NCBI RefSeq assembly: GCF_014208045.1
Contig: NZ_JACHML010000001.1
Coordinates: forward strand, 2,852,001 to 2,916,000
Direction of reading: 5' to 3'
DNA: 64,000 nt
DNA from: Microbacterium thalassium
GTDB lineage: Bacteria > Actinomycetota > Actinomycetes > Actinomycetales > Microbacteriaceae
The first letter of the stretch is position 1, and each line of letters begins with the position of its first letter. Made by a program: the position numbers and the translations under genes. The notes under the pieces were generated by a model that made no database searches, was not told the origin of the DNA, and saw only the letters and a list, made by a program, of their open reading frames with translations. Below are positions 1 to 64,000 of the stretch, one piece after another.

Positions 1-2107
1 CGACGAAGTCGGCCGGCAGGGCGGTGCCCAGCACGCGCGGCACGTCGCCGGCGACCTCGATCGGCGTGCCGGCCGCGGTGAGCCCGTCGTCGCCGACCTC
101 GTCGACGAGCGCCGTCGAGGCGACCGCGTCGACCGGATCGCGTCCGGGCGCGGGGTGCGCGGTCGGCAGCGCTCCGTCGAGTCCGTCCTGCACGACTGCG
201 AGCTGCTCGGTCTCGACCGCCACCACGACCGTCGTCACCGAGGCGCCCGCCGCCTCGACGCTCACGCGGTCGCCGACGAGCACGCCCGAGGCGGCCGCGA
301 CGCCGTCGACGCCGCGGATGGCCTCCAGCTGATCGGTGTTCAGGAACGGGCCGGACACCTTCATGTCGGCGCCGACCTGGCGCTCCGCGGCGGTCTGAGC
401 CCCGCTGTCGACCGTGGCGAGCACGACCGACGAGAACACGGCGATCGCCACCGCGACGAGCATCGCGAGCACCGCCGTGGAGCCGGCGGCCGCCTCGCGC
501 AGGTTGCGCGCGGCGCCGACCAAGCCCACGACCCCCCGGCCGCGCGAGGCCACGCGCAGCGCGGCCGCGATCGGAAGCGGATGCAGGCGCACCACCGCGA
601 GGGCGAGGGCGACCGTCGCCAGCAGCGGCGCCGCGATGACCAGCGGATCGACCGCGTCCTCGGCGGGGGCGATGCCGCGGACCACCAGCAGCGTCACGGC
701 GGTGACGGCCAGCAGCACCACGAGGCCCTCCACGATGCGCGCGACACGTCCGCTCCGCGCCGTGTCGAGGTCGGCGCGCTCTGTCGTCAGCGTCCCCGGG
801 CGCAGCGACATCGCCAGCGCAGCGGCGGGGATCGCGCCGATCAGCACGCCGAGCACCGTCGGGAGGGGGCCGGCGTCGAAGCCGGCCAGCGCAACTCCGG
901 CGATGACCCCGACGGCGGCAGCGGGCGCCCCCAGTGCCAGCCCCTCCCCCGCGAGCAGACCGCGCAGGCGCCCGATCGGCGCCCCTCGCGCCGACATGAG
1001 CGTGAGGTCGGCGCGTCGGCGCCGGATGATCAGCACGGATGCGAGCACCACGAGGGCCACGCTGACCGCGAGCGGGCCGACCGCGGCGACGGTGAGGATG
1101 GCGCTCGCCGAGGTCGCCCGGGCGAGCGACGCGCCCAGCACGTCGACGATGTCGGACGAGAAGCGCATGCGAGCCGAACCCGCCTCGTTGAGCGGGACCG
1201 ACTGCGCCGTCGCCTGGCGCAGCGCCGCGTGCAGTTCGGCCGGGTCGGCCTGTTGCGCACCGTCGCCGTCCACGGGGTACCAAGCCGTCGTCTCGGTCTG
1301 TCCGTGCCGGATGATGTGCACGACCTCGGGCCATGCCGCCGCGTCGACGTACGCCACAGCCGTCGCCTCGGGTCGCCGATTGCCGTCGTCGAAGATCGTG
1401 GCGGTGAGCGCGCCGGTCGGCAGGTGCTGCCAGCGGTCGGCCTCGGGATCGGCGGCCTCGACGACGCCCACGAGCACCACGGCGGCATCCGTACCCGGCT
1501 CGAGGACGAACTGGCCCGAGAGCGCGCGCACCTCGCCGATCGGCCACTGTATGCGCTCGGCGGCCTCCGCCGCGAGCACGATCTCGATGTCGCCGTCGCC
1601 GCTCCACGGTGCGGGCCACGCGCCGTCCGCGAGGACGAGGGCGCTGCGCAGAAGCGGGTCGGCCAGCAGCTGGACGTTCCCGTTGGGGGCGTCGGCCGGC
1701 AGCGACTCCGGTGTCGCGATGAGCGTCGCGGTGCGCAGCGCGAATTGCGCGTCGTCGGTGACCGGGACGAGGACGTCCTCGAAGTCCGCGCGGTTGTCGG
1801 CCAGGCGCTGCGCCAGGTCGCCGAGGACGTCGGCGGCCCCGGCATCCCACCCCTCCACGAGCGCGTCGTCTTCGGCCGGGGCGAAGTCCGGCGGGAGCAG
1901 CATGGTGCCCGACAGGTCCCGCAGCGCCGCAGGGACCTCTCCGATCTGATACGCCACCTCGGCGCGGATGACGCCGACGAGTGCTCGTGGCGCGCCTGCC
2001 ACGATGAACGCCGCGAGCGCTGCGAGGGCGACCACGACGAGAACCGCGCTGCGCGGTGTCGCGAAGCGTCGGCGGGTGAGGGCGACGAGCCCGGGCGACC
2101 GTCTCAC
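1..2107 (-). CDS. FtsX-type ABC transporter permease, 3' end beyond window
   Basis: Open for 702 codons on the minus strand with no stop before the window edge, so the C-terminus is missing. The GTG start (2105-2107) overlaps the TGA of the upstream permease as GTGA, which implies translational coupling. A basic N-terminus leads into a first membrane helix near residues 20-43, then a long hydrophilic, probably extracytoplasmic, domain of roughly 280 residues. A helix follows, ending in RRRRADLTLMSARGAP, the cytoplasmic loop typical of FtsX/MacB permease domains, then more helices and a second extracytoplasmic domain. The family works with a MacB/LolD-type ATPase, moving lipids or lipoproteins or transmitting force across the membrane. 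No such ATPase is visible; it may lie past position 1. Substrate unknown. Confidence 0.85.
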   Translation of the reverse strand, partial: MRRSPGLVALTRRRFATPRSAVLVVVALAALAAFIVAGAPRALVGVIRAEVAYQIGEVPAALRDLSGTMLLPPDFAPAEDDALVEGWDAGAADVLGDLAQRLADNRADFEDVLVPVTDDAQFALRTATLIATPESLPADAPNGNVQLLADPLLRSALVLADGAWPAPWSGDGDIEIVLAAEAAERIQWPIGEVRALSGQFVLEPGTDAAVVLVGVVEAADPEADRWQHLPTGALTATIFDDGNRRPEATAVAYVDAAAWPEVVHIIRHGQTETTAWYPVDGDGAQQADPAELHAALRQATAQSVPLNEAGSARMRFSSDIVDVLGASLARATSASAILTVAAVGPLAVSVALVVLASVLIIRRRRADLTLMSARGAPIGRLRGLLAGEGLALGAPAAAVGVIAGVALAGFDAGPLPTVLGVLIGAIPAAALAMSLRPGTLTTERADLDTARSGRVARIVEGLVVLLAVTAVTLLVVRGIAPAEDAVDPLVIAAPLLATVALALAVVRLHPLPIAAALRVASRGRGVVGLVGAARNLREAAAGSTAVLAMLVAVAIAVFSSVVLATVDSGAQTAAERQVGADMKVSGPFLNTDQLEAIRGVDGVAAASGVLVGDRVSVEAAGASVTTVVVAVETEQLAVVQDGLDGALPTAHPAPGRDPVDAVASTALVDEVGDDGLTAAGTPIEVAGDVPRVLGTALPADFV

Positions 2108-4797
2108 TCGTCCTCCCGCACCAGCGGCGACAGCGCCGAGGGAGCGCGCACGGACCCGACGACGAGCGCGAAGACGGCGACGGTCGCCGCGACCGCGCCC
2201 GCGAAGGTGAGCACGTCCGCCTGCACGGCGATCGGGAACCCGTCGGGCACGCTCACGTACGCGGCGCGCACCAGCGGCGGCACGACGAGCCATGCCGTGA
2301 CCGCCCCGGCGGCGAGCCCGCCCAGGACGCCCATGGATAGGGCGAACAGATCCTCGGACACCCGGACGCGCTTCGCGCCGGAGCGTCCCGCGCCGAGCAC
2401 GGCGAGCAGGGCGATCTCGCGGGCGTCCGCCCTGCTGCGCGTCCGCCGCAGCACCAGCACCACGAGGGCGAGCACGGCGGCCGCCGCCGCCGCGAGGATG
2501 AACGACCACGCTGTGTCGGCGGCCGCGGCCGCCGAGCGGTGGTCGGCCGCTTCCGTCCGCGCCCCCGGCAGCTCCGTCGCCACCGCTTCGGCGACGGACA
2601 CCGGATCGTCGGTGGCGACCCACACCTCGTTCTCGGCCAGCGGCTGGCCGACGACCAGCGCGGCGGCCGCGCGGTCGACGAGCACGCCCTCACCGGACGG
2701 TGATCCGGGCAGGACCGGAATGACCTCGACGATCTCGAGATCGAGCGCTCCGGAGAAGTCGGGCACCTGGAGCGACGTGACGTCGCCGACCTCGAGGGCG
2801 AGCGACGCGGCGAGGCCGCCCGTGATCGCCGCCGGCGCGGCCGATGGCGTGTCACCGGGCACCGCGTACGGCGTCACGGGGTCCTCGACGCCGGGAGCGG
2901 GGAGGCGGAACCGCAGACCGTCGGCGGCCGGCTCGACCGTGGCGGCGTCGGACCGGAGCCGGTACCCGGACACGTCGAGCGGGCCCGCCGCGGTCGAGAG
3001 CTCGACGACGGCATCCGCGTCGGCTCCCCACCGCGGGTTGACCGCCCCCACGAGCGCGACGCGCCACGGACCGCCGTCCGGCAGCGCGAGCACCTCGGTC
3101 CACTCCGTCTCGGTGACGTACTCCGCCCAGGTGCCGGACTCGGTCGACACCTCCGTCGCCTCGGCGTTCGCGACCCACAGCTCGGCGGTGCGGCCGTCCT
3201 CGGCGGTCAGCACGACGGAGACCGCGACGAGCGGTGCGGCCGCCTGCCAGGGGCGCCCATCGGCACCCGTCTCCAGCGGCGGCTCGGCGACGGTCAGGTC
3301 GATGCTGAGCTCCTCGGTCCCCGCGGGAATCGCGACGCCCGTGGTCGGGACCTGGAGTGCCGCTCCCAGGTCGGCGGGGTCGATCGCCCCGCCGGCGTCG
3401 AGCATGACCTCGCCCAACTCACGCGCGTCCACCGCCAGCACGGGCACGCGCTCGTCCGCGCCGCGCGCGGTGGCCGACCGCACGCCCATCGCCGCGTCGA
3501 CGCCCTCGATGCCCGTGACGACGGCGGGATCGGCGTCCTCGGGCAGCGACGTCACGCGCAGGTCGGCGCCGACCCGCAGCGCCTCGGGGGCGTCGCCGAC
3601 CGCGGACACCGTGCCCTGGTACGCCGCTGCGAGCGTGATCGTGCCGATCGCGAAGGCGACGACCGCCGTCGTGAGCGCGTGACGTCCGGGTCTGCGCGAG
3701 ACCAGGCGCACCGGCAGGATCGGCGTCAGGCCCCGCGACCGGTCGAGCAGGCGCGCGAACACACGGGCGAGCGGCGTCACCGCGAGGACGGCCAGCAGCG
3801 CCGCCAGCGCGAGCGTGAGGGCGGGGGCGAGCGCGACGACCGGATCCATCCGCGTCGCCCCGTTCGCACCCTCGATGACCGGTGTGCCGGCCGCAACGAA
3901 CTGCCACAGGGCGACGCCGGTGAGGACGGTGGCGAGTACCGCCAGACCGACCCCCGCCGTCGCCTCGGCGCGCGCACTCCGACGGCGGATGCCGCGGGCG
4001 GCGGCGATCAGCGCCGACGCGAGCGCGATGACGACGGCGACGCCGGCCGCCGCCGCACCGATCCACGCCTCGAGCACGACACCGGTCGCCGCGGACACCG
4101 CGAGCGTGCCCAGCACAGCCCCGATCGCCGCCCCGGCTCCCGCGCACACGACGGTCTCGACGCCCGTGAGGCCGAGCAGCATGCGGGACCGCGCTCCGCG
4201 CGCCCGCAGCAGCCGCGTCTCGCCCGCACGCACACGCACCGGCTCGACGGCGACCGTGGCCACGACGACGCCGGCCAGCAGCCCGAACACCGCCAGCCCC
4301 ACGGCGGTCGGTCCCCGACGGGCCTCGAGCCCCTCGCGCTGACCCAGCAGCGTCGAGCGGAGCCCGCCCGACACCTGCACCTCGGTCCCGGCGCGGTCCT
4401 CGATCTCGTCGCCGAGGTCGGGCAGCCCGACGATGAGTGCGACCGCGGCGTCGACGGTGAACCGCGACGGATCGACCGTGTACTCCAGCCGTCCGGAGGC
4501 GGCATCCGACCCGGTCGACAGCGAGCCGCCGGCGCCGAGCGCCGACAGTGCGCCGGCGACGGCATCCGGCATTGCCGCCGCAGCCGGATCGTCACCGTCG
4601 AAGCGCACCACGACGCGGTCCCGGTCGCCACCGGCATCCGCGATCGCCGCCACGACGGCTGCCGCCTCGACGGCGCGGACCGCGCCCACGACGCCGGCGG
4701 CGAGCCCGGTCGCGAGCGCCGCGACGACGGCGAGCGCCACCAGCGGTGCGAGCGCCGCGCGAGCACGTGCGCGCGCGAACGACGCGATCACGCGCAC
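2104..4797 (-). CDS. FtsX-type ABC transporter permease
   Basis: An 897-residue membrane protein starting at GTG (4795-4797). It has one helix at about residues 14-36, an extracytoplasmic domain, a block of helices near 180-420, a second large extracytoplasmic domain, and a C-terminal block. The loop RADAREIALLAVLGAG is the conserved FtsX-domain segment after a transmembrane helix, so the protein carries two FtsX-like modules. Its stop overlaps the start of the next permease (GTGA); the two probably form a heterodimeric permease. Annotation to family level is secure; substrate and partner ATPase are not visible. The ABC ATPase upstream at 4849-6522 is an oligopeptide-import type and is unlikely to be the partner. 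Confidence 0.85.
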   Translation of the reverse strand: MRVIASFARARARAALAPLVALAVVAALATGLAAGVVGAVRAVEAAAVVAAIADAGGDRDRVVVRFDGDDPAAAAMPDAVAGALSALGAGGSLSTGSDAASGRLEYTVDPSRFTVDAAVALIVGLPDLGDEIEDRAGTEVQVSGGLRSTLLGQREGLEARRGPTAVGLAVFGLLAGVVVATVAVEPVRVRAGETRLLRARGARSRMLLGLTGVETVVCAGAGAAIGAVLGTLAVSAATGVVLEAWIGAAAAGVAVVIALASALIAAARGIRRRSARAEATAGVGLAVLATVLTGVALWQFVAAGTPVIEGANGATRMDPVVALAPALTLALAALLAVLAVTPLARVFARLLDRSRGLTPILPVRLVSRRPGRHALTTAVVAFAIGTITLAAAYQGTVSAVGDAPEALRVGADLRVTSLPEDADPAVVTGIEGVDAAMGVRSATARGADERVPVLAVDARELGEVMLDAGGAIDPADLGAALQVPTTGVAIPAGTEELSIDLTVAEPPLETGADGRPWQAAAPLVAVSVVLTAEDGRTAELWVANAEATEVSTESGTWAEYVTETEWTEVLALPDGGPWRVALVGAVNPRWGADADAVVELSTAAGPLDVSGYRLRSDAATVEPAADGLRFRLPAPGVEDPVTPYAVPGDTPSAAPAAITGGLAASLALEVGDVTSLQVPDFSGALDLEIVEVIPVLPGSPSGEGVLVDRAAAALVVGQPLAENEVWVATDDPVSVAEAVATELPGARTEAADHRSAAAAADTAWSFILAAAAAAVLALVVLVLRRTRSRADAREIALLAVLGAGRSGAKRVRVSEDLFALSMGVLGGLAAGAVTAWLVVPPLVRAAYVSVPDGFPIAVQADVLTFAGAVAATVAVFALVVGSVRAPSALSPLVREDE

Positions 4798-4848
4798 ACG
4801 TCCCTCATCGGCGGATGCCGTCTCCTCTGTCGGTGCCGAGCAGTGCTC

Positions 4849-6522
4849 CTACTGGCCGCGCGCGGCCTGACGCGCTTCGCGACGCTGGCGCTGCTCCTCG
4901 GGGTCGGGAACCGGAACGGCCGAGAGGAGCTTCTGCGTGTACGGGTCCTGCGGGTTGCGCAGGATCTGGTCGCGCGTGCCGACCTCGACGAGCTTGCCGT
5001 GGTTCATCACGGCGATGCGGTCGGCGAGCTGGTCCACAACCGCGAGGTCGTGCGTGATGAACAGGCAGCCGAAGCCCAGATCCTTCTGCAGATCCTGGAA
5101 CAGCGTGAGCACGCGCGCCTGCACCGACACGTCGAGGGCGCTGGTGGGCTCGTCGGCGACGAGGAACTTCGGGCGCAGCGCGAGCGCCCGCGCGATGCCG
5201 ATGCGCTGGCGCTGACCGCCGGACAGCTCGTGCGGGTATCGGTTGCGCATCGCCCGCGGCAGCTCCACCGCGTCGAGCAGCTCGGTGACCCGCTGGGTCA
5301 TCTCGGCCTTCGTGTGGCCGCCTGACAGCAGGAGCGGCTCGGCGATCGACTCGCCGACCGGGATACGCGGGTTCAGCGACGAGCCCGGATCCTGGAAGAC
5401 GATGCCGATCTCGCGGCGCGTCTTCAGCAGCTCGCCCTTGCCGATCCCGGCCATGTTGTGCCCGGCGACCTCTAGTTCGCCGGAGTGGACCGGGAGCAGA
5501 CCGATCGCGGCGCGGCCGATCGTGCTCTTGCCCGAGCCGGACTCGCCCACGAGCCCCACGACCTCGCCACGACGGATGTCGAGGTCCACCCCGTCGACGG
5601 CGCGGAAGGCCGGAACCCGTCCACGCTTCGGATACTCGATGACGAGGTCCTTCAGATGGAGGACGTTCTCGCTCTCGATGCGCTCCTTGACCTCGGCGGT
5701 GTCGGTGACGGTGGTGCCGAGGTGCGGGACCGCGGCCAGCAGCGCCTGCGTGTACGGGTGCTTCGGGGCGTTGAAGATGTCGATGATGCTGCCGTGCTCG
5801 ACGACGGCGCCGTCCTTCATGACGATCACCTGATCGGCGAGGTCGGCCACGACGCCCATGTCGTGCGTGATGAGCACGATCGCCGAGTCGAGCTCGGTGT
5901 GCAGGCGCCGCATCAGGTCGAGGATCTCGGCCTGCACCGTGACGTCGAGGGCCGTCGTCGGCTCGTCGGCGATGAGGAGCTTCGGGTCGTTCGACATCGA
6001 CTGCGCGATCATCGCGCGCTGGCGCTGGCCGCCCGAGAGCTGGTGCGGGAACGAGTCGAACGCCTTCTGCGGGTCGGGCATCTCGACCTGCTTGAGCAGT
6101 TCGAGCGCGCGCTTGGTCGCCTCGACCTTGTGCATGTTCGGGTTGTGGATCTGCAGCGCCTCCACGATCTGGAAGCCGATCGTGTAGACGGGGTTCAGGG
6201 CCGTCATCGGCTCCTGGAAGATGACCGAGATGCCCTTGCCGCGGATCTTCCGCAGCTTCGCCGGCGATGCGCCGATGAGCTCCTCGCCTGACAGCTTCGC
6301 GCTTCCGGTGGCGCGGCCATTGCCGGGGAGCAGTCCCAGGACACCCATCGAGCTGGTCGACTTGCCCGAACCGGACTCACCCACGATGGCGAGGACGTCG
6401 CCCGGGTTGAGCGTGTAGTCGATGCCGCGGGCGGCCGAGACCCACTCGCCATCGACCCAGAAGTCGATGCCGAGGTTGCGCACCTCCAGCACCGGTGCGG
6501 TGCCGTTCTGCGTGTGGTTCAC
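4849..6522 (-). CDS. Oligopeptide-type ABC importer, fused double ATP-binding protein
   Basis: A 557-residue fusion of two ABC ATPase domains equivalent to DppD-DppF. Each half has a Walker A GESGSGKST (about residues 51-59 and 317-325), a signature LSGGQRQR and a Walker B followed by DEPT. Each half also ends with the oligopeptide-specific extension (HPYTQALL and DPYTQKLL). It energises peptide or nickel-type import with the permeases at 7182-9945 and the binding protein at 10029-11807. Start is GTG (6520-6522), with a GAAAGG ribosome site about 10 bases upstream. It is cut off from the permease genes by an oppositely oriented gene (6574-7170), so it must have its own promoter in or beyond the 51-bp divergent gap. 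Confidence 0.93.
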   Translation of the reverse strand: MNHTQNGTAPVLEVRNLGIDFWVDGEWVSAARGIDYTLNPGDVLAIVGESGSGKSTSSMGVLGLLPGNGRATGSAKLSGEELIGASPAKLRKIRGKGISVIFQEPMTALNPVYTIGFQIVEALQIHNPNMHKVEATKRALELLKQVEMPDPQKAFDSFPHQLSGGQRQRAMIAQSMSNDPKLLIADEPTTALDVTVQAEILDLMRRLHTELDSAIVLITHDMGVVADLADQVIVMKDGAVVEHGSIIDIFNAPKHPYTQALLAAVPHLGTTVTDTAEVKERIESENVLHLKDLVIEYPKRGRVPAFRAVDGVDLDIRRGEVVGLVGESGSGKSTIGRAAIGLLPVHSGELEVAGHNMAGIGKGELLKTRREIGIVFQDPGSSLNPRIPVGESIAEPLLLSGGHTKAEMTQRVTELLDAVELPRAMRNRYPHELSGGQRQRIGIARALALRPKFLVADEPTSALDVSVQARVLTLFQDLQKDLGFGCLFITHDLAVVDQLADRIAVMNHGKLVEVGTRDQILRNPQDPYTQKLLSAVPVPDPEEQRQRREARQAARGQ

Positions 6523-6573
6523 GTGCTGATGCCTTTCAGAGTTTCGTCACGCCGCTTCTGCGACGATAGGGGG

Positions 6574-7170
6574 ATGCCCGAAGCCCATGTGCTCCGTCCC
6601 CGATTCGGCCGTTTCCTCGCGGGTGCGGTGATGATCGTCTGCGCGGCCGCGGCGGTCGTGCTGCTCGTGCAGTCGCCCGTGAACGGCGTCGCCGCGCTGC
6701 CGATGCTCGGCCTGCTCGCCTACGTCGCGTGGGCCGCGTACTGGCGACCCTCCGTGCGCGTGGACGACGACGCGGTGACGGTCGAGAACGTCTTCCGCAC
6801 GATCCGTGTGCCCTACGGGCAGATCCAGCGGATCGACACGCGCTTCGCGCTGACCCTCTTCACGCCCGAGCGGCGCATCGTCGCGTGGGCCGCGCCCGCT
6901 CCCGGCCGCCACAAGCTGATGACCATCCGGCGCGATCAGGCCGAGCACCTGCCTGAGTCGAGCTACGTCGCCGGAACGGTGCGCCCCGGCGATCTCACCG
7001 GCTCGGACTCGGGGGTGGCCGCCTACATCGTGCGCACCCGCTGGGAGCAGCTCCGCGATGCCGGAACCCTCGACGCGCACGTCGGTGCCGTCGACGTTCG
7101 GCTCCACACCGTCACCATCGCGGCTGGCGCCGCGCTGGTCGCGGCGCTCGCGCTCGCGCTGTTCGTGTAG
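6574..7170 (+). CDS. Small PH-domain-like membrane protein
   Basis: A 198-residue protein with two N-terminal helices (about residues 12-34 and 38-55), a bacterial PH-like beta domain (roughly 58-170, motif VRVDDDAVTVENVFRTIRVP) and a C-terminal helix (about 180-197). I chose ATG 6574, which has a purine-rich GATAGGGGG just before it; an earlier ATG at 6514 would lie inside the divergent ATPase start. Proteins of this class are common in actinobacteria and have no agreed function. The gene is divergent from the ATPase and ends 11 bp from the convergent permease, so it interrupts the importer locus. It probably is not part of the transporter. Confidence 0.8.
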   Translation: MPEAHVLRPRFGRFLAGAVMIVCAAAAVVLLVQSPVNGVAALPMLGLLAYVAWAAYWRPSVRVDDDAVTVENVFRTIRVPYGQIQRIDTRFALTLFTPERRIVAWAAPAPGRHKLMTIRRDQAEHLPESSYVAGTVRPGDLTGSDSGVAAYIVRTRWEQLRDAGTLDAHVGAVDVRLHTVTIAAGAALVAALALALFV

Positions 7171-7181
7171 CGACATCCGCG

Positions 7182-8396
7182 TCACCGCTTCTCAGTGCCG
7201 GGTGCGGACGCATCGTCCGCGACCGCCGCGCCAACCGTGGCGCCGGTGCGGTCGGCGCCGCGCGCCGCCCACCAGCGCTTGAGCTCGGCGCGCGGGCCGT
7301 TGAAGTTCGGCACGCGCTTCTGGCGCGGGTCGAACGCGTCGCGCAGGCCGTCGCCGACGAAGTTGATGCACAGGGCGATGGCGATGATGAACACGCCCGG
7401 CCACCAGAACAGCCACGGCCGGGTGTTGAACGCACCCTGGTACTCGTTGATGAGCTGACCCAGCGAGATGTCGGGGGTCTGGATGCCGAAGCCGAGGAAG
7501 CTCAGCGACACCTCGATCAGGATCGCGGCGCTCATCAGCAGCGTCGAGTTCACGACGATGACGCCGACGGTGTTGGGCAGGATGTGCTTGAAGATGATGC
7601 GCACATCGCTGGCGCCCGCCACACGTGCGGCATCCACGAACTCGCGTTCTCGCAGCGCGAGGAACTCCGCGCGCACGAGTCGCGCGAGACCGGTCCACGC
7701 AAGCACGCCGATGACGACGCCGATCGTGACGGCGTTGCCGCCCACGGTGCGCGCGAGCACCGCCGCGAGGACGAGGATCGGGATGATGATGATGACGTCG
7801 GTGAAGCGCATCAGCAGCGAGTCGGTGACGCCGCGGTAGAAGCCCGAGACGGCTCCGATGACGGTGCCGACGACCGTCGCGAGGAAGCCCGTGATGAAGA
7901 CCACGACGAGCGACTGCTGGGTTCCTCGCATGACGCGGGCGAACATGTCCTTGCCGAGGTCGTCCTGACCGAACGGGTGCTCGCCGAGCTGGAACGGCCA
8001 CAGCTGGATCGTGGGCTGGCCTCCGTTGACGATGTTGTAGCGGGTCCACCAGTCCTTGCCCCACCAGCCGGTGATGCGGAAGCCGTCGATCACGAGTGTT
8101 CCCGTGGTCGGGTCGATCTTGTAGTTGCCCGTGCCGCCGATGACGGTGCCGACCGACGAGTACGCCAGGATCACGATGAGCGCGAACACGATCAGCGAGA
8201 TGATCGCGCCGCGGTGCTGGAAGAACCGGCGGCGGACGATCGCCCCCTGGCTGAGGCCGGCGACCTCGCGCTGCTCGATCGACATCTCGCTGCCGCGGTC
8301 ATCGCGGTGCTGCGACTCGAAGTCGTCCTCGTTGGGAAGCAGGTCGTTCGGGTTCGCTTCCTGCGGGATGTTCTCGGAGTTGTACTTGTCAGCCAT
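7182..8396 (-). CDS. Oligopeptide ABC transporter permease, DppC-like
   Basis: A 404-residue inner-membrane permease. The first about 65 residues are a polar cytoplasmic extension, then a helix near 68-88, an extracytoplasmic stretch with GEHPFGQDDLGKDMFARV (typical of DppC/OppC), and five further helices. The binding-protein-dependent loop EFVDAARVAGASD...HILPN, which docks the ATPase, is present. ATG at 8396 lies one base after the stop of the DppB-like gene, so the two are coupled. Together with the 8398-9945 permease it forms the translocation channel for peptides or similar solutes delivered by the lipoprotein at 10029-11807. It is longer than usual (about 300 residues) because of both terminal extensions. 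Confidence 0.93.
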   Translation of the reverse strand: MADKYNSENIPQEANPNDLLPNEDDFESQHRDDRGSEMSIEQREVAGLSQGAIVRRRFFQHRGAIISLIVFALIVILAYSSVGTVIGGTGNYKIDPTTGTLVIDGFRITGWWGKDWWTRYNIVNGGQPTIQLWPFQLGEHPFGQDDLGKDMFARVMRGTQQSLVVVFITGFLATVVGTVIGAVSGFYRGVTDSLLMRFTDVIIIIPILVLAAVLARTVGGNAVTIGVVIGVLAWTGLARLVRAEFLALREREFVDAARVAGASDVRIIFKHILPNTVGVIVVNSTLLMSAAILIEVSLSFLGFGIQTPDISLGQLINEYQGAFNTRPWLFWWPGVFIIAIALCINFVGDGLRDAFDPRQKRVPNFNGPRAELKRWWAARGADRTGATVGAAVADDASAPGTEKR

Positions 8397-8397
8397 G

Positions 8398-9945
8398 TCA
8401 GCTCACCCGGATTCGAGGATCGAGAGCCGAGTACAGAAGGTCGGCGATGATGTTGAAGACGACGGCGAGGATTCCCGTGACGAGGAAGAAGCCCATCATG
8501 AGATTCACGTCGGTGTGGCTGAGGGCGTCGGAGAACACCGCACCCATGCCCTTCCACGCGAACACCGTCTCGGTGATGACCGCGCCGCCGATGAGGCCGC
8601 CGAAGTCGAACGCGATGATGGTCGCGATCGGGATCATGGCGTTGCGGAACGCGTGACGCATGACGACGACGCGCTCGGAGAGGCCCTTCGCGCGCGCCGT
8701 GCGGACGTAGTCCTGGTTCATGACCTCGAGCAGGCTCGCACGGGAGTAGCGCGTGTACGCCGCGAGCGAGATCAGCATCAGGGTCATGGTCGGCAGGATC
8801 ATGTGCGTGAGCGAGTCGAGCATCTGCAGCCAGTAGTCGTCCTGGCGGTCGATCGCCGGCGTCGAGGCGCCGATGGTCGAGATGACACCGCTCGAGAGCG
8901 GAATGATCGACTGGTAGGTCGCCCAGCGCTGGAACATCTGGTCGAACACGAGCGGGATGGTGCCGAGCAGCGCCGCGAGGCCGACGATCCGAGCCATGTA
9001 CATCTTGCGATCGCCGCCGAACAGGAAGCCGACGAGGCCGCCGATGCCCGCGAGCGCGAGCGCTGCGATAGCGATCGTCCACCACGCGTTGCCGTAGTAG
9101 AAGAGGTACTGGAACGGGTAGTACAGCGCCACGGGACCGACGACGGCGGCGAGGCCGAAGGCGATCAGCGCTGTGCGGTCACGCAGCCCGGTCGTCAGGC
9201 TCGCGACGATCAGCGCATTGCCGATCGTGAAGAGGACGACGCCCACGATGCCGATCGACGGCTGCTCGAACCAGTTGGTCACGTCGAGCAGCGCCAGGAA
9301 CCCGCCGGCCGCGATGCCGGTGAAGATGAACGTCTTGATGCGCGTGCTCAGGCTGCCGCCGACGACCGCCATGAAGATGAATCCGGCGACCAGGCCGAAG
9401 ACGACGATGAACCACCACGCGATCACCGGATCGCCGAGGAACTGGTTGAAGGCGATGCCGCCGTACTGCTTCAGGATCACCGCGACCCAGAAGACGGGCA
9501 GCGAGTAGAAGACGAAGGTGGCGAAGGTCACCGTGTAGTCGTAGCCGCTGTACTGGCGCAGGGCCGTGGTCATGCCGATGGCGACACCGAAGAGGATCGA
9601 CAGCACGACGGCGACGGTGACGAGCTGAAGGGTGGAGCCCATCGCGGTGAGGATGATCTCGGTCACCGGCAGCTCACCGCGCGCGACGGAGATGCCGAGG
9701 TCGCACTGACCGATCAGGCATCCGGCCGCACCGGGCAGCCACGTGAAGTAGCGCAGGGCCGGCGGGACATCCAGCTGGAGCACCCCGGAGAGGTACTCGA
9801 TCTTGACCTGGGTGTCCGGATCGTTGCTGCCGCGCAGTTCGAGCAGCGGATCGCCGGAGATCGCGGTCAGCACATAGACGACGTACGACGCGACGAGAAG
9901 AACGAGGAGGGTGGCGACGAGTCGCCGTGAAACGAAGGAGAGCAC
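8398..9945 (-). CDS. Oligopeptide ABC transporter permease, DppB-like, enlarged
   Basis: A permease of 515 residues from GTG 9945, which sits 9 bases after an AAAGGA ribosome site; a TTG at 9951 is the longer alternative. It has the DppB N-terminal helix, the domain GDPLLELRG, and the C-terminal coupling loop DYVRTARAKGLSE with HAFRNAMIP. Normal DppB proteins are about 310-340 residues; here the middle (about residues 150-340) holds several extra predicted helices and polar loops. Downstream coupling to the DppC-like gene is tight (1 bp). Upstream, a strong hairpin (9978-10009) separates it from the binding-protein gene. Role: half of the membrane channel for peptide-type import. Confidence 0.92.
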   Translation of the reverse strand: MLSFVSRRLVATLLVLLVASYVVYVLTAISGDPLLELRGSNDPDTQVKIEYLSGVLQLDVPPALRYFTWLPGAAGCLIGQCDLGISVARGELPVTEIILTAMGSTLQLVTVAVVLSILFGVAIGMTTALRQYSGYDYTVTFATFVFYSLPVFWVAVILKQYGGIAFNQFLGDPVIAWWFIVVFGLVAGFIFMAVVGGSLSTRIKTFIFTGIAAGGFLALLDVTNWFEQPSIGIVGVVLFTIGNALIVASLTTGLRDRTALIAFGLAAVVGPVALYYPFQYLFYYGNAWWTIAIAALALAGIGGLVGFLFGGDRKMYMARIVGLAALLGTIPLVFDQMFQRWATYQSIIPLSSGVISTIGASTPAIDRQDDYWLQMLDSLTHMILPTMTLMLISLAAYTRYSRASLLEVMNQDYVRTARAKGLSERVVVMRHAFRNAMIPIATIIAFDFGGLIGGAVITETVFAWKGMGAVFSDALSHTDVNLMMGFFLVTGILAVVFNIIADLLYSALDPRIRVS

Positions 9946-9977
9946 CGACAAGGGTCCTTTTGTTGATCGACATGGCC

Positions 9978-10009
9978 GGTGGGCCGGATGCTATCGCATC
10001 CGGCCCACC
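9978..10009 (-). terminator. Intra-operon hairpin between binding protein and permease genes
   Basis: A perfect 14-bp stem (9978-9991 with 9996-10009) and a TATC loop, without a T-run. It lies 20 bp after the binding-protein stop and 33 bp before the permease start. Such hairpins often stabilise the upstream message or terminate part of the transcripts, giving more binding protein than permease. The structure is seen directly; the effect is inferred. Confidence 0.65.
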
Positions 10010-10028
10010 GGGGGCGATGCACTAGTGC

Positions 10029-11807
10029 TTACTCAGCGACCGTGCCGTCCACGGGCGCCCACTCCCAGAAGTTCCAGAAGTAGTACGGGGCCAGCGGTGC
10101 CGGAGCGATGCCGGTCACGCCCTTGTCCCATGCGGTCAGACCGGGGAACTGGAAGATGGTGATGCCGTAGCCGTCACCCCAGAGCTCGGACTCGACGTCG
10201 ATGAGGATCTGCTGCTGCTCGCCCTCATCCAGCTCGGTCTCGAGGTCCGCCAGACGCGTGTCCACGACCTCGTTCGAGTAGCCACCGAAGTTCGAGGGCT
10301 GGCCCGAGCCGAGGTACTGGTCCGAACCGGTGAGCGCGAGGCTCGTCGACGCCCAGGCGAAGATCACCGCGTCGTGCGGGTTGATCGGCAGAGCGGTCGT
10401 GTCGGTGAACTCCCAGTTGGGCTCGGAGTCGTCGATCACGTTGAAGCCGGCGAGAGCGGCCGAGGTGGCGATGAGCTCGAACTCAGCGGCACGACGGGTG
10501 TTGCCCTCGGGGTACCAGAACTTCACGTCGACCGGGGTCTCGACACCGGCCTCCTCGAGCAGCGCCTTGGCGCCGTCGATGTCGACCTCGGCGTACTCGG
10601 CCGAGCCGTTCTCCGAGACGATGCCGTCGTAGAACGGCGAGCCCGCGATGGTCAGCGTGGAGTTGCGGACCTGGGCGTTCGGGTTCAGCGGACGGATCAG
10701 CTTCTCGAGGATCTCCTCGCGCGGGATGGTCTTGAGGAACGCGACGCGGACCATGCGCGCCTTCTCCTCGTCGCCACCGTAGGTAGCCGGGTCGAACGGA
10801 CCGCCGTTGTTGAAGGTCAGGTCGACGTGCTCGTAGGTGGCCTCGTCACCGGTGTAGTACTCGGCGGTCTCGGTCTCCTGGACGAGCTGCAGCACGTCGG
10901 GCGTCGGCTGGCCCGAGGCCACCTGGACGTCCTGGTTCTGCAGCGACTGCACCTGCGCGGTCGGGTCGGCGATCTGGCGGACCGTGATGCGCTGGTACTT
11001 GGGCGAGGGGCCCCAGGTGTAGAGCTCGTTCGCGACGAGGGTGACGTAGTCCTCCTCGACGAGGTCCTCGACGATGTAGGGACCGGCCGAGAGGTACTTC
11101 AGCTCGTTGTCGGGGGTGTTGGCCGACTGGAAGTCCGAGTTCCAGACGTCCGCGACCGGGGTGAGCCACTCGACGTCCTCGTTCTGGACGGCCTCGACGA
11201 ACTGGTCCTTGGCCTCCTGCGGGTCCTCGATCTCCGGGTACGCCAGCATGACGGCGGCGTGCGCGGCGACCTGGCCGAGGCCGTACTGGACCTCCCAGTC
11301 GACGTACTGCTTGTCGTAGACCAGCGTCAGCTTGCGCTCGTCGAGCTCGGGCAGCGCCGACGCCAGGTCGGGACGCGGGTTCGCGTGGTTGAAGAGGTAG
11401 CCGTCCTCGGTCTCGAAAGCACCGAAGATCGTGACCCACGCGAGGAGCAGGTCGGCCTCGTCGATCGGCGTACCGTCCGACCAGACGACGTTCTCGTTGA
11501 TCGTGTACTCGACGGTCAGCGGGTCGTCGCTGGTCTTCTCGTAGGTGCCGAACTCGGTGTTCTGCACGAGCTCCGGCGAGTCGTTGTAGTAGCTCCAGTC
11601 CGACGTCGTCATGTAGTCGATGTTCGAGTTGGCGACGTTGTTGCCGGCGGTGCTGTCGGTGTTGAAGTTGTCGACGATGTCGTTCCAGGACACCGTGATC
11701 TCGGTGTCCTCGATGACCTCCGACTCGTACGGGACCGAGCATCCGGCGAGGGCGAGAGCCCCAACCGTAACGATGCCCAGGCCTGCACCCAGACGTGTGA
11801 TCTTCAC
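10029..11807 (-). CDS. ABC transporter family substrate-binding lipoprotein (peptide/nickel type)
   Basis: A 592-residue SBP_bac_5-type (cluster C) binding protein. I start it at GTG 11805-11807 because an AGGAGG ribosome site lies 8 bases upstream and the protein then opens with a clean lipoprotein signal: VKITRLGAG, a hydrophobic core, and lipobox LALAGC with Cys23. The mature part has family hallmarks such as NENVVWSDGTPIDEADLL and the C-terminal FPGLTAWDKGVTGI region. It captures the solute outside the cell and hands it to the DppB/DppC-like permeases downstream. First gene of the importer operon; a candidate promoter (11880-11908) and a palindrome (11829-11842) precede it. Substrate is not deducible; oligopeptides are the family default. 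Confidence 0.92.
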   Translation of the reverse strand: MKITRLGAGLGIVTVGALALAGCSVPYESEVIEDTEITVSWNDIVDNFNTDSTAGNNVANSNIDYMTTSDWSYYNDSPELVQNTEFGTYEKTSDDPLTVEYTINENVVWSDGTPIDEADLLLAWVTIFGAFETEDGYLFNHANPRPDLASALPELDERKLTLVYDKQYVDWEVQYGLGQVAAHAAVMLAYPEIEDPQEAKDQFVEAVQNEDVEWLTPVADVWNSDFQSANTPDNELKYLSAGPYIVEDLVEEDYVTLVANELYTWGPSPKYQRITVRQIADPTAQVQSLQNQDVQVASGQPTPDVLQLVQETETAEYYTGDEATYEHVDLTFNNGGPFDPATYGGDEEKARMVRVAFLKTIPREEILEKLIRPLNPNAQVRNSTLTIAGSPFYDGIVSENGSAEYAEVDIDGAKALLEEAGVETPVDVKFWYPEGNTRRAAEFELIATSAALAGFNVIDDSEPNWEFTDTTALPINPHDAVIFAWASTSLALTGSDQYLGSGQPSNFGGYSNEVVDTRLADLETELDEGEQQQILIDVESELWGDGYGITIFQFPGLTAWDKGVTGIAPAPLAPYYFWNFWEWAPVDGTVAE

Positions 11808-11828
11808 TCTGATTTCCTCCTGTGCAAG

Positions 11829-11842
11829 GGATACATGTATCC
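11829..11842. promoter_or_regulatory. 14-bp perfect palindrome in leader of binding-protein gene
   Basis: GGATACATGTATCC is perfectly self-complementary and sits between the candidate promoter (11880-11908) and the AGGAGG ribosome site (11812-11820). It could be a dimeric repressor operator placed downstream of the start of transcription. No regulator gene lies beside it. Confidence 0.4.
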
Positions 11843-11879
11843 GATGAACGCGCTGTACGTCCTCGGACACGAACGGATA

Positions 11880-11908
11880 AACGATAGGCACGCTTGCATC
11901 GATGATCA
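11880..11908 (-). promoter_or_regulatory. Candidate promoter of the peptide importer operon
   Basis: On the minus strand TTGATC (11903-11908) and TATCGT (11880-11885) are separated by exactly 17 bp, a reasonable vegetative sigma-factor promoter, about 70 bp before the GTG of the binding-protein gene. Identified by eye only. Confidence 0.35.
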
Positions 11909-12008
11909 AAACTTGAGCCCAAAACGTTACATGCCCTTTACTCAAGCGGCATCCGATGTGACATTGTGACAACACGGCCCGTCTTGTCGCCTACACCCCT
12001 GAGAGGAA

Positions 12009-12869
12009 GTGCACAAGGTGCAGTTCACCGGACCCCCACCGGGCGATCAGCGGACTCCCAGCCGCGCCAGACTGTGGTGGGAGGTCGGCATCGTGCTCGC
12101 CCTCACCCTGGGTCAGCAGGCGATCTACTCCACACTGACCCTGATCCGCCGCCTCACGATCGAGGTTCCGCTGTCGCAGCAGTCGGCGCAGCTGAACCCC
12201 GTGCGCGCCGATCAGGCGGTGTGGGACGCGATCTACCGCGTGCTCGACATCGCCTTCGATCTCGCGCTCGTCGCGCTGGTGATCTACCTGCTGTGGGAGC
12301 CCGGGTCGAATGCGCTTCGCCGCATCGGCCTGGACTTCTCGCGGTTCGGGGGCGACCTGGCGCGCGGAGCCGCGCTGTTCGCCGTGATCGGCATCCCCGG
12401 GCTCGGGCTCTACGCGCTCGCGCGGGTGCTCGGGCTGAACGTCGCCGTGGCGGCATCGACCCTCGACGCGGCGTGGTGGACGATTCCCCTGCTGGTGCTC
12501 TCGGCCCTGCGCGCGGCGCTGCTCGAAGAGGTCATCGGGATCGCCTGGCTGTACGACCGGCTGCGGCGGCTGGGCTGGGGATGGTGGACGATCATCCTCG
12601 CGACCGCCGCGATGCGCGGGGCGTACCACGCGTATCAGGGTTTCGGCGCGATCGTGGGCAACTTCGCGATGGGCGTCGTCTTCGGCTGGTGCTACCGCCG
12701 GTGGGGCCGGATCATGCCGCTGGTGATCGCCCACGCGCTGCTCGACATCGTCGCGTTCGTCGGCTACCCGGTCGCCGCCGCCCTGTGGCCCGACGTCTTC
12801 GCCCCCGCCGTCTCCCCCACGCCCACCCCGTCCCCGTCCCCGTCCGCCACACCGTCCCCGTCCGCCTGA
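12009..12869 (+). CDS. CPBP-family intramembrane protein (CAAX-protease-like)
   Basis: A 286-residue polytopic protein with about seven to eight hydrophobic segments between residues 20 and 265 and a Thr/Pro/Ser tail (TPTPSPSPSATPSPSA). Motifs of the CPBP/Abi family are recognisable: the glutamate pair LLEEVIG, a later RGAYHAYQG containing the second-motif His, and AHALLDIVAF for the third motif. The first motif normally reads EExxxR; the Arg is absent here, so activity is uncertain. GTG start at 12009 follows GAGAGG. In actinobacteria such proteins are often annotated as CPBP intramembrane metalloproteases; roles include protein processing and bacteriocin self-immunity, none of which the neighbours support. 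Confidence 0.85.
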   Translation: MHKVQFTGPPPGDQRTPSRARLWWEVGIVLALTLGQQAIYSTLTLIRRLTIEVPLSQQSAQLNPVRADQAVWDAIYRVLDIAFDLALVALVIYLLWEPGSNALRRIGLDFSRFGGDLARGAALFAVIGIPGLGLYALARVLGLNVAVAASTLDAAWWTIPLLVLSALRAALLEEVIGIAWLYDRLRRLGWGWWTIILATAAMRGAYHAYQGFGAIVGNFAMGVVFGWCYRRWGRIMPLVIAHALLDIVAFVGYPVAAALWPDVFAPAVSPTPTPSPSPSATPSPSA

Positions 12870-13246
12870 CACGCCCCCGATTCGCCGAGACCACGGATTT
12901 CGACCGAGACCGGGCGCCCCTGACCCGCGTCTGGGCCAACGAAACGCGCCTCAGCAAGCGACCCGCGTCTCGGTGAGCGACTTTGGTCTGGGCGAGCGAC
13001 CCGCGCCTCGGCGAGCGACCTTCGTTTCGGCGAGCGATCCGCGTCTGGGCAAGAGACCTGCGTCCGGGCGAGGGACCTGCGTCTCGGCGAGCGACCTTCG
13101 CTTCGGCGAGCGACCCACGTCCCGGCGCGGGCGCGGGTCCAGGACCAGCGGGCGCGGGCTCCTGCACATGGCGCGCACGCGCAGCAGGCGTCCACAGATC
13201 GGGCGGCCGGCGGGCGCGGCCGGATGCGCGGACTCATCGTCGATGG
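12870..13246. other. 377-bp intergenic region dominated by 19-bp repeats
   Basis: No credible gene. The stretch starts right after the CPBP stop, contains the 19-bp tandem array (12914-13141), and ends in about 105 bp of unremarkable GC-rich sequence before the ATG of the next gene. Frames crossing the array cannot code for a simple repeat protein because 19 is not a multiple of three. Confidence 0.7.
12914..13141. repeat. Tandem array of twelve 19-bp imperfect repeats
   Basis: Units begin exactly every 19 bp: 12914, 12933, 12952, 12971, 12990, 13009, 13028, 13047, 13066, 13085, 13104 and 13123. The approximate consensus is CGGCGAGCGACCCGCGTCT; the first and last units have decayed. There are no spacers, so it is not a CRISPR. 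The array lies just upstream of the AbiEi/DUF559-like gene, and a shorter 19-bp array lies downstream of it (14270-14326). Read on the minus strand, the unit contains CCGAGACGC, which also occurs on the plus strand in the downstream array. Origin and function unknown. Confidence 0.85.
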
Positions 13247-14236
13247 ATGCCGAAGCCGACGCACCATCAGGTGACTTTGTTCCGCACGCGCGATGCGGGT
13301 GTGCTTCCCTCCGCGCGGCGCCGAGGGCTCGCACGCGTGCGCCCGGGCGTCTACGCGGACGGCGCGGCGTGGCGCGCTCTCAGCCCGTGGGACCGGTATC
13401 GCCATCGGGTCGAGGCGGTCGCGCTCACGTGGGACGATCCCGTGTTCTGCCTCGAATCTGCGGCCGTCCTGGGCACGCTTCCGGTGTTCGGCGAACCTCG
13501 CGACGTGCACGTCCTCGACTCCGGCGGCACGTCCCGGCGCTACGGCGATGTCGTCGTGCACGGTTCGATGGACGACGCCGAGACCGTCCGGCACGACGGG
13601 ATCGCAGCCACCGCACTCGTTCCGACGGCGGTGGCGCTGTGCCGCGTGCTGCCACCGGCGTTCGCCCTCGCCGTCGCGGACGCCGCGCTGAGACAGAGCG
13701 CTGAGAGCCTCGACTTCGCTGCGCTCGGTCGCGCCGCCGCCGACCGGCGGGGACGGCGGCGCCTCGACTGGGTGCACGAGCGCGCGACGGCGGTCGCCGA
13801 GTCGGTCGGCGAGTCGGTGAGCCGCGCGGTGATCGAGTGGCTGGGCTTCGAAGCCCCGGAACTCCAGACCGCGTTCGAGCACGAGGGTTTCACCGACCGG
13901 GTCGACTTCTTCTGGCGCGTCAGGCGCGTCATCGGCGAGTCCGACGGCTGGGGCAAGTACGACGCGGACGACCCGCGCGCGATGAAGGCGCACTTCGTCG
14001 ATGAGAAGCGGCGCGAAGACCGGCTGCGCCGGAACGAAGGCCCGATGGCCCGCTGGGAGTGGGCCGACATGATGCGCGGGACGCCGCTCGGCGACAAGCT
14101 GTCCGCCGCGGGTCTGACGCCCGCGCGGCCCGCCGCTCGCGCGCTGCTCGACACGCTCCGCTCGAATCCGCGCTCCGTTGCGCCATCTGCCAGCGTCGGC
14201 CGCACCCCACTCCGCGACCGCGCCGCCGGCGAGTGA
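13247..14236 (+). CDS. AbiEi-antitoxin-like wHTH plus DUF559/Vsr-like nuclease-fold protein
   Basis: A 329-residue protein from ATG 13247; further upstream the frame runs through the repeat array and is not protein-like. Residues about 8-90 resemble the N-terminal winged-helix region of type IV AbiEi antitoxin-like proteins (GLARVRPGVYADG). Residues about 195-285 match the DUF559/very-short-patch-repair fold seen in many actinobacterial proteins: VDFFW (Asp220), ESDGWGKYD (Glu231), EKRREDRLRRNEG and a final WEWADM. These residues could form a PD-(D/E)XK-like site. No AbiEii toxin gene is adjacent, so it is probably not a classical toxin-antitoxin member. The family is very common in actinobacteria and its function is undetermined. 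Confidence 0.75.
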   Translation: MPKPTHHQVTLFRTRDAGVLPSARRRGLARVRPGVYADGAAWRALSPWDRYRHRVEAVALTWDDPVFCLESAAVLGTLPVFGEPRDVHVLDSGGTSRRYGDVVVHGSMDDAETVRHDGIAATALVPTAVALCRVLPPAFALAVADAALRQSAESLDFAALGRAAADRRGRRRLDWVHERATAVAESVGESVSRAVIEWLGFEAPELQTAFEHEGFTDRVDFFWRVRRVIGESDGWGKYDADDPRAMKAHFVDEKRREDRLRRNEGPMARWEWADMMRGTPLGDKLSAAGLTPARPAARALLDTLRSNPRSVAPSASVGRTPLRDRAAGE

Positions 14237-14269
14237 CTGCGTCCCCGCCCCGACGCGCCCGCCCCGCGA

Positions 14270-14326
14270 GTGACCGAGACGCACCGAAATGACCGAGACC
14301 CCCCGGAATGACCGAGACCCCCCGAA
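14270..14326 (+). repeat. Three tandem 19-bp repeats downstream of the DUF559-like gene
   Basis: Units at 14270-14288 (GTGACCGAGACGCACCGAA), 14289-14307 and 14308-14326 (both ATGACCGAGACCCCCCG followed by GA or AA). The last unit supplies the left arm of the terminator hairpin (14311-14344). The period is the same as in the upstream array (12914-13141) but the unit differs outside the shared CCGAGACGC. Confidence 0.8.
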
Positions 14327-14344
14327 TCATCGGGGGGTCTCGGT
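14311..14344. terminator. Perfect 15-bp hairpin, bidirectional terminator
   Basis: Arms 14311-14325 and 14330-14344 pair perfectly around the loop ATCA, with six G:C pairs at the top of the stem. It lies between convergent genes: the DUF559-like gene (ends 14236) and gcvP (ends 14446). No T-run follows, as is usual in high-GC actinobacteria. Confidence 0.8.
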
Positions 14345-14392
14345 GCGATTCGTGTGTCTCAGCGCAGATGCGCGGTCCCGACGCGGGCGCGC

Positions 14393-14424
14393 GGGGACGC
14401 GGGGACGCGAGGACGCGGGGACGC
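14393..14424. repeat. Four tandem octamers
   Basis: GGGGACGC repeated at 14393, 14401, 14409 (one mismatch) and 14417, just beyond the gcvP stop. A short simple repeat with no evident role. Confidence 0.6.
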
Positions 14425-14445
14425 GGCCCGGTGGGACCCGGGCAG

Positions 14446-17340
14446 CTACGCGAAGGCCTCGATGGGTGGGCAGGCGCACACCAGGTTGCGGTCGCCGTAG
14501 GCCTGGTCGATGCGGCGCACGGGCGGCCAGTACTTGTTCCGCACGATGGCGTGCACGGGATACACCGCCGTCTCGCGGGAGTACGGGTGCGCCCACTCCC
14601 CCGCGACCACCGACTCCGCGGTGTGCGGCGCGTTCACGAGGGGGTTGTCCTCGGCGGGCCAGACTCCCGACGCGACGGCATCCGCCTCGGCCTTGATCGC
14701 GATCATCGCCTCGACGAACCGCTCGATCTCGGCGAGGTCCTCGGACTCGGTCGGCTCGACCATCAGCGTCCCGGCGACCGGGAACGACATCGTCGGCGCG
14801 TGGAAGCCGTAGTCGATGAGGCGCTTGGCCACATCGTCGACGGTGACCCCGGTCGCCTCCCGCAGCGGGCGCAGGTCCAGGATGCACTCGTGCGCGACGA
14901 GGCCGCCCTCGCCGGCGTACAGCACCGGGAAGTGGTCCTTCAGCCGGAACGCGATGTAGTTCGCCGACAGCACCGCGGCGGCCGTGGCGTCCTTGAGCCC
15001 GGCGAGCCCCATCATGCGCACGTACGCCCAGGTGATCGGCAGGATGGACGCCGATCCGTACGCCGCCGACGAGACCGGGCCGCCGTCGAACACGTGTCCG
15101 CCGGCGTGGTCCTTGCGTTGCGCGAGCGGGTGCGAGGGCAGGTACGGCGCGAGGTGCGCCTTCGCCGCCACCGGGCCGACGCCGGGGCCGCCGCCGCCGT
15201 GCGGGATGGCGAACGTCTTGTGCAGGTTCAGGTGCGACACGTCGCCGCCCAGGTCGCCGAAGCGCGCGTAGCCGAGCAGCGCGTTGAGGTTCGCGCCGTC
15301 GACGTACACCTGGCCGCCGGCGTCGTGCACCGCCTGCGTGATCTCGAGCACGTCGTGCTCGTACACCCCGTGCGTCGACGGGTACGTGATCATGAGCGCC
15401 GCGAGCGCGTCGGCGTGCGCCGCGATCTTGGCGCGCAGGTCGTCGAGGTCGACGTTTCCGGCCTCGTCGCACGCGACGACGACGACCTTCATGCCGGCCA
15501 GCACCGCGGATGCCGCGTTGGTGCCGTGCGCCGACGACGGGATCAGGCACACGGTGCGCTCGGTCTCGCCGTTCGCGTGGTGGTAGCCGCGGATCGCGAG
15601 CAGGCCCGCGAGCTCGCCCTGCGAGCCGGCGTTGGGCTGCAGCGACACCGCGTCGTAGCCGGTGACCTCGGCCAGCCACACCTCGAGCTGCTCGATCATG
15701 GCGAGGTAGCCGTGCACGTCCGCTTCGGGCGCGAAGGGGTGCACGCGCGAGAACTCGGGCCACGACACCGCCGCCATCTCGGTGGCCGCGTTGAGCTTCA
15801 TGGTGCACGAGCCCAGCGGGATCATGCCGCGGTCCAGCGCATAGTCGCGGTCGGCGAGGGTCTTGAGGTACCGCATCATGGCGGTCTCGGAGCGGTGCGT
15901 GTTGAACACCGGATGCTCGAGGAACCCGCTCTCGCGCAGCAGCGTCGACGGGACGCCGGCGAGCGCCTCGGCGCCCTCGAACGGCAGCGCCCGCTCGCCC
16001 TGCTCCCCCGCACCGAGGAACTCGCCTTCGGGGAGGCCGAACGCCCACGCGACGGCGGCGAGGTCGTCGGCGGTCGTGGTCTCGTCCACCGAGACGCCGA
16101 CGGTCGCGTCGTCGGCCCAGAACAGCTGGTAGCCGCGCTCGCGCGCCCGGTCGATGACGCGCTCGGACGGGCCGGGCGTGGTGACGCGGAGCGTGTCGAA
16201 GAACGCCTCGTGCGCGACCGACAGCCCGTGCTCGCGCAGTCGCTCCGCGAGGGCCTGCGCCTTCTTCGCCACCTCGGTCGCGATCGCGGTCAGCCCTGTC
16301 GGGCCGTGGTAGACGGCGTACATCGAGGCCATCACGGCCAGCAGCACCTGCGCGGTGCAGATGTTCGACGTCGCCTTCTCGCGGCGGATGTGCTGTTCGC
16401 GCGTCTGGAGCGACAGCCGGTACGCGGGGTGGCCGGCGGCATCCTGCGACACGCCCACGAGGCGACCCGGCAGCTGACGCTCGAGCCCTGCGCGCACGGC
16501 CATGTAGCCGGCGTGCGGGCCGCCGAACCCGAGCGGCACGCCGAAGCGCTGGGTCGTGCCCACCGCAACGTCGGCGCCCATCGAGCCGGGCGAGCGCAGC
16601 AGCGTGAGCGCCAGCAGATCGGCCGCGACCACGACGAGCCCGCCGGCGTCCTTGACCGCGGCGATCGCCTCGGTCGGGTCCCACACGCGGCCCGAGGCGC
16701 CCGGGTACTGGAAGAACGCGCCGAAGACGTCGAGGTCTGCGGGCGGCGACGTGTCGAACGACGAGTAGCGGATGCGGATGCCGAGCGCCGCCGCGCGGTG
16801 CTCGAGCAGCGCCTTGGTCTGCGGCAGCGCGTCGGCGTCGACCAGGAAGGCGTCCGACCGCGACTTCGAGGCGCGTCGCGCGACCAGCATCCCCTCGACG
16901 ACGGCGGTCGACTCGTCGAGCATCGACGCGTTCGCCGTCGTGAGCCCGGTGAGGTCGGTGACCATCGTCTGGAAGTTGATGAGCGCCTCGAGACGACCCT
17001 GCGAGATCTCGGGCTGGTACGGCGTGTACGCGGTGTACCAGGACGGGTTCTCGAAGACGTTGCGCGCGATGACGCTCGGGGTGAGCGTGTCGTAGTACCC
17101 GAGACCGATCATGGGGCGCGCGGCACCGTTCTGCGATGCGAGCGCGCGCAGCTCCGCCAGCGCCTCGGCCTCCGTCGCCGCCGCGGGAATGTCGCTCGTG
17201 GTGCGGGGCTGGACCTGGATGGACGCCGGCACCGCGGTCTTCACGAGCGCGTCGACATCGGCGTAGCCGAGCGCGTCGAGCATGACGCGCTGAGCGGCCG
17301 CATCCGTCCCGATGTGACGCTGCGCGAAGGCGCCGGTCAC
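14446..17340 (-). CDS. gcvP: Glycine dehydrogenase (decarboxylating), P protein
   Basis: 964 residues, full length for the homodimeric single-chain P protein. It decarboxylates glycine with PLP and passes the aminomethyl group to lipoyl-GcvH. Visible marks: the N-terminal [13 protein letters not shown], the domain-one segment [21 protein letters not shown], and the PLP-lysine motif [17 protein letters not shown]. The GTG start overlaps the gcvH stop (GTGA), so translation is coupled. Last gene of the riboswitch-controlled sdaA-gcvT-gcvH-gcvP operon. Lipoamide dehydrogenase (L protein) is not in the window and is presumably shared with other complexes. Transcription should end at the 14311-14344 hairpin. 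Confidence 0.98.
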
Positions 17341-17720
17341 GCCTCGCCGCCCGTGAGTTCGAGGTACGCCGCGCGGTCCATGAGACCGTCCACGGCGGCC
17401 GGGTCGACCGTGATCTTGATGAGCCAGCCCTCGCCGAACGGGTCGGAGTTCACCAGCGACGGGTCGTCGACGACGGCGTCGTTCGCGGCGACGATGTCAC
17501 CGGTGAGAGGCGCGTACAGCTCGCCCACCGACTTGGTCGACTCGATCTCGCCGCACACGTCGCCGGCGGTGACGCCGTCGCCCTCGCCGGGGAGCTCGAC
17601 GAACACGACATCGCCGAGCTTGTCGGCGGCGTAGTCGGTGATGCCGACGGTGGCGGTGTCGCCCTCGAGGGCGATCCACTCGTGCTCGGCGGTGTACTTG
17701 AGGCTGTTCAGGTCGGTCAT
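17337..17720 (-). CDS. gcvH: Glycine cleavage system H protein
   Basis: 127 residues, typical size. It carries the lipoyl arm that shuttles the aminomethyl group between GcvP and GcvT and is reoxidised by the L protein. The lipoylation site is the lysine in [13 protein letters not shown] (Lys64, counting from [15 protein letters not shown]). ATG at 17720 overlaps the gcvT stop as ATGA and its own stop overlaps the gcvP start, so T, H and P are translated as a coupled set. It needs lipoyl transfer enzymes encoded elsewhere. Confidence 0.98.
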
Positions 17721-18934
17721 TTCTTCCTCCGGTAGAAGGGCAAGGGGGTCACGGTCGCGGGGATGCGCTTGCCCCGCACGTCGATGTAGAGCTGGGTGTC
17801 CTCGGCGGATGCCGCAGGCGTCACGTAGGCCATCGCGATCGGGTGGCCGAGCGTCGGGCTGAGCGCGCCGCTCGTGATCTCGCCGACGCGGGCGGCGTCG
17901 GCATCCGCCCCGACGAAGACGCCGTAGCCGGCCCGTCCGGCGCGCCGTCCCTCGGCTGCGAGTCCGACCAGCACGGGGGCGTCGGCGGGAACCGCGGCGC
18001 CCTTGCCGACGAAGTCGTCCTTGTCGGCGGCGACGGCGCGACCGAGGCCGGCCTGTGCGGGAGCGACCTCGAGCGAGAGCTCGTGGCCGTACAGCGGCAT
18101 GCCGGCTTCGAGCCGCAGCGTGTCGCGCGCGGCGAGGCCCGCCGGCACGAGACCGAGCGGACGGCCGGCGTCGAGCAGGGCGTTCCACAGCCCGGATGCG
18201 GCGGCCTGCGGGACGAGCAGCTCGAAGCCGTCCTCACCGGTGTAGCCGGTGCGGGCGATGAACAGGGGTGAACCCGCGAAGCTCGCCGCCGACCACGCGT
18301 AGTAGCCGAGTTCGTCCAGAGCCGGGGCGACGCCGGTGATCGCAGCGGTCGCCTCGATCACGGATCGGGCCACAGGCCCCTGCACCGCGATGAGGGCGAA
18401 CTCGTCCGAGGCGTCCTCGATGGTCGCGACCTGCGGGTCGGCGCCGTCGATGCGCAGGAACGCGTCACCGGCGACCCGCGCGCTGCGGAAGACCGAAGCG
18501 ACGGGCGCCTCGGCGGCCCGCTCGGCGAACGCGGCGGCCACGGCATCCCGGTTGCCGGCGTTGGCGATCACAAGGAAGCGGTCGTCGGCGACCCGGTAGA
18601 CGATGACGTCGTCGACGATGCCGCCGGTCTCGGCGAGCACGAGCGAGTACTTCGCCTTGCCCACGCGCATCGTCGAGACGCGTCCGGCGAGCGCGTAGTC
18701 CAGGAACGCGCCGGCGGGCTCACCCTCGACGATGAACTCGGCCATGTGCGAGATGTCGAACAGACCGGCCGCCTGCCGCACCGCGTGGTGCTCGGCGAGG
18801 TCGGACGTGTAGCGGACCGGCATCATCCAGCCGCCGAAGTCGGTGAAGGCGGCGCCGAGCGCCTCGTGCACGTCCCTCAGGGACGTGTACGTCGCCGGCT
18901 CGGCCGGCGTCTGGTCGTCGTGCGTCTCGCTCAT
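17717..18934 (-). CDS. gcvT: Glycine cleavage system T protein (aminomethyltransferase)
   Basis: 405 residues. It transfers the methylene group from aminomethyl-GcvH to tetrahydrofolate, releasing ammonia. Recognisable parts: [22 protein letters not shown] near the N-terminus with the substrate-binding Asp, [10 protein letters not shown], and the glycine-rich [17 protein letters not shown] at 18934 follows GAGGGGG and lies 10 bp after the sdaA stop; the stop overlaps the gcvH start. It is slightly longer at the N-terminus (about 20 residues) than the average T protein. Confidence 0.97.
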
Positions 18935-18944
18935 GCGGACCCCC

Positions 18945-20320
<1,376 letters not shown>

Positions 20321-20324
<4 letters not shown>

Positions 20325-20350
20325 CGGCGGCAGGGTACGGCGGCGGTCAT
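20321..20350 (-). CDS. Nine-codon leader ORF before sdaA
   Basis: ATG at 20350 follows a strong AAGGAG ribosome site (7 bases spacing) and encodes MTAAVPCRR before TGA, which overlaps the sdaA ATG as ATGA. sdaA lacks a ribosome site of its own, so ribosomes probably reach it by finishing this leader. The ribosome site and start lie next to the right arm of a 9-bp stem (20351-20359 with 20390-20398) that could hide it. The peptide itself probably has no function. Seen directly: RBS, ORF and overlap; inferred: coupling. Confidence 0.55.
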
Positions 20351-20398
20351 GAGGAACTCCTTGTCGAAGGCATCCGGATGGATGGGTGAGAGTTCCTC
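20351..20398 (-). promoter_or_regulatory. Inverted repeat between riboswitch and leader ORF (candidate expression platform)
   Basis: On the transcript GAGGAACTC (from 20398-20390) is perfectly complementary to GAGTTCCTC (from 20359-20351), with a 30-nt loop. The right arm takes in the last three bases of the AAGGAG ribosome site and runs up to the leader ATG. The left arm begins directly after the second glycine aptamer. This suits a translational on/off switch in which glycine binding changes access to the ribosome site. Pairing is seen; switching is inferred. Confidence 0.5.
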
Positions 20399-20566
20399 CC
20401 GCTCTGTCATTGGCCTGAGAGTTTCCGCGCAGGATACTGCGCTTGCCCCGTCGGCGGGAACCATGCGGTTCCGCTTTCCAGAGTGACCTGTCGCCACGGT
20501 ACGTGGGCCTGAGAGATTCCGGGAGGGGTTGCTCCTACGGCAGCCGCGAAGCGGCGTTCTCCCGTG
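20399..20566 (-). ncRNA. Tandem glycine riboswitch (gcvT element)
   Basis: Two glycine aptamers read on the minus strand. The first starts with GGGAGA and has the conserved AGGAGCAA, CCCGGAATCTCTCAGGC and GTGGCGACAGG segments ending in CTCTGGAAAG. The second has CGACGGGGCAAGC, GCGGAAACTCTCAGGCC and ends in GACAGAGCGGG. A short linker joins them, as in classic tandem (cooperative) glycine switches. It precedes sdaA-gcvT-gcvH-gcvP, fitting glycine-induced expression of glycine and serine catabolism. Confidence 0.93.
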
Positions 20567-20596
20567 GCGGGTGATCGGTCGTGAAGTTGTACGTCG

Positions 20597-20602
20597 ATTC
20601 TA
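20597..20602 (-). promoter_or_regulatory. Candidate -10 element of the glycine operon
   Basis: TAGAAT on the minus strand lies about 31 bp before the first aptamer, placing a transcription start near 20590. No good -35 box is seen 17 bp upstream, so this is tentative. Confidence 0.3.
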
Positions 20603-20638
20603 GCGGTACGTCTCGGCTCCGACCGCGCGCGGCCGGCG

Positions 20639-21814
20639 TCAGGTCGTGCAGGCGCCGGTCGATACGGGCTGCTCCAGCGCATCGGCCTGCGCCAGCACGG
20701 GCAGCAGCTCGGTCGTCGTCATGGCGTAGCCGATGTCGCGGCCGTCGTCCGCGCGGGCGAACACGACGCCGACGACCTGCCCGGTCGTGCTCAGCAGCGG
20801 ACCGCCGGAGTTGCCGGGGACGATCGTCGCCTGCAGCGCGTAGATGTCGCGCGGCGCGCTCGATCCCTGGTAGATGTCGGGCACGGGCGTGGTGGCGACC
20901 GACAGCACCCGCGCCGATCCCATCTCGAACGGGCCGCCGTACGGATAGCCCTGCACGACGGCGGCGGCACCCGTCCCGAGCGGAGCCGTGACCGTCAGCG
21001 ACGTCGCCTCCAGATCGTCGACCTCGATCACGGCGATGTCGTCGACGGCGTCGAAGTAGACGACGCGCCCCTCGCGGGCGGCGCGTCCGGGCAGCTCGAC
21101 GACGGGCGTCTCGACGCCGGCGACGACGTGGGCGTTGGTGACGACGAGGTCGGTCGCCGCGACGAAGCCGCTGCCGGTCGAGCTGGTGCCGCACGCGTAC
21201 GCGACGCCCGAGATGCGGGCGACCGACGCCGCGGCCGACTCGAGGTCCGGGGAGTCCAGCGCGATGGCGGGAAGGGGCTCATCGACGGCGTCGGGCACGA
21301 GGAGGATGCCCAGGCGCGGGATGCCCTCGTCGAGCACCGCCGAGCGCAGCTGGGCGAGCGTCGTCTGCACCGGCGCCGGGGTCAGATCGTCGATGGTGCG
21401 CAGCACGACCGAGGAGCCCAGGGCCTGCGCGACGACGGGCATGCCTGTCGCGGCCAGTCCCTGCCCGACGAAGGATGCCGCCAGGGCGGCGACGATGACG
21501 CCGGCGACGCCGCCGAGGAAGCGCTCGAAGCCGCGCAGCGGAGTGCGGTCCACGCCGCTGCGCAGAGCCTCGCCCACCGCCCCGCCGATCGCGGCCCCGA
21601 CGACGAGCAGGAAGATGGTCCCGCCGATCACCACGACGCCGCGCCAGGCCTGGCTCGGCAGCGCGTCGTTGACCAGTGGGATGACCCACAGCGCACCGAA
21701 GGCGCCGGCGACCAGCCCGATCAGCGAGCCCAGGCTCGCCAGGAGCCCGCGCTGCAGGCCGACGGCGAGCGCGATGACGAGCACCCCGATCAGGATGATG
21801 TCGATCACCTGCAC
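20639..21814 (-). CDS. MarP-like membrane serine protease (CvpA N-terminus plus trypsin-like domain)
   Basis: 391 residues. Four hydrophobic helices (about residues 3-130) form a CvpA/colicin-V-production-like membrane part, followed by a periplasmic chymotrypsin-fold domain. The triad is visible: His229 in TNAHVV, Asp259 in VDDIAVI and Ser336 in PGNSGGPL. Cys208 (YACGTS) and Cys389 (near the C-terminus) match the pair that forms the stabilising disulfide in mycobacterial MarP (Rv3671c). MarP supports acid and oxidative stress resistance by cleaving cell-wall enzymes. Monocistronic, divergent from nrtR and upstream of the glycine operon on the same strand. Confidence 0.93.
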   Translation of the reverse strand: MQVIDIILIGVLVIALAVGLQRGLLASLGSLIGLVAGAFGALWVIPLVNDALPSQAWRGVVVIGGTIFLLVVGAAIGGAVGEALRSGVDRTPLRGFERFLGGVAGVIVAALAASFVGQGLAATGMPVVAQALGSSVVLRTIDDLTPAPVQTTLAQLRSAVLDEGIPRLGILLVPDAVDEPLPAIALDSPDLESAAASVARISGVAYACGTSSTGSGFVAATDLVVTNAHVVAGVETPVVELPGRAAREGRVVYFDAVDDIAVIEVDDLEATSLTVTAPLGTGAAAVVQGYPYGGPFEMGSARVLSVATTPVPDIYQGSSAPRDIYALQATIVPGNSGGPLLSTTGQVVGVVFARADDGRDIGYAMTTTELLPVLAQADALEQPVSTGACTT

Positions 21815-21883
21815 GCCGTCTCCTTCCGGGACTGGTCACACTACGGCCCGAGGCTGGGAGAACGGCGGTGATTCCCCGCGATT

Positions 21884-21913
21884 TTGCACTTCTGGTCACC
21901 ATGACACTAAGAT
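21884..21913 (+). promoter_or_regulatory. Promoter of the nrtR-nad operon
   Basis: TTGCAC (21884-21889) and TAAGAT (21908-21913) are 18 bp apart, with the expected start of transcription near 21920, 16 bp before the nrtR ATG. The spacer is occupied by the first operator copy (21890-21910), so bound regulator would block RNA polymerase directly. Confidence 0.55.
21890..21910. promoter_or_regulatory. NrtR-type operator, copy 1
   Basis: The core GTCACCATGACAC (21895-21907) contains the inverted repeat GTCA-CCA-TGAC and is flanked on the right by TAA (21908-21910). It lies between the -35 and -10 boxes. An almost identical copy is centred 35 bp downstream. Assignment to NrtR rests on position next to the nrtR-like gene and on the palindromic form. 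Confidence 0.6.
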
Positions 21914-21924
21914 CGGGTGCGAAG

Positions 21925-21945
21925 TTAGAGTCACCATGACACAAA
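21925..21945. promoter_or_regulatory. NrtR-type operator, copy 2, overlapping the nrtR start codon
   Basis: The same 13-bp core GTCACCATGACAC (21930-21942) with left flank TTAGA. The ATG of nrtR (21936) is inside the palindrome, so the operator also constrains the first codons. The 35-bp centre spacing is about 3.3 helical turns. Confidence 0.6.
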
Positions 21946-22655
21946 CAACCGCAGCCACCGCCACGCCGCTCGCCTCCGCACCGCCGGACGCGACGCGCGT
22001 CGCCGTGTCCACCGTGATCTTCACGATCCGGCGCGATCCGCGGACCGACCGCATGGAGCTGGCGCTGCCCCTCGTGCGTCGCACGCGGGATCCTCACGAA
22101 GGACTGTGGGCGCTCCCGGGCGGCTGGCTCGACGTCGCCGAGAGTCTCGAGGCAGCGGCATCCCGCACGCTCGCCGAGACGACGGGGCTCGAGCCGAGCT
22201 ACCTCGAGCAGCTGTACGCGTTCGGCGCCGTCGACCGCTCTCCCGCGCGCGTGGTGTCGATCGTCTACTGGGCGCTCATCCGCGCCGACGAGATCCCGGA
22301 TGCCGGCATCGAGAACACCGCGTGGTTCGACGCGGCATCCCTCCCCCGTCTCGCCTTCGACCACAACGAGATCGTCGGATACGCCCTGTGGCGCCTGCGC
22401 AACAAGGTCGGCTACAGCCGCATCGCGCACGGCCTGCTGGCCGACGAGTTCACCCTCGCCGAGCTGCGCGAGGTGTACGAGTCGATCCTCGGCCGGCGCC
22501 TGGACCCCGCGAACTTCCGCCGCCAGGCCGAGAACTCCGGAACCCTCATCCCCACCGACCGGTTCCGCACGGGAGCGCATCGCCCCGCGCGCCTGTACCG
22601 GTACGACCAGGACGTCGAGCTCGCCGAGCGCGGGCCGCTGTCCACCCGTCACTGA
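21936..22655 (+). CDS. nrtR: NrtR-like transcriptional regulator (Nudix domain plus winged helix)
   Basis: 239 residues. The N-terminal Nudix fold has a degenerate Nudix box at residues 63-85 (GWLDVAES...RTLAETTGL): the first catalytic Glu is Thr and the EE pair is ET, so it should bind rather than hydrolyse its ligand. The C-terminal part (about 155-225, with RLRNKVGYSRIAHGLLADEF and ELREVYESILGRRLDPANFRR) is the winged-helix domain found in NrtR regulators. Known NrtR proteins sense ADP-ribose-type metabolites and repress NAD synthesis genes. Here it leads nadA-nadB-nadC and has two operators at its own promoter, so autorepression is expected. ATG 21936 chosen; longer frames run into the promoter. 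Confidence 0.88.
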   Translation: MTQTTAATATPLASAPPDATRVAVSTVIFTIRRDPRTDRMELALPLVRRTRDPHEGLWALPGGWLDVAESLEAAASRTLAETTGLEPSYLEQLYAFGAVDRSPARVVSIVYWALIRADEIPDAGIENTAWFDAASLPRLAFDHNEIVGYALWRLRNKVGYSRIAHGLLADEFTLAELREVYESILGRRLDPANFRRQAENSGTLIPTDRFRTGAHRPARLYRYDQDVELAERGPLSTRH

Positions 22656-22668
22656 ATCGAGTAGTGCC

Positions 22669-24021
22669 ATGCCCGCTGTGAACCTGAACCTGCTGCCCCG
22701 TCCCGAGATCGATCCCTCGGTCGACCACGAGATCCAGGCCATCGTCTCGGGCGCCCTCGTGGGCGAGACCTGCAACACCGATCTCGCCGCCGGCCCCTGG
22801 AACTTCGATGAGCGCCCCGGCTACGGTCCCGGCTCGTCGATGGGCGACGTGATCCCCACGGGCGCGCCCCGCCAGGGCGAGCTGCCGCTGGAGTACCGCG
22901 AGGCCTCCGAAGAGGAGCTCGACGCACGCATCCGCGCCGCGAAGGAGACCCTCGGCGACCGCCTCGTCGTGCTCGGCCACTTCTACCAGCGCGAAGAGGT
23001 CGTCCGTCACGCCGACTACGTGGGCGACTCGTTCCAGCTCGCGAACGCGGCGCTCGAGCACCCGGATGCCGAGGCGATCGTCTTCTGCGGCGTGCACTTC
23101 ATGGCCGAGACCGCCGACATGCTCTCGGGGCCGGAGCAGTCCGTGATCCTGCCGAACCTCGCCGCCGGCTGCTCGATGGCCGACATGGCCGACATCGACC
23201 AGGTCGAGGAGTGCTGGGAGCAGCTCGAAGAGGTCTACGGCGACATGGACGCGCAGGATGCCGACGGGCTCGTGCCGGTCATCCCCGTCACCTACATGAA
23301 CTCGTCCGCGGCCATCAAGGGCTTCGTCGGCCGCCACGGCGGCATCGTCTGCACGTCCTCGAACGCGCGCACGGTGCTGGAGTGGGCGTTCGAGCGGGGC
23401 CGCCGCGTGCTGTTCTTCCCCGACCAGCACCTGGGACGCAACACCGCGAAGGCGATGGGCGTGCCGCTCGAGCGGATGCCGATGTGGAACCCGCGTCAGC
23501 CCCTGGGCGGCTCGAGCGAAGAGGCGCTGGCAGACGCCCGCGTGATCCTGTGGCACGGCTTCTGCTCGGTGCACCGCCGGTTCAGCGTCGACCAGATCTC
23601 CCAGGCCCGCGCCGAGCACCCGGGCGTGCGCGTCATCGTGCACCCGGAGTGCCCGATGGAGGTCGTGGACGCCGCCGACGAGGCAGGCTCCACCGACTAC
23701 ATCCGCCGCGCGATCGAGGACGCCGCCGAGCCGACCACCTTCGCGATCGGCACCGAGGTCAACCTCGTGCAGCGCCTGGCCGCCCAGAACCCGCAGCACG
23801 AGATCTTCTGCCTCGACCCCGTGGTGTGCCCGTGCTCGACGATGTACCGCATCCACCCCGGCTATCTCGCCTGGGTGCTCGAGCGGCTCGTCGCGGGCGA
23901 GGTCGTCAACCGCATCGAGGTGGCCGCCGACGTCGCCGAGCCGGCCCGTGTGGCCCTCCAGCGGATGCTGGCCGCCAAGCCCCCGGCAGGCCGCGTCGAG
24001 AAGTCCGGGGTCCCCGCGTGA
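22669..24021 (+). CDS. nadA: Quinolinate synthase A
   Basis: 450 residues, long actinobacterial type with an about 80-residue N-terminal extension. It condenses iminoaspartate with dihydroxyacetone phosphate to quinolinate using a [4Fe-4S] cluster. Likely cluster ligands are Cys140 (VFCGVHFMAETAD), Cys328 (HPECPMEV) and Cys387 or 389 (DPVVCPCSTMYR). Substrate motifs include LGHFYQREEVV and YMNSSAAIK. ATG at 22669 is 13 bp after the nrtR stop, and its TGA overlaps the nadB GTG (GTGA). NadA and NadB must cooperate because iminoaspartate is unstable; coupling should keep them in step. Confidence 0.97.
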   Translation: MPAVNLNLLPRPEIDPSVDHEIQAIVSGALVGETCNTDLAAGPWNFDERPGYGPGSSMGDVIPTGAPRQGELPLEYREASEEELDARIRAAKETLGDRLVVLGHFYQREEVVRHADYVGDSFQLANAALEHPDAEAIVFCGVHFMAETADMLSGPEQSVILPNLAAGCSMADMADIDQVEECWEQLEEVYGDMDAQDADGLVPVIPVTYMNSSAAIKGFVGRHGGIVCTSSNARTVLEWAFERGRRVLFFPDQHLGRNTAKAMGVPLERMPMWNPRQPLGGSSEEALADARVILWHGFCSVHRRFSVDQISQARAEHPGVRVIVHPECPMEVVDAADEAGSTDYIRRAIEDAAEPTTFAIGTEVNLVQRLAAQNPQHEIFCLDPVVCPCSTMYRIHPGYLAWVLERLVAGEVVNRIEVAADVAEPARVALQRMLAAKPPAGRVEKSGVPA

Positions 24022-25694
24022 CGACGCCTCATGTCGTCGTCGTCGGCTCGGGCATCGCCGGGCTGACCGTCGCCCTGCACGCCGTCGAGCACGGGTGCAC
24101 GGCGACGCTGGTGACCAAGGACGTGCTCGAGCACGCCAACACCCGCTACGCGCAGGGCGGCATCGCCGGCGTCATGTTCGACGACGACCGGGCCGAGGAC
24201 CACGTCCGCGACACGATGACCGCCGGGGTGGGCCTCAACGACCCCGACGCCGTGCGCGTGCTCGTCGAGGAGGGCCCCGACCGCATCCGCGAGCTCGTCG
24301 CCCTCGGCGTCGCGTTCGACCGCGGCGACGACGGCGCGTTCGTGAAGGGTCTCGAAGCCGCGCACTCGTATCCGCGGATCCTCCACGCCGGCGGGGATGC
24401 CACCGGCACGGTCATCGAGAAGGCGCTGGTCGCGCGACTGCGCGCGAGCCGCGTCGAGGTGATCGAGCACGCGTTCCTGATCGACCTCGTGCGGGACGAC
24501 GGACGCGTCCGGGGCGTCGACCTGCTCGTCGGCGAGCGCGACGAGACGGATGCCGCACCCGCGGTCACCGGCCACCGCCGCCGGATCGAGGCGGATGCGG
24601 TCGTGCTCGCGACCGGCGGAGCCGGCGAGCTCTACGCGCACTCGACCAACCCCGCCGTCGCGACCGGCGACGGCATCGCTGCGGCGCTGCGCGCGGGCGC
24701 GGCCGTCGCGGACCTGGAGTTCTTCCAGTTCCACCCGACGATCCTGGCGGTCGGCGAGGCGTTCCTGGTGTCGGAGGCCGTGCGCGGGGAGGGCGCGGTG
24801 CTGCGCGACGACAGCGGCCATCGCTTCGCCCTTGATGCGCACCCGGACGGCGAACTGGCGCCTCGCGACGTCGTCGCGCGCGCGATCGCGACCGCGATGG
24901 ACCGCCAGGGCGGACGCCCCGTGGTGCTCGACGCCACCGGGCTGCACTCCGACGACGCCGACGAGCGCGCGGCGTTCCTCGCGCGGCGGTTCCCCACGAT
25001 CGACCGGGCCGTCCGCGAGCGCGGTCTGGACTGGGCCCGCGAGCCGATCCCCGTGACGCCCGCGGCGCACTATCTGATGGGCGGCGTCGTCACGGACCTC
25101 GACGGCCGCACATCGGTCCCGGGGCTCTACGCGGTGGGCGAGGTCGCGCGCACCGGCGTGCACGGCGCCAACCGTCTCGCCTCGAACTCGCTCCTCGAGG
25201 GGGCCGTGTTCGGCGCGCGCGCCGGCGACGCGATCGCCGCCGACATCGCCTCGGGCGCATGGCCGGCTGTGTCGCACTTCGTCTCCCCCGCACCGGCTCC
25301 GGCGGCGGGCGAGCCCGCCGGTCGAGACGGTGCGCAGCCGTTCTCGCGACGCGCCCTGCAGGAGCTGCTGTGGGAGGACGCCGGCCTCGTCCGCGACGAG
25401 GCCGGGCTGGCCCACGCGGCCGACGTGATCGCCCGATGGCGCGCGGAGAGCCGCGCGCCGCGCAGCGAGCGCATGTACGAGGACGAGAACCTGCTGCTGG
25501 TCGCGGAGCGGCTCGTGGCCGCGGCCCGTGCGCGCCGGCAGTCGGCCGGAGCGCACTTCCGCTCCGACGCCGCGGACCTCGCTCAGCGGATCCCGGCCGC
25601 AGACGCGGTCTCCGCCGGGGCCGGCGACCACGCGCACGGGAGTCCGTGGGCGTCCGCACACGAGCCCCAGCGTCTCGGAGGCATCGCATGCTGA
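24018..25694 (+). CDS. nadB: L-aspartate oxidase
   Basis: 558 residues. A FAD enzyme that oxidises L-aspartate to iminoaspartate for NadA. The FAD-binding GSGIAG is at residues 9-14; further family marks are NTRYAQGGIAGV, HSYPRILHAGGDATG, FFQFHPTIL and the C-terminal GLYAVGEVARTGVHGANRLASN segment, with the succinate-dehydrogenase-type helical domain after it (ending near EDENLLLVAERLV). Start is GTG 24018, overlapping the nadA stop by 4 bases; its own stop lies inside the nadC start (7-base overlap). Confidence 0.97.
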   Translation: MTTPHVVVVGSGIAGLTVALHAVEHGCTATLVTKDVLEHANTRYAQGGIAGVMFDDDRAEDHVRDTMTAGVGLNDPDAVRVLVEEGPDRIRELVALGVAFDRGDDGAFVKGLEAAHSYPRILHAGGDATGTVIEKALVARLRASRVEVIEHAFLIDLVRDDGRVRGVDLLVGERDETDAAPAVTGHRRRIEADAVVLATGGAGELYAHSTNPAVATGDGIAAALRAGAAVADLEFFQFHPTILAVGEAFLVSEAVRGEGAVLRDDSGHRFALDAHPDGELAPRDVVARAIATAMDRQGGRPVVLDATGLHSDDADERAAFLARRFPTIDRAVRERGLDWAREPIPVTPAAHYLMGGVVTDLDGRTSVPGLYAVGEVARTGVHGANRLASNSLLEGAVFGARAGDAIAADIASGAWPAVSHFVSPAPAPAAGEPAGRDGAQPFSRRALQELLWEDAGLVRDEAGLAHAADVIARWRAESRAPRSERMYEDENLLLVAERLVAAARARRQSAGAHFRSDAADLAQRIPAADAVSAGAGDHAHGSPWASAHEPQRLGGIAC

Positions 25695-26545
25695 CCCGCA
25701 CCGTGATCGACCACACCGTGGCCGCCGCGCTCGACGAGGACGCACCGTGGGGTGACGTCACGTGCGAGGCCCTCATCCCCGAGACCGCGCACGCGCACGC
25801 CGACCTGATCGCGCGCGAGGCGGGTGTGTTCAGCGGCGGCGATGTGTTCGCCGCGGCGTTCGCCCTGACCGATCCGTCGATCGACGTCCGGCTGCTCGTG
25901 CGCGACGGCGAGAGCTTCGGACCCGGAGCCGTGCTCGCGACCGTGACCGGCCCGGCGCGCGCCGTGCTGACGGCCGAGCGCGTGGGCCTGAACTTCGTCC
26001 AGCGCATGGCCGGCATCGCGACGCTCACCGCCCGCTACGTCTCCGAGGTCGCCCACACCGGCGCCCGCATCGCCGACACGCGCAAGACCACGCCGGGCCT
26101 GCGCGCGTTCGAGCGGCATGCCGTCGTCAGCGGCGGCGGCCACAATCACCGCCACTCGCTGTCCGACGCGGTGATGGCCAAGGACAACCACCTGGCCGTG
26201 CTCGCGCAGAGAGGAGTGTCGGTGACCGCCGCGCTCCAGGGCGCGATCGCGCGCCTGCCGCACACGATGCACGTCGAGGTCGAGGTCGACCGGCTCGACC
26301 AGATCGACGCGGTGCTCGCCGCCGGCGTCGGCACGATCATGCTCGACAACTTCTCGCTCGCCGACCTTCGCGCCGGCGTCGCGCAGATCGCGGGCCGCGC
26401 GACGGTCGAGGCGTCGGGGGGCGTGTCCCTCGACACGGTGCGCGACATCGCCGAGACGGGCGTCGACGTCATCTCGGTCGGTGCACTCACGCACTCGGCG
26501 CGCGCGCTCGACCTCGGATTGGACGTGCGGGTCTCCGCGTCCTGA
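25688..26545 (+). CDS. nadC: Nicotinate-nucleotide diphosphorylase (carboxylating)
   Basis: 285 residues, normal length. It converts quinolinate and PRPP to nicotinate mononucleotide, CO2 and diphosphate. Conserved parts: EDAPWGDVT, RIADTRKTTPGLRAFE with the substrate-binding Arg/Lys, the HNHRHSLSDAVMAKDNH segment, VEVEV, MLDNFS and the phosphate loop ASGGVSL followed by ISVGALTHS. ATG 25688 overlaps nadB by 7 bases. Completes the aspartate-to-NaMN pathway in this operon. Confidence 0.97.
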   Translation: MLTRTVIDHTVAAALDEDAPWGDVTCEALIPETAHAHADLIAREAGVFSGGDVFAAAFALTDPSIDVRLLVRDGESFGPGAVLATVTGPARAVLTAERVGLNFVQRMAGIATLTARYVSEVAHTGARIADTRKTTPGLRAFERHAVVSGGGHNHRHSLSDAVMAKDNHLAVLAQRGVSVTAALQGAIARLPHTMHVEVEVDRLDQIDAVLAAGVGTIMLDNFSLADLRAGVAQIAGRATVEASGGVSLDTVRDIAETGVDVISVGALTHSARALDLGLDVRVSAS

Positions 26546-26551
26546 CGCATC

Positions 26552-27697
26552 ATGCTCTACCTCGACAACGCCGCGACCACACCCATCCGACGCGAGGTGC
26601 TCGAGGCGATGACGCCGTACCTCACGCAGGTGTACGGCAACCCCTCGAGCCATCACACCGTCGGCGAGCGGGCCGCCGCTGCCCTCGACGACGCGCGCCG
26701 ACGCGTCGCGCGCGTCCTCGGGATGCGCGCGGGGGCCGTCGTGTTCACGTCGGGCGGCACCGAGGCCAACAATCTCGCGGTGAAGGGCATCGCGCTGGCT
26801 GCCATGGCCCACCGCGGCAGCCGGCACGTCGTGACCTCGCCGATCGAGCACGAATCGGTGCTCGCGTCGGCGGAGTACCTCCACCGGCTCCACGGGTTCG
26901 AGATCACGCACGTGCCGGTCGACGGGCTCGGCCGCGTGGATCCCGATGCCGTCGCCGGCGCACTGCGCGAGGACACGGCGCTCGTGAGCCTCGGGTACGC
27001 CAACAACGAGATCGGCACCGTGCAGGACGTGCCGGCGATCGCCGACGTGTGCCGCGCGCACGTCGTGCCGCTGCACGTCGACGCCGTGCAGGCCGCCGGG
27101 TGGCTGACGCTGTCGGCCGCCGACCTCGCCTACGACGCGATCTCGATCGCCGGGCACAAGATCGGCGCCCCCAAGGGCACCGGCGTGCTCGCGGTGCGCG
27201 GCCGCGTGCCGCTGGAGCCCCTGATCCACGGCGGCGGTCAGCAGCGCGAGCGGCGCAGCGGCACCGAGGACGTCGCCGGCGCCGTCGGGTTCGCGGTGGC
27301 GCTCGAGCTGGCCGAGGCCGAGCGCGCCGAGGCCTCGCAGCGCGTGACGCCGATCCGCGACGCCTTCATCGCGCACGTGCTCGCCGACATCCCTGCGGCC
27401 CGGCTCACGGGTGACCCCGTGAACCGGCTCCCCGGCACCGCGAGCTTCACGTTCGAGGGCACCAGCGGCGAGGCGGTGCTGCTCGAGCTGGAGCGCCGCG
27501 GGGTCGTGTCCTCGAGCGGCTCGGCGTGCGCCGCCGGCAGCGACGAGCCCTCGCACGTGCTCGTCGCGCTGGGGATCGATCCGGACGTTGCCCGCACGTC
27601 GGTCCGGTTCACCTTCCCGCGATCGCTCGCGGGGTCGCTGGAGCCGGTGGCCGACGCGCTGCGCGCCTCCGTCGAGGCCGTCCGCACCGGCGCCTGA
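26552..27697 (+). CDS. Cysteine desulfurase of the NAD operon (NadS-like)
   Basis: 381 residues, NifS/IscS class of aminotransferase fold V. It takes sulfur from cysteine with PLP and a catalytic cysteine persulfide. Seen: YLDNAATTP at the N-terminus, TSGGTEANN, His100 (IEHES), Asp177 (HVDAVQ), PLP-Lys203 (GHKIGAPKG) and Cys326 in SSSGSACAAG, which is the short-loop NifS type. It starts 6 bp after nadC, so it is in the operon; the likely job is to supply sulfur for the NadA [4Fe-4S] cluster, as proposed for NadS in other bacteria. A general or tRNA-thiolation role (IscS/MnmA partner) cannot be excluded. Confidence 0.9.
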   Translation: MLYLDNAATTPIRREVLEAMTPYLTQVYGNPSSHHTVGERAAAALDDARRRVARVLGMRAGAVVFTSGGTEANNLAVKGIALAAMAHRGSRHVVTSPIEHESVLASAEYLHRLHGFEITHVPVDGLGRVDPDAVAGALREDTALVSLGYANNEIGTVQDVPAIADVCRAHVVPLHVDAVQAAGWLTLSAADLAYDAISIAGHKIGAPKGTGVLAVRGRVPLEPLIHGGGQQRERRSGTEDVAGAVGFAVALELAEAERAEASQRVTPIRDAFIAHVLADIPAARLTGDPVNRLPGTASFTFEGTSGEAVLLELERRGVVSSSGSACAAGSDEPSHVLVALGIDPDVARTSVRFTFPRSLAGSLEPVADALRASVEAVRTGA

Positions 27698-27731
27698 CCG
27701 CGCCCGACGCTCCGGCCGGCAGACGCCCCGC

Positions 27732-29660
27732 TCACGCGGATCGGCCGGACTCGGCGGCCTCCTCGGCGTCGATGATGCGGGATGCCGCGAGCTGCTCGGC
27801 GGCGAGATCGGCGTAGAGCCCGCCGGCAGCGAGCAGCTCCGCGTGCGTGCCGGTCTCGACGATGCGCCCCGCCTCGACGACGTGGATGCGGTCGGCGCCG
27901 ACGACCGTCGACAGCCGGTGGGCGATCGTGAGGGTCGTGCGCCCGCGTGCGGCGGCGTCGATGGCGTCCTGCACGACGCGCTCCGACACGGTGTCCAGCG
28001 CCGAGGTGGCCTCGTCCAGCAGCAGCACCGGCGGGTCCTTCAGCAGCACGCGCGCGATCGCGATGCGCTGCTTCTCGCCGCCCGACAGCCGGTAGCCGCG
28101 CTCTCCCACGACGGTGTCGTAGCCCCGCTCGAATCCGGCGATCACGTGGTGGATGTTCGCGGCGCGGCAGGCGCCCTCGATCTCGGCATCCGTCGCCTCG
28201 GGCTTGGCGTAGCGCAGGTTCTCGCGGATGCTCGCGTGGAACAGGTACGTCTCCTGCGACACGATCCCGACGTGGTCGACGATCGACTCCTGGCGCAGCC
28301 CCCGCACGTCGGCGCCGGCGAACAGCACGCTGCCGCCCGAGGCCTCGTACAGGCGCGGCGTGAGGTACAGGATCGTGGTCTTGCCCGCACCCGAAGGCCC
28401 GACGAACGCCACGTGGCGACCCGGCTCGGCGACGAAGCTGACGCCGTCGAGCGTCGCGCGCGCGTCGGGGCCGGCATCCGGGTACCGGAACACGACGTCG
28501 CGGAACTCGATCCGCCCGACCGGGCCCGGCGCGTCCTCGACGCCGATCGCATCGGGGGCGTCGGTGATCGCGGGCACGAGGTCGAGGTACTCGAAGATGC
28601 GGGCGAACAGCGCCGCCGAGGTCTGCACGTCCAGCGCCACGCGCATGAGGCCCATGAGCGGCATCAGCAGCCGGGCCTGCACCGTCGTGAACGCCACGAT
28701 GGTGCCCGCCGTGATGGTGTCGGCGCCGCCGGCGACGAAGTACCCGGACACGAGGTAGATGACGGCCGGGACGCTCGCCATCATCACCTGCACGACCGCG
28801 AAGAACCCCTGGCCGCTCATCGCGCGTCGCACCTGGAGCCGCACCTGGTTGACGTTCTCGTCGCCGTAGCGGGCCGACTCGGTGCGCTGACGGTTGAACG
28901 ACTTCGACAGCAGGATGCCCGACACGCTCAGGGTCTCCTGCGTGATGGCGGTCAGCTCCGACAGCGACTCCTGCGTCTCGCCCGCGATGCGCGCGCGCAC
29001 CTGCCCCACGCGCCGCTGCACGATCACGAGGAACGGCATCATCACGACCGCGATGAGCGTGAGGCGCCAATCGATGATCACCATCGCCACGAGCGAGGCG
29101 ATGACGGTCACGGCGTTGCCCAGGATGCTCGTGACGGTGTTGGTCAGGACCCCCGACACACCGCCGACGTCGTTCTGCAGACGGGATTGGATGACCCCCG
29201 TCTTGGTGCGCGTGAAGAATCCGAGCTCCATCGCCTGGAGGTGGTCGAACAGGCGCACGCGCAGGTCGCCGGTCACGCGGTTGCCGACCGTCGAGGTCAG
29301 CCACGTCTGCACGACCCCGAGGGCGGCCGACAGCAGGAACAGCCCGATCATGGCCCCGACGAGCTCCCACAGCAGCGGCAGATCGGGACCGCCGCCCGAG
29401 AGGGGGAACAGCGCTTCGTCGAACACGCGCTGCACCAGCAGCGCAGGGATCACCGCGATCGCGGCGCCGGCGACGACCAGGAGCGCGGTGACGGCGATGC
29501 GGCCGGTGTACGGGCGGAACAGCGCGACGACGCGTGCGCCCAGGTGCGGGATCTTCGGCGCCTGCGCGTTCAGCCGCTTCTGCGCCTCGATGTCGACGCC
29601 GCGGAACGCCGGCGGACCGCCCCCGTGGCCGCCCCCGCCGCCCCGCATGCCCATGCTCAT
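27732..29660 (-). CDS. ABC exporter, fused permease and ATPase (type IV exporter fold)
   Basis: 642 residues. A glycine-rich start, six predicted transmembrane helices (residues about 50-340), then an ATPase domain with Walker A GPSGAGKTT, signature LSGGEKQR, Walker B VLLLDEATSALD and the switch His in AHRLST. This is the half-transporter layout of lipid, peptide or multidrug exporters, working as homo- or heterodimer; no partner gene is adjacent. Convergent with the cysteine desulfurase (34 bp gap). Substrate unknown. Confidence 0.92.
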   Translation of the reverse strand: MSMGMRGGGGGHGGGPPAFRGVDIEAQKRLNAQAPKIPHLGARVVALFRPYTGRIAVTALLVVAGAAIAVIPALLVQRVFDEALFPLSGGGPDLPLLWELVGAMIGLFLLSAALGVVQTWLTSTVGNRVTGDLRVRLFDHLQAMELGFFTRTKTGVIQSRLQNDVGGVSGVLTNTVTSILGNAVTVIASLVAMVIIDWRLTLIAVVMMPFLVIVQRRVGQVRARIAGETQESLSELTAITQETLSVSGILLSKSFNRQRTESARYGDENVNQVRLQVRRAMSGQGFFAVVQVMMASVPAVIYLVSGYFVAGGADTITAGTIVAFTTVQARLLMPLMGLMRVALDVQTSAALFARIFEYLDLVPAITDAPDAIGVEDAPGPVGRIEFRDVVFRYPDAGPDARATLDGVSFVAEPGRHVAFVGPSGAGKTTILYLTPRLYEASGGSVLFAGADVRGLRQESIVDHVGIVSQETYLFHASIRENLRYAKPEATDAEIEGACRAANIHHVIAGFERGYDTVVGERGYRLSGGEKQRIAIARVLLKDPPVLLLDEATSALDTVSERVVQDAIDAAARGRTTLTIAHRLSTVVGADRIHVVEAGRIVETGTHAELLAAGGLYADLAAEQLAASRIIDAEEAAESGRSA

Positions 29661-29704
29661 GAGGGCCCAGCCTATCCGCGCCCGAAGACACTAGGCTCGG
29701 CCGT

Positions 29705-29896
29705 ATGAGCGGCACCGGCGACATCCCCGACGGCGAGGACCTCGAAGCCCTCCGTGACGAGATCGACGAGCTGAAGAAGATCCCCGAGGAGGAGCTGATC
29801 AGCCCGCTCCCCGCGGACCTGGCGAGGGAGGAGCCGACTCCGGCCCCCACCGATGCCATCGGCTCGGAGGAGTGGACCCCGCCCGGGGACGACTGA
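29705..29896 (+). CDS. Small acidic hypothetical protein
   Basis: 63 residues, strongly acidic (Asp/Glu about one third), no Cys and no hydrophobic segment. A short possible helix (EDLEALRDEIDELKKIPEEEL) is followed by a Pro-rich tail. The gene is divergent from the ABC exporter (44 bp) and lies upstream of the MFS gene on the same strand. High-GC codon bias with G/C in third positions supports real coding. Function unknown. Confidence 0.6.
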   Translation: MSGTGDIPDGEDLEALRDEIDELKKIPEEELISPLPADLAREEPTPAPTDAIGSEEWTPPGDD

Positions 29897-30031
29897 CCCG
29901 AGCCCGGCACGTCCGGAATCGATGTCCCGCCCGGCGGACATCGGGAATGCCGTGCGCACGCGCGCGGTTATCCTGGAGGCTTGCCATCCTCGGGTGGCTT
30001 CGCCGAATCCGACGAGCCGAAAGAGGTGGGC

Positions 30032-31561
30032 ATGACAGCCGCCGGGATGAGCCGCACGGGGAGCATTCCCGTGCCCCGGGGTGCGGGAGACGCGCTGCGC
30101 CCCGAGGAGAACCGGGTCATCTGGCTGCTGCTGGCCGCCGCCTTCGTCGCCATCCTCAACGAGACGACGATGGGGGTGGCGATCCCCCACCTGATCGACG
30201 ACCTCGGCATCACGGCCCTCGCCGCGCAGTGGCTCACCACGGCGTTCATGCTGACGATGGCCGTCGTCATCCCCATCACGGGCTTCCTGCTCCGCCGCTT
30301 CACGACCCGCGCGATGTTCATCGCGGCGATGTCGCTGTTCTCGCTCGGCACGCTGATCGCCCTGCTCGCGCCCGGATTCGAAGTGCTGCTGGCGGCCCGC
30401 GTCGTCCAGGCCTCCGGCACGGCCATCATGATGCCGCTGCTGATGACGACGCTCATGGAGCTCGTGCCGCCCGCGTCGCGCGGCCGCATGATGGGCCGCG
30501 TCAGCGTCGTCATCTCGCTCGCGCCCGCGATCGGCCCGACGCTGTCGGGCTTCCTCCTGGACGCGGTCGGGTGGCGCTCGATCTTCGGCTTCGTGCTCCC
30601 GATCGCCGTGCTCGCCCTCGCCGCCGGTGCACGGTGGATGGTCAACCTCGGCGAGCCGACGCACGCCCCGATCGACGCCCTCTCCGTCGTCCTGTCGGCC
30701 CTCGGCTTCGGCGGACTCGTGTTCGGCCTCAGCCAGATCGGGGGCGCCGCGGCCCACGGCGGCGAGGCGGCCACGGCGGCCGAAGCCGCCGCCGGCACCG
30801 TGTCCACGGTGTCGCTGTGGGTGTCGCTGTCGGTCGCGGTCGTCGCGCTCGGCCTGTTCGTGTGGCGCCAGCTGGTCCTGCAGCGCATCGACGACGCGCT
30901 GCTGGATCTGCGCGTGTTCCGCTCGGGCAACTTCACGCTGTCGATCGTCCACATGCTCGTGATGTCGACGGCGTTCTTCGGCACGATCACGCTGCTGCCG
31001 CTGTTCATGCAGAGCGTGCTGGGCGTCTCGGCGCTCGAGACCGGGCTGGTCGTGCTGCCGGGAGCGCTCGTGATGGGCCTGGCCGGGCCCGTCATCGGTC
31101 GCATCTACGACCGCTGGGGCACGCGGGTCCTGCTGATCCCGGGGACCGCGCTGACCAGCGCCATGCTGTGGTTCTACACGACCTACGACGAGTCGACCAC
31201 GATCCTCACGATCGCGATCGCCCAGACGGTGCTCTCGCTCGGCCTCGCGATGTCGTTCACGCCGCTGTTCACGGCCTCCCTCGCCTCGCTGGACCGGCCC
31301 TTCTACTCGTACGGCTCCGCCGTGCTCGCCACCACCCAGCAGGTCGGCGGCGCCGCCGGCATCGCGCTGCTGGTGACGATCTTCTCGGGCGTCTCCGCGT
31401 CCGAGGTCGCCGCCGGCGCCGCCGAGACCGCCGCGGGCGTGAGCGGCACCCGCGCGGCGTTCCTGCTCGCGGCGATCGTCTCGGTGCCGCTGCTGATCAG
31501 CGCCGTGCTGATCCGCAAGCCCGACGAGTCGGGCGCGGACCTGCCGGCCGGCTTCCACTGA
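30032..31561 (+). CDS. DHA2-type MFS drug:proton antiporter
   Basis: 509 residues with about 14 hydrophobic segments, the number typical of the DHA2 (EmrB/QacA) family. Motif-C-like SLAPAIGPTLSGFLLD and motif-A-like region GFLLRRFTTRAMF after helix 2 are present, as is LNETTMGVAIPHLIDDL at helix 1. Start ATG 30032 follows AAGAGGTGGG. It should export a drug-like or metabolite substrate with proton exchange across the inner membrane. No regulator is adjacent; the small acidic ORF upstream ends 135 bp before. Confidence 0.92.
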   Translation: MTAAGMSRTGSIPVPRGAGDALRPEENRVIWLLLAAAFVAILNETTMGVAIPHLIDDLGITALAAQWLTTAFMLTMAVVIPITGFLLRRFTTRAMFIAAMSLFSLGTLIALLAPGFEVLLAARVVQASGTAIMMPLLMTTLMELVPPASRGRMMGRVSVVISLAPAIGPTLSGFLLDAVGWRSIFGFVLPIAVLALAAGARWMVNLGEPTHAPIDALSVVLSALGFGGLVFGLSQIGGAAAHGGEAATAAEAAAGTVSTVSLWVSLSVAVVALGLFVWRQLVLQRIDDALLDLRVFRSGNFTLSIVHMLVMSTAFFGTITLLPLFMQSVLGVSALETGLVVLPGALVMGLAGPVIGRIYDRWGTRVLLIPGTALTSAMLWFYTTYDESTTILTIAIAQTVLSLGLAMSFTPLFTASLASLDRPFYSYGSAVLATTQQVGGAAGIALLVTIFSGVSASEVAAGAAETAAGVSGTRAAFLLAAIVSVPLLISAVLIRKPDESGADLPAGFH

Positions 31562-31601
31562 TCGGCTGCGCGCGGCGATCCGCCACGCGCACGCGCGCCG
31601 G

Positions 31602-32435
31602 TCAGCCGCCGAGCGGCACCCCTCCCGTCTGACACCCCGGGCAGTACTGGGCTCCGCCCTTCGAGCCGGGGAGATCCTCTATCGCGACGCCGCACACGGG
31701 ACACGGCTCGCCGGTGCGGCCGTGCACGCGCATCGCGGCGACCTTGGCCGCCTTCTGATCGGAGATCGGGATGCCGCGGCGATCGCGCGCGGCGTCGGAC
31801 AGCACGGTGCGCACGGCCGCGTAGAGCCGGTCGCGCTCGGCGTCGTCGAGGTCGGATGCGCGCACGACCGGCGACAGGCCGGCCGCGTGCAGGATCTCGT
31901 CCGAGTAGGCGTTGCCGATGCCGGCCATGCTCTGCTGCTCCTGGAGCAGCGCCTTCAGCTGCTTGCGGCGGGTGCCGAGCGCCCGGTCGAAGTCCGCCCG
32001 CGTGTACGTCTGCCCGAGGGGATCGGGCCCGAGCCGTGCGACGGAGCCCGCGAGCACGGGGTCCTCCGCGGCGGTGACCGCGATCGAGAGCCACTCCCCC
32101 GCATCCGTGACCTCGAGCGTCGTCCCGTCGTCGAAGGCGAAGCCCACGATCGCCGGCGGCTCGTCCTCGGCCGCGGCGGCGTCGCCGGTCGCCCGGATGC
32201 GGATCCACCCGGCGCGGCCGAGACCGATCACGAGATCGTCGCGGTCGGTCAGCAGCGCGACATGCTTGCCGAATCGCCGCACGCCGGTCACCGGGGCGCC
32301 GATGAACGACTCGGGCGGGCGGTCCCTGCTCTTCCACGCGCGGAACTCGACGACCTCGATGCCGGTGATGCGGCGTCCGCGCAGCGAGTCGTCGAGGAAC
32401 CCGACGAGCGCGTCGACCTCGGGCGACTCCGGCAT
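31602..32435 (-). CDS. Fpg/Nei-family DNA glycosylase
   Basis: 277 residues. Base-excision repair glycosylase/AP-lyase family. Pro2 and Glu3 of MPESPEVDAL are the expected catalytic pair; Lys57 (FGKH) matches the conserved beta-hairpin lysine; the H2TH region is QEQQSMAGIGNAYSDEIL (165-182). The zinc finger has Cys245, 248, 265 and 268. Odd point: the zinc-finger loop arginine that contacts DNA (E. coli Fpg Arg258, five residues before the third Cys) is Gly here (SKGGAQYC). So lesion preference may differ from MutM, and I give no gene symbol. Convergent with the MFS gene. Confidence 0.88.
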   Translation of the reverse strand: MPESPEVDALVGFLDDSLRGRRITGIEVVEFRAWKSRDRPPESFIGAPVTGVRRFGKHVALLTDRDDLVIGLGRAGWIRIRATGDAAAAEDEPPAIVGFAFDDGTTLEVTDAGEWLSIAVTAAEDPVLAGSVARLGPDPLGQTYTRADFDRALGTRRKQLKALLQEQQSMAGIGNAYSDEILHAAGLSPVVRASDLDDAERDRLYAAVRTVLSDAARDRRGIPISDQKAAKVAAMRVHGRTGEPCPVCGVAIEDLPGSKGGAQYCPGCQTGGVPLGG

Positions 32436-32478
32436 GAGCCCATGGTGCCACCGGGCCCGCGCTGCCGCACCCGCCGGT

Positions 32479-33717
32479 TCAGGCCAGCAGCGTCTCGCCG
32501 ATGTAGCCGCCTTCGGCGCAGCCGGGCGGTATCGCGAACACGGCGGAGCCGATCGGCGTCGTCCACTGGTTCAGCAGGTCGAGTTCGTCCAGGCGGCGCT
32601 GGATCGGCACGAACTGACGGTCGACGTCCGCCTGGAACGAGACGAACACGAGCCCGGAATCGGAGATCTCGCCGGCTGCGGGCGACTCGTCGTAGTTGAA
32701 CGAGCGGCGGAAGATGCGCTCGCCCTCGTCGTCGCTGCGCGATCGGCGCATGTGCGAGAACTCGGGGATCACCGGGAACCCGATGGGCGTGGTCGCCTCG
32801 AAGTCGGGCTCGTCGTGCTCGTCGGCGCCCGTGAGCGGCGCGCCGTTGGCGAGGGTCCGTCCGACCGACTGCTCGCGGCCCGAGCGGTCGAGCTTGTCCC
32901 AGCCCTCGAGGTCCATGGCGATGCGGCGCACGACCATGCTCGTGCCGCCCGCGAGCCAGCCGTCCGAGCTCCACACGACGCGGTCGAACTCCGCGGTGCC
33001 CGGCGTCGCATTGGCGGTGCCGTCCACCTGTCCGAACAGGTTGCGCATCGTCGTGCCGGGCGCCACCGACCCGTGGGCGCGGCGGAAGCCGCTCTGCGTC
33101 CAGCGCACCGACGCGAAGCCGCGCGCGTCCTTCAGCAGCATGCGCGCGGCGTGCGAGACCGTGAGCGCGTCGTCGGCGGCGATCTGCAGCAGCAGGTCGC
33201 CGCCGTCGTGGGTGCCCGCGAGCCGGTCGATCGAGAACGCCGGCAGCGGCTGCAGCCACGCGGGCCTGGCGCCGCCCGCCCGCTCGACGAAGCCGGGGCC
33301 GAACCCGAAGGTCACCGTGAGCCGCGCGGGCGCGACGGCGAGCTCGGGCTCGGAGTCCGCCAGTGCCGCTTCGCCCTGCGTGAGGCGGCGCGCGTCGTCG
33401 GTGAGGATGCTCATCATGCGGCGAAGCCCGTCGCGGTCGACGTCGTCGTGCAGATCGAGGGCGACGAACAGGCCGTGAGCCTGGGCATCCGTGTCGATCC
33501 CCGCCTGGTGGACGCCGTGGAAGGGAACCGTGACGGTGCCGTTGAGCGGCGCCTGCGCGGACGCGGTCGCCGCGGCGTCCTCGCGTCCGCCGTTCAGCGC
33601 GTAGTCGATGCCGATGGCGGCCGCCGCCCCGGCCCCGACGACGGCCCCTCCGAGGAGGAACTGCCGCCGGGTCGAGGCCGCCCGACCGGGGCGCGGCTCC
33701 CGGTCGGAGGGGGTCAC
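32479..33717 (-). CDS. Dye-decolourising (DyP-type) heme peroxidase, Tat-exported, EfeB-like
   Basis: 412 residues. Tat signal with twin arginines at 17-18 (TRRQFLLGG) and a hydrophobic stretch. The DyP motif GQVDG (229-233) gives the distal Asp232; His322 in PEFSHMRRS is the likely proximal heme ligand and RRSFNYD (337-343) is family typical. EfeB-type DyPs oxidise substrates with peroxide outside the membrane and have been linked to iron release from heme. Here it is the last gene of copC-PCu(A)C-dyp, its GTG overlapping the upstream stop, rather than an efeUOB operon. This may mean copper-linked peroxide chemistry, or heme/iron uptake under copper control. Confidence 0.92.
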   Translation of the reverse strand: MTPSDREPRPGRAASTRRQFLLGGAVVGAGAAAAIGIDYALNGGREDAAATASAQAPLNGTVTVPFHGVHQAGIDTDAQAHGLFVALDLHDDVDRDGLRRMMSILTDDARRLTQGEAALADSEPELAVAPARLTVTFGFGPGFVERAGGARPAWLQPLPAFSIDRLAGTHDGGDLLLQIAADDALTVSHAARMLLKDARGFASVRWTQSGFRRAHGSVAPGTTMRNLFGQVDGTANATPGTAEFDRVVWSSDGWLAGGTSMVVRRIAMDLEGWDKLDRSGREQSVGRTLANGAPLTGADEHDEPDFEATTPIGFPVIPEFSHMRRSRSDDEGERIFRRSFNYDESPAAGEISDSGLVFVSFQADVDRQFVPIQRRLDELDLLNQWTTPIGSAVFAIPPGCAEGGYIGETLLA

Positions 33718-34244
33718 TCGTCCATCTCCATGTCGTCCTCGCCCTCGTCGTAGTTCTCGTTCGCGCCGCTGAAGTCCTTGACGGGCGCGGTGAACTCGAG
33801 GGTCGACTCGTCGGAGAAGGTGAGCGTGATGGTGACCTCGTCGCCGGCGGCGAGGGGGCCGGTCAGGCTCATGAGCATGATGTGGTCGGCGCCCGGCTCG
33901 AGCACGTGGGTGCCGCCGGCGGTGACGACGAAGCCGCCGTCGACCTCGCTCATCGCCATCTCGCCGTCGTCGCCCATCGCGGTCTCATGCAGCTCGACCA
34001 TGGCGGCGGCGTCCGTCGAGGCGGCCACGACGGTGACGTCGGCGCTGCCGTCGTTCTCCAGCTCGGCGAAGGCTCCGGTCATGCCCTCATCGGCGGCCTT
34101 GACCCAGGCGTCCGAGACGGTGACGACGTCGGCGGCGGCGGAGACGGCCTCATCGCTCGAGGCCGACGTGCCGGTCGCGCAGCCGGTCAGGGCGAGGGCG
34201 GCGACGGCGGCGAGGACGCCGAGGCGGGTGGTGCGTGCGATCAC
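33714..34244 (-). CDS. PCu(A)C-type copper chaperone lipoprotein
   Basis: 176 residues. Lipoprotein signal with lipobox ALTGC (Cys22), then a PCu(A)C (DUF461) cupredoxin-like domain. Copper ligands fit the family pattern: His86 (VELHETAM), Met96/Met98, and His121-x-Met123 (DHIMLM). It should hold Cu(I) outside the membrane and deliver it, typically to cytochrome oxidase Cu-A. A short acidic Met-containing tail (DDMEMDE) follows. GTG start overlaps the copC stop; its stop overlaps the peroxidase start. The segment VTITLTFSDESTLEFTAP (137-154) recurs with one change in the repeats of the SGNH hydrolase at 42684-44597. Confidence 0.92.
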   Translation of the reverse strand: MIARTTRLGVLAAVAALALTGCATGTSASSDEAVSAAADVVTVSDAWVKAADEGMTGAFAELENDGSADVTVVAASTDAAAMVELHETAMGDDGEMAMSEVDGGFVVTAGGTHVLEPGADHIMLMSLTGPLAAGDEVTITLTFSDESTLEFTAPVKDFSGANENYDEGEDDMEMDE

Positions 34245-34873
34245 AGGGATTCCTTTCGGTCTTCCGACCCGGCGGAATTCGTGCCGGTGCCGGTGCCGCC
34301 GGCGACGCTCGCGCGGCGGCGGATGAGGGTGACGGCGGCGAATCCGGCCGCGGCCACGGCCGCCCCGATCCCGCCGATCAGGACGACACGTGGAATGCCG
34401 CCCTCCTGTGTGATCTGAGTTCCGGTGTCGCCCGACGCCTCCGCCTCGGAGTCCCCCGACGCGCCCGCGGCGCTCTCGCGCGCGAGCGGCTCGGCATCCC
34501 CGACGGTGAAGGGGATGAGCCCGCTGATCGGGTGGCCGTCGGCCGACACGACGCGCCAGCGCACCTCGTAGCCGGCGTCGGGCATGCCCTTCTCGAGGGG
34601 CGCGACGACGGTGCCCTCGCGGATCTCGAGGTCGCCGTCGACCCAGTCGGCGCCCGATGCGTCGACGACCACGATCACGGCTCCGACCGTGAGCACCTCG
34701 TCCGTGAACTCCAGCGTGACCTGGGCGGGGGCCGCGGCGAGCGCGGCGTCCTCGGCGGGGTCGCTGCGGACGAGGTCGTCGTGGGCGGATGCCGGGACGG
34801 CGGCCGACAGCGCGGCCGCGGCGGCCAGCGCGACGGCGACGCCGAAGCGCGAAAGGGAGCGGACAGCGGACAT
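34241..34873 (-). CDS. CopC-domain copper-binding membrane-anchored protein
   Basis: 210 residues from ATG 34873. Signal peptide ends in VPASA, so mature protein begins His-Asp (AHDDLVRSDPAEDAAL): the N-terminal His is the classic CopC Cu(II) ligand. The domain ends with RVVSADGHPISGLIPFTV, giving another ligand His. A linker and one C-terminal transmembrane helix (about 170-192) plus RRR anchor it. It should bind Cu(II) on the outer face. First gene of the coupled copC-PCu(A)C-DyP set (GTGA overlap). Two stacked hairpins (34909-34951) sit just upstream. Confidence 0.92.
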   Translation of the reverse strand: MSAVRSLSRFGVAVALAAAAALSAAVPASAHDDLVRSDPAEDAALAAAPAQVTLEFTDEVLTVGAVIVVVDASGADWVDGDLEIREGTVVAPLEKGMPDAGYEVRWRVVSADGHPISGLIPFTVGDAEPLARESAAGASGDSEAEASGDTGTQITQEGGIPRVVLIGGIGAAVAAAGFAAVTLIRRRASVAGGTGTGTNSAGSEDRKESL

Positions 34874-34908
34874 GAAGGGACCTTCCCCGTGCGTGAGCAG
34901 GCGGATCG

Positions 34909-34951
34909 GCCGCCCGGGGGCGGCGCGACGATCCGACCCCGGAGGGGTCGG
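34909..34951 (-). terminator. Two consecutive hairpins upstream of copC
   Basis: CCGACCCC/GGGGTCGG (34933-34940 with 34944-34951) and GCCGCCC/GGGCGGC (34909-34915 with 34918-34924). They lie in the 89-bp gap between the membrane gene (ends 34963) and copC, so they probably terminate or attenuate transcription from that gene. Confidence 0.55.
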
Positions 34952-34962
34952 TGCGACAGGAC

Positions 34963-35571
34963 TCAGATCACAGGGAGGAGCGGGGGTCCGCGGCGCCGGA
35001 CGGCGCCGACGCGCAGCCCGAGCGGCGTCGGCGCGTCGACGGTGGCGATGGCGACCCGCGGCCCGGTGCCGACGGGTGCCAGGGGCGTGAGCGCGCGCGT
35101 GACGGCGCGGCGAACCCACGAGCCGAGTCTCGCCGCGAGGTTCAGCAGGGCGACGAGGGCGCGCTCGCCGCGGTGGAGCATCGCGATCGTGATGACCGCG
35201 GCGATGCCGTGGGCGATCCACATGAGGGGATCCGCGGCGAGCGGGACCCCGAGTGACTCGGCCGACAGCGCGAGGGCCTCACCGTGATGGTGACCCGGGG
35301 TCGATGCGGCGGCGGGGTCGACGGCCCCGAGGACGAAGAGCCCGTGGAAGAGCAGCTGGCTGAGGATCACACCGGCCGAAAGCCGCGCGAGCGACAGAGC
35401 CCGCCCCGCGAGCATCGTGCAGATCGCCACCGACAGCACCCACGGCACGGCCACCCCGAGCCAGCCGGGGACGCCCCCGCCGCCGGCCACGTGCGACATC
35501 AGCGCGATGAACGTGGCGACCGAAGCCGCGACCGAGCCCCGCAGGACGCGGAGGGCTCGGGTCGGACGCAT
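34963..35571 (-). CDS. Small polytopic membrane protein beside copC
   Basis: 202 residues with about four hydrophobic helices (residues 9-30, 36-57, 60-85 and 110-130) and a polar, Arg-rich C-terminal third. The loop STPGHHHGEAL contains three adjacent histidines facing the outside in the likely topology, which would suit copper binding. I chose ATG 35571 (MRPTRALRV) because GGGAGG lies 9 bases upstream; ATG 35580 is too close to that site. It precedes the copC operon on the same strand, separated by hairpins. Family not recognised; a role in copper handling is a guess from position. Confidence 0.7.
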   Translation of the reverse strand: MRPTRALRVLRGSVAASVATFIALMSHVAGGGGVPGWLGVAVPWVLSVAICTMLAGRALSLARLSAGVILSQLLFHGLFVLGAVDPAAASTPGHHHGEALALSAESLGVPLAADPLMWIAHGIAAVITIAMLHRGERALVALLNLAARLGSWVRRAVTRALTPLAPVGTGPRVAIATVDAPTPLGLRVGAVRRRGPPLLPVI

Positions 35572-35659
35572 GTGGTCCATCCTCCCATGGACCGCCACGC
35601 GCCGAGGCGCGGCGGCGGACGGCCCCTCGCCGACGGCTCCGCGCTGCTCACCGAGGACG

Positions 35660-35689
35660 TTGACGGCCCGACTTCGCGCACGGCATAAT
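35660..35689 (+). promoter_or_regulatory. Candidate promoter of the lipoprotein/gluzincin/MBL cassette
   Basis: TTGACG (35660-35665) and CATAAT (35684-35689), 18 bp apart, close to the vegetative consensus. It lies in the 276-bp gap between the divergent membrane gene (start 35571) and the lipoprotein (start 35848). The leader would be about 150 nt. Confidence 0.45.
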
Positions 35690-35847
35690 CGCCCCAATCC
35701 CACGGGTCGCCGCGGATGGAACTGGGGCCGCGGCGAGAACCGATGGGTCACGTGAGGGGCGCACGATGGCACGCTCGGCTCGGTTCGTCGCGCGCGCGAG
35801 GATGCTTCCACGGATGGCCGCACACCCCGACGCGAGAGGCTGACTCT

Positions 35848-36516
35848 GTGACGATCCCACGAACGACGCGCACCGCCGCGACCGCCCTGGCCCTGCTGAT
35901 CGCCGCCACGATGCTCCCCGGGTGCGTGCAGCCGGCGCCGGAGCCGTCCGCTTCGCCGTCGAGCAGCGAATCGGCGACGCCGACGCCCACTCCCGAGCCC
36001 GACCCCGAACCCGCCGCACTCGAGGTCTCGCTCGACGGGATCGACCTCGTCGACAGCGCGGAAGACGTCACCGCGCGGGCCTCCTTCGACGACGGCGCGG
36101 GGGTCCTGTCGTTCCTGGGAGACGCGCTCGGCACCACCCCCGAGGGCACCCCGAACGCCCAGGGCTACCCGATCACGTTCTACGACTGGGGCGACATGTC
36201 GGTCTCGGTGATCGACGACGGCCCTGCGACCGTGTGGATCGCCGCGGCCGCGACAGGCGGGCTCGAGCTGCGCACGACCGAGGGTGTGACGGTGGGGATG
36301 ACGCGCGAGGAGGCGATCGCGCTCGGAGCTGTGCCGGATCGCGACGAGACCGGCGACGGGCTTCCCGATCTGCTGCGCCTGCAGGTGCGCGAGGCGCCGG
36401 GCACCGAGTCGTTGGAGAACCCCGGGGAGACGGGTGTGGACTTCATCCTCGTGATCCTCGAAGGCGACGCCGTCGTTCGGATGATCAGCCCCGCGAGCGA
36501 CTGGGGCGATCTGTAG
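35848..36516 (+). CDS. Hypothetical lipoprotein A, paralogue of 40004-40696
   Basis: 222 residues from GTG 35848, preceded by GAGAGG. Signal peptide with lipobox TMLPGC (Cys about 26), then a Ser/Thr/Pro linker with a TPTPTPEPDPEP run, then a domain of about 170 residues. The domain holds DWGDMSVSVIDDG, AAAATGGLELRTTEGVTVGM, a calcium-loop-like DRDETGDGLPDL and ends VVRMISPASDWGDL. The lipoprotein at 40004-40696 has the same order of motifs and the same end. The two flank the gluzincin and MBL genes. No family recognised. The DxDxTGDG stretch could bind a metal ion. Confidence 0.75.
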   Translation: MTIPRTTRTAATALALLIAATMLPGCVQPAPEPSASPSSSESATPTPTPEPDPEPAALEVSLDGIDLVDSAEDVTARASFDDGAGVLSFLGDALGTTPEGTPNAQGYPITFYDWGDMSVSVIDDGPATVWIAAAATGGLELRTTEGVTVGMTREEAIALGAVPDRDETGDGLPDLLRLQVREAPGTESLENPGETGVDFILVILEGDAVVRMISPASDWGDL

Positions 36517-36585
36517 CGCCATCTCTGGTACCTCTGGTATCACGGTGCGGCCCCGTCCGCTCGTGTACTCGAAGAGGAGGTCACG

Positions 36586-38643
36586 ATGGTCACCGACGCA
36601 GGCGACGCGCCGCCGGTCGCGCCCGCCGTCCCCACGCCCAGCCGCCGCGTGCTGCGCGCGTTCGCGTTCGATCCGATGTCGACGCGGCTGACCAGCCGGT
36701 ACCTGCGCGTCGACGTGCCGTTCGAGACCGACCTGCAGCCCGGGCCCGCGGGCGGCCTGCTCGAGGTCGTCGACTACGACCCGTCCCGGCGTGTGTGGTA
36801 CCGCCCCGTCGACCTCAACGACCCGTTCATCCTGGCCCAGCAGGGGATGCGCCCGTCGGAGAGCGACCCGCGGACGCATCAGCAGATCGTGTACGCCGTC
36901 GCGATGAGCGTCATCGAGCGGTTCGAGCGGTTCGGCGGCCGGCGCTTCCGCTGGGTGGGCGACGAGCGTCTCAAGCTCGTGCCCCACGCCTTCGAGGGCC
37001 GCAACGCCTACTTCGATCCGTCCCGCAACGCCGTGCTGTTCGGCTACTACCGGGCCTCGGCCAGCGACCCGGGCGCGAACCTGCCGGGTCAGCTCATGTT
37101 CACGTGCCTGTCCGTCGACATCATCGCGCATGAGGTGACCCACGCGATCGTGAACCGTCAGCGCCCGCTGTACCAGTACGCGACGAACCCCGACGTGTAC
37201 GCGTGGCACGAGGCCTTCGCCGACCTCGTGGCGCTGTTCCATCACTTCCTGTTCCCCGAGGTCGTCACCGACGCGATCGCGACCTCGCGCGCCGAACTCA
37301 GCCAGGCGGACGCGCTGCTCGATCTCGCGAAGGAGTTCGGCGAGTCCACCGGTCGCGGTGAGGCGCTGCGCAACGCCATCCGGGGCGATCGCACGCCCGA
37401 CGCCTTCCTGCAGGCGACCGAGCCGCACGCGCGCGGCGCGTGCTTCGTCGCGGCGGTGTTCGACGCGTACGTCGACACCTACAAGGAGGCCATCGCCGGC
37501 CTGCGGCGCCTGGCCACCGGAGGCAGCGGCGTGCTGCCCCCGGGTGCGCTGCCGCCCGACCTCGTCGACCTCGCCTCGAAGCAGGCCGTGCGCCTGGCGG
37601 ACCGGTTCCTGGGCATGGTCGTGCGCGCCTTCGAGTTCCTGCCCGTCGTCGACGTCACCCTCGGCGACGTCGTGAAGGCGATCGTCACCGCCGACCGCGC
37701 TCTCTTCCCCGACGACGACAACCGCCTGCGGTCCACCCTCGTCGAGGCGCTGCGCCGCCGCGGCATCCGTCCCACCGGCGTGACGTCGCTCGCGGACGAG
37801 GCGCTGGCGTGGGACAAGCCGGCGCACCCGCTGAATCTCTCGACCGGGCCCGGCGGCGCCGATCTCAGCATGCTCATCATCGACGCCACGCGCCGGCTCG
37901 ATGTGAGCGACCGCGGCTCGCACGACGAGCAGGCCGGTGCCGGCGATGACGACCCCGCGGTGCGCGGACGCCGGATCGCCTCGGATCTGCACGGCTGGGC
38001 GACCGCGAACGCGGCGACGCTGGGGCTCGACCCCGACGACGCCATCCAGGTCAGGGGATTCCACGTCGCGTACCTGAATGCCGCCGACGGGCAGTCACGG
38101 CCGGTGGCCGTCGTGCAGCTGCTGCAACGGCGCGAGGACCTCGAGGACGCGGGGGCGAGCAAGGACGAGCGGGTGCCGATGCACGCGGCGACGACGGTGA
38201 TCGCCCGGGTCAACGGCACCGTCGAGCATCTGGTGCCAAAGCCCCTCCCGTTCGCCGCGATCCGCCGGGCGGAGGAGGCGGCGAAGGCGGCGAAGGCCGC
38301 ACAGCTCGCCGCGCGCGACGCGCCGGACGCCGAGGTGGCGGCGCTGGCGCTCGAGGCCGAGAAGCGCGCGAACGACCTCATCGACGTGATCGCCGCCATC
38401 GCGGAGCGGTTCCATACGAGCGCGGATGTCGTGCGGCACTTCCACGCCATGGGCAACGAGCGGCTCCGGCGCCTCGAGAGCTGGCAGGAGAAGGTCGCCG
38501 AAGACGATCCCCTCACGCCGTGGTTCACCGAGCCCGCCGTCAACCGGCTGAACTTCGCGCGGTTCCACGCAGCCGAGGCGGTGGCGGCCCAGCCCGAGCC
38601 GGCGGACGTCGGGCCTGCAGAAGCCGAGGGGGCAAGGCCATGA
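36586..38643 (+). CDS. Large gluzincin-like metallopeptidase-domain protein
   Basis: 685 residues, no signal peptide. HEVTH (182-186) followed 22 residues later by WHEAFADLVALF gives the zinc ligands His182, His186 and probably Glu209, with Asp213 in the position of the conserved Asp of thermolysin-type (M4-like) enzymes. The N-terminal 180 residues contain a beta-rich region and NAVLFGYYRA, seen before the HExxH in this class. C-terminal parts are helical, with an Ala/Lys/Glu-rich coiled-coil-like stretch (about 560-600) and a final segment similar in composition to adaptor regions. It ends ATGA with the MBL-fold gene, so the two are co-translated. Secretion is not evident, so an intracellular target is likely. 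Function unknown. Confidence 0.75.
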   Translation: MVTDAGDAPPVAPAVPTPSRRVLRAFAFDPMSTRLTSRYLRVDVPFETDLQPGPAGGLLEVVDYDPSRRVWYRPVDLNDPFILAQQGMRPSESDPRTHQQIVYAVAMSVIERFERFGGRRFRWVGDERLKLVPHAFEGRNAYFDPSRNAVLFGYYRASASDPGANLPGQLMFTCLSVDIIAHEVTHAIVNRQRPLYQYATNPDVYAWHEAFADLVALFHHFLFPEVVTDAIATSRAELSQADALLDLAKEFGESTGRGEALRNAIRGDRTPDAFLQATEPHARGACFVAAVFDAYVDTYKEAIAGLRRLATGGSGVLPPGALPPDLVDLASKQAVRLADRFLGMVVRAFEFLPVVDVTLGDVVKAIVTADRALFPDDDNRLRSTLVEALRRRGIRPTGVTSLADEALAWDKPAHPLNLSTGPGGADLSMLIIDATRRLDVSDRGSHDEQAGAGDDDPAVRGRRIASDLHGWATANAATLGLDPDDAIQVRGFHVAYLNAADGQSRPVAVVQLLQRREDLEDAGASKDERVPMHAATTVIARVNGTVEHLVPKPLPFAAIRRAEEAAKAAKAAQLAARDAPDAEVAALALEAEKRANDLIDVIAAIAERFHTSADVVRHFHAMGNERLRRLESWQEKVAEDDPLTPWFTEPAVNRLNFARFHAAEAVAAQPEPADVGPAEAEGARP

Positions 38644-39920
38644 CGAGGGCGAAGACCACCGCGACGGTCCGCATGTACGACGTGGGGTTCGGCGACGCGT
38701 TCGTGGTCACCGTCACGCGGTCCAAGAAGGTGTGGCGGATGCTGGTGGACTGCGGCGTCTCCCGGTCGAGCCAGACCCGCCCGATCGCCGAATCCGTGCG
38801 GGCGATCATCGACGATCTGACGGCCGTCGCCCCGGCCGGCTCGCCGCCCCGCCTGGACGTCGTCGTCGCGACGCACCACCACGCCGATCACATCGCCGGA
38901 TTCGCCGATCCCGCGTGGGAGGAGGTGGACGTGGGCGAGGTGTGGGTCCCGTTCGTCGAGGATCCCGATGACGCCGACGTGCGGGCGCTGCGATCGGGCC
39001 AGTCGCGTGCCGCGCACGCGCTGACCGCCCTCATCGACGACGCGACGCGGCGCCTGGCCGCCGACGACGACCCGCACGCGCGTGACGCGCTCGCCATCGC
39101 CGCGGTGTTCGCGGCCAACTCGTCGGGGAACGACGTCGCGAGCGACCGGCTGCTCGGGCGCAACGGGCTGTCGTTCCGCAACGCGCCGCCGGTGAGGTAT
39201 CTGCCGGACGTCGAGCCCGACCGGAACGTGATCGCCACGACGATCCCGGACACCGTCGTGCACGTGCTCGGGCCCTCGCGGGAACGCGAAGACCTCCGGC
39301 GCATGAATCCGCCCAAGGCCGTGCGGTGGCTGCAGCTGGCCGCCGACGAGCGGATGGACGACGTCGACGACGAGCACCCGCCCTTCGAGCCGGCCTACAC
39401 CGTGCCGATCGGAGCGCTCGAGACAGAGGTCCCCCAGGTGCTGCGCGACGCGCAGCGGGCGCTGAACCTCAGCCCGATCGCCGACGAGGCGGACGAGCTC
39501 CTCGCCGCGTCGTCGCTGCTGGAGAACGCGGTCAACAACACCAGCGTGTACTTCGTGCTGGACGTCGACGGCACCCGGCTGGTGTTCGTGGGCGACTCCC
39601 AGTACGGCGCGTGGCGGCATGTGCTCGACGACCCGGAGTCGCGGGCGCTCGTGACCCAGCCCGCCTTCTACAAGGTCGGGCATCACGGGTCGCACAACGC
39701 CACCCCCAAGGAGTACGTCACCGAGGAGCTCCTCGGGCGCGGCCACGTCGCCATGATGCCCTTCCGCCTCGTGCCGCAGTGGCCGTCCATCCCCGAGCAC
39801 AAGCTGCTGGACGAACTGGAGGACCTCGACACCCACGTCATCCGCGCCGACGATCCCGAGGGGCCCGACGTGACGGTCGACGAGGACGGGCTGTGGAGCG
39901 AGGTGACGTTCACGGCCTGA
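38640..39920 (+). CDS. Metallo-beta-lactamase-fold hydrolase (ComEC-like type)
   Basis: 426 residues, no signal peptide. The motif HHHADH (79-84, i.e. His79-x-His81-x-Asp83-His84) is the dinuclear metal site; VFVGDSQYGAW supplies the bridging Asp and YKVGHHGSHNATP a further His. The start MYDVGFGDAFVVTV is like the MYxVGQGDs opening of ComEC/Rec2-type MBL domains, which cleave nucleic acids or other phosphodiesters. A long insert (about 90-300) lies between the halves. ATG 38640 overlaps the gluzincin stop, so the products probably act together. Substrate not deducible. Confidence 0.8.
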   Translation: MTRAKTTATVRMYDVGFGDAFVVTVTRSKKVWRMLVDCGVSRSSQTRPIAESVRAIIDDLTAVAPAGSPPRLDVVVATHHHADHIAGFADPAWEEVDVGEVWVPFVEDPDDADVRALRSGQSRAAHALTALIDDATRRLAADDDPHARDALAIAAVFAANSSGNDVASDRLLGRNGLSFRNAPPVRYLPDVEPDRNVIATTIPDTVVHVLGPSREREDLRRMNPPKAVRWLQLAADERMDDVDDEHPPFEPAYTVPIGALETEVPQVLRDAQRALNLSPIADEADELLAASSLLENAVNNTSVYFVLDVDGTRLVFVGDSQYGAWRHVLDDPESRALVTQPAFYKVGHHGSHNATPKEYVTEELLGRGHVAMMPFRLVPQWPSIPEHKLLDELEDLDTHVIRADDPEGPDVTVDEDGLWSEVTFTA

Positions 39921-40003
39921 TCCGAGCGGCCCGTCTCGTCACGGTCTTCCCGCTGTCCACAGGGCGTCCGGACGCGGTGTCGCCACAGGCTACCGTCGGA
40001 GCC

Positions 40004-40696
40004 ATGCGCGCACCGTCACGGCTCCTGTCCCTCGTCGGCGTTCTCGGTCTCTCGCTGGCGCTCGCGGCGTGCGCTTCCGCCCCGCAGGCCTCGGGCGCGT
40101 CGCAGTCCCCGTCGCCCGCGGCGTCCGCCGACGCAGCGCCGAGCCCCAGCCCGACCCCCACCGCCGAACCCGAGCCGGACGCGATCGTCGTGTCCTCCGC
40201 GGGCATCGCGCTCGAGCGCGCCGACGAGACGGAGTGGGCGACGTACGACGACCCCGACGCGGTCGTGCAGCTGGTCACCGGCGCGACCGGTTCCGCTCCC
40301 GAGTACACCCACGAGGAGCACTGGGGCGCCGAGACCGGCTACGACTTCGGTCCGCGCGACCTGTACGAATGGGCGGGGTTCTCGGTGAGCGTCAACGGAG
40401 AGCGGGCCTCCGTCGCGGTCGACGCCGCGGCCACCGGAGGCATCGGGATCCGGACCGATGCGGGCGTCGCGGTCGGGAGCGATCGCGAGGTCGTCGTGGC
40501 CGCGGGCGCCTGGGACGAGTGGGACTCCGACGGCGACGGCGCCGCCGACTACCTCGGTCTCGACCCCCTCGAGGTGCCGGGGACGACCTCGCTGACGCGC
40601 CCCGACGCCGTCGGCATCCTCTACGTCCTGCTCGTCATGGACGGCGATGTCGTCAGGCAGATCCAGGCGCCGGGCAACGACTTCTCGGACCTGTAG
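40004..40696 (+). CDS. Hypothetical lipoprotein B, paralogue of 35848-36516
   Basis: 230 residues from ATG 40004. Lipobox LALAAC (Cys about 23), a Ser/Pro/Ala linker, then the same domain as lipoprotein A: EWAGFSVSVNGERASVAVDAAATGGIGIRTDAGVAVG, then DSDGDGAADYLGL (EF-hand-like DxDxDG loop) and VVRQIQAPGNDFSDL at the end. The duplication around the gluzincin/MBL pair suggests one functional cassette. It starts 83 bp after the MBL gene. No known family recognised by eye. Confidence 0.75.
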   Translation: MRAPSRLLSLVGVLGLSLALAACASAPQASGASQSPSPAASADAAPSPSPTPTAEPEPDAIVVSSAGIALERADETEWATYDDPDAVVQLVTGATGSAPEYTHEEHWGAETGYDFGPRDLYEWAGFSVSVNGERASVAVDAAATGGIGIRTDAGVAVGSDREVVVAAGAWDEWDSDGDGAADYLGLDPLEVPGTTSLTRPDAVGILYVLLVMDGDVVRQIQAPGNDFSDL

Positions 40697-40729
40697 GAAG
40701 GCACGCCGCGCCATGGCCGGCCGGCGCCA

Positions 40730-41119
40730 TCACATCCGGGTGGACGGCGCCTCGGTGCCCTGGTGGTACAGGATCCGCCACCCGGTGTCGGTGCGCCTCC
40801 ACAGCGTCGCGCGGCGCGTCACGCGCGGGCCCTGGTGCAGCACATACGTGGCGAGGTATACGACGGCGTCCACACGTCGCACCGCGAAGTCCGTGATCGA
40901 CCAGGGATCGTCGGCGCCCTCGGCGTACCGGGGTTCGAGCATCGCCCACACCTGCTCGCGGTCGTACACCGCGCCGGATGCGCCCACCTCCCAGAACTCG
41001 TCGTCGGTCTCGTGCTCGAACCATTCGCGGCTCGTGCCGAGCTCGACGCGGTGGAACAGCGGCTCGCGTGCGCGCAGCTGCTCGCGGACGACCTCGTCGC
41101 TCACGTCGTCGATGGACAC
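40730..41119 (-). CDS. NTF2-like (SnoaL/DUF4440-type) protein
   Basis: 129 residues, alpha+beta cone fold signature: REPLFHRVELGTSREWFEHETDDEFWEVGASGAVYDREQVW then VVYLATYVLHQGPR and the final TLWRRTDTGWRILYHQGTE. Members bind small hydrophobic ligands or act as minor enzymes (isomerase, cyclase); many have no known role. GTG start at 41119. Convergent with lipoprotein B and divergent from the zinc-finger gene. Not linked to a pathway here. Confidence 0.8.
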   Translation of the reverse strand: MSIDDVSDEVVREQLRAREPLFHRVELGTSREWFEHETDDEFWEVGASGAVYDREQVWAMLEPRYAEGADDPWSITDFAVRRVDAVVYLATYVLHQGPRVTRRATLWRRTDTGWRILYHQGTEAPSTRM

Positions 41120-41208
41120 GCGCCCACCCTGGCACGCGAAGGCGGCGCGCGGAACCGTGCCCGGGCCGTCGATCGGGGATCGCGCGACGAGCGACTAGCC
41201 TCGTCGTC

Positions 41209-41592
41209 GTGACCGGACGCGCAGACGCACCTCGAGCGGAGAAGGCCCGCTCGCCCGAGGGTGCGCTCGACGCGCGCCGCGCGGACGCCGAGGCCCGCCT
41301 GTCCCGGATCGAGCGCGAGATGGCGGTTCTGCGCGCCGATCGCGCGGGCGAGTCGGCCGATGACGAACACGACCCCGAGGGCGACACGCTCGCCGCCGAG
41401 TGGTCCCGTCTCGAGGGTCTGCGCACCGCCGTCCGCGCCGAGCTGACCGACATCGACGGAGCGCTCGTGCGCGTGAGAGCCGGGACGTACGGGGCGTGCG
41501 CCGACTGCGGCCGCGCCATTCCGGCCGCTCGGCTCGAGGTCCGGCCGACGGCGACCCGGTGCGTCTCCTGCGCGTCGCGCGCCGGGCTGTGA
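41209..41592 (+). CDS. DksA/TraR-type C4 zinc-finger protein
   Basis: 127 residues. The N-terminal half is helical and charged (probable coiled coil, residues 20-85), the C-terminal part has CADCGRAIPAARLEV followed by TRCVSC, a four-cysteine zinc finger of the TraR/DksA class. Such proteins enter the secondary channel of RNA polymerase; actinobacterial members of this size are poorly studied. GTG 41209 was chosen because the frame upstream overlaps the divergent gene. Monocistronic. Confidence 0.8.
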   Translation: MTGRADAPRAEKARSPEGALDARRADAEARLSRIEREMAVLRADRAGESADDEHDPEGDTLAAEWSRLEGLRTAVRAELTDIDGALVRVRAGTYGACADCGRAIPAARLEVRPTATRCVSCASRAGL

Positions 41593-41605
41593 CGGCGCGC
41601 GACGA

Positions 41606-42484
41606 TCAGGTTCCGGCGATGATCTCGGCGACCTCGCCCGCACCGCCCATGAAGCCCGCGAGGTCCGTCTCCTCCTCGCGCGGCTGCAGGATGACCGACG
41701 TGGCGCCGGCCGCGAAGAACGGCTCGATCGCCGCGGCGACGCCCGCCGCGTCACCGGCGACCAGCAGAGTCGGGTCGACGGCACCCAGCATCCGTTCCAG
41801 GTCTCCTGCGAGCCGAGCGCGCGCGTCGTCGCCGCCGAACGCCGTCGCGACGAAGACGGTGAGCTCATGCGCGCCGTCGCGCCCGGCATCCGCCCTGCCT
41901 TCGAGGGCGAGGGCGAGGGTGCGCGCGACGCGTTCGGGGCTGCTGGTCGCGGGCAGCACGGTCCCGTCGCCGACCTGCCCCGTCAGCCGTACGGTCTTGG
42001 GCCCCTCACCGGCCACGACCACGGGAGGCGCGGTCACCGGCGGCCAGTCGAGCCGCACGCGGTCGAGCGTGACGTAGCGGCCGCTCGTGCTGACCTCCTC
42101 ACCGGCCAGCAGCGACCGGAGGGCGGGAACGTACTCGCGCATGAGCGTGAGCGGCGACGCCGCGCGCGCCCCGACCTGCGCCATCCACGGCAGGACGCCG
42201 TGACCCACGCCCGGAATGAGCCGCCCGGGGAACAGCCGCTCGATCGTGGCGATCTCCATCGCCGTGAGGGCGACGTTGCGCAGCGGCATCGGCGCGACCC
42301 CGATGCCCACGCGCAGCCGCGCGGTCCAGGCCAGGACGGCGGATGCGGCCGCGAACGCCGACTCGCGGAAGCAGTCCTCCCACAGCCACAGCTCGGGAAC
42401 CCCGGACTCGTCGGCCGCCTGCGCGGCATCGCGAAGCGCCTCGGGCGGCGAGAAGGGCGTGAAGATGGCACCGATGCGTCGCAT
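41606..42484 (-). CDS. LLM-class F420/flavin-dependent oxidoreductase
   Basis: 292 residues, TIM-barrel luciferase-like family. Evidence: GAIFTPFSPPEALRDAAQAAD, LWLWEDCFRESAFAAASAVLAWT, RLRVGIGVAPMPLRNVALTAMEIAT, LFPGRLIPGVGHGV and the later PPVVVAGEGPKTVRLTGQVGDG. This arrangement is typical of the F420-dependent branch in actinobacteria, though the cofactor cannot be fixed from sequence alone. ATG 42484 chosen (MRRIGAIF). Convergent with the zinc-finger gene. Substrate unknown. Confidence 0.88.
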   Translation of the reverse strand: MRRIGAIFTPFSPPEALRDAAQAADESGVPELWLWEDCFRESAFAAASAVLAWTARLRVGIGVAPMPLRNVALTAMEIATIERLFPGRLIPGVGHGVLPWMAQVGARAASPLTLMREYVPALRSLLAGEEVSTSGRYVTLDRVRLDWPPVTAPPVVVAGEGPKTVRLTGQVGDGTVLPATSSPERVARTLALALEGRADAGRDGAHELTVFVATAFGGDDARARLAGDLERMLGAVDPTLLVAGDAAGVAAAIEPFFAAGATSVILQPREEETDLAGFMGGAGEVAEIIAGT

Positions 42485-42593
42485 GCGACCACTCTGACAC
42501 GGGCGGCGGACGCGCTCGGGATCTGCGGCCTGCGTGCCGTCAGGCCCTGCGCCGTGCCCTTCTGCCGGAGCCGCCTGCGCGCGTTCGCACCCG

Positions 42594-42622
42594 TTGACCT
42601 CGCACACGGCCGAGAGGACAAT
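42594..42622 (+). promoter_or_regulatory. Candidate promoter of the SGNH hydrolase gene
   Basis: TTGACC (42594-42599) and GACAAT (42617-42622) with a 17-bp spacer, 62 bp before the ATG at 42684. It sits in the divergent gap with the LLM-oxidoreductase gene. Confidence 0.4.
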
Positions 42623-42683
42623 GGCGGCACACGGGCGCATCGGGGGGCCGGAGTGCGCTCGGCTGGGGAACCGAGGAGCCGAC

Positions 42684-44597
42684 ATGGCCTATCGACGTGG
42701 GCGATTCTTCGCCCTTGCCGCCACTCTCTCGCTTGCCGCGCTCGTCGCGACGGCCGCGACCGCATCGCCCGCGATCGCCGCGCCGCCCGGGGACAAGGGC
42801 AAGCCGACCGCGACCGCGGCCGACTCCGTCACGGTCTCGGGCGCCTCGATCGAGGCCGCGGGCTCGGACTACGCCGTGATCGGCGACCTCTCGAACTCGT
42901 CCAAGAGCGCCGTCACGATCTCGTCGGCGTCCGCCGACGCAGGAACGGCCGAGCTCCACGACGGCACGGGAGTGGTCGCCGAGCTCACGGTCCCGCGCCG
43001 CAGCACCCTCACCCTCGCGGTCGACGGCGAACACATCCGGCTCTCCAACCTCCCGGAGACACTGCCCGCCGACGTCACGATCACCCTGACGTTCTCCGAC
43101 ACCTCGACCCTCGAATTCACCGCCCCGATGCCGGCCACCCCGCCGCCGCCCCCACCGGCACCCGTGGCCGACTCCATCACCGTCTCCGCCGCCTCGATCG
43201 AGGCCGCCGGCTCGGACTACGCCGTGCTCGCAGACATCGAGAACTCCTCCGCCACGGCCGCCACGATCTCGTCGGCATCCGCCGACGCCGGGACCGCCGC
43301 ACTGCACGACAGCACCGGCGCGGTCACCGAGCTCACCGTCGCCGGCGGCAGCACCCTCACCCTCGCGCCCGACGGCGAACACATCCGGCTCTCCAACCTC
43401 CCGGAGACACTGCCCGCCGACGTCACGATCACCCTGACGTTCTCCGACACCTCGACCCTCGAATTCACCGCCCCGATGCCGGCCACCCCGCCGCCGCCCC
43501 CACCGGCACCCGTGGCCGACTCCATCACCGTCACGAGCGCCTCGATCGAGGCCGCCGGCTCGGACTACGCCGTGCTCGCAGACATCGAGAACTCCTCCGC
43601 CACGGCCGCCACGATCTCGTCGGCATCCGCCGACGCCGGGACCGCCGCACTGCACGACAGCACCGGCGCGGTCACCGAGCTCACCGTCGCCGGCGGCAGC
43701 ACCCTCACCCTCACGGTCGACGGCGAACACATCAGGCTCTCCAACCTCCCCGAGACACTGCCCGCCGACGTCACGATCACCCTGACGTTCTCCGACACCT
43801 CGACCCTCGAATTCACCGCCCCGATGCCGGCCACCCCGCCGCCGCCCCCACCGGCGCCGTCCGTGTCCGTGATGGCCGCCGTCGGCGACTCGATCACCGT
43901 GGCCTACGACGCGGCCGGATACGGCTCGTACCCGCAGTACAGCTGGGCGACGGGCTCCTCGACCACCGTCGACTCCCACCTCCTGCGACTGCAGGACACG
44001 CTGCAGTCGAGCGTGACGGCGACGAACCTCGCCGTCGTCGGGGCGTCGTCCGCCGATCTGGCGTCGCAGATCACCTCAGCCGTGAGCGCGCGTGCCGACT
44101 ACCTGACCATCGAGATCGGCGCCAACGACGCGTGCACGAGCACCGTCGCCGAGATGACGTCGGTCGCCGACTACGACCAGCGCATCCGGGCCGCGCTGCA
44201 GACCTTCCACACCGCTCGCCCCGACGCTGAGATCTTCGTCGCCAGCATCCCGAACCTCTACCAGATGTGGAATGTGTCCAAGGGCAAGTTCGCGGCACGA
44301 TTCACCTGGAGCATCGCCGGGATCTGCCAGTCGATGCTCGCGAACCCGACGAGCACCAGCCAAGCCGATGAGGACCGCCGGCTGAGCGTGCAGCAGCGCG
44401 TCGACGACTACAACGCCGCCCTCGCGGCGGCGTGCACGGCGACGGTGAACTGCACGTTCGACGGCTACGAGGTCGCGGACTACGTCTTCAGCTCGAAGGA
44501 CGTGTCGACCTCCGACTACTTCCACCCGAGCGTCGAGGGCCAGCGGGTGCTCGCGGAGATCACGTGGCCGCTCTCGCCGTTCGCGAGCGGCGGATGA
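42684..44597 (+). CDS. Secreted SGNH/GDSL hydrolase with three degenerate PCu(A)C-like repeats
   Basis: 637 residues. GAGGAG precedes ATG 42684. Signal peptide (about 1-32, ...SPAIAAPP), then three repeats of exactly 116 residues (about 47-162, 163-278 and 279-394), each ending in a PATPPPPPPAP hinge, then an SGNH hydrolase domain: GDS with Ser403, GAND with Asn481, and DYFH with Asp611/His614. Each repeat has the PCu(A)C layout: a LHD (His only), then GEHIRLSNL where the chaperone has DHIMLM, and VTITLTFSDTSTLEFTAP, which differs by one residue from the PCu(A)C lipoprotein at 33714-34244. The copper Met ligands are lost, so the repeats are probably structural or surface-binding. The hydrolase may deacylate a cell-wall or extracellular glycan or lipid. 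Confidence 0.88.
   Translation: MAYRRGRFFALAATLSLAALVATAATASPAIAAPPGDKGKPTATAADSVTVSGASIEAAGSDYAVIGDLSNSSKSAVTISSASADAGTAELHDGTGVVAELTVPRRSTLTLAVDGEHIRLSNLPETLPADVTITLTFSDTSTLEFTAPMPATPPPPPPAPVADSITVSAASIEAAGSDYAVLADIENSSATAATISSASADAGTAALHDSTGAVTELTVAGGSTLTLAPDGEHIRLSNLPETLPADVTITLTFSDTSTLEFTAPMPATPPPPPPAPVADSITVTSASIEAAGSDYAVLADIENSSATAATISSASADAGTAALHDSTGAVTELTVAGGSTLTLTVDGEHIRLSNLPETLPADVTITLTFSDTSTLEFTAPMPATPPPPPPAPSVSVMAAVGDSITVAYDAAGYGSYPQYSWATGSSTTVDSHLLRLQDTLQSSVTATNLAVVGASSADLASQITSAVSARADYLTIEIGANDACTSTVAEMTSVADYDQRIRAALQTFHTARPDAEIFVASIPNLYQMWNVSKGKFAARFTWSIAGICQSMLANPTSTSQADEDRRLSVQQRVDDYNAALAAACTATVNCTFDGYEVADYVFSSKDVSTSDYFHPSVEGQRVLAEITWPLSPFASGG
42822..43865 (+). repeat. Three direct 348-bp repeats inside the SGNH gene
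   Basis: Repeat starts (GACTCC) fall at 42822, 43170 and 43518, exactly 348 bp apart. Copies two and three are almost identical over their full length; copy one has diverged mainly in its first two thirds. The reading frame is kept (116 codons). This is a recent tandem duplication and could vary in copy number between strains. Confidence 0.9.
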
Positions 44598-44640
44598 TCC
44601 GAGTCCCCGCGCGCCTTCGCGGAATCGGGGGAACGCCGGA

Positions 44641-45312
44641 TCAGTCCCAGTCGAGGTAGTCCTCGATCGGCCACGCCGTCTCGCCGATGTGCGTCGCCGG
44701 GAACAGGTGGCCGCCGCCGGCGATGCCGACGACGCTCACGCGGTCCGGAGCCGAAGCCTGCAGCGCCTCGCCGTTCGCGGGCGGTGTGATCGTGTCGTCG
44801 TTGCCCTGCACGACGAGCACCGGGACGCCCGCGGCCAGGCCCGCCCACTCCTCGACGGGCGTCGCCTCGCGCGCGGCGAGCTGCATCGCCTCGACGCCGG
44901 CGTCGCGGGCGTTCGGCGGCAGCTCCGACAGGTCGGACTCGTGCGTGTCGGCGGCCTCGACGCCGAGCAGCAGCACGCCGCTGGCGCGTCCGGCGTGGTC
45001 GAGCGACACCGTGCGCGCGATCGCGCCGCCGAACGCGTGCCCGCCCACCCAGGCGCCTGCGAGCCCGAGATGGTCCATGACGTCCACGACGTCCTGCGCG
45101 AGGTCGTGCATCGTCAGGTCGCCCTCGGTCGCGCCGTGCCGAGACCCGATGCGGACGATGCGGAAGTCCTCCTCGGCGAGCGCGCCGGCGAGCGGTCCCA
45201 GGTACCGGACGTTCAGCCCCATGCCGGGCACGAGCACGATCGCGGGACCGCTCCCCTCGTCGACGTAGGGGATGGCACGGCCGTCGGGCTCGAAGGTGGT
45301 GATGTCGGTCAT
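44641..45312 (-). CDS. Alpha/beta-hydrolase-fold protein with alanine in the nucleophile position
   Basis: 223 residues from ATG 45312 (GGAAG 9 bases upstream). Fold marks: IVLVPGMGLNVRYLGPLA (oxyanion loop), a strand and nucleophile elbow VGGHAFGGAIA, acid in VQGNDDTITPP (Asp172/173) and His202 in GGGHLFP. The elbow normally reads GHSxGG; here residue 93 is Ala (codon GCG), so it cannot work as a serine hydrolase. It may be a non-hydrolytic member or a binding protein. The gene is divergent from a small lipoprotein and convergent with the SGNH gene (43 bp gap). Confidence 0.85.
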   Translation of the reverse strand: MTDITTFEPDGRAIPYVDEGSGPAIVLVPGMGLNVRYLGPLAGALAEEDFRIVRIGSRHGATEGDLTMHDLAQDVVDVMDHLGLAGAWVGGHAFGGAIARTVSLDHAGRASGVLLLGVEAADTHESDLSELPPNARDAGVEAMQLAAREATPVEEWAGLAAGVPVLVVQGNDDTITPPANGEALQASAPDRVSVVGIAGGGHLFPATHIGETAWPIEDYLDWD

Positions 45313-45529
45313 CGCGGTGCGCTTCCTTCGCATAGGGGGATGTCCGCGTGCGGGCGATTCATCTCGCCGCGCTCGCTCAGCGATCGGGGGGACCGGGAGA
45401 ACGCGCTCCGCTCGCTCCGCGTCCGAGCGGACAGCGGGAGCCGGAGCGGCCTCGGATCCTCGAGGAATTCTATCCCGCGCGTGCCCGCCCTCCTGTGGCC
45501 CGCGCCCGGGACTGGTACCGTCGGCCGGC

Positions 45530-45991
45530 ATGAGGCGCCGCGGTTTCCTTCTCGCTCCGGCCGTCGCTGTGATGCTGGGCCTGATGACGTCGTGCACCGG
45601 CACCGCGACCGTCGACCAGAGCGCTCCGCCCGCGGAGTCGAGCAGCCCGGATGCAGCCTGCGACGTATCGGACGTCGACCCGCAGCAGCAGTACCCCGAC
45701 GTCCTCGCGGCCGAACTCGCGCCCGGCAGCGACGGGTTCACCGTCTCGGTGACGATCTGCTCGCCGTACGACACACCCGAGCGCTATGCCGACGGGTGGC
45801 GCGTGCTGACGCCCGACGGCGAGGTGCTCGCCGAGCATCAGCTCACCCACGACCACGCGAGCGAGCAGCCCTTCACGCGCACCAGCAGCCCCTTCTCGAT
45901 CCCCGACGACATCGACCAGGTCACGGTCGAGGCACGCGACCAGGCGAACGGCTACGGCGGCGAGACCGTGACGATCGACGTGCCGCGGTGA
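45530..45991 (+). CDS. Hypothetical lipoprotein
   Basis: 153 residues from ATG 45530. Signal RRRGFLLAPAVAVML and lipobox LMTSC (Cys about 22), then a roughly 115-residue beta-rich domain (FTVSVTICSPYDTPERYADGWRVLTPDGEVLAEHQLTH in its middle; DIDQVTVEARDQANGYGGETVTI at the end). Two further cysteines (CDVSDVDP, TICSP) could form a disulfide. The TICSPYDTPERYADGWRVL pattern resembles immunoglobulin-like extracytoplasmic domains, but I do not recognise a family. Confidence 0.7.
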   Translation: MRRRGFLLAPAVAVMLGLMTSCTGTATVDQSAPPAESSSPDAACDVSDVDPQQQYPDVLAAELAPGSDGFTVSVTICSPYDTPERYADGWRVLTPDGEVLAEHQLTHDHASEQPFTRTSSPFSIPDDIDQVTVEARDQANGYGGETVTIDVPR

Positions 45992-46024
45992 GTCGCTCCC
46001 TCCCGTCGTGATCGGGCGGGCGGA

Positions 46025-46390
46025 TCAGTCCCCGTACGGCGAGGGCACGACCTCGACCTGCTCTCCCGTGCCCGCGTCGATCACCGTCCGCGATCCGAGC
46101 GGCTCGCTCAGCTCGATCTCGAGCGCCTTGAGGCAGTCCGCGCCATCGTACGGATTCGTGCGGCGGGCGTCGATCGTGACCGCGGCGTCGGTCTGGGTCA
46201 CGTCGTCCTCGAACTCGGCACCGCACGTCGGCTCCTCGAAATAGACCCAGAGCTGCGTGCCGGAGTCGACGCCGACGACCCGAGTGATGGTCAGCTGCCC
46301 TGGACCCCCGAGAAGCTGATAGCACCCCGAGAGCAGAAGGACCACGACCGCCGGCCCCGCGAGGGCAGTTGCGCTCCGGGTCACGGCCAT
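46025..46390 (-). CDS. Hypothetical lipoprotein
   Basis: 121 residues. ATG 46390 follows GAGGGGGTG. Signal ends with lipobox LLLSGC (Cys about 21), then a short beta-rich domain with two cysteines (EEPTCGAEFED and GADCLKALEIEL) that may pair. Product is acidic and probably anchored outside. It is convergent with the lipoprotein at 45530-45991 and directly downstream of higA on the same strand (97 bp gap). Not recognised. Confidence 0.65.
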   Translation of the reverse strand: MAVTRSATALAGPAVVVLLLSGCYQLLGGPGQLTITRVVGVDSGTQLWVYFEEPTCGAEFEDDVTQTDAAVTIDARRTNPYDGADCLKALEIELSEPLGSRTVIDAGTGEQVEVVPSPYGD

Positions 46391-46487
46391 CACCCCCTCG
46401 ACTCGCCCGCTATCAGCCGGTCCGCTCGGCGCTCGGCATCGCACCGGGTCGGTGCGTCGCCTTGACGGAGTGCGACCGACCCATCGT

Positions 46488-46808
46488 TCACGCGACCTTC
46501 AGCGGTGTGATCGCAGCGACCTTGTCGCGCAGCGCGCGACGCTCCATCCGCAGCTCGTAGTGCGACTGGAGGTTCATCCAGAACTCCTCGGACGTGCCGA
46601 AATACCGCGCCAGACGGATCGCCGTGTCGGCGGTGATCCCCCGCTTGCCATGCACGATCTCATTGATGCGCCGCGGCGGGACGCCGATCGACACGGCGAG
46701 CTTGTTCTGCGTGATCCCGAAGCCCTCGAGGAAGTCCTCCTTCAGGACCTCCCCCGGATGAATCGGCTCGATCAGGTCACTCTCAGTGATCGTCGACGAG
46801 TTCGACAT
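46488..46808 (-). CDS. higA: HigA-family antitoxin
   Basis: 106 residues. I use the ATG at 46808 (MSNSST), which has GGAGG 8 bases upstream; an ATG at 46823 is the longer option. The XRE-type helix-turn-helix (residues about 30-80) has PIHPGEVLKEDFLEGFGITQNKLAVSIGVPPRRINEIVHGKRGIT, diagnostic of HigA addiction-module antitoxins, followed by RYFGTSEEFWMNLQSHYEL. It should bind and neutralise HigB and repress the pair through the palindrome at 47093-47107. Its start lies inside the toxin gene (26-bp overlap). Confidence 0.93.
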   Translation of the reverse strand: MSNSSTITESDLIEPIHPGEVLKEDFLEGFGITQNKLAVSIGVPPRRINEIVHGKRGITADTAIRLARYFGTSEEFWMNLQSHYELRMERRALRDKVAAITPLKVA

Positions 46809-47064
46809 CTTCCGCACCTCCATCTCTCCAGACGAAGCAGATGCGCCATTGCGCGTTCACTCGGATACTGTGCTGACCGCGACGGTCCCCCACCAGCTGC
46901 TCGAGCCGATTGCCCGGTGGGATCCGGAGATCTTCGACATCCTTCGCCGCGTGAACGAGTTCCAGCTTGCGCAGCGTCGCCCGCTGCACCACACGGTCGA
47001 CGCGCTTGACGTACTGCTCGTGCCAGATGCGCTCGGTGTCCTTGTTCCCGAACGATCTGATCAC
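46783..47064 (-). CDS. higB: HigB-type toxin (RelE superfamily mRNA interferase)
   Basis: 93 residues, GTG start at 47064. Hallmarks of HigB: IRSFGNKDTERIWHEQ at the start, then LRKLELVHAAKDVEDLRIPPGNRLEQLVGDRRGQHSIRVNAQWRICFVW. The Arg/Lys-rich core and the RVNAQWRICF strand match ribosome-dependent RelE-like nucleases that cut mRNA. The toxin gene comes first and the antitoxin second, the usual order for higBA. The flanks are simple lipoproteins and a membrane gene; no integrase or transposase is near, so it is not obviously part of a mobile element. Confidence 0.93.
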   Translation of the reverse strand: MIRSFGNKDTERIWHEQYVKRVDRVVQRATLRKLELVHAAKDVEDLRIPPGNRLEQLVGDRRGQHSIRVNAQWRICFVWRDGGAEDVELVDDH

Positions 47065-47092
47065 ACGACCAGAATATAACGCCGTGCGTCAA

Positions 47093-47107
47093 TAACGCTA
47101 CACGTTA
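47093..47107. promoter_or_regulatory. Candidate HigA operator upstream of higB
   Basis: TAACG-CTACA-CGTTA is a perfect 5-bp inverted repeat with 5-bp spacer, 28 bp before the higB start. In addition ATAACGC occurs at 47076-47082 and again at 47092-47098, 16 bp apart. This is the AT-richest spot nearby, as expected of a promoter-operator. Confidence 0.5.
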
Positions 47108-47132
47108 AACCGAAACTCGACGACGTGAAGAT

Positions 47133-47384
47133 TCAACGCCCGATCCATCCCATCGAGCCTGCGACTACGACACCTACGCCCGCGACGGCAACCAGTATGC
47201 CGCTGACGCGGAAGAACGTTGTCACGATACGCGAGGTGGAGAATCGGGTGTACATGCGCCAGGTGGGACGGAATCGGGCCATGTCCGTGCGGTAGGTCTC
47301 CTCGAGGTAGTTCGCCTTCCATGCGAACACGGTGCCGAAGCCAATCGCGAAGACTCCCCATACGACCGCGATCACCTGACTCAC
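47133..47384 (-). CDS. Small two-helix membrane protein
   Basis: 83 residues from GTG 47384 (VSQVIAVVWG); a TTG two codons earlier is an alternative. Helix 1 about residues 3-23, then a polar loop with several aromatic residues (ANYLEETYRTDMARFRPTWRMYTRF) and helix 2 about 55-78. Similar small proteins occur in actinobacteria without known roles. It lies between higB and ychF on the same strand. Confidence 0.6.
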   Translation of the reverse strand: MSQVIAVVWGVFAIGFGTVFAWKANYLEETYRTDMARFRPTWRMYTRFSTSRIVTTFFRVSGILVAVAGVGVVVAGSMGWIGR

Positions 47385-47433
47385 CGTCAACCGCCCCGGC
47401 CCAACGAGCAACACTCTCCCGGTTCGCGCACGA

Positions 47434-48528
47434 TCACTTCTTCCCGCTCCCAGATGTTCCTCCGTGACGGAACTCCACCACGTCGCCGTCCTGCATGACG
47501 TAGTCCTTGCCCTCCAGGCGCGCCTTGCCCTTCGCACGAGCCTCGACGACCGAACCCGTCTCGACCAGGTCGTCGAACGAGATGACCTCGGCCTTGATGA
47601 AGCCCTTCTCGAAGTCGGTGTGGATGACGCCGGCCGCCTGCGGGGCCTTCCAGCCCTTGCCGATCGTCCAGGCGCGGGCCTCCTTGGGGCCGGCCGTCAG
47701 GTACGTCTGCAGCCCGAGCGTGTCGAAGCCGATGCGGGCCAGCTGGTCCAGACCCGACTCCTCCTGGCCCGTCGACGCCAGCAGCTCGGCGGCGTCCTCG
47801 GGGTCGAGGTCGATGAGCTCGGACTCGATCTTCGCGTCGAGGAAGATCGCCTTCGCCGGGGCGACGAGCGCCTCGAGCTCGCCCTTGCGCGCCGCATCCG
47901 TCAGCACGCCCTCGTCGACGTTGAAGACGAAGATGAAGGGCTTGGCGGTGAGCAGACCCAGCTCCTTGATCGGAGCGAGGTCGATGCCGGATGCCGACAG
48001 CAGCACGCCGCGCTCGAGCGCGTCCTTGGCGGCCACCGCAGCGGCGAGGACGGACGGGTCGAGCTTCTTGCCCTTGACTTCCTTCTCGTAGCGCGTGATC
48101 GCCTTCTCGAGCGTCTCGAGGTCGGCCAGCTGCAGCTCGGCGTTGATCGTCTCCATGTCGCCGGCGGGGTTGATGGCGCCGTCGACGTGCACGACGTCGT
48201 CATCGGCGAAGCCGCGGACCACCTGCGCGATCGCGTCGGCCTCGCGGATGTTCGCGAGGAACTTGTTGCCGAGCCCCTCGCCTTCGCTCGCGCCGCGCAC
48301 GATGCCGGCGATGTCGACGAACGACACCGCGGCGGGCAGGATCCGCTCGCTGTGGAAGATCTCGGCGAGCGTCGCCAGGCGCGGATCGGGCAGGTTGACC
48401 ACGCCGATGTTCGGCTCGATCGTCGCGAACGGGTAGTTCGCGGCGAGAACCTGGTTCTTGGTCAGGGCGTTGAAGAGGGTCGACTTGCCGACGTTCGGGA
48501 GTCCGACGATTCCGATGGTGAGAGCCAC
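47434..48528 (-). CDS. ychF: Redox-regulated ATPase YchF (OBG-type P-loop NTPase)
   Basis: 364 residues from GTG 48528, which gives the canonical VALTIGIVGLPNVGKSTLF start; GTG 48534 would add two residues. G1 loop GLPNVGKST, G3 DIAGIVRGASEGEGLGN, and NVDE in place of the usual NKxD, which makes the protein prefer ATP. C-terminal TGS-like domain ends with AKGKARLEGKDYVMQDGDVVEFRHGGTSGSGKK. It binds ribosomes and acts in stress and translation control. Monocistronic. Confidence 0.96.
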   Translation of the reverse strand: MALTIGIVGLPNVGKSTLFNALTKNQVLAANYPFATIEPNIGVVNLPDPRLATLAEIFHSERILPAAVSFVDIAGIVRGASEGEGLGNKFLANIREADAIAQVVRGFADDDVVHVDGAINPAGDMETINAELQLADLETLEKAITRYEKEVKGKKLDPSVLAAAVAAKDALERGVLLSASGIDLAPIKELGLLTAKPFIFVFNVDEGVLTDAARKGELEALVAPAKAIFLDAKIESELIDLDPEDAAELLASTGQEESGLDQLARIGFDTLGLQTYLTAGPKEARAWTIGKGWKAPQAAGVIHTDFEKGFIKAEVISFDDLVETGSVVEARAKGKARLEGKDYVMQDGDVVEFRHGGTSGSGKK

Positions 48529-48576
48529 GGGCACCCAGTCTACGTCGCGGGATGCCGCTCCCCCGTCGCTCTCTTC

Positions 48577-49188
48577 TCAGTCGGGGTCGACCCGCCAGCG
48601 CATCAGGACGTTGCCCGACTCCTCCCAGGCGTGGGTCCCGAGGAGCTTGAGCGCAACGGGCGGCCTGTCGTCGAACAGGCCCACGCCGCCGCCGGCGATG
48701 AGCGGGAAGGTCACGAGGTGCAGCTCATCGACGAGCCCCGCGCGCATGAGGTCGTTCCACAGCACGCGCCCGAGCAGGATCAGGATGCCGCGGCCGTCTG
48801 CGGCCTTCAGACGCCGAACCTCTTCGCGCGCGTCGGCGACCCCCACGATCCGCGTGTTCGGGTACGGAGCGATGTCGGCTTCGGTGACGGCGTCCGACAC
48901 GACGATCTTCTCGATGCCGGCGAACAGCCTCGCGAACTCCCGGCGGATGTCGGTCGCATCGGCGCTGTCGCGGACGCTCGCCCAGTACGAGAGGTTCGCC
49001 AGCGCCGAACGCCGTCCCGACAGCAGCAGCACGTCCGATGCCGCCACGAGCGACGCCGTGTAGTGGTCGAAGGAGTCGGCACCGGCATAGTCCGGATGCT
49101 GATGCTCGAAGAACGAGGCGATGTCGTGGTCGTCATCCTCGTACCGTCCGTCGACGGTGACGAAGTTGCAGACGGTGAGGGTGCGCAT
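48577..49188 (-). CDS. RibD C-terminal/dihydrofolate-reductase-like family protein
   Basis: 203 residues. Typical start MRTLTVCNFVTVDGRYEDDDHD, a strand-rich middle (VLLLSGRRSALANL), ILILLGRVLWNDLMRAGLVDELHLVTFPLIAGGGVGLFDD and a C-terminal LKLLGTHAWEESGNVLMRW. This NADPH-binding fold occurs in RibD reductase and in many small reductases annotated as dihydrofolate reductase family; there is no riboflavin gene nearby, so the substrate is unknown. It sits 6 bp after the methyltransferase gene, so the two may be co-transcribed. Confidence 0.88.
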   Translation of the reverse strand: MRTLTVCNFVTVDGRYEDDDHDIASFFEHQHPDYAGADSFDHYTASLVAASDVLLLSGRRSALANLSYWASVRDSADATDIRREFARLFAGIEKIVVSDAVTEADIAPYPNTRIVGVADAREEVRRLKAADGRGILILLGRVLWNDLMRAGLVDELHLVTFPLIAGGGVGLFDDRPPVALKLLGTHAWEESGNVLMRWRVDPD

Positions 49189-49194
49189 GCGACG

Positions 49195-49944
49195 TCACGG
49201 CCGCGCGGCGCGGTACGCGTGCGTGACGTAGGGCAGTTCGACGGCGTCGTCGCCGACGGCGCCGATCTGATCGAACAGCGCCGCGAGGCCCTCCTCGACC
49301 CGCGCCCGCTCGTCGTCGGGGGCGGTGATCAGGGTGCTGCGCGACCGCGCGAGGGCGAACAGGTCGTCGCGACGCATCGGGCGGCGCCATGTCCACCGCG
49401 CGTGCTCGACGGAGGTGAACGGAGCCGCGACCGGCGGATCGCCCGCGGCCAGCATCCGCTCGGCGCTGCTGGGCGTCATGACCTCGCCGAGCCGCCGCAC
49501 CCACGGCTCACGCTCGTCGCGGATGTTCCACACCAGTCCGAGCACGCCGCGGCTGCGCAGCACGCGACCGGCCTCGGCGGATGCCGCGACGGGCTCCGCC
49601 CAGTGCCACGCCTGGCCGTAGAGCAGCGCGTCGAGGGAGGCATCGGGCAGCGGCAGCGACTCCGCCGAGCCCGCGAACGTCGGAACGCCGTGCACCTGCT
49701 CGCGCAGCTGCGCGAGCATCGCCGGGTCGGGGTCCACCGCGACCACCTGCGCCCCGAACTCCACCGCCGCGCGCGTGAGCTTGCCGGTGCCGGCGCCGGC
49801 GTCGGCGACCCGCAGAACACGGCCCTCGCTCCGCACCGGCTCGAGGAGCCACGCCACCGCTTCGGACGGGTACTCGGGGCGTCCGGACTCGTACACGTCG
49901 GCGACCGCTCCGAACGATCTCGACAGCTCTTCTCGACCGGCCAT
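49195..49944 (-). CDS. Class I SAM-dependent methyltransferase
   Basis: 249 residues. Motif I VLRVADAGAGTGKLTRAAVEFG, then VVAVDPDPAMLAQLREQV (acidic residue binding SAM ribose), LPLPDASLDALLYGQAWHW as motif II/post II, and VLRSRGVLGLVWNIRDER. This is the Methyltransf_11-like group acting on small molecules. ATG 49944 (MAGREELSR). It precedes the RibD-like gene on the same strand with a 6-bp gap. Substrate not deducible. Confidence 0.9.
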   Translation of the reverse strand: MAGREELSRSFGAVADVYESGRPEYPSEAVAWLLEPVRSEGRVLRVADAGAGTGKLTRAAVEFGAQVVAVDPDPAMLAQLREQVHGVPTFAGSAESLPLPDASLDALLYGQAWHWAEPVAASAEAGRVLRSRGVLGLVWNIRDEREPWVRRLGEVMTPSSAERMLAAGDPPVAAPFTSVEHARWTWRRPMRRDDLFALARSRSTLITAPDDERARVEEGLAALFDQIGAVGDDAVELPYVTHAYRAARP

Positions 49945-50053
49945 GCACCGAGCCTAGGCGGGATCGGCGCCGTCGGCGCGGCTCCCGCGGCGGGATCGGC
50001 GGCTCCCGGCGCGCCTGCCCGGCACGTGCGACCAGGCGGGCGAGGGTGGGAGC

Positions 50054-50662
50054 GTGCCACTGGACTTCACCGCGATCGACTTCGAGACGGCGAACTCCAG
50101 CAACGCGTCGGCGTGCGCCGTCGGCCTGGTCCGCGTCCGCGCGGGGCGCGTCGTGGCGCAGACCGGATGGCTCATCCGCCCGCCCGCGGGGTACGACCGG
50201 TTCTTCGAGCTCAACACGCGCATCCACGGCATCCGCGAGGAGGACGTCGCGGACGCCAAGACCTGGAGCGAGCAGCTGGGCGACCTCACCGCGTTCGCGG
50301 GCGCCGACGTCCTCGTCGCCCACAACGCCGGCTTCGACATGGCGGTTCTCCAGCGCGCGTCCGAGGCCTGCGCCGACGTCGTGCCGCCCTATCGCTACGC
50401 GTGCAGCCTGCAGGCCGCGCGCAAGGTGTACGACCTGGCCTCGTACCGCCTGCCGTTCGTCGCCGCCGAGGCCGGGTTCGCCGAGTTCGCCCACCACAAC
50501 GCCGTCGCAGACGCGCTCGCGTGCGCGCACGTGATGATCGACATCGCCGGCCGGCTCGGCGTCGACGACGTCGACGATCTCGCCGCCGCGGCGCGCATCC
50601 GCGTGTCGCGGATCGCGGTGGCCGCCGCGCCCGAGACGTCGTTCCCCGCCGCCGTCGCCTGA
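50054..50662 (+). CDS. DnaQ-like 3'-5' exonuclease
   Basis: 202 residues, GTG start after GAGGGTGGGAG. DEDD-type exonuclease: Exo I DFTAIDFETAN (Asp9/Glu11), Exo II HNAGFDMAVLQR, Exo III HHNAVADALACAHV with His and Asp. It is similar to the proofreading-epsilon-like exonucleases found as stand-alone proteins in actinobacteria and lacks a BRCT or GIY-YIG tail; roles may include DNA repair or RNA turnover. It is divergent from the methyltransferase and 68 bp before rmuC, another DNA metabolism gene. Confidence 0.9.
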   Translation: MPLDFTAIDFETANSSNASACAVGLVRVRAGRVVAQTGWLIRPPAGYDRFFELNTRIHGIREEDVADAKTWSEQLGDLTAFAGADVLVAHNAGFDMAVLQRASEACADVVPPYRYACSLQAARKVYDLASYRLPFVAAEAGFAEFAHHNAVADALACAHVMIDIAGRLGVDDVDDLAAAARIRVSRIAVAAAPETSFPAAVA

Positions 50663-50730
50663 TCCGACCGCACCGGGGCGCACCGGAAGGTCGACGTCGC
50701 GATGTCGGAGGCCTGCGGCACACTGACGGC

Positions 50731-52035
50731 ATGGACGCACTCGCAGTCGCAGGCCTGGTCATCGGCAGCCTTCTCGTCGGCGCGCTCGCGGGCTGGGCGA
50801 TCGGGCTCGCCCGGGGGGCGGCGCGAGCGGCCCGCGGCGAAGCCGACCTGCGCGCGCAGCTGGCCGCCGGCGACGCCGCGCGCCAGGGCGTGCAGGCGCA
50901 GCTCGATCACCAGCAGCTGCTGTACCGCGAGCTGGCGTCGCAGACGCGGGCCGAGCAGGCCGTCCGCGACGAGCGGGAACGCCGCGAGCAGGCGGTGCTG
51001 CGGGCGCTGTCGCCCGTGCAGCAGTCCCTCGAACTGATGCAGACCAAGGTCGACCGGCTCGAGCGCGACCGCACGGAGCAGTTCGGGTCGCTTGCCGAGC
51101 AGCTGCGCCGCGCCCACGAGAGCGACGAGGCGCTGCGCGCGACCACCGAGTCGCTCGCAGGCGCGCTGCGGTCGGGCACGACCCGCGGGGTGTGGGGCGA
51201 GACGCAGCTGCGCCGGGTCGTCGAAGCGGCCGGCCTCACCCGGTATGTCGACTTCGACCTGCAGTCCTCGATCACGACGGATGCCGGCACCGGCCGGCCC
51301 GACATGGTCATCCGGCTCCCCGGCGAGAAGGCGATCGCCGTCGACGCGAAGGTGCCGCTCGATGCCTACATCGAGGCCAGCGCCATCCCGCCGAGCGCAT
51401 CGGGGGCCGAAGCCGACCGCCGCCGCACCCTCCTCGAGAAGCACGTGCGCGCCGTGCGCGCCCATGTGGACGCGCTGGCGAAGAAGACCTACTGGAGCGG
51501 CATCGGCTCCAGCCCCGAGTTCGTCATCTGCTTCGTCCCGAGCGAATCCCTGCTGGCCGCGGCGCTCGAAGAGGACCCGGCGCTGCTCGACCACGCGTTC
51601 GGCAAGCGCGTCGCGCTCGCCTCACCCGTGAACCTGTGGGCGGTGCTGAAGACCATCGCGTACACGTGGACGCAGCAGGACGTGACGGAAGAGGCCCGCA
51701 CGCTCTTCGACCTCGGCAACCAGCTCTACGAGCGGCTCGGCTCGCTCGCCGGTCACGCCGACGACCTGCGCCGGGCCATCGAGCGGACCGTCGACAGCTA
51801 CAACAGGTTCGTGGGCTCGCTCGAATCGCGCGTGCTCGTCACAGCGCGCAAGTTCCCGGGCGTCGACGACACCAAGCTCGACGCCGTCGCGGCCCCCGAT
51901 GCCATCGAGAACGCTCCGCGACGCCTCACGGCTCCCGAACTGCTCGAGAGCGAGGCGGAGGGGGCGGACGCCGGCCCCGTCGTGGCACGAGCGGACGTCG
52001 ACGACATCCGGGCGCGCATCGACGCCGATCGCTGA
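50731..52035 (+). CDS. rmuC: DNA recombination protein RmuC
   Basis: 434 residues. One N-terminal transmembrane helix (residues 3-26), a long coiled-coil region (about 30-150, many Arg/Gln/Glu), then the RmuC domain with GVWGETQLRRVVEAAGL, DMVIRLPGEKAIAVDAKVPLDAY, YWSGIGSSPEFVICFVPSE and SPVNLWAVLKTIAYTWTQQ. The RmuC family limits DNA inversion and recombination at repeats and has a restriction-endonuclease-like fold. ATG 50731 chosen because the membrane helix directly follows it. In the window rmuC stands next to the DnaQ-like exonuclease. Confidence 0.95.
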   Translation: MDALAVAGLVIGSLLVGALAGWAIGLARGAARAARGEADLRAQLAAGDAARQGVQAQLDHQQLLYRELASQTRAEQAVRDERERREQAVLRALSPVQQSLELMQTKVDRLERDRTEQFGSLAEQLRRAHESDEALRATTESLAGALRSGTTRGVWGETQLRRVVEAAGLTRYVDFDLQSSITTDAGTGRPDMVIRLPGEKAIAVDAKVPLDAYIEASAIPPSASGAEADRRRTLLEKHVRAVRAHVDALAKKTYWSGIGSSPEFVICFVPSESLLAAALEEDPALLDHAFGKRVALASPVNLWAVLKTIAYTWTQQDVTEEARTLFDLGNQLYERLGSLAGHADDLRRAIERTVDSYNRFVGSLESRVLVTARKFPGVDDTKLDAVAAPDAIENAPRRLTAPELLESEAEGADAGPVVARADVDDIRARIDADR

Positions 52036-52064
52036 GGGCGGCCGACGGGGCGGAAGGCGTCGGT

Positions 52065-52271
52065 TCAGGCGCCGCCGGGCACGAAGCTCAGCAGCAGGAT
52101 CACGGCGGCGGACACGCCGACGAACGCGCCGACCATCCACCAGGCGTTGAGCTCGTGGCCCTCGTCGCGTCGCTTGCGCAGCAGGACGTCCGGACGGCGC
52201 GCGGGGTCGCCTGCGTCGGCGACGACGGCGATCGCGCCGGTCTGCGGTGCGGTTCCGCTCTGTGCGGACAT
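52065..52271 (-). CDS. Small single-pass membrane protein
   Basis: 68 residues from ATG 52271. N-terminal 40 residues polar (DAGDPARRPDVLLRKRRDEGHELNAWW), then one helix, about residues 44-65. It is convergent with rmuC and about 230 bp downstream of the glpX stop on the same strand. GGGGG precedes the start. Family and role unknown, though its codon usage fits real coding. Confidence 0.6.
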   Translation of the reverse strand: MSAQSGTAPQTGAIAVVADAGDPARRPDVLLRKRRDEGHELNAWWMVGAFVGVSAAVILLLSFVPGGA

Positions 52272-52451
52272 CACGAACCCCCTGGGTATCTACGGACGGC
52301 AAGCATCACCATTGACACCGCTCCCGATTGTGCCAGAGATGCCTGAGAGGTACGTCACGACGCGGTCACGATCGCGACATTCGCAACCGATCCCGGGTGC
52401 CGCGTCGCCGGCTTCGCGCCGAGTGGGAGCCGACCTTGCGGGAACAGCGAA

Positions 52452-52482
52452 GGGGAGGGAACGCCTGCGGCGCCCCCTCCCC
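52452..52482 (-). terminator. Terminator after glpX
   Basis: GGGGAGGG (52452-52459) pairs with CCCTCCCC (52475-52482), loop of 15 nt, 18 bp beyond the glpX stop at 52500. Confidence 0.6.
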
Positions 52483-52499
52483 CGAGTCCGTTCAGACCG

Positions 52500-53489
52500 T
52501 CACAGCCACTTCGAGGTCAGGTGCTCCGACGTGATGCGGCGGAGGGTGCCCGAGGCGCTGCGCAGCACGACGCTCTCGGTGTAGACGTAGCCACCCTCGC
52601 GACGCACGCCCGCGACCAGCTCGCCGTTGGTGACGCCGGTCGCGACGAAGATCGTGTTCTTGCTCTTGACCATCTCGTCGGCCTCGTACACGTAGCCGTC
52701 CATGTTCAGGCCCGCGTCCTTGCCCTTCTGCAGCTCGTCATCGTCGCGCGGCCACAGGCGACCCTGGATGTGGCCGCCGAGCGCCTGGATCGCGCACGTG
52801 GTCACGATGCCCTCGGGGCTGCCGCCGATGCCGACGCACATGTCGGTGCGGGCGTTGTGGCGAGCGGCGTTGATGCCGCCGGCGACGTCGCCGTCGCTCA
52901 TGAGGCGCGTTCCGGCTCCCGCCTCGCGGATGTCGTGGATGAGCTGCTCGTGACGCGGGCGGTTCAGCACCGACACCACGATCTCGTCGACCGGCTTGCC
53001 GAGCGCCTTCGCGAGCAGCCGGATGTTCTCGCCGATCGGCAGGCGGATGTCGACGACGCCGACGCCGGCGGGCCCGGTCACCAGCTTGTCCATGTAGAAG
53101 ACGCTCGACGCGTCGAGCATCGTGCCGGCATCCGAGATGGCGATCACCGAGAGCGCGTTGTTGCGGCCCTCGGCCGTGAGGGACGTCCCGTCGATGGGGT
53201 CGACGGCCACGTCCGCCTTCGGACCGCGGCCGTTGCCGACGCGCTCGCCGTTGAAGAGCATCGGCGCTTCGTCCTTCTCGCCCTCGCCGATCACGATCGT
53301 GCCGTCGAAGTTGACCGTCGTGAAGAAGGCGCGCATCGCGTCGACGGCGGCACCGTCGGCGGCCTCTTTCGCCCCCCGTCCGATGAACGGAACGGCGCGG
53401 ATCGCGGCGGCCTCGGTGGCGCGAACCAGCTCCAGTGCGAGGTTTCTATCGGGGTGCAGCGGGCTCATGTCCGCGGTCAGACTAACCAT
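52500..53489 (-). CDS. glpX: Class II fructose-1,6-bisphosphatase
   Basis: 329 residues. Conserved GlpX features: MSPLHPDRNLALELVRATEAAAI, the metal-binding GEGEKDEAPMLFNGE, DPIDGTSLTAEGRNNALSV and GIGGSPEGIVTTCAIQALGG. It dephosphorylates fructose-1,6-bisphosphate for gluconeogenesis; in many actinobacteria this is the only FBPase. It is divergent from fbaA, which makes and splits the same metabolite; the 191-bp region between them holds the fbaA promoter (53618-53646) and a palindrome that could affect both genes. A later ATG (residue 8) is possible. Confidence 0.96.
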   Translation of the reverse strand: MVSLTADMSPLHPDRNLALELVRATEAAAIRAVPFIGRGAKEAADGAAVDAMRAFFTTVNFDGTIVIGEGEKDEAPMLFNGERVGNGRGPKADVAVDPIDGTSLTAEGRNNALSVIAISDAGTMLDASSVFYMDKLVTGPAGVGVVDIRLPIGENIRLLAKALGKPVDEIVVSVLNRPRHEQLIHDIREAGAGTRLMSDGDVAGGINAARHNARTDMCVGIGGSPEGIVTTCAIQALGGHIQGRLWPRDDDELQKGKDAGLNMDGYVYEADEMVKSKNTIFVATGVTNGELVAGVRREGGYVYTESVVLRSASGTLRRITSEHLTSKWL

Positions 53490-53601
53490 GGCGTCAGCCT
53501 ATCCAGGATGCCCCCTCCGCCGCCGTGCATGTCATGCTCGCGCCGCGAAGGATTCGCGATTCTTATCCCGGTGTCATGCGAGTCGCGGCTGCCGCGGCGT
53601 C

Positions 53602-53617
53602 CGGGACCGAAGTCCCG
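53602..53617. promoter_or_regulatory. 16-bp palindrome with DosR-box-like layout upstream of fbaA
   Basis: CGGGAC-CGAA-GTCCCG is a perfect 6-bp inverted repeat with a 4-bp spacer, directly next to the -35 box of fbaA. The mycobacterial DosR/DevR box has the same arms and spacing but a TAAA-type centre. A longer outer inverted repeat (53567-53575 with 53623-53631) surrounds it. An operator or a hairpin are both possible. Confidence 0.4.
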
Positions 53618-53646
53618 TTCGAGACACCGGGCGCCTTCGCTAGAGT
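53618..53646 (+). promoter_or_regulatory. Candidate promoter of fbaA
   Basis: TTCGAG (53618-53623) and TAGAGT (53641-53646), 17 bp apart, giving a leader of about 28 nt with AAGGAG (53670-53675) before the ATG at 53681. Confidence 0.5.
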
Positions 53647-53680
53647 GAGCCTGCAGAACCGCTACGACCAAGGAGCAACC

Positions 53681-54712
<1,032 letters not shown>

Positions 54713-54723
54713 CCGAACCGCCT

Positions 54724-54762
54724 CGAACGCCCCGGACCGCGCCTCGCGGGACGGGGCGTTCG
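54724..54762 (+). terminator. Terminator after fbaA
   Basis: CGAACGCCCCG (54724-54734) pairs with CGGGGCGTTCG (54752-54762), with a second inner stem CCGCG/CGCGG around CCT. It lies 11 bp after the fbaA stop and also faces the convergent MOSC gene. Confidence 0.75.
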
Positions 54763-54790
54763 CCGTCGGGGACCCGAGCGGCCGACGTGC

Positions 54791-55351
54791 TCACTCCGGG
54801 TCGACGTACCCGTCGAGCAGCCCCGGAGCATCCGGGTCGGTGCGCACCACGACCACCGGGTCGCCCGCCTGGATGCGCCCTCCCCGCACGACGCGCAGGT
54901 ACGGCCCGAGCCGGCGCTCGGCCGAGAACCGCTTGACCCAGCCTCGCTGGTCGGGACCGCCCACCCAGCGCGCGAACGTCTGGCACGGCGTGCGGGGCAC
55001 GGTGACCTCCACCTCGACGGTCTCGCCGATGCGCCACACGTCGCCGACACGCGACGCATTGACGTCGAAGCCCGCCACCCGCAGGTTCTCCCCGAAGAAA
55101 CCCGGCGCAAGGTCGCGCCCGAGCTGCGCCCCCCAGAAGTCGGCATCCTCCTGGCCGTAGGCGTACAGGGCCTTGTCGAATCCGCCGTGGTGTTTGCGGT
55201 CGGCCTGCACGTCGGCGTACGCGCCGTACGGGCCCACCCGCACCGGACCGTCGACGGGGCCCTTGTCGATCGCGGTGACGCCGATGCTGCCGGCATCCGC
55301 ATGGAGTTCGCGGACGACGCAGACGGCGAGCAGTGTTCCCGAGGCGGTCAT
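54791..55351 (-). CDS. MOSC-domain protein (YiiM-like)
   Basis: 186 residues covering one MOSC domain. GPVDGPVRVGPYGAYADVQADRKHHGGFDKALYAYGQEDADFW is the YiiM-type start; PCQTFARW contains the conserved cysteine that in MOSC proteins can hold a persulfide or a molybdenum ligand. YiiM-type proteins use molybdenum cofactor and reduce N-hydroxylated compounds; here no moco gene is nearby. The C-terminal region GPYLRVVRGGRIQAGDPVVVV closes the barrel. Convergent with fbaA. Confidence 0.88.
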   Translation of the reverse strand: MTASGTLLAVCVVRELHADAGSIGVTAIDKGPVDGPVRVGPYGAYADVQADRKHHGGFDKALYAYGQEDADFWGAQLGRDLAPGFFGENLRVAGFDVNASRVGDVWRIGETVEVEVTVPRTPCQTFARWVGGPDQRGWVKRFSAERRLGPYLRVVRGGRIQAGDPVVVVRTDPDAPGLLDGYVDPE

Positions 55352-55364
55352 GGCCCCGAGTCTG

Positions 55365-55925
55365 TCACCCCGCTGTCGCGATGAGCGCGTCCCACACGGT
55401 CGGGTCCGACATGATCGGCACGAGCATCAGCATGCCGGAGGCCATGTTGAACACGGCGCCGCCCACGAGCGGGATCCAGAAGCTGATGCGTCCGGCGCGA
55501 AGGCTGAACCACGACAGCACCGCGGTGAGGATCCAGCCCAGCGCCAGCACGACCGCGGCGCCGATCCCCCAGCCGGTGCCCGCGGACGGGTCGGCGAGCT
55601 CGGCGTCGACGCCGAGGATCTCCAGGAACGTCGCGGCGAACGCGCCGTAGTCCATCAGGGCCGTCACCGACGACAGCACCGTGATGAAGCCGTAGCCCAG
55701 CAGCGCCCACGTCAGCAGCCGGTCCCACAGCCGGCCGCGGCGCTGTCCGCCGGCGGCCTCGGCCACGGGCGCGGGGGACGGTGCGGATGCCGGCTCCGCC
55801 GCGACGTGCGGCACCGGGTCCATGAGGGCCGGGTCGGGCACGCGGATGCGCGCCCGCTGCTCCTCGGGCGTGGCGTACTCGCCGTACCGCGGGCGCGGCC
55901 GGTGGTCGTCCGCGGAATCGCTCAC
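55365..55925 (-). CDS. Hypothetical membrane protein (DUF6264-like)
   Basis: 186 residues from GTG 55925, overlapping the ispH stop (GTGA). The first about 75 residues are polar and Pro/Arg-rich ([22 protein letters not shown]), then four helices (about 78-98, 118-142 and two near 145-180). The order of a [13 protein letters not shown] segment followed by helices is what I recall of DUF6264 in Microbacteriaceae, but that assignment is from memory. Coupling to ispH indicates steady expression; no role is known. Confidence 0.75.
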
Positions 55926-56992
55926 GCGTTCACCCGGCCGGCGGAGCGGCCGCCGCGACGCGCCTCGGCGTCCTGGCGGAGCTCCTTGGGCAGCGAGAAC
56001 ATCAGGTCCTCCTCGGCCGTGCGCACCTCTTCGACGTCGCGGAAGCCCGCGTGGGCGAGGTCCTCGAGCACCTGCTGGACGAGCACGTCCGGCACCGATG
56101 CCCCGCTGGTCACACCGACACTCGTGACGCCGTCGAGCCACGCCTGCTCGATCTCGTCGGCGTAGTCGACGCGGTAGGCGGCCTTCGCGCCGTACTCGAG
56201 CGCGACCTCGACCAGGCGCACGCTGTTGGACGAGTTCGCCGAGCCGACGACGATCACGAGATCGGCGTCCTTCGCGACCTTCTTGATCGCCACCTGCCGG
56301 TTCTGGGTGGCGTAGCAGATGTCGTCCGAGGGGGGATCCTGCAGCTCGGGGAACCGCTCGCGCAGGCGACGCACCGTCTCCATCGTCTCGTCCACCGACA
56401 GCGTGGTCTGCGACAGCCACACGACCTTGGACGGGTCCTTCACCTCGACCGTGGCGGCCTCCTCGGGCGAGTTCACGACCGTGACGTGGTCGGGCGCCTC
56501 GCCGGCCGTGCCCTCGACCTCCTCGTGCCCGTCGTGGCCGATCAGGAGGATCTCGAAGTCGTCGCGGGCGAAGCGGACGGCCTCGCGGTGCACCTTCGTC
56601 ACGAGCGGGCACGTGGCGTCGATCGCCTGCAGCTGCCGATCGGATGCGGCGTTCACGACGGCGGGCGACACCCCGTGCGCGCTGAAGACCACGTGGGCGC
56701 CCTCGGGCACCTCATCGACCTCGTCGACGAAGATCGCGCCCTTGCCCTCGAGCTCGGTCACGACATGGATGTTGTGGACGATCTGCTTGCGCACGTACAC
56801 GGGCGCGCCGAAGCGCTCGAGCGCCTTCTCCACGGCGATCACCGCCCGGTCGACGCCGGCGCAGTAGCCGCGGGGAGATGCCAGCAGCACCTTCTTGCGT
56901 CCGGGCACCGGGATATCCTGAAGGCGCTCGCGCCGCTTCGGGATTCGCGGCACGGGCATGCGGACGGCCGGGTTCGCTGGCGATGCACTCAC
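55922..56992 (-). CDS. ispH: 4-hydroxy-3-methylbut-2-enyl diphosphate reductase
   Basis: 356 residues from GTG 56992; ATG 56959 would give 345 and is equally possible. Last enzyme of the MEP isoprenoid pathway, reducing HMBPP to IPP and DMAPP with a [4Fe-4S] cluster. Three conserved cysteines: [22 protein letters not shown] and [11 protein letters not shown]. The catalytic Glu and substrate Ser residues are in [13 protein letters not shown] and [13 protein letters not shown]. Divergent from xseA with a 67-bp gap and coupled to the DUF6264-like gene. Confidence 0.96.
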
Positions 56993-57059
56993 GCTGACGA
57001 TTCTACGTGCGAGGCGCGCACCCGGCCCGCCGACGAGAAGCGCACACCGCAGGAGGACG

Positions 57060-58364
57060 ATGACCACCTTCGAGCCCGTCGCCGTCCCCGGCGAGGCGCC
57101 GCCGCCTGATTCGGTCGCGCCTCGCGCGTCCACCGCCGAGGCGCCCACCTCCGTCGCCCGGCTCAACGACACGATCCGCGGCTTCATCCAGGGGTGGGGC
57201 TCGGTCTGGGTCGAGGGCGAGATCACGTCGTGGAATGTGCGCGGCGGCAACGTCTTCGGGCGTCTGAAGGACCTCGTGACGGACTCGACGATCTCGTTCC
57301 GCATCTGGTCTTCGACGCGCAATCGCCTCCCCGCGGACCTGAAGGTCGGCGACCATGTCATCGCGTGCGTCAAGGCCGACTACTTCATCAAGACCGGCGA
57401 CCTCACGTTCGCCGTCTCGGCCATGCGTCACGTCGGGCTCGGCGATCAGCTCGAACGGCTCGAGCGCCTGCGCGCCCAGCTGCGCGCCGAGGGGCTGTTC
57501 GATCCGGCCCGCAAGAAGCCCCTCCCCTTCCTGCCGCACCTGATCGGCCTCATCACCGGCGAGAAGTCGGATGCCGAGAAGGACGTGCACCGCAACGCCG
57601 AGCTGCGCTGGCCGCAGGTGCGGTTCCGCACCCGCTACGCAGCCGTTCAGGGCGACCGCTGCGTGCCCGAGACGATCGCCGCGCTGAAGGCGCTGGACGC
57701 CGACCCGGACGTCGACGTCATCGTCATCGCCCGCGGCGGCGGCGACCCCCAGACGCTGCTCGGGTTCAGCGACGAGCGGCTGCTCCGCGCCGTCGCGGCG
57801 GCGTCCACGCCGGTCGTGAGCGCCATCGGCCACGAGAACGACCATCCGCTGCTCGACGATGTCGCGGACGTGCGGGCGTCGACGCCGACGGATGCGGCCA
57901 AGCGCGTCGTCCCCGACGTCGCCGAGCAGCGGGCGCTCATCTCGCAGCTGCGCGCTCGTCTGACGATGCGCCTCACGCAGCGCATCACGCACGACATCGC
58001 GGGTCTCGAACAGCTGCGCTCGCGACCGGTGCTGCGCGACCCGTGGTCGATGCTCACGGCCCGCTCGCACGAGGTGCATCTGCTGACCGCTCGGGGACGG
58101 GACCGGGTCGGCCGCGACCTGGACTCCCGCGAACGGCGCACCGGCGAGCTGACCGCGGCCCTGCGCGCCCTTTCGCCCGCCTCGACGCTGGAGCGCGGGT
58201 ATTCGATCACCCAGCGCGGCGACGGGGCGATCGTGCGGGACGCCGAGCAGGCTCCCGAGGGCGAGGAGCTGTTCGTCACGGTCGCGCGCGGCAGATTCTC
58301 GGCCCGGTCGGAGGGCGCGGTGGCCGATCCCCGCCCCGCGGGCGATGGTCCGCGCGCGGAATAG
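57060..58364 (+). CDS. xseA: Exodeoxyribonuclease VII large subunit
   Basis: 434 residues from ATG 57060 with AGGAGG directly upstream. N-terminal OB-fold (about 25-120: [25 protein letters not shown]), catalytic domain with [21 protein letters not shown] and [47 protein letters not shown], then a helical coiled coil and [13 protein letters not shown]. With XseB it cuts single-stranded DNA into oligonucleotides from either end in repair. First gene of a tight row xseA-xseB-DUF4245-carbonic anhydrase-fumC. Confidence 0.96.
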
Positions 58365-58374
58365 GATGGAGATC

Positions 58375-58608
58375 ATGACCGACTCGCGCGAACCCGCCGC
58401 CGACGTCGCGGCGATGACGTTCGAGCAGGCGCGCGACGAGCTCGTGCAGGTCGTCGCCGAACTCGAGCAGGGCGCACCGACCCTCGAGCACTCCCTCGCC
58501 CTGTGGGAGCGCGGCGAGGCGCTCGCCGCGCGCTGCGAGGAGTGGCTCCTGGGCGCCAAGCGTCGCCTGGACGAGGCCCGGCGCGGCGCGGACGAGGCGG
58601 AGGCGTGA
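58375..58608 (+). CDS. xseB: Exodeoxyribonuclease VII small subunit
   Basis: 77 residues from ATG 58375, with TAGGATGGAG upstream. Motifs of Xse[46 protein letters not shown]. Several copies bind each XseA. It starts 10 bp after xseA and its TGA overlaps the ATG of the DUF4245 gene. An upstream ATG (58366) is possible but poorly placed. Confidence 0.95.
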
Positions 58609-59243
58609 TGGCTCGCGGTCCCCGCGTAGTCGCCGAGCTCGGCCGACCCGAGACGCCCCAGGAGACGGCCGACCGCAAGGCGGAGTCCTCGCGCGTCTAC
58701 CGGTCCAGCCAGAACGTGCGGAACCTGCTCGCCGCCCTCATCGTCACCGTCGGCGTCGTCGCGATCGTCATCCTCGCCGTTCCGCGCGGCACGCCCCCCG
58801 AAGCGGAGCCGATCGACGTGGCCGCCGTGGCCGAGCAGGTCTCGTCGGCGCAGGGCCGCGTCGTCGTCGTGCCCGACGCCCCCGAGGACTGGCGTGTGAA
58901 CGCCGCGTCGGTCACCGGCGACTCGGTGCGCGCGTGGACGATCGTGTACGCACCCGCACAGGGGTTCCTGCGCGTCGCGCAGGGCTTCGACGCCGATCCG
59001 GCCTGGCCGACGCGCGTGCTCAGCGGCGCCGATGCCGGCCAGACCGTCGTGATCGACGGCATCGAGTGGGACCGCTACGACATCGTCAATCCCGAACGCG
59101 CCGGCAACATCTCGGGCGCGCTCGCGACCCAGGCGGGGAACGACATCGTGATGGTGTACGGAGCCGTCTCGGACGAGACGCTCGAGATCGCGGCCGCGTC
59201 GGTCGCCGATGATGTGCGAGAGCTTCGCGAGGAGGACGAGTGA
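58608..59243 (+). CDS. DUF4245-type membrane protein
   Basis: 211 residues from ATG 58608 (overlap ATGA with xseB). A cytoplasmic start (ELGRPETPQETADRKAESSRVYRSSQ), one membrane helix (about 45-67: LLAALIVTVGVVAIVILAV), then an extracytoplasmic domain of about 140 residues (VVVPDAPEDWRVNAASVTGD, GATQAGNDIVMVYG-like end). This fits DUF4245, found beside xseB and glpX in many actinobacteria. Function unknown; the coupling to xseB and to the carbonic anhydrase (GTGA) is seen directly. Confidence 0.85.
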   Translation: MARGPRVVAELGRPETPQETADRKAESSRVYRSSQNVRNLLAALIVTVGVVAIVILAVPRGTPPEAEPIDVAAVAEQVSSAQGRVVVVPDAPEDWRVNAASVTGDSVRAWTIVYAPAQGFLRVAQGFDADPAWPTRVLSGADAGQTVVIDGIEWDRYDIVNPERAGNISGALATQAGNDIVMVYGAVSDETLEIAAASVADDVRELREEDE

Positions 59244-59884
59244 GCGTGACCCAGCCGATGCCGGCCGAGGCCTGGCAGGAGATGGTCGAGGGCAACGGGA
59301 GATTCGTGTCGGGTGCTCCCCGTCACCCCCGACAGGACGTCGAGCGCCGCAGCTCGCTCGCGGGGGGCCAGCGTCCGCGAGCGGCGCTGTTCGGCTGCGC
59401 CGACTCGCGCCTGGCGGCCGAGATCATCTTCGATCAGGGCCTGGGCGACCTCTTCGTCGTCCGCAATGCCGGTCAGGTCATCTCGGACTCGGTCGTCGGC
59501 AGTCTCGAGTACGCCGTGGCGGTGCTCGAGGTGCCGCTGATCGTCGTGCTCGGCCACGACGCATGCGGCGCCGTCGGCGCCGCCATCGAGAGCACCCAGC
59601 TGGACGCCCCGCCGCTGCCGGCGCACATCTGGCGGCAGATCGCGCCGATCGTCCCGGCGGCCCGCCGCGTGCTGCGCCGGAACGGCTCGGGCAGCACGAT
59701 CAGCCCCGAAGAGGTCGGCCGCGAGCACCTGCGCGACACCGTCGGGGAGCTGCTGCACTCGTCCGAGCTCATCAGCGACGCCGTCGCGAACGGGCGCCTC
59801 GCGATCGTGGGCGCGAACTACCGGCTCGCCGAGGGAATGGCCGTCCCGGACCTCATCGTGGGTCTGACCGGCGAAGACAACTGA
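59240..59884 (+). CDS. Beta-class carbonic anhydrase
   Basis: 214 residues, GTG 59240 overlapping the DUF4245 stop. Interconverts CO2 and bicarbonate with zinc. Ligands: Cys in LFGCADSR (with the Asp-Arg dyad), and His and Cys in [27 protein letters not shown] is the conserved substrate side. It supplies bicarbonate for carboxylation and follows DNA-repair genes only by operon accident, or links CO2 balance to the fumarase gene 25 bp downstream. Confidence 0.94.
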
Positions 59885-59909
59885 CAACCACCATCGGAGG
59901 AACGACGAC

Positions 59910-61304
<1,395 letters not shown>

Positions 61305-61317
61305 GTCCCGCTCCCGC

Positions 61318-62859
61318 GTGCCGCGCATCCCGACCCGACCCCTCCGCCGGAGGACGACCTCGGCGCGACCGCTGTCGGCGGCCGCGAGGATCCTCGGCGC
61401 GATCCTCGCGGTCGCCTTCGTGGGTCTGGTGCTCGTGGGCGGGATCACGTTCGTCGTCCAATGGAGCCAGGTGCTCGACGCGGTCGATGACCGGCTGACG
61501 CAGCAGGTCGACCGCCTGAACACCGTGGCGGGCGCCGGCGACGCCGCCGAGGCGCTCGAGGACGACACCGCGTCGGAGACCCTCGCCGTCGAGGACTACA
61601 CGACCGTCGAGGCGTACCTGTACGACGTCGTGGCGTGGCTGGTGCCCGCCCGCAACGAGGGCTCCATCGCCGTCATCGACGGCGTCGTGCGGTTCCGCCC
61701 CGGGACGCTGTCGGGGTTCGAGATCCCCGACGCCGATCCGCTCGTCGCACGCGTCGTCGAGGAGACCGAGCGCACGGGCGGCACCGTGCTCGGCACGGCC
61801 GCGACCGCCGCGGGGGCGCTGCGCTACATCGCGATCCCCGTGACCGTGCCCGGCGATGCGCACAGCGGCATCTACGTGCGCGCGGTGAACCTCGGCGCCG
61901 AGCTCGCGCCGGTGACCTCGGCCATGCGCACCTACGCGATCGCCGCGACGATCGTGCTGCTGGCCACCGGCGTCGTCGGCTGGTTCGTCGCCCGCCGCCT
62001 GCTCCGCCCCATCCGCCACCTCAGAGAGGCGGCGAGCGCCATCACGCTCGACGACCTCTCGCCGAGGCTGCACGCGCACGGCGACGACGACATCGCAGAC
62101 CTGTCGCGCACCGTGAACTCCATGCTCGACCGTCTCGAGGACTCCGTGGACGGCCAGCGTCAGCTGCTGGACGACGTGCGGCACGAGCTGAAGACGCCGA
62201 TCACCATCGTGCGCGGCCACCTCGAGCTGATGGATCCCGCCGACGCCTCCGATGTCGCCGCCACGCGCGACATCGGCATCGCCGAGCTCGACCGCATGTC
62301 GCGCCTCGTGGCCGACATCGACCTGCTCGCGGCGGCCGAGGACGACGCGTACACGATGGCAGAGGTGGACCTCGGCTCGCTCACCGCCCGCGTCGGCGAG
62401 CTCGTGACCGTGATCCCGGGGCATCGCTGGACCATCGAGAGCGCGGCGCAGGGCGTCGTGCCGGGCGACGCCGATCGTCTGCTCCAGGCGTGGCTGCAGC
62501 TCGCCGACAACGCCGCGAAATACACGCCTCGCGGCGCGCCGATCGAGATCGGCAGCGCGCTCGACGACGTCGGCGCGAGCCTGTGGGTGCGCGACCACGG
62601 CCCCGGCATCCCGCCGGCCGCGCGCTTCAGCATCTTCCGGCGGTTCGACCGTGCCGACACGCGACGTGAGGTGGGCGGCTCCGGGCTCGGCCTGGCGATC
62701 GTGGACGCGATCGTGCGGACCCACGGCGGCGCGTGCCGCATCACCGACACCCCGGGGGGCGGCGCGACGTTCACGATCCACCTGCCGGGCTTCGCCGAGA
62801 GCGTGTCCGGGCCGGTGAGCGCCGGCGACGTCGTCCTCCAGCGGAAGGCATCCGAGTGA
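61318..62859 (+). CDS. Two-component sensor histidine kinase (HAMP, HisKA, HATPase)
   Basis: 513 residues, GTG 61318. TM1 about residues 24-47, an extracytoplasmic sensor of about 155 residues with no recognised domain, TM2 about 205-227, HAMP about 225-280, the dimerisation helix with phospho-acceptor His289 (DVRHELKTPITIV), N box LQLADNAAKYTP, G boxes DHGPGIPP and GGSGLGLAIVDAIV. Its stop overlaps the regulator start (GTGA). Kinase-first order is less usual. Signal and target are unknown; fumC proximity may be chance. Confidence 0.95.
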   Translation: MPRIPTRPLRRRTTSARPLSAAARILGAILAVAFVGLVLVGGITFVVQWSQVLDAVDDRLTQQVDRLNTVAGAGDAAEALEDDTASETLAVEDYTTVEAYLYDVVAWLVPARNEGSIAVIDGVVRFRPGTLSGFEIPDADPLVARVVEETERTGGTVLGTAATAAGALRYIAIPVTVPGDAHSGIYVRAVNLGAELAPVTSAMRTYAIAATIVLLATGVVGWFVARRLLRPIRHLREAASAITLDDLSPRLHAHGDDDIADLSRTVNSMLDRLEDSVDGQRQLLDDVRHELKTPITIVRGHLELMDPADASDVAATRDIGIAELDRMSRLVADIDLLAAAEDDAYTMAEVDLGSLTARVGELVTVIPGHRWTIESAAQGVVPGDADRLLQAWLQLADNAAKYTPRGAPIEIGSALDDVGASLWVRDHGPGIPPAARFSIFRRFDRADTRREVGGSGLGLAIVDAIVRTHGGACRITDTPGGGATFTIHLPGFAESVSGPVSAGDVVLQRKASE

Positions 62860-63512
62860 CCCGCATCCTCATCGTCGAAGACGAACCGCGCATCGCCGCC
62901 TTCGTCGCCCGCGGTCTCCAGCACGCCGGCTACGAGACCCGGACCGTCGAGGACGGTGCCGAGGGGCTCCGACTCGCGCTCGCCGGCGGCGCGGACCTGG
63001 TTCTGCTCGACGTCGGGCTGCCGACGCTGGACGGCTTCGACGTGCTGCGCCGCATCCGCTCCGCCGGCAGCGCGCTGCCGGTCATCATGCTCACGGCGCG
63101 CACGAGCACGCGCGACACCGTGGCGGGGCTGGATGCGGGCGCGAACGACTACATCCCGAAACCCTTCACGGTGGAGGAGCTCCTCGCGCGCGTCCGGTCA
63201 CGGCTGCGCGAGCACGCGTCCACGCCCGAGGTGACCCTCTCCCACGGCGGCGTCGTGCTCGACGTCCTCGCGCGCCGCGCGATCGTCGACGGCCGCGACG
63301 TCGAGCTGTCCTCGCGCGAGTTCGCGCTCGCCGAGCAGTTCATCCGCAACGCCGGGCACGTGCTCAGCCGCGACATGCTCCTCAGCCGCGTGTGGGGGCT
63401 GGACTTCGATCCGGGCTCGAACGTCGTCGACGTGTACGTGCGCTACCTGCGCGGCAAGCTCGGCGCCCACCGCATCGTCACGGTGCGGGGCGCCGGCTAC
63501 CGCTGGGAGTGA
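62856..63512 (+). CDS. OmpR/PhoB-type response regulator
   Basis: 218 residues from GTG 62856. Receiver domain (1-118) with acidic pocket Glu8/Asp9, phospho-acceptor Asp52 (LLDVGLP), Thr80 region (MLTART) and Lys102 (PKPFT). The winged-helix DNA-binding domain (about 127-218) has ELSSREFALAEQFIRNAGHVLSRDMLLSRVWG and ends VVDVYVRYLRGKLG...VRGAGYRWE. Coupled to the kinase. A hairpin follows 16 bp later. Regulated genes are not evident. Confidence 0.95.
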   Translation: MTRILIVEDEPRIAAFVARGLQHAGYETRTVEDGAEGLRLALAGGADLVLLDVGLPTLDGFDVLRRIRSAGSALPVIMLTARTSTRDTVAGLDAGANDYIPKPFTVEELLARVRSRLREHASTPEVTLSHGGVVLDVLARRAIVDGRDVELSSREFALAEQFIRNAGHVLSRDMLLSRVWGLDFDPGSNVVDVYVRYLRGKLGAHRIVTVRGAGYRWE

Positions 63513-63527
63513 GACCGGAACAGAAGC

Positions 63528-63557
63528 GGCCCCCGGTGCTGGGGGACACCGGGGGCC
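63528..63557. terminator. Bidirectional terminator hairpin
   Basis: GGCCCCCGGTG (63528-63538) pairs perfectly with CACCGGGGGCC (63547-63557), loop of 8 nt, between the response regulator and the convergent partial gene. Confidence 0.75.
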
Positions 63558-63587
63558 AGGCGGCCGGCTTGGGGAGATCCGGCCTCA

Positions 63588-64000
63588 TCAATCGCGACGG
63601 TCTGGGGAATCGCGCGATTGGTCTGCGCCGTCGCCGGATCCGCGGTCCCAGGACCAGTCGGAAGAGCCGGTGACGGAAGTCTGCGATGACGTCCAGCCCG
63701 AGTGGACGTCCTCCGCGTCTGCGGCGTCGGAGCCTGCGCGCAGACGCTCGATGTTGTCGAGCCAGCGCTCGATGCGCGCGCTGCTCCAGTCGTGCTCCTC
63801 GGCCCAGGCGCGCAGGGTCGCCGCGTCCCACGCGCTCATCTGGCTGTCGTCGGGCACGACGGTGACCTCGATGGGAGAGGGCGCCGCGACCGTCTCGGAG
63901 GGATCCGCCACCGGGGCGGCGGGCTCGGCGGTCTCGGGCTCTTCGGGCTCCGGCTCGGGGGTCGGCGGGACCTCGGGCGTCGGCACCGCCGGCGTGGCGT
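63588..64000 (-). CDS. Acidic Pro/Glu-rich protein, N-terminus beyond window
   Basis: The reading frame is open to the window edge with stop TGA at 63588; a GTG at 63986 (VPTPEVPPTPEPEPEEPE) could be a start, but the frame continues upstream as similar Pro/Thr/Ala-rich sequence, so it is probably the C-terminal part of a longer protein. The visible part has a Pro/Glu linker, then a small helical segment (WDAATLRAWAEEHDWSSARIERWLDNIERL, about 55-84 from the GTG), then a Ser/Asp-rich tail. No family recognised. It may be a domain with low-complexity arms. Confidence 0.55.
   Translation of the reverse strand, partial: ATPAVPTPEVPPTPEPEPEEPETAEPAAPVADPSETVAAPSPIEVTVVPDDSQMSAWDAATLRAWAEEHDWSSARIERWLDNIERLRAGSDAADAEDVHSGWTSSQTSVTGSSDWSWDRGSGDGADQSRDSPDRRD

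Follow-up and report, generated by a model that had tools for sequence, protein, structure and literature searches.

PCu(A)C-like repeats without the copper motif form a tandem array in the linker position of a probably secreted SGNH hydrolase

PCu(A)C copper chaperones (Pfam family PF04314) have a primary copper site of the form H-Xn-M-X21/22-H-X-M, as described in the consulted sections of PMC13006917. The same sections report PCu(A)C-like proteins of methanotrophs that are devoid of the primary site, carry a histidine brace of the form HX10H, and have a presumed role in support of methane monooxygenase. The methanotroph proteins provide a precedent for family members without the usual ligands, and fusion to a hydrolase is not mentioned for them in the consulted sections of PMC13006917.

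Here, we analysed a 64,000-nucleotide stretch of DNA from Microbacterium thalassium (the window), in which one gene combines PCu(A)C-like repeats with an SGNH hydrolase. The repeats share the sequence profile, the hydrophobic pattern, and the C-terminal strand with PCu(A)C chaperones (AccA, PMC13006917; PDB entries 1x9l and 2jqa and, weakly, 9rf0 and 9rez). Unlike the chaperones, they lack the H-Xn-M-X21/22-H-X-M motif, are arranged in tandem, are fused to a hydrolase, and are shortened near the first Met ligand. The catalytic residues, four cysteines, and a signal peptide (judged by eye) are common to the window protein and the SGNH/GDSL hydrolases (PF13472, PF00657) of its genus and family, all of which, among those compared, lack the array, except for protein P0003 of strain GSS18. 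P0003 is 763 residues long, is 75% identical to the window protein in a pairwise alignment, and has the same architecture at the same locus; it differs in having four repeats and in the loss of the first His ligand.

The array gene is located on the forward strand at positions 42684..44597 and encodes a protein of 637 residues that begins with a signal peptide, continues with three PCu(A)C-like repeats, and ends in an SGNH hydrolase domain, all on that strand. The first-pass annotation of this DNA had its coordinates and reading frame right, as the ATG at 42684 is preceded by an AGGAG sequence ending five bases upstream, which makes a good start. The signal peptide (residues 1–32, 42684..42779), with cleavage placed by eye near AIA-A, is kept in the GSS18 protein. 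It is followed by the stem APPGDKGKPTATAA (residues 33–46, 42780..42821), which is near-identical in the closest array-less orthologs. Repeats 1, 2, and 3 span residues 47–152 (42822..43139), 163–268 (43170..43487), and 279–384 (43518..43835). Proline-rich joints with the sequence PPPPPPAPVA separate the first repeat from the second (residues 153–162, 43140..43169) and the second from the third (residues 269–278, 43488..43517), and a shorter proline-rich joint (residues 385–391, 43836..43856) precedes the catalytic domain of about 245 residues (392–637, 43857..44594). In the DNA, the array appears as three direct repeats spaced by 348 and 348 nucleotides, equal to 116 codons, of which the repeat domain occupies about 106. 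Nineteen-residue segments with a hydropathy above 1.6 are confined to residues 6–33, and the same segment scan of the array protein gave no second strongly hydrophobic stretch. No LPXTG motif was found in the protein and no lipobox Cys in its signal peptide. The hydrolase is probably secreted.

The whole array protein matches the PF04314 profile with 107 bits, and repeats 1, 2, and 3 individually score 40.9, 43.3, and 37.6 bits, each above the curated cut-off (29.4 bits); matches of this strength far exceed chance. The profile comparison, together with the 348-nucleotide period, bears out the earlier description of 116-residue repeats with a PCu(A)C layout, and it places the repeats in PF04314 and not in another family. 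A search of PDB sequences with the whole protein returned a single match at an E-value of 0.001, the PCu(A)C-type protein 1x9l (E 1.4e-5); repeat 3 by itself reached 1x9l, 9rf0, and 9rez at E-values of 0.025–0.1. A protein search with a single repeat gave nothing at an E-value of 0.001 among 6618 candidates, a set drawn through a word filter from a huge database, so that relatives may escape it. No NCBIfam match exceeded its cut-off for the three proteins tested. At alignment columns that are hydrophobic in at least 70% of the ordinary lipoproteins of the family, the repeats have a hydrophobic residue in 129 of 186 cells (gaps counted as misses), compared with 27 of 419 at columns hydrophobic in less than 20% of lipoproteins. 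The core pattern of the family is therefore retained in the repeats although the copper site is lost. The C-terminal strand of PCu(A)C is retained as well, and the repeats would share the cupredoxin-like fold.

The ligands were compared with those of 72 PCu(A)C lipoproteins, of which 63 belong to other genomes within the genus and seven to the family, with the two local genes completing the set. Ligands were counted in all seven repeats (three of the window and four of GSS18), and the domain tree and the column counts used six repeat rows, as GSS18 copy 3 equals copy 2. A relaxed copper motif, H-X8..14-M-X18..24-H-X-M, is present in 72 of 72 lipoproteins and in none of the seven repeats, which thus belong to PCu(A)C by sequence yet do not carry the functional feature of the family. 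The seven repeat domains contain no Met, Cys, or Trp; one Met is located in the joint behind each window repeat domain. The earlier reading that HIMLM had become HIRLS is correct. The second Met is Arg in all seven repeats, and at the first Met the alignment shows a deletion, within a shortened stretch. The second His is kept in all seven repeats, and the first in three, all from the window; the corresponding position in GSS18 is Leu in copy 1 and Tyr in copies 2–4. Every repeat has also lost a Trp that all lipoproteins share (72/72), and the array protein has no tail rich in His and Met.

SGNH hydrolases are recognised by conserved blocks, with Ser in a GDS motif, the Gly of block II, Asn in GxND, and Asp and His close to the C-terminus. 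The catalytic domain of the array protein scores 63.7 bits against PF13472 (cut-off 32.9) and 56.7 bits against PF00657, GDSL lipase/acylhydrolase (cut-off 23.6), and by itself it matches the GDSL protein 3rjt in the PDB with an E-value of 8e-4. The SGNH tree and residue counts were based on 40 rows, from which homologues below 38% identity, identical rows, and, for their length, loci L048 and L050 were left out. Within this set, which includes the window and GSS18 proteins, S403, D611, and H614 are conserved in 40 of 40 rows and N481 in 39; the G401-D402-S403 motif and four cysteines are conserved in 39 or 40. The candidate for the block II Gly, G453 (in VVGASS), is kept in GSS18 and lies outside the columns conserved in 95% of the 40 rows. 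Since the catalytic residues and the four cysteines are conserved, the domain is probably active.

The array is rare. The repeat part was compared twice with a collection of about 5.8 billion proteins; proteins of about 350–1115 residues sharing short words with the query were considered, and the best 7990 candidates were scored in the first search and 1626 in the second. P0003, with its four repeats, was the one other array protein among the candidates scored. Among 366 genomes of the genus, with the best two candidates of each scored, the array was present in the window genome and GSS18 only (the GSS18 gene product there is a 100% match to P0003). PF04314 matches as such occur in 62 of 198 genomes sampled from the 366 of the genus, 95 of 398 of a family sample (94 over the cut-off), and 79 of 396 of a phylum sample; the samples share some genomes, and GSS18 is outside the genus sample and was tested for PF04314 separately. 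The matches listed for the three samples include no further frame with two full-length PF04314 copies, and the few phylum frames with two partial matches each amount jointly to one domain. A genome scan with two peptide patterns, from which the window's own genome or very near ones may have been omitted, gave one relative, an ordinary PCu(A)C-like stretch from Leucobacter. Neither PCu(A)C arrays nor a PCu(A)C–SGNH fusion appeared in the titles and abstract openings of the open-licence papers that the literature searches listed. The suggestion that the domain combination is new is supported insofar as it is very rare in the sequences searched, where one further fusion, that of GSS18, was found.

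The strain of P0003 is listed at NCBI as 'Microbacter sp. GSS18' (taxid 3031917, our locus L089) under Bacteroidota, and its genome is grouped in the genus of the window. From the likely intended name of the strain and the look of its genes, we infer that the genus is Microbacterium (Actinomycetota). The database name of P0003 is 'copper chaperone PCu(A)C', although the copper motif is absent. The neighbourhood of the GSS18 gene corresponds to that in the window and comprises genes that we take, from their sequences, to encode a fructose-bisphosphate aldolase, GlpX, RmuC, an exonuclease, a methyltransferase, and YchF, followed by an alpha/beta hydrolase, the SGNH gene, a DksA/TraR-type protein, a metallo-beta-lactamase-fold protein, a large conserved protein, and a CopC–PCu(A)C–DyP cluster. 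Between the two genomes, the aldolase, GlpX, and YchF are 97–98% identical and the remaining neighbours, the SGNH protein apart, 75–94%. The SGNH domain differs by 22%, whereas GlpX, YchF, and the aldolase differ by 2–3%. The GlpX-like protein was compared in 20 relatives and is at most 91% identical outside its own genome, against 97% in GSS18.

Several other genes of the neighbourhood are worth recording. A luciferase-like monooxygenase gene directly precedes the SGNH gene on the opposite strand (41606-42490, reverse strand) and is unmatched in the 19 kb that surround the SGNH gene of GSS18. A HigB-like toxin gene (PF05015, 63 bits) with a helix-turn-helix partner (46488-47064, reverse strand) lies between the alpha/beta hydrolase and YchF-like genes; these two genes are about 0.5 kb apart in GSS18, and the toxin pair is unmatched in the 19 kb compared. 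Two small predicted lipoproteins (35716-36516 and 39326-40696, both forward) have no Pfam match and seem to be paralogues, since a single place in GSS18 matches the first with 76% and the second with 34%. A 685-residue protein (36586-38643, forward) is 90% identical in GSS18, has an HEVTH stretch resembling, by eye, those of metallopeptidases, and has no Pfam match at an E-value of 0.001.

The position of the array within the hydrolase becomes apparent from its nearest relatives. The three closest SGNH orthologs, from genomes G161, G717, and G156, are 62–68% identical to the window protein and have a signal peptide (by eye) and a stem containing GKGKPT, which corresponds to DKGKPT in the window protein and GKGKPS in GSS18; the G161 protein is 67% identical to the window protein over residues 4–51. 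Behind the stem, these orthologs have a linker of 38 (G161), 71 (G717), and 55 (G156) residues, consisting of 71–89% Pro and Thr and reaching the catalytic domain. The array including its joints takes up 346 residues in the window protein and 472 in GSS18. In the tree of 40 rows, the array pair (support 99/93) is sister to the linker trio (97/92), and the two groups are joined with support of 100/99. The near-identical stem and the Pro/Thr linker that follows it in the sister clade place the array where the relatives have their linker, which is presumably disordered. More distant homologues at 45–55% identity mostly have a signal peptide followed almost at once by the catalytic domain, and among those below 41%, a lipobox-like Cys together with a short tail is frequent (both by eye). 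Sister groups alone do not give the order of events; as the linker is simple and the array is found in two species only, the linker would be the older state. PF04314 matches are absent from genomes G161 and G156, and G717 has one, on another contig. In both array genomes, by contrast with G161 and G156, the neighbourhood of the array gene includes a PCu(A)C lipoprotein of the ordinary type.

In the window, this ordinary lipoprotein, the donor supposed by the first-pass annotation, is encoded at 33714..34244 on the reverse strand, has the full ligand motif, and matches PF04314 with 124.6 bits. It is flanked on the same strand by an open reading frame with a CopC domain (34241..35221; PF04234, 77.5 bits), the true start of which is probably further in by comparison with GSS18, and by a Dyp-type peroxidase gene (32479..33717; PF20628 and PF04261). 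The distance from the lipoprotein gene to the array gene is 8.4 kb in the window and about 6.3 kb in GSS18. The donor claim started from a one-residue difference that is real: VTITLTFSDTSTLEFTAP of the repeat and VTITLTFSDESTLEFTAP of the lipoprotein are identical at 17 of 18 positions, the best amino-acid match among 74 lipoprotein loci (next 15). The strand formed by these 18 residues is conserved across lipoproteins, and in nucleotides the same codons match the neighbour at 44 of 54 positions and three other lipoproteins at 45. Over the whole domain, compared with 70 of the 74 loci and the two local genes (L030, which equals L037, L079 and L080, which were entered as the local genes, and L151, a fragment in the wrong frame, were left out), several other lipoproteins are as near to the repeats as the neighbour or nearer. 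When 18-residue segments are slid along the domain, the neighbour is the best match in the last segments of window repeats 1 and 2 and GSS18 copies 1 and 2, and for window repeat 1 also near the first ligand; in the segments of residues 7–36, it ranks 65–71 of 72 for window repeat 1 and GSS18 copies 1 and 2, and 5–29 for window repeat 2. Synonymous distance was considered as a donor test and rejected: the median pS is 0.42–0.48 whichever query is used and the local lipoproteins differ from each other by 0.36, so that the measure holds little signal (the two local genes rank 11–38 of 72 for the repeats). The domain tree separates the repeat clade from the two local lipoproteins, and forcing them together costs 13.4 log-likelihood units, at an AU p-value of 0.207 that still allows a common clade. 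Derivation from the neighbouring gene is therefore not borne out by the nucleotides, the whole domain, or the tree. Sequence comparison points to some PCu(A)C gene as the donor, with the neighbouring lipoprotein as one candidate.

The repeats form one clade in the domain tree (100/100), which makes a single capture the simplest reading. Window repeats 2 and 3 are 97% identical in DNA, GSS18 copies 2 and 3 are identical, and copy 4 has one change. The last 32 codons of window repeats 1 and 2 have the same DNA sequence, while the first 70 differ at 27% of synonymous sites, a pattern indicative of exchange between copies (homogenisation). The dN/dS ratio of window repeats against GSS18 is 0.80–1.08 for copies 2–4 and 0.55–0.65 for copy 1. 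Compared between the same species, the SGNH domain has a ratio of 0.32 and the lipoprotein one of 0.13; within genomes, copies that differ at synonymous sites have ratios of 0.44–0.77. Against GSS18 copies 2–4, the repeats have a pS of 0.16–0.19 (SGNH domain 0.37) and a pN of 0.15–0.17 (SGNH domain 0.15). The high ratio thus owes much to low synonymous change, and relaxed constraint on the repeats is only hinted at. The nonsynonymous excess relative to the SGNH domain is significant for window repeat 1 against GSS18 copy 2 (p-value of 0.022) and not for window repeat 2 against copy 2 (0.106) or window repeat 1 against copy 1 (0.287), and the data leave room for changing selection. Nonsynonymous change of the three window repeats against GSS18 copy 2 is about 10% in the C-terminal third and 18–20% elsewhere; the quieter third could be a constrained surface.

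With moderate confidence, we interpret the array as a captured, copper-less, and amplified set of PCu(A)C domains in a linker site, serving as a spacer or N-terminal tail and not as a copper chaperone. A PCu(A)C domain would have entered a secreted SGNH hydrolase in a single capture, in the ancestor shared by the window species and GSS18, at the site that links the signal-peptide stem to the catalytic domain. It would then have lost its copper site and been amplified to three or four beads with proline-rich joints. The resulting chain of small folded domains would substitute for the flexible linker and set the size, reach, and protease resistance of the enzyme, with the SGNH domain carrying out the chemistry after export. 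The first-pass annotation had proposed re-use of the fold as a spacer or a binding stalk. The spacer part is favoured, as orthologs carry a Pro/Thr linker at the place of the array; the stalk is doubtful, since there is no LPXTG motif, second hydrophobic segment, or lipobox Cys to hold the far end. The part N-terminal to the array revealed neither a module nor an anchor, and what the array spaces apart is not plain. It also counts against the spacer interpretation that only two array-bearing species are known and that amplification and high dN/dS fit neutral expansion too.

The main rival, as judged from the same sequences, is a binding role, in which the repeats would have lost copper and gained a face for a polymer, the cell surface, or the substrate, used multivalently. 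We regard such a new binding module as a possible but rather improbable outcome. Folded domains are costlier than a Pro/Thr tail, tandem copies are suited to weak multivalent binding, and the retained hydrophobic pattern and the lower amino-acid change of the C-terminal third also speak for this role. However, the between-species dN/dS of 0.55–1.08 exceeds that of the catalytic domain, the lack of any Trp leaves no obvious aromatic patch, and the quiet C-terminal third is also homogenised within genomes and conserved in lipoproteins. A full multivalent binding stack, in which the domain lost its metal site, was amplified at the place of a disordered linker, and acquired affinity for the polymer substrate of the enzyme or the surface of the producer, seems doubtful to us; if true, it would be a use of the PCu(A)C family resembling that of carbohydrate-binding modules, caught early, in two species.

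The array might also have expanded neutrally, or nearly so, in a site that tolerates inserts, and have no function of its own. The length of the site varies from 38 to 71 residues in the nearest orthologs, most homologues at 45–55% identity have almost nothing there, dN/dS reaches about 1, and the copy number is three in one species and four in the other. We nevertheless consider this explanation unlikely, because the array has stayed in frame in both species despite the 22% divergence of the SGNH domain (2–3% for GlpX, YchF, and the aldolase), the hydrophobic pattern of the family is retained, and the pN of the repeats barely exceeds that of the SGNH domain. That the repeats still handle copper, for instance Cu(II) through the two His retained in each window repeat, and couple the hydrolase to copper supply is highly improbable: the CopC–PCu(A)C–DyP cluster lies near the array gene in both species, and methanotroph relatives without the primary motif carry a His brace (consulted sections of PMC13006917), but both Met ligands are gone from all seven repeats and the first His from all four of GSS18, the His/Met-rich tail is missing, and PF04314 matches are absent from G161 and G156, the source genomes of two of the three nearest orthologs lacking the array.

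What is new at this locus is that a PCu(A)C-like array sits where sister-clade orthologs have a Pro/Thr linker after a near-identical stem. Automatic names can mislead here, as the 'copper chaperone' of GSS18 is a hydrolase by its catalytic domain. The natural linker variants of this one enzyme offer a way to ask what a folded spacer does beyond a disordered one. For the PCu(A)C family, the locus looks like a clear example, of recent date, in which a metal-binding domain lost its site and was put to another use, and the nearest relatives still display the alternative state.
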